Positions 1 through 7,945 of a DNA stretch of 7,945 bases are shown here, in pieces. Numbering within the stretch: the stretch's first letter is position 1; each line of letters begins with the position of its first letter. The stretch is from Oscillospiraceae bacterium (GTDB taxonomy: Bacteria; Bacillota_A; Clostridia; Oscillospirales; Oscillospiraceae), in assembly GCA_017415945.1 (NCBI GenBank), contig JAFQDR010000198.1:1-7945 (forward strand), read 5' to 3'. Under the pieces are notes generated by a model. That model saw nothing but the letters and a program-made list of their open reading frames with translations, had not been told where the DNA came from and did no database searches. A program made the position numbers and the translations under genes.

Positions 1-1147
1 ACAGGGTATCGCCGGTCTTGACCTTGTCCATCTTGCCGATTGCGCCGATGTCGCCGCAGGACAGTTCCTTGACTTCGGTGGTCTTCTTGCCGCACATGGT
101 GTACAGACGGCCCAGCTTTTCGGTTTCGCCGGTGCGTGCGTTTACCAGAGGAGTATCGGAGGTGATGGTGCCGGACAGAACCTTGATGAAGGAGTACTTG
201 CCGTACTGATCGGAAACGGTCTTCCATACGAATGCGGAGGGAACGCCGCCGGGAGATACAACAAATTCTTCGGTGGTGCCGTCAGCCTTGGTAGCCTTGT
301 GGTAGTTGCCTTCGATGGGGTTGGGCAGCAGGTCAACGATGTTGTCCATCAGCAGCAGGGAGCCCATGCAGTTTACGCCGGAGCCGCACAGAACGGGGAA
401 CATGGACAGCTCGGTAACGCCCTGATGCAGACCCTTGATCATTTCAGCGTAGGTGAAGTCTTCGCCGGAGAAGAACTTATCCATCATTTCTTCGCTGGTT
501 TCTGCAACGGATTCCTTCAGAGCTTCGTTGAATTCTTCGATAACGTCTTCCTTGCCTTCGGGAATTTCGATTTCAACGCGCTTCAGGTTGTGCATTTCGT
601 ATGCACGCTTGTTGAGAACGTCCATCAGACCGGTAGCCTTCTTGTTGGAGTCCAGAGTGGGGATAACGATGGGAGCGATCTTGTTGCCGAAGCGTTCACG
701 CAGTGCGTTGTAGGTTGCGTTGTAGTCGGAGTTTTCTTCGTCGATCTTGGAGATGTAGACGAAGCGGGGCATGTTGCGTTCTTCGCAGAACTTCCAAGCC
801 TTTTCCAAACCTACGGTGATGCCGTCCTTAGCGGAGCAGACGATAACAGCTGCGTCAGCTGCACGGAGGGATTCCATAACAGCGCCGGAGAAGTCGAAGT
901 TACCCGGAGTGTCAATGACGTTGATCTTGGTGCCTCTGTATTCTACGGGAGCAACGGAAGCGGAGATGGATACACCGCGGCGTACTTCTTCGGGATCGTA
1001 GTCGCAGACGGTGTTGCCGTCAGCGTTCTTGCCCATACGGTCGATTGCGCCGGTGATATAAAGCAGGCTTTCGACCAGAGCGGTCTTACCGCTGCCGCCG
1101 TGGCCCAGAAGGCAGATGTTGCGGATATTGGTGGTTGCGTAGCTCAT
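1..1147 (-). CDS. EF-G-like translation GTPase, N-terminal 382 residues (runs off left edge)
   Basis: This is a cytoplasmic ribosome-associated GTPase of the elongation factor G superfamily (COG0480). About 382 residues are visible, where full EF-G is near 690. Seen: P-loop GHGGSGKT at 15-22, switch I with RRGVSI at 56-61, G3 DTPGNFDF at 79-86, G4 SKID at 133-136, G5 region PVLCGSG at 251-257, and the start of domain II from about residue 300. Canonical EF-G has GHVDHGKT, DTPGHVDF and NKMD, so this is probably the second, EF-G-like paralogue (fusA2-type) rather than the main translocase. The ATG at 1147-1145 is preceded by AGGAAG (1162-1157) at a 9-base gap. Glu codons are almost all GAA, unlike the GAG-rich neighbours, which suggests strong expression. 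It has its own promoter upstream and a terminator separates it from the gene before it. Membership of the GTPase family is secure; the exact role is not. Confidence 0.93.
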   Translation of the reverse strand, partial: MSYATTNIRNICLLGHGGSGKTALVESLLYITGAIDRMGKNADGNTVCDYDPEEVRRGVSISASVAPVEYRGTKINVIDTPGNFDFSGAVMESLRAADAAVIVCSAKDGITVGLEKAWKFCEERNMPRFVYISKIDEENSDYNATYNALRERFGNKIAPIVIPTLDSNKKATGLMDVLNKRAYEMHNLKRVEIEIPEGKEDVIEEFNEALKESVAETSEEMMDKFFSGEDFTYAEMIKGLHQGVTELSMFPVLCGSGVNCMGSLLLMDNIVDLLPNPIEGNYHKATKADGTTEEFVVSPGGVPSAFVWKTVSDQYGKYSFIKVLSGTITSDTPLVNARTGETEKLGRLYTMCGKKTTEVKELSCGDIGAIGKMDKVKTGDTL

Positions 1148-1226
1148 GATTGATTTCTTCCTTTCAGAAACTTAACTTGTATATTATAAATCAAATTAGT
1201 TTTCAAAATATTAACAGCTTTGTACA

Positions 1227-1255
1227 TTATACATGATTGACTAATGATAATCAAT
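1227..1255 (-). promoter_or_regulatory. Sigma-A-type promoter for the EF-G-like gene
   Basis: On the minus strand, TTGATT (1255-1250) is separated by 17 bases from a perfect TATAAT (1232-1227). A TG lies directly before the -10 box. The predicted start near 1220 gives a leader of about 70 bases before the ATG at 1147. A second TATAAT-like hexamer at 1188-1183 has no properly spaced -35. The -35 box overlaps an imperfect inverted repeat at 1237-1256 that may be a regulator site. Confidence 0.6.
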
Positions 1256-1369
1256 GGGATAAAGGTGCACAAAGTTTTAGGGTTATATTCTACGAACCAG
1301 CACATTTTTCTTTGATATTAGCTTGAAAACAGGGAAAAAACGGAATTTTAAGGAAATTTCTCTCATTAC

Positions 1370-1395
1370 CAAAGCCAATTTGCAAATTGGCTTTG
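1370..1395. repeat. 26-bp perfect palindrome
   Basis: Each 13-base arm (CAAAGCCAATTTG / CAAATTGGCTTTG) is the exact reverse complement of the other with no spacer; the centre lies between 1382 and 1383. It is not followed by a T-run on either strand, so it is not a standard intrinsic terminator. It lies about 115 bases upstream of the -35 box of the EF-G-like gene and 28 bases beyond the terminator U-tract of the preceding gene. It could be a dispersed palindromic repeat, a dimeric protein site or an mRNA-end stabiliser. Confidence 0.8.
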
Positions 1396-1422
1396 AAACT
1401 ATTCACTCTTATTTATTCCCTC

Positions 1423-1459
1423 AAATAAAACGCCCCTATGCCCGCGGCGGACATAGGGG
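1423..1459 (-). terminator. Intrinsic terminator of the 1036-residue protein gene
   Basis: On the minus strand, arms CCCCTATG (1459-1452) and CATAGGGG (1440-1433) enclose a short GC-rich inner segment that can pair further (CCG with CGG, three-base loop). CG and the T-rich tract TTTTATTT (1430-1423) follow. The structure starts 18 bases past the stop codon. An outer 12-bp perfect inverted repeat (1423-1434 with 1471-1482) lets the U-tract pair with the last sense codon, the stop codon and the bases after it. Confidence 0.85.
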
Positions 1460-1476
1460 AATTGTGATATGGCGTT

Positions 1477-4400
1477 TTATTTGGTGATGCTGACGGTCAG
1501 TGCCAGTGTGGGGACAAGCCACAGCAGCATGAAGATCAGCAGTCTGCCTACGGTGACGGCGCTGCCTGCTCCTGTCAGTGCCATAATGAACATCAAAACG
1601 ATGCCCATGACGGAGGACACTGCGGACAGGGCCACGGACAGGGTCACGGAACGGTACAGATATCGAGCCTTTTCCACCACAGCGGCGTAGGAGAAGAAGC
1701 TCTTGCGGGATACCACCGCTGCGCTGACTGCGGTATCGGAGTCGGCGTGGGAGGTGATCTCATAGCGCTGCTTATAGGAGGGGAAGCGCAGGGTGTCCGT
1801 GGGGGACTTGAACTTCTTGCTGATGAGCAGGGGGGTGATGTTGAAGTCACGGGCCGCAAAGACCATTTCCACGCTGCCCCGCAATGCGGATTCCAGACCT
1901 GCACGGACGGACTTGATGGGCTTGTAGTCCATGACGATGTAGGCGATCACATGACCGTTGACTGCCATGAACAGTGCGTTTTCGCTGTCCTTTTTGCGGG
2001 CGGGGATGCGGAAGCCCTGAAGCTTCATATAGGAATGGCTGGCGATCAGTACCTCGTCGGGGCCGATCATACCGCTGAGGCCGCCTGCCTCATGGCATTG
2101 GAATTCCTCCACAGGCCGCAGCTCACAGTCGTTGTTTTCAGCCAGCTGTTCGAAGGCGGGCACCAGACAGCTGCCGCTTTCCTTGATCATGCTGCAGAAA
2201 TAGCTCATGGTCAGCTCGGGGTTCACCCCGTCCACAATGCGGATGCTGTTGATGACCACGGTCTCATCGGGGAACAGGTCACGGTCGGTGACGATCATGG
2301 TGGAAACACGTCCGATCTCCTTGGTGCCCGTCCAGCCCGCAATGGCGGACTTGGTTGCGTACAGGTCACGCTGGGTCAGGAAATAGGGCAGGGGGAAGGC
2401 CAGCAATGCGGAGAAGGCGGGGGCGGCGGCATACATGGCTGCCAGAATATGGAAGAAATCTCCCATGCCGTCGGACAGCAGAGCTGCCAGCAGACTCAAA
2501 ACGGGAATGCCCACCAGCAGCAGAGGTGCGGCCAAGCCGTAAACGGTTTCCGCAAGGTCTTCTTCCTCGCTGCGGTGGATGTACTGCTCGGGATGACCGA
2601 TGGTACGGTATACGGTGGTGGTCTCCTCGTCCACGATGCCGTAGTCCACGCTGATGGTCAGGGGCTCGGCGCACTGTTCCAAGGTCTTGAAATTCAGTCG
2701 CTGGCTGCGGCAGTAGAGCAGGCTGCCGTAGATGGCAAAGCACACGCTGATGGCAGACACGGCGCAGAAGGGCAGATAGCCGCCCTTACCCTTGGTGGAA
2801 ATGATCACGAGGGCATCAATGACAGATGCGATGCAGGAGACGAACACCAAGCTGTGAAGGGTGGGCTGTCTGCGCAGAAGGGCGGTGAAGCCCCTTGCCA
2901 GAATATCCGCACCTGCCAGCATGACTGTCAGCAGGAGCATCATGCACATGGTTGCAGCTGTGGCGGGGTTCCGGAGAGAACCGAACACGGGCAGACCCAG
3001 TGCGATCCATGCGGAGATCACACACAGCACTGCGGACAGCCGCACGCGGAAGCGATAGTCATTGATGAATTTATTAAAGAAGCGATAGGCCTTGGTGGGG
3101 GTGACCTCCGCGCCCAGAGCATCCTCGTCCTCATCTCCCATAGCGGCGGTGAAGAGAGCCATGACCGCGTTGAATTTCTTGCCGATATGGCTGCCGATGG
3201 CCTTTGCGGGGGCCTCCTCGGGCACATACCGCAGGTCATCGTCGGAAATCTTGTCCTCTTCGGCTTCAGCAGACACAGCGGCACCCTCCTGCTGGGTGTC
3301 GGGATTTTCCAGCAGAGACAAAATCTCTGCAGAGCTTTCCTCCTCCGCATACTCTGTGGGAGTCGGAGCGGGCTCTTCCGTGACGGAAAGCGCGGGCAAT
3401 TGGGCCATGGGCTCTGCGGTATCCTCCTCAGGCAGGGCGGGAACGTAAACCTGTACGTCATCCTCCTCCGCCAATTCCACGGCGGGCTCTTCCAAGGAGA
3501 AGGCATCCTCCTGCTCGGCGGGCTTGCGGCGGAGCTTGTTGGTGGATTCGATCCAGTCAAACAGCTCATCCTGTGCCACGGACTGGAGCTCTTCCTCCTC
3601 GGCAGCACGGAGAGCGGCTTCCTCTGCGGCCTTGCGCAGGGCTTCCTCCTCTGCTTCCCGCTGCAGTGCGGCAATGGCTGCGGGCACCTCGACGATGGGG
3701 TCGGCCACATCCATGATGTGCTCCTCTGCCTCCCATGCAGCCTGCTTGGCTTCCCGTTCCGCTTCCATCTCCGCCATGACCTCCAGCTCCAGCATCAGAG
3801 CACTGTCCATGTCCAGATCGTCTACGGACAGCATCTGATCCTCGAACAGGTCACGGGCGTGGGCAAAGGGATCGGCGGGCGCGGTATCCGCGGTGGCCTT
3901 GGCGGGCTTCTTTTTGAAGCTGCCCAACAGACCCATGACTGCGGCAGCGGCCTTGGTCAGCAGACCGGGGCCCTTTTCCTTGGGGGGCTCGGTCAAAGCT
4001 GCAGGTGCGGGGCCGATGGCCTCGGGGATCTCCAGATCCTCCACGGCGGTGAAGGGCACGGTTTCCTCGGGGATATAGACCTTGATGTCCTCCTCATCCT
4101 CCGCGGGCGCGTCCTTGGCTTCGGGAGCATAGACCTTCACACCCTCCTCGTCTATGGGGGTGCCGAATTCATAGAGGATGTCGCCGATACCGAAGGGGTC
4201 ACCCAACAGATCCCCGTGGTACACAGAGGTGTCCTCGGAGACGGCAGCTTCGGGCATTACCTTGACATCCTCGTCTTCCTCATCCTCGGAGAAAAAGTCC
4301 TCGGGGGCTTCGGTGATGACGGGAATGACAATAGTCTCCTGAGGGACGGGCTCCTCGGTGGCGGGAGCTGCGGGTGCTGCTTCCTCTGCAGGATCCTCGA

Positions 4401-4587
4401 TGGCGGCGAATACCAGAGTGGCATCGTCCTCCTCAATGATCTGCGGCAGGGGCTCGGCATCCTCCTCGGGGGTGTCGAACAGACCGGGGGTGCTGAATTC
4501 GAACAGGATATCATCCAGATCAAATTCGATATCGTCCTCCGATGCATCGGTCAGATCCAATAATTCCAGATCTTCCAGAATACTCAT
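1477..4587 (-). CDS. Large membrane protein: acidic N-terminal half plus degenerate P-type ATPase-like C-terminal half
   Basis: The protein has 1036 residues. Residues 1-500 are Glu/Asp/Ala/Pro-rich and probably disordered, with repeated short motifs (DILFEFSTP at 26, DILYEFGTP at 136; VKV-type motifs near 108, 150, 168 and 378), a basic patch at 225-230 and a charged helical stretch at 262-345. Membrane segments are likely near 515-535, 542-561, 577-597, 604-625, 683-705, 710-737, 980-1003 and 1012-1033. This 4+2+2 layout with a soluble block at 738-979 matches P1B-type metal ATPases. Key motifs are degenerate: CPC is APA (722-724), DKTGT is DRDLF (Asp768 kept), no TGE loop is seen in the short 626-680 region, TGDN is ARDFN (912-916), and GDGxND is missing. 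MDYKP (886-890) still resembles the P-domain Asp-x-x-x-Pro segment. ATP-driven transport is therefore unlikely and a sensing or scaffold role is possible. The ATG is preceded by AAGGA with a 10-base gap, and the gene follows rlmB by 21 bases, so they are probably cotranscribed. The family assignment rests on motif alignment by eye. Confidence 0.93.
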   Translation of the reverse strand: MSILEDLELLDLTDASEDDIEFDLDDILFEFSTPGLFDTPEEDAEPLPQIIEEDDATLVFAAIEDPAEEAAPAAPATEEPVPQETIVIPVITEAPEDFFSEDEEDEDVKVMPEAAVSEDTSVYHGDLLGDPFGIGDILYEFGTPIDEEGVKVYAPEAKDAPAEDEEDIKVYIPEETVPFTAVEDLEIPEAIGPAPAALTEPPKEKGPGLLTKAAAAVMGLLGSFKKKPAKATADTAPADPFAHARDLFEDQMLSVDDLDMDSALMLELEVMAEMEAEREAKQAAWEAEEHIMDVADPIVEVPAAIAALQREAEEEALRKAAEEAALRAAEEEELQSVAQDELFDWIESTNKLRRKPAEQEDAFSLEEPAVELAEEDDVQVYVPALPEEDTAEPMAQLPALSVTEEPAPTPTEYAEEESSAEILSLLENPDTQQEGAAVSAEAEEDKISDDDLRYVPEEAPAKAIGSHIGKKFNAVMALFTAAMGDEDEDALGAEVTPTKAYRFFNKFINDYRFRVRLSAVLCVISAWIALGLPVFGSLRNPATAATMCMMLLLTVMLAGADILARGFTALLRRQPTLHSLVFVSCIASVIDALVIISTKGKGGYLPFCAVSAISVCFAIYGSLLYCRSQRLNFKTLEQCAEPLTISVDYGIVDEETTTVYRTIGHPEQYIHRSEEEDLAETVYGLAAPLLLVGIPVLSLLAALLSDGMGDFFHILAAMYAAAPAFSALLAFPLPYFLTQRDLYATKSAIAGWTGTKEIGRVSTMIVTDRDLFPDETVVINSIRIVDGVNPELTMSYFCSMIKESGSCLVPAFEQLAENNDCELRPVEEFQCHEAGGLSGMIGPDEVLIASHSYMKLQGFRIPARKKDSENALFMAVNGHVIAYIVMDYKPIKSVRAGLESALRGSVEMVFAARDFNITPLLISKKFKSPTDTLRFPSYKQRYEITSHADSDTAVSAAVVSRKSFFSYAAVVEKARYLYRSVTLSVALSAVSSVMGIVLMFIMALTGAGSAVTVGRLLIFMLLWLVPTLALTVSITK

Positions 4588-4608
4588 TATCTCACAATCC
4601 TTACGATA

Positions 4609-5406
4609 TTACTTCATTCTCTGGTGCAATACTTCGTACATCAAAATGGTGGCGGCACAGGAAGCATTCAGGGAGCTGACCTTGCCCTTCATGGGGATGC
4701 TTACGCATACGTCGCAGCTCTCAGCCACCAGACGGCTCATGCCGTCCCCTTCGGAGCCGATGACCAGACCGATGGGGCCTGTCAGGTTGGTTTTCCACAG
4801 GGAGGACTGACCGTCGGCAGCGGTGCCGTAGATCCACAGGCCTGCCTGCTTCAGCTCCTTAATGGCATTGGTGATATTGGGCACGCGGGCAACGGCCATA
4901 TGCTCGGCGGCACCTGCGCTGACCTTGCCCACAATGGCGGTGACCCCTGCGCTGCGGCGCTTGGGGATGATGATGCCGTGGGCACCCGCGCATTCCGCGG
5001 AGCGGATGATGGCACCCAGATTGTGGGGGTCGCTGATCTCATCGCAGATGATGACGAAGGGATCCTCCCCACGCTCCGCCGCAATGGCCAGAATGTCGTC
5101 AGTGGAGCAGTAGGTGCGCACGGCACAGACCGCAACCACGCCCTGATGGGCACCGGTCTGGCTCATCATGTCCAGCTTGCGGCGTTCGGTCTCCACCACC
5201 ACAATGCCGTTGGCACGGGCCTTGGAGGCAATGTGACCCAGCGTCTTGTCGGTCTCACCCTTTGCCAGATAGATCTTATCGATGGCGCGGCCCGCACGCA
5301 GTGCTTCGATGACGGCGTTGCGGCCCTCCACGATCTCGTTTTTCAGCTCACGCTCCTCACGTTCGGGGTGGAGCTGTTCGTTGTTTTCTTCGTATTTCAA
5401 AGTCAT
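4609..5406 (-). CDS. rlmB: 23S rRNA (guanosine-2'-O)-methyltransferase, RlmB/TrmH family
   Basis: This is a cytoplasmic SPOUT-class enzyme that transfers a methyl group from S-adenosylmethionine to a ribose 2'-OH, in RlmB of G2251 of 23S rRNA. The 265 residues comprise a charged tail (1-24), a substrate-binding L30e-like domain (about 25-100) and the knotted SpoU domain (about 115-262). All three SpoU motifs are present: DPHNLGAIIRSA at 126-137 with Arg135, LVIGSEGDG at 214-222 with Glu219, and IPMKGKVSSLNAS at 237-249 with Asn247. The N-terminal domain favours RlmB over the shorter TrmL type; other TrmH-family targets cannot be excluded. The start is uncertain: GAGG lies only two bases before the chosen ATG, but eight bases before a TTG at codon 3 (5400-5398). 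It is first in a likely two-gene operon with the 1036-residue protein. No convincing promoter was found upstream. Confidence 0.93.
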   Translation of the reverse strand: MTLKYEENNEQLHPEREERELKNEIVEGRNAVIEALRAGRAIDKIYLAKGETDKTLGHIASKARANGIVVVETERRKLDMMSQTGAHQGVVAVCAVRTYCSTDDILAIAAERGEDPFVIICDEISDPHNLGAIIRSAECAGAHGIIIPKRRSAGVTAIVGKVSAGAAEHMAVARVPNITNAIKELKQAGLWIYGTAADGQSSLWKTNLTGPIGLVIGSEGDGMSRLVAESCDVCVSIPMKGKVSSLNASCAATILMYEVLHQRMK

Positions 5407-5524
5407 TTCCTCAATTTCTCAGTAAAATGGGCATAGTAACGCGATTCTATAAAGATACAGCATAAATATAACATATGTGTCGAAAAAACAAAAGCATAAA
5501 AATAGTGTATTTGCAAACAAATTA

Positions 5525-5533
5525 TGGTACAAT
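5525..5533 (+). promoter_or_regulatory. Extended -10 promoter for the rhomboid-like gene
   Basis: TGG directly followed by TACAAT (5528-5533) forms an extended -10 element. At 16-18 bases upstream no good -35 hexamer is seen, which fits extended -10 promoters. The predicted start near 5540 leaves a leader of about 47 bases. Its position also argues against a longer reading frame that would start at 5524. Confidence 0.55.
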
Positions 5534-5539
5534 GTGCTG

Positions 5540-5555
5540 TGCGAAGGATTTCGCA
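5540..5555 (+). promoter_or_regulatory. Possible 5'-terminal mRNA stem-loop
   Basis: TGCGAA (5540-5545), loop GGAT, TTCGCA (5550-5555) form a perfect six-base-pair hairpin. It falls at or just after the predicted transcription start, where such hairpins are known to protect mRNA ends. It is 18 bases upstream of the Shine-Dalgarno site, so it does not hide it. Confidence 0.4.
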
Positions 5556-5586
5556 TGACTACTTACCCCTCACGGAGGAAACAAAC

Positions 5587-6432
5587 ATGAAAAAGCTTAT
5601 GGATAAAATCGACCGATTTTGCTACACCCACCCCAACTTCGGTATTCCCCGACTGATGCTGTACATCGTCATCGGCAATATCGCCGTGTTTCTGCTGTCG
5701 GCTATGGACACCACGGGGATGCTGCGGGGACTGCTGACCTTCTCGCCCGAGATGATCTTCAAGCACGGACAGATCTGGCGTTTGGTCACCTTTGTGTTCA
5801 TCCCCGAAAGCACGGGGCTGGCATTGGTGCTGTGGCTGTATTTGTATTACTTCATCGGCAATGCCTTGGAGGATCGCTGGGGCAGCGCAAAGTTTACGGT
5901 GTTCTATGTGTCGGGCATGCTGCTGAGCGGTCTGTACAGCACTGTCATGTGGCTGCTGACGGGCTATGACGTGACCGCTACCTCTCACTATATCAACCTG
6001 TCCATGTTCTTTGCCTTTGCCACTCTGTACCCCGATCTGCAGCTGCTGTTTATGTTCATCATTCCCATTAAGATCAAGTGGCTGGCACTGGCTGACCTGC
6101 TGCTGTTTTTGGCGGGGATCTTGGGCAATCCCTTCCCCTACAACCTGCTGCCCGTTGTGGCACTGCTGAACTATGTGCTGTTCTTCGGGGAATGGCTGCT
6201 GCAGCTGTTTACCCCCGAAAGCAAGGCACGCCGTCAGACCAAGACCAACTTCAAAAACGAGCAGCGGCGCATCCATCACGAAATGAAGACCAAGCCCTAC
6301 AATCGCAAGTGCGAGGTCTGCGGACGCACCGACACGGACTATCCCGATCTGGAGTTCCGCTTCTGCTCCCGCTGCGAGGGCTACCACTGCTACTGCATTG
6401 ACCACATCGGCAATCATGTTCACAAAACATAA
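5587..6432 (+). CDS. Rhomboid-fold membrane protein with C-terminal Cys/His (zinc-finger-like) domain, probably not a protease
   Basis: The protein has 281 residues. Seen: about six hydrophobic segments between residues 22 and 207, with rhomboid-like landmarks GQIWRLVTFVF (61-71) and NALEDRWGSAKF (92-103). The usual GxSG catalytic serine motif is absent; the equivalent stretch reads YINLSMFFAF (135-144). No catalytic histidine is seen in the last membrane segment (NYVLFFGEW, 195-203). The tail after residue 210 is basic and ends in C242xxC245, C260xxC263, H267, C268, C270, H273, H277 and H279, a probable zinc-binding treble-clef or ribbon facing the cytoplasm. By analogy with iRhoms and Derlins it may bind membrane proteins rather than cut them; this is inference. 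The start at 5587 was chosen because GGAGGA (5574-5579) lies seven bases upstream. An in-frame ATG at 5524 lies within the likely promoter. It is divergent from rlmB. Confidence 0.9.
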   Translation: MKKLMDKIDRFCYTHPNFGIPRLMLYIVIGNIAVFLLSAMDTTGMLRGLLTFSPEMIFKHGQIWRLVTFVFIPESTGLALVLWLYLYYFIGNALEDRWGSAKFTVFYVSGMLLSGLYSTVMWLLTGYDVTATSHYINLSMFFAFATLYPDLQLLFMFIIPIKIKWLALADLLLFLAGILGNPFPYNLLPVVALLNYVLFFGEWLLQLFTPESKARRQTKTNFKNEQRRIHHEMKTKPYNRKCEVCGRTDTDYPDLEFRFCSRCEGYHCYCIDHIGNHVHKT

Positions 6433-6443
6433 GTCTGTCTTCC

Positions 6444-6520
6444 GTAGGGCGGGGGCTTGCTCCCGCCGAACTGCAGCAATTTCATAAGCAAAGAGCGGCA
6501 GGACCAAGGCCCTGCCCTAC
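6444..6520. repeat. REP/BIME-like element: two inverted GTAG-headed hairpin units
   Basis: Unit A (plus, from 6444) is GTAG, stem GGCGGG (6448-6453), eight-base loop GGCTTGCT, stem CCCGCC (6462-6467). Unit B is the same design inverted: read on the minus strand from 6520 it is GTAG, GGCAGG, loop GCCTTGGT, CCTGCC (6502-6497). The two units face each other, so the 77-bp element has 7-bp terminal inverted repeats GTAGGGC/GCCCTAC. Neither hairpin is followed by a T-run. It lies between the stop of the rhomboid-like gene (6432) and the ribosome site of the DUF2461 gene (6537). The design matches bacterial REP sequences, which carry a GTAG next to a hairpin and are often paired head to head as BIMEs. 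Confidence 0.75.
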
Positions 6521-6551
6521 TTGAAACACGAAGAACAGGAGAGATACAACA

Positions 6552-7241
6552 TTGTTTACAGGATTTACCCCCGCTGCCTCGGATTTTCTCTGGGGCATTC
6601 GGTTCAATAACTATCGTGACTGGTTCATGGCGCATAAGCAGGAATATCTGAGTCTTGTGCAGCAGCCCTTGAAGGAGCTGGCACAGGAGGTGTTCGACCG
6701 ATTTACGGAGAAGTACCCCGACTTGAATATGGAGCTCCATGTGTCCCGCATTTACCGTGATGCCCGCCGCCTCCACGGGAAGGGACCCTACAAGGATCAC
6801 CTGTGGTTCTCCATTCGCAGACCCGCCGCGGAGCATTGGACGGAACGGCCTGTGTTCTGGTTCGAGATCGGCCCCGAGGGCTACGGCTACGGCATGGGCA
6901 TGTGGATGGCCAAGCCCTTTACCATGGAGTGCTACCGTAAGGAGCTGCTGGAGCATCCGGAGGGGCTGCTGCCCTTGGCGGAGCGGTTAGAGGCACAGAA
7001 TGTGTTTGTGCTGGATTCCCCCGAATATAAGCGGCCCAAGCCCGATACCCCCCAGGGGATTTTGGCAAAGTGGTACAACCGCAAGGGCTTTTCCATCAGC
7101 TGCGAGCGGCAGTGGGACAGCACATTGGAAAGCCGCCAAATTGCAGAGGATCTGCTGGAGGGCTACGACTTCCTGATGCCATATTACCAATACTTCACCG
7201 AAATGTGTGACCTCGCACGCATGAAGGAATTTATGAGATGA
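6552..7241 (+). CDS. DUF2461 family protein
   Basis: The 229-residue soluble protein matches the DUF2461 (TIGR02453) pattern as I know it: FNNYRDWF at 18-25, the RIYRDAR motif at 66-72, GPYKDHLWF at 78-86, and a Gly/aromatic-rich FEIGPEGYGYGMGMW at 104-118. Its length is close to the family norm of about 220. No biochemical function is established for the family that I can name. The start is a TTG at 6552, supported by AGGAGA (6537-6542) nine bases upstream; no suitable in-frame ATG lies nearby before the first conserved motif. It follows the rhomboid-like gene by 119 bases, with the paired-hairpin element between, and no clear promoter of its own was seen, so readthrough transcription is plausible. 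A bidirectional terminator begins at the base after its stop codon. Confidence 0.9.
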   Translation: MFTGFTPAASDFLWGIRFNNYRDWFMAHKQEYLSLVQQPLKELAQEVFDRFTEKYPDLNMELHVSRIYRDARRLHGKGPYKDHLWFSIRRPAAEHWTERPVFWFEIGPEGYGYGMGMWMAKPFTMECYRKELLEHPEGLLPLAERLEAQNVFVLDSPEYKRPKPDTPQGILAKWYNRKGFSISCERQWDSTLESRQIAEDLLEGYDFLMPYYQYFTEMCDLARMKEFMR

Positions 7242-7278
7242 AAAAACGGAACGAGCCGATTTGGTTCGTTCCGTTTTT
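7242..7278. terminator. Bidirectional intrinsic terminator, copy 1
   Basis: AAAAACGGAACGAGCC pairs with GGTTCGTTCCGTTTTT (one G-T wobble) around the loop GATTT, giving a 16-pair stem with an A-tract on one side and a T-tract on the other. It can end the DUF2461 transcript (plus) and that of the 56-residue gene (minus, stop at 7284). It is identical over all 37 bp to the terminator at 7832. Confidence 0.9.
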
Positions 7279-7283
7279 GTGCA

Positions 7284-7454
7284 TTATGAGGCTTCGTCTT
7301 CATCAGCGGTTGCAATGTAAATCTCCTCACAGATGATTTGACCTAATTTTAATACAAATATGGCAGCTTCCTTTGGCATGTCTTCTTCCAAAAATCGAAC
7401 TGCCGTTTCTGCAGCGCGGAACATGGCAATGTACATTCGTTGATAGTCCGTCAT
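7284..7454 (-). CDS. 56-residue small protein, divergent from the XRE regulator
   Basis: The product has 56 residues: MTDYQRMYIAMF at the start, two probable amphipathic helices (about 4-24 and 27-47, the second with KEAAIFVLKLGQIICEE) and an acidic end, DEDEAS. No signal peptide, membrane segment or zinc motif is visible. The gene is supported by AAGGAG (7466-7461) six bases before the ATG, by a terminator five bases past its TAA, and by a promoter and operators upstream. From memory, similar small helical proteins beginning with a Y-x-x-M-Y motif occur near XRE regulators in Clostridia phages and elements, but I cannot name the family. It could be an antitoxin-like, anti-repressor or accessory protein; none of these is shown. 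Confidence 0.75.
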   Translation of the reverse strand: MTDYQRMYIAMFRAAETAVRFLEEDMPKEAAIFVLKLGQIICEEIYIATADEDEAS

Positions 7455-7470
7455 GTTTTTCTCCTTTGTT

Positions 7471-7487
7471 GTGGGATATATCCAATA
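7471..7487. promoter_or_regulatory. Operator O1 of the XRE cassette
   Basis: GTGGGATATATCCAATA is the exact inverted copy of the 17-bp site at 7556-7572. Its core GGATATATCC (7474-7483) is a perfect palindrome. It covers the predicted transcription start and touches the -10 box of the 56-residue gene, so a bound repressor would block that gene. Confidence 0.75.
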
Positions 7488-7495
7488 CTATACCA
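7487..7495 (-). promoter_or_regulatory. Extended -10 promoter of the 56-residue gene
   Basis: On the minus strand TGG precedes TATAGT (7492-7487), an extended -10 element. The expected -35 position (7515-7510) falls on the edge of operator O2 and has no good hexamer. Predicted transcription starts near 7480, within O1. Confidence 0.5.
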
Positions 7496-7510
7496 TGCTT
7501 CTTCAAAAAT

Positions 7511-7524
7511 TGGGATATGTCCCA
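7511..7524. promoter_or_regulatory. Operator O2 of the XRE cassette
   Basis: TGGGATATGTCCCA is symmetric except for one central pair and matches the core of O1 and O3. Its centre is 39 bases from that of O1 and 47 from that of O3. It lies at the -35 position of the minus-strand promoter, in the middle of the divergent control region. Confidence 0.7.
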
Positions 7525-7555
7525 CACGAATGAGGGACAAAATATCTAAAATGTT

Positions 7556-7572
7556 TATTGGATATATCCCAC
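7556..7572. promoter_or_regulatory. Operator O3 of the XRE cassette
   Basis: TATTGGATATATCCCAC is the exact inverted copy of O1. It ends at the first base before the AGGAG ribosome site (7573-7577) of the XRE gene, so binding here would likely repress the regulator itself. No convincing -10/-35 pair for the plus strand could be fixed; TAAAAT (7547-7552) and TATCTA (7543-7548) are the best -10 candidates. Confidence 0.75.
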
Positions 7573-7585
7573 AGGAGAGTGTAAC

Positions 7586-7828
7586 ATGACATTGAAAGAT
7601 GCCATTGCCAACAGAATTATGGAGTTGTGCCGCCAGCAAGGCATCGCACCCAATGAACTTGCCAATCGTGCAGGAGTAAGCCCTTCCACGGTTTATAGTA
7701 TTTTGGGCTCAAAGAGCAAACGACCGGAAGTAGCGACTATTAAAAAGATTTGCGATGCACTGGAAATCACACTTGGGCAGTTCTTTTCCACAAAGGAATT
7801 TGACGGATTGGAACAGGAAATTCAATAA
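7586..7828 (+). CDS. XRE-family helix-turn-helix transcriptional regulator
   Basis: This 80-residue protein is essentially a single HTH_3 (Cro/C1-type) DNA-binding domain: helices from about residue 5, the helix-turn-helix NELANRAGVSPSTVYSILG at 23-41, and the closing IKKICDALEITLGQFF (52-67) typical of the family. It has no sensor or protease domain. The ATG at 7586 has AGGAG (7573-7577) eight bases upstream. Three palindromic sites lie between it and the divergent 56-residue gene, one abutting its own ribosome site, so it very likely represses both genes as a dimer; this is inference from layout. A terminator starts three bases after its stop. Its base composition is lower in GC than the genes to the left, which fits acquisition by transfer. 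Confidence 0.93.
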   Translation: MTLKDAIANRIMELCRQQGIAPNELANRAGVSPSTVYSILGSKSKRPEVATIKKICDALEITLGQFFSTKEFDGLEQEIQ

Positions 7829-7831
7829 ATC

Positions 7832-7869
7832 AAAAACGGAACGAGCCGATTTGGTTCGTTCCGTTTTTT
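7832..7869. terminator. Bidirectional intrinsic terminator, copy 2
   Basis: This has the same 37-bp hairpin as at 7242-7278 with one extra T, and GTGC follows in both. It ends the XRE transcript and could also stop minus-strand transcription entering from the right. Together the two copies bracket the divergent cassette as direct repeats 590 bp apart. Confidence 0.9.
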
Positions 7870-7896
7870 GTGCTGTGCCCCATAATTTGACGCACC

Positions 7897-7924
7897 GTAG
7901 GGCGGCTGCTTGCTGCCGCCGCTT
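7897..7924 (+). repeat. REP-like hairpin unit C
   Basis: GTAG is followed by stem GGCGGC (7901-7906), loop TGCTTGCT and stem GCCGCC (7915-7920). It shares head and loop sequence with unit A at 6444 but has a C-G pair where that unit has G-C, so the hairpin is kept. The window ends 21 bases later, so an inverted partner may lie outside. No gene is seen from 7870 to the end. Confidence 0.7.
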
Positions 7925-7945
7925 GAAGGTTAAGATGGGCAGCTC

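Follow-up and report, generated by a model that had tools for sequence, protein, structure and literature searches.

A conserved family of P1B-type ATPase descendants that lack the pump motifs, and its possible role as a membrane-anchored adaptor

P-type ATPases are defined by a phosphorylated Asp. Among them, the P1B-1 copper ATPases (CopA; PDB 3rfu, 4bbj) closely resemble the protein considered here, with which they share the fold, the 4+2+2 topology, the spacing between CPC and the Asp, and the order of the P and N domains. The window, by which we mean the whole 7,945-nucleotide stretch of DNA analysed, holds an open reading frame that the initial annotation read as a degenerate P1B-type ATPase with a long acidic arm. 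That frame is real and complete (Table 1), and it is one of 87 proteins, the query included, found in a protein search with residues 495-1036 that scored the 7992 candidates with the most words in common with the query. Few of these matches are named, and they are Oscillospiraceae MAGs or "hypothetical protein."

Table 1. Features of the window and of two other loci (positions in the window unless a locus is given)
Feature	Position	Strand	Remarks
Pseudo-P1B ATPase gene	1477..4587	(-)	complete ORF, 1036 aa + stop
rlmB (23S rRNA Gm2251 methyltransferase)	4609..5406	(-)	21 bases upstream of the pseudo-P1B gene, same strand; TIGR00186 E 1.9e-70
EF-G-like GTPase	2..1147	(-)	downstream of the pseudo-P1B gene, same strand; cut by window end
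Acidic, mostly disordered arm, residues 1-490	3118..4587	(-)	
N-terminal DIL-type peptide FDLDDILFEF, residues 22-31	4495..4524	(-)	predicted short helix 24-31
EGVKVYAP, residues 148-155	4123..4146	(-)	K/Q-V-Y-x-P-type copy 1 of 3
EDIKVYIP, residues 166-173	4069..4092	(-)	K/Q-V-Y-x-P-type copy 2 of 3
Long arm helices, residues 260-293 and 303-353	3529..3810	(-)	pLDDT about 60-92, blocks of ten
DDVQVYVP, residues 376-383	3439..3462	(-)	K/Q-V-Y-x-P-type copy 3 of 3
P1B-fold core, residues 490-1036	1480..3120	(-)	8 membrane segments (4+2+2)
A-domain remnant, one beta hairpin, residues 643-663	2599..2661	(-)	AF2 model and alignment
Former metal site, residues 722-734	2386..2424	(-)	APA for CPC, then AFPLP
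TDRDLFP in place of DKTGTLT, residues 767-773	2269..2289	(-)	T767 on catalytic Asp column
N-domain-like region without HP motif, residues 777-904	1876..2259	(-)	
ARDFN in place of TGDN, residues 912-916	1840..1854	(-)	
Shortened P-domain segment, GDGxND loop missing, residues 926-954	1726..1812	(-)	
NAGPA-domain protein, N-terminal DYDLEDILAEY	L164:1-1545	(-)	
NAGPA-domain protein, N-terminal DFDLDDILAEF	L170:43-1650	(-)	

Single-sequence comparisons say little about this protein. Pfam and NCBIfam scans of the window protein returned sub-threshold noise alone (DUF3038, Arch_PMK), the heavy-metal P-type ATPase model TIGR01525 (cut-off 346.25 bits) gave no row for it at E <= 1, a PDB sequence search with the single protein gave nothing meaningful, so that a profile search was needed, and scanning genome contigs with the single sequence turned up no relatives. 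With a 51-row alignment, the contig scan found relatives in 187 of 245 stretches, the best 80 of which (L001-L080) were used; the scan relied on the single pattern FAxRDFN[IV][TN], and these 80 loci therefore carry RDFN by selection. At E <= 0.1, TIGR01525 matches 16 of the 51 alignment members (best 6.3e-10), and a Pfam scan of the same members gave one weak Hydrolase match (0.0055). A core HMM sets the family apart, with 193 of 225 hits above 130 bits and the remaining 32 reaching at most 76.5 bits. Removing duplicates and cores shorter than 450 residues reduced the 193 raw hits to 176 distinct cores, and these were aligned with 30 canonical P1B pumps, picked by having DKTGT, from 24 family-carrying genomes that were our own selection from the best 80 of the contig scan.

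The family is widespread in the order of genome G002, which we take to be Oscillospirales: 207 of its 295 genomes match at E <= 1e-25. Each of the 207 has one match except G486, which has two, and extra copies could be missed because only the two best candidates were scored per genome. The match in genome G433 contains an internal TGA. Of 391 genomes sampled across the class, 271 match at E <= 0.001 and just 17 at 9.2e-21 or better. All 17 lie within the order sample (16 matches plus G116, which has no match at the stricter threshold), and the remaining matches (3.7e-14 or worse) look like cross-hits to ordinary pumps. Searches of the open-licence PMC literature on inactive P-type ATPases, loss of DKTGT, FUPA families, tails on LspA and the peptide discussed below listed no paper that describes the family.

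Structural similarity to P-type ATPases, whose absence would have spoken against the initial annotation, is strong. The AF2 model of the core has a mean pLDDT of 90.9 and a pTM of 0.87, its P and N domains align with their CopA and CopB counterparts, and it agrees with the hydropathy profile on the proposed 4+2+2 membrane segments. Between the fourth and fifth membrane helices, a small hairpin is all that the model leaves of the A domain; the T-G-E columns of its TGES motif are occupied by S646-V647-D648 in the window protein. The string TGE occurs somewhere in 39 of the 176 cores, in many of them inside a "VTGE" of the hairpin, which counts against the view of the family as dismantled pumps. 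Descent of the window protein from a P1B pump is supported.

The motifs that drive the transport cycle have gone, and not in this protein alone. DKTGT, CPC, TGDN and GDGxND each occur in 0 of the 176 cores, compared with 30, 30, 24 and 30 of the 30 canonical pumps, and a single decayed copy among relatives that keep CPC or DKTGT is not what the alignment contains. The strings A722-P723-A724, TDRDLFP (767-773), ARDFN (912-916) and DTAVSAAVV (951-959) lie where the initial annotation had placed them, and the CopA-like spacing between the CPC site and the Asp column holds as well, at a median of 44 residues in both the 176 relatives and the 30 pumps. Its choice of Asp768 as the phosphorylation site was off by one, since the Asp column of DKTGT falls on T767, with D768 on the Lys and D770 on the Gly; this register comes from a profile alignment and a MAFFT alignment, with the model strand ending at 766, rather than from residue-by-residue superposition. 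The loss of CPC stands for all 176 cores, but APA is simply the window protein's version of a variable site, close to which F731 and P734 (of AFPLP) are invariant in 52 aligned rows. GDGxND was rightly called absent, its place being a gap in 176 of 176 cores; so was the N-domain HP motif, whose columns read S806 and C807 in the window protein and include a Pro in 6 of 176. The metal ligands that CopA has in TM5 and TM6 are not visible in the window protein's sequence.

What stands in place of these motifs is itself conserved. On the catalytic Asp column of the 176 cores, T is the commonest residue (118), followed by S (26) and by K and D (10 each), with others in 12; the columns that follow have D in 162, R in 77, D in 170, L in 139, F in 174 and P in 173. 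The former TGDN region has R in 162, D in 174, F in 161 and N in 168. The new residues, in the region of T767-D768-D770 and R913-D914-N916, are among the most conserved of the core. Judged by its motifs, the window protein would be unable to run the P-type cycle, or to pump, by any route known to us.

The substitute site can be followed into 17 distant members (15 loci of L111-L144, together with P0086 and P0087). RDFN is present in 77 of 82 proteins from the protein search, in 79 of 79 loci of L001-L080 and in 1 of 15 loci of L111-L144, the counts being inflated because L001-L080 were found with that motif; a TDxDLFP-like pattern is present in 79 of 82, 70 of 79 and 9 of 15, respectively. All 10 of the 176 cores that bear an Asp on the catalytic column fall among the 17 distant members (e.g., VMVDAKDLFPKGT), and all 17 keep D914 while 15 keep FP. 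Because the distant members keep D914, mostly FP and often the catalytic Asp, the ancestor of the family seems to have had D-L-F-P and D914, and the replacement of the catalytic Asp by Thr or Ser looks like a property of the window's larger clade. It is possible that the Asp-keeping distant members are intermediates in the loss of catalysis. Loci L132, L133, L134, L135 and others of L129-L144 have the Asp followed by x-x-D-(L/I)-F-P or a similar string. The substitute site is therefore not uniform across the family, which counts against the adaptor function proposed below.

The gene is maintained. An open frame that scores as a family member is present in 96 of 96 loci checked, some of them cut by contig ends, and among 470 core pairs of 60-98% identity, the 444 kept at dS < 2 have a median dN/dS of 0.35 and a maximum of 0.59: the family gene is under purifying selection. 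The neighbourhood is kept as well. Five of the 96 loci were too short for the upstream test, and among the 91 with room, a same-strand rlmB lies within 1.5 kb upstream in 89 (median gap 37) and an EF-G-like gene lies downstream in 75; this arrangement perhaps reflects mere co-transcription. With its fold kept, its catalytic motifs lost and its gene under selection, the window protein would, on sequence grounds, classify as a pseudoenzyme.

Elsewhere in the window, positions 6552-7241 (+) encode a DUF2461 protein and positions 7586-7828 (+) a small Cro/C1-type HTH regulator. A Rhomboid/Der1-like membrane protein with a Cys-rich C-terminal part is encoded at 5524-6432 (+). Taking GxSG and a TM6 His as the rhomboid motifs, we note that its S160 is conserved, that the GxSG string occurs in just 3 of 66 relatives, and that what looks like an Asn (N216) stands where the His is expected; it is possibly another pseudoenzyme.

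The N-terminal half of the window protein was described as an acidic repeat region of some 500 residues. Acidic it is, with 137 D+E and 27 K+R in 490 residues (28% and 5.5%), but there is no tandem repeat. The suggestion that the arm binds metal does not agree with its composition (0 Cys and 4 His), and across 178 arms the mean is 0.47 Cys per arm. Arm length in the family ranges from 118 to 1186 residues, with a median of 290, and in the full-length AF2 model the arm of the window protein is mostly at pLDDT 30-50 outside two helical stretches. The arm aligns poorly apart from its best-kept element, the N-terminal peptide, in which I27, L28 and E30 do not vary across 52 aligned relatives; these were taken from P0001-P0070 of the 87 proteins, which leaves out the most distant 17. 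A strict regular expression finds the peptide within the first 70 residues in 94 of 182 proteins (0.0 per shuffled arm), a relaxed one in 125 of 182, and a loose one in 116 of 174 versus 4 of 174 shuffled controls; the misses include variants (e.g., DLNDILFEF) and cut starts. By source, 50 of 75 proteins of L001-L080 have it, as do 7 of 16 distant loci of L129-L144, where near-start forms include FSIDDILEEY, FSLDDILAEI and MSVDDILEEL. The full-length model shows the peptide as no more than a weak helix (pLDDT 62 and 54 by blocks), and that model, whose output is pLDDT without contacts, gives no support for docking of the peptide on the protein's own core.

The same peptide recurs on other proteins. 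A DNA pattern for it gave 29 hits in 20 genomes versus 3 for the reversed pattern; outside the family, they include the C terminus of LspA and the N-terminal parts of two proteins that carry a phosphodiester-glycosidase (NAGPA) domain, and several others look like chance. The NAGPA domain is recognised in these two proteins at E 1.1e-12 and 7.1e-12. Both carriers came from the pattern scan, and none of 30 NAGPA loci examined, out of 63 match rows, has the peptide. LspA scores over the cut-off in 21 of the 24 gene-holding genomes and ends in the peptide in 17 of these 21; two further LspA proteins end in a variant, LTVDDILKEIL or VTVDDILKEIL. These LspA loci (L174-L194) encode signal peptidase II with long C-terminal tails, the end pattern of the 17 being (F/Y)-x-(L/I/V)-(D/E)-x-I-(L/I/M)-x-E-F. 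In a class sample, the tail peptide is present in 0 of 30 LspA proteins (30 loci from 55 genomes above the cut-off; G059, one of these 30 genomes, also has the family gene). With a looser regular expression, it is absent from 18 order genomes without a family match at E <= 1e-25 (19 searched), and it is present in 1 of 28 other gene-holding genomes (L300), on which ground we rejected a general link between the LspA tail and the family gene as a rule. Because distant family members have the peptide where LspA is without it, the pseudo-pump probably had it before LspA did.

The same genomes also contain a further group of degenerate P1B reading frames, here called set B. The 24 gene-holding genomes also give TIGR01525 matches below the cut-off, and 13 such stretches (L116-L128), of 513-637 aa as read, make up the set. 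Their DKTGT is altered (e.g., SKTGT, SAEGT, DKSG, DKFDV), and regular expressions find neither GDGxND nor TGES in them; L121 has a TGE string. In an NCBIfam scan of eight set B frames, each hits heavy-metal P-type ATPase models without reaching the TIGR01525 cut-off. A quick tree groups 12 set B rows with three canonical pumps that score over the TIGR01512 (cadmium-type) cut-off (SH-aLRT 97) and places the window's family (24 rows) apart from set B (SH-aLRT 100). Long branches were flagged (A_L141, A_L138, A_L139, B_L122, B_L124), with a warning on the join of B_L116-B_L122, and they make a finer placement of set B unsafe.

What, then, might such a protein do? It has lost the parts of a pump, yet its relatives are kept in much of the order, usually beside the same gene; from this we infer that it probably has another job, such as protein docking at the membrane. 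We give close to even chances, though not quite that, to a mechanism in which a P1B descendant with a dismantled catalytic cycle now serves as a membrane-anchored adaptor. The window protein still has its membrane bundle, the N/P head, part of which is a conserved patch, and a long arm bearing a docking-type peptide. We posit that the arm would lie in the cytosol and that its first short helix may dock on a cytosolic partner, one that LspA and some phosphodiester-glycosidase proteins would also use in part of the order. The remodelled N/P head may form a further binding surface where the active site used to be, and with both contacts in place the protein would hold partners together at the membrane instead of transporting. 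Against this model count the uneven substitute site, the TGE strings of 39 cores, the weak helix of the peptide, the many arms in which the regular expressions miss it, the restriction of the LspA tail to some genomes and the internal TGA of the G433 match. In a broader form, to which we assign a rather low probability, P1B pumps have been turned into non-transporting scaffolds at least twice in the order, and the rlmB-linked family provides the framework of a docking system: a short F-S-L-D-D-I-L-x-E-F peptide on cytosolic tails (the family's N terminus, the C terminus of LspA in some genomes and some phosphodiester-glycosidase N termini) recruits membrane proteins of unrelated kinds to a single shared partner in the cytosol.

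Could the remodelled site instead bind a small molecule? A pocket made of T767-D768-D770 and R913-D914-N916 that takes up phosphate, a nucleotide or a metabolite, either as a ligand sensor or as a migrated enzymatic activity, would account for the conservation of the new residues, for the TGDN Asp kept in 174 of 176 cores and in every distant member, for the catalytic-column Asp of 10 of the 17, and for P and N domains that still align with those of CopA and CopB. However, the family has lost the Lys and Thr of DKTGT along with the HP motif and the Mg site at GDGxND, and Thr or Ser occupies the catalytic column in most members of the window's clade (T 118, S 26 of 176); we consider such a pocket unlikely. 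Less probable still is a regulatory, prozyme-like partner that pairs, via its membrane or head domains, with an intact P1B pump in the same cell. Pumps to pair with are at hand, as all 24 gene-holding genomes tested match the heavy-metal P-type ATPase family over the cut-off and the 30 pumps read from them have CPC, the TGE motif and GDGxND, but pumps of this kind are nearly ubiquitous (all 14 control genomes match, 13 of them over the cut-off), and the fixed neighbours of the family gene are rlmB and EF-G.

The initial annotation had proposed a pseudo-pump turned into a sensor or scaffold. Its derivation from P1B pumps, its apparent inability to pump and the plausibility of a scaffold-type role stand, but a sensor of metals does not. 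A metal sensor that signals when metal binds to its acidic arm or its former CPC site would fit the ancestry in metal pumps and the acidity of the arm; it is disfavoured because Cys and His are scarce in the window protein's arm and CPC is found in none of the 176 cores, and we hold it to be very improbable. As for a decaying pseudogene of a pump, the loss of motifs in a single protein and the internal stop of the G433 match would suit it, but with an open member frame in 96 of 96 loci, dN/dS below 0.6 in 444 pairs and presence in 207 of 295 order genomes, we reject this explanation, whose probability is close to nil.

If the adaptor model is true, the fold of a pump can take on the role of a scaffold or receptor, its active site swapped for another conserved site, in much of an order of gut bacteria. 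The Asp-keeping distant members would show the loss in steps, and the shared tail peptide is a direct handle that could be used as bait for the partner. There is also a warning here: motif-poor relatives of heavy-metal ATPases in these genomes may not be pumps.

Pseudoenzymes in general, as treated in a review (PMC10211241) in whose main text a word search finds neither ATPase nor transporter nor P-type, combine a conserved fold with lost catalytic motifs, and so does this family. Set B likewise consists of degenerate P1B proteins, relatives of the P1B-2 Zn/Cd ATPases (ZntA/CadA), and its relics (SKTGT, SAEGT, DKSG) differ from the substitute site of the window's family, which stands apart from both. 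Compared with CopA, the family is without CPC, DKTGT, TGDN, GDGxND and HP, its A domain is reduced to a hairpin, and a long acidic N-terminal arm has been added.
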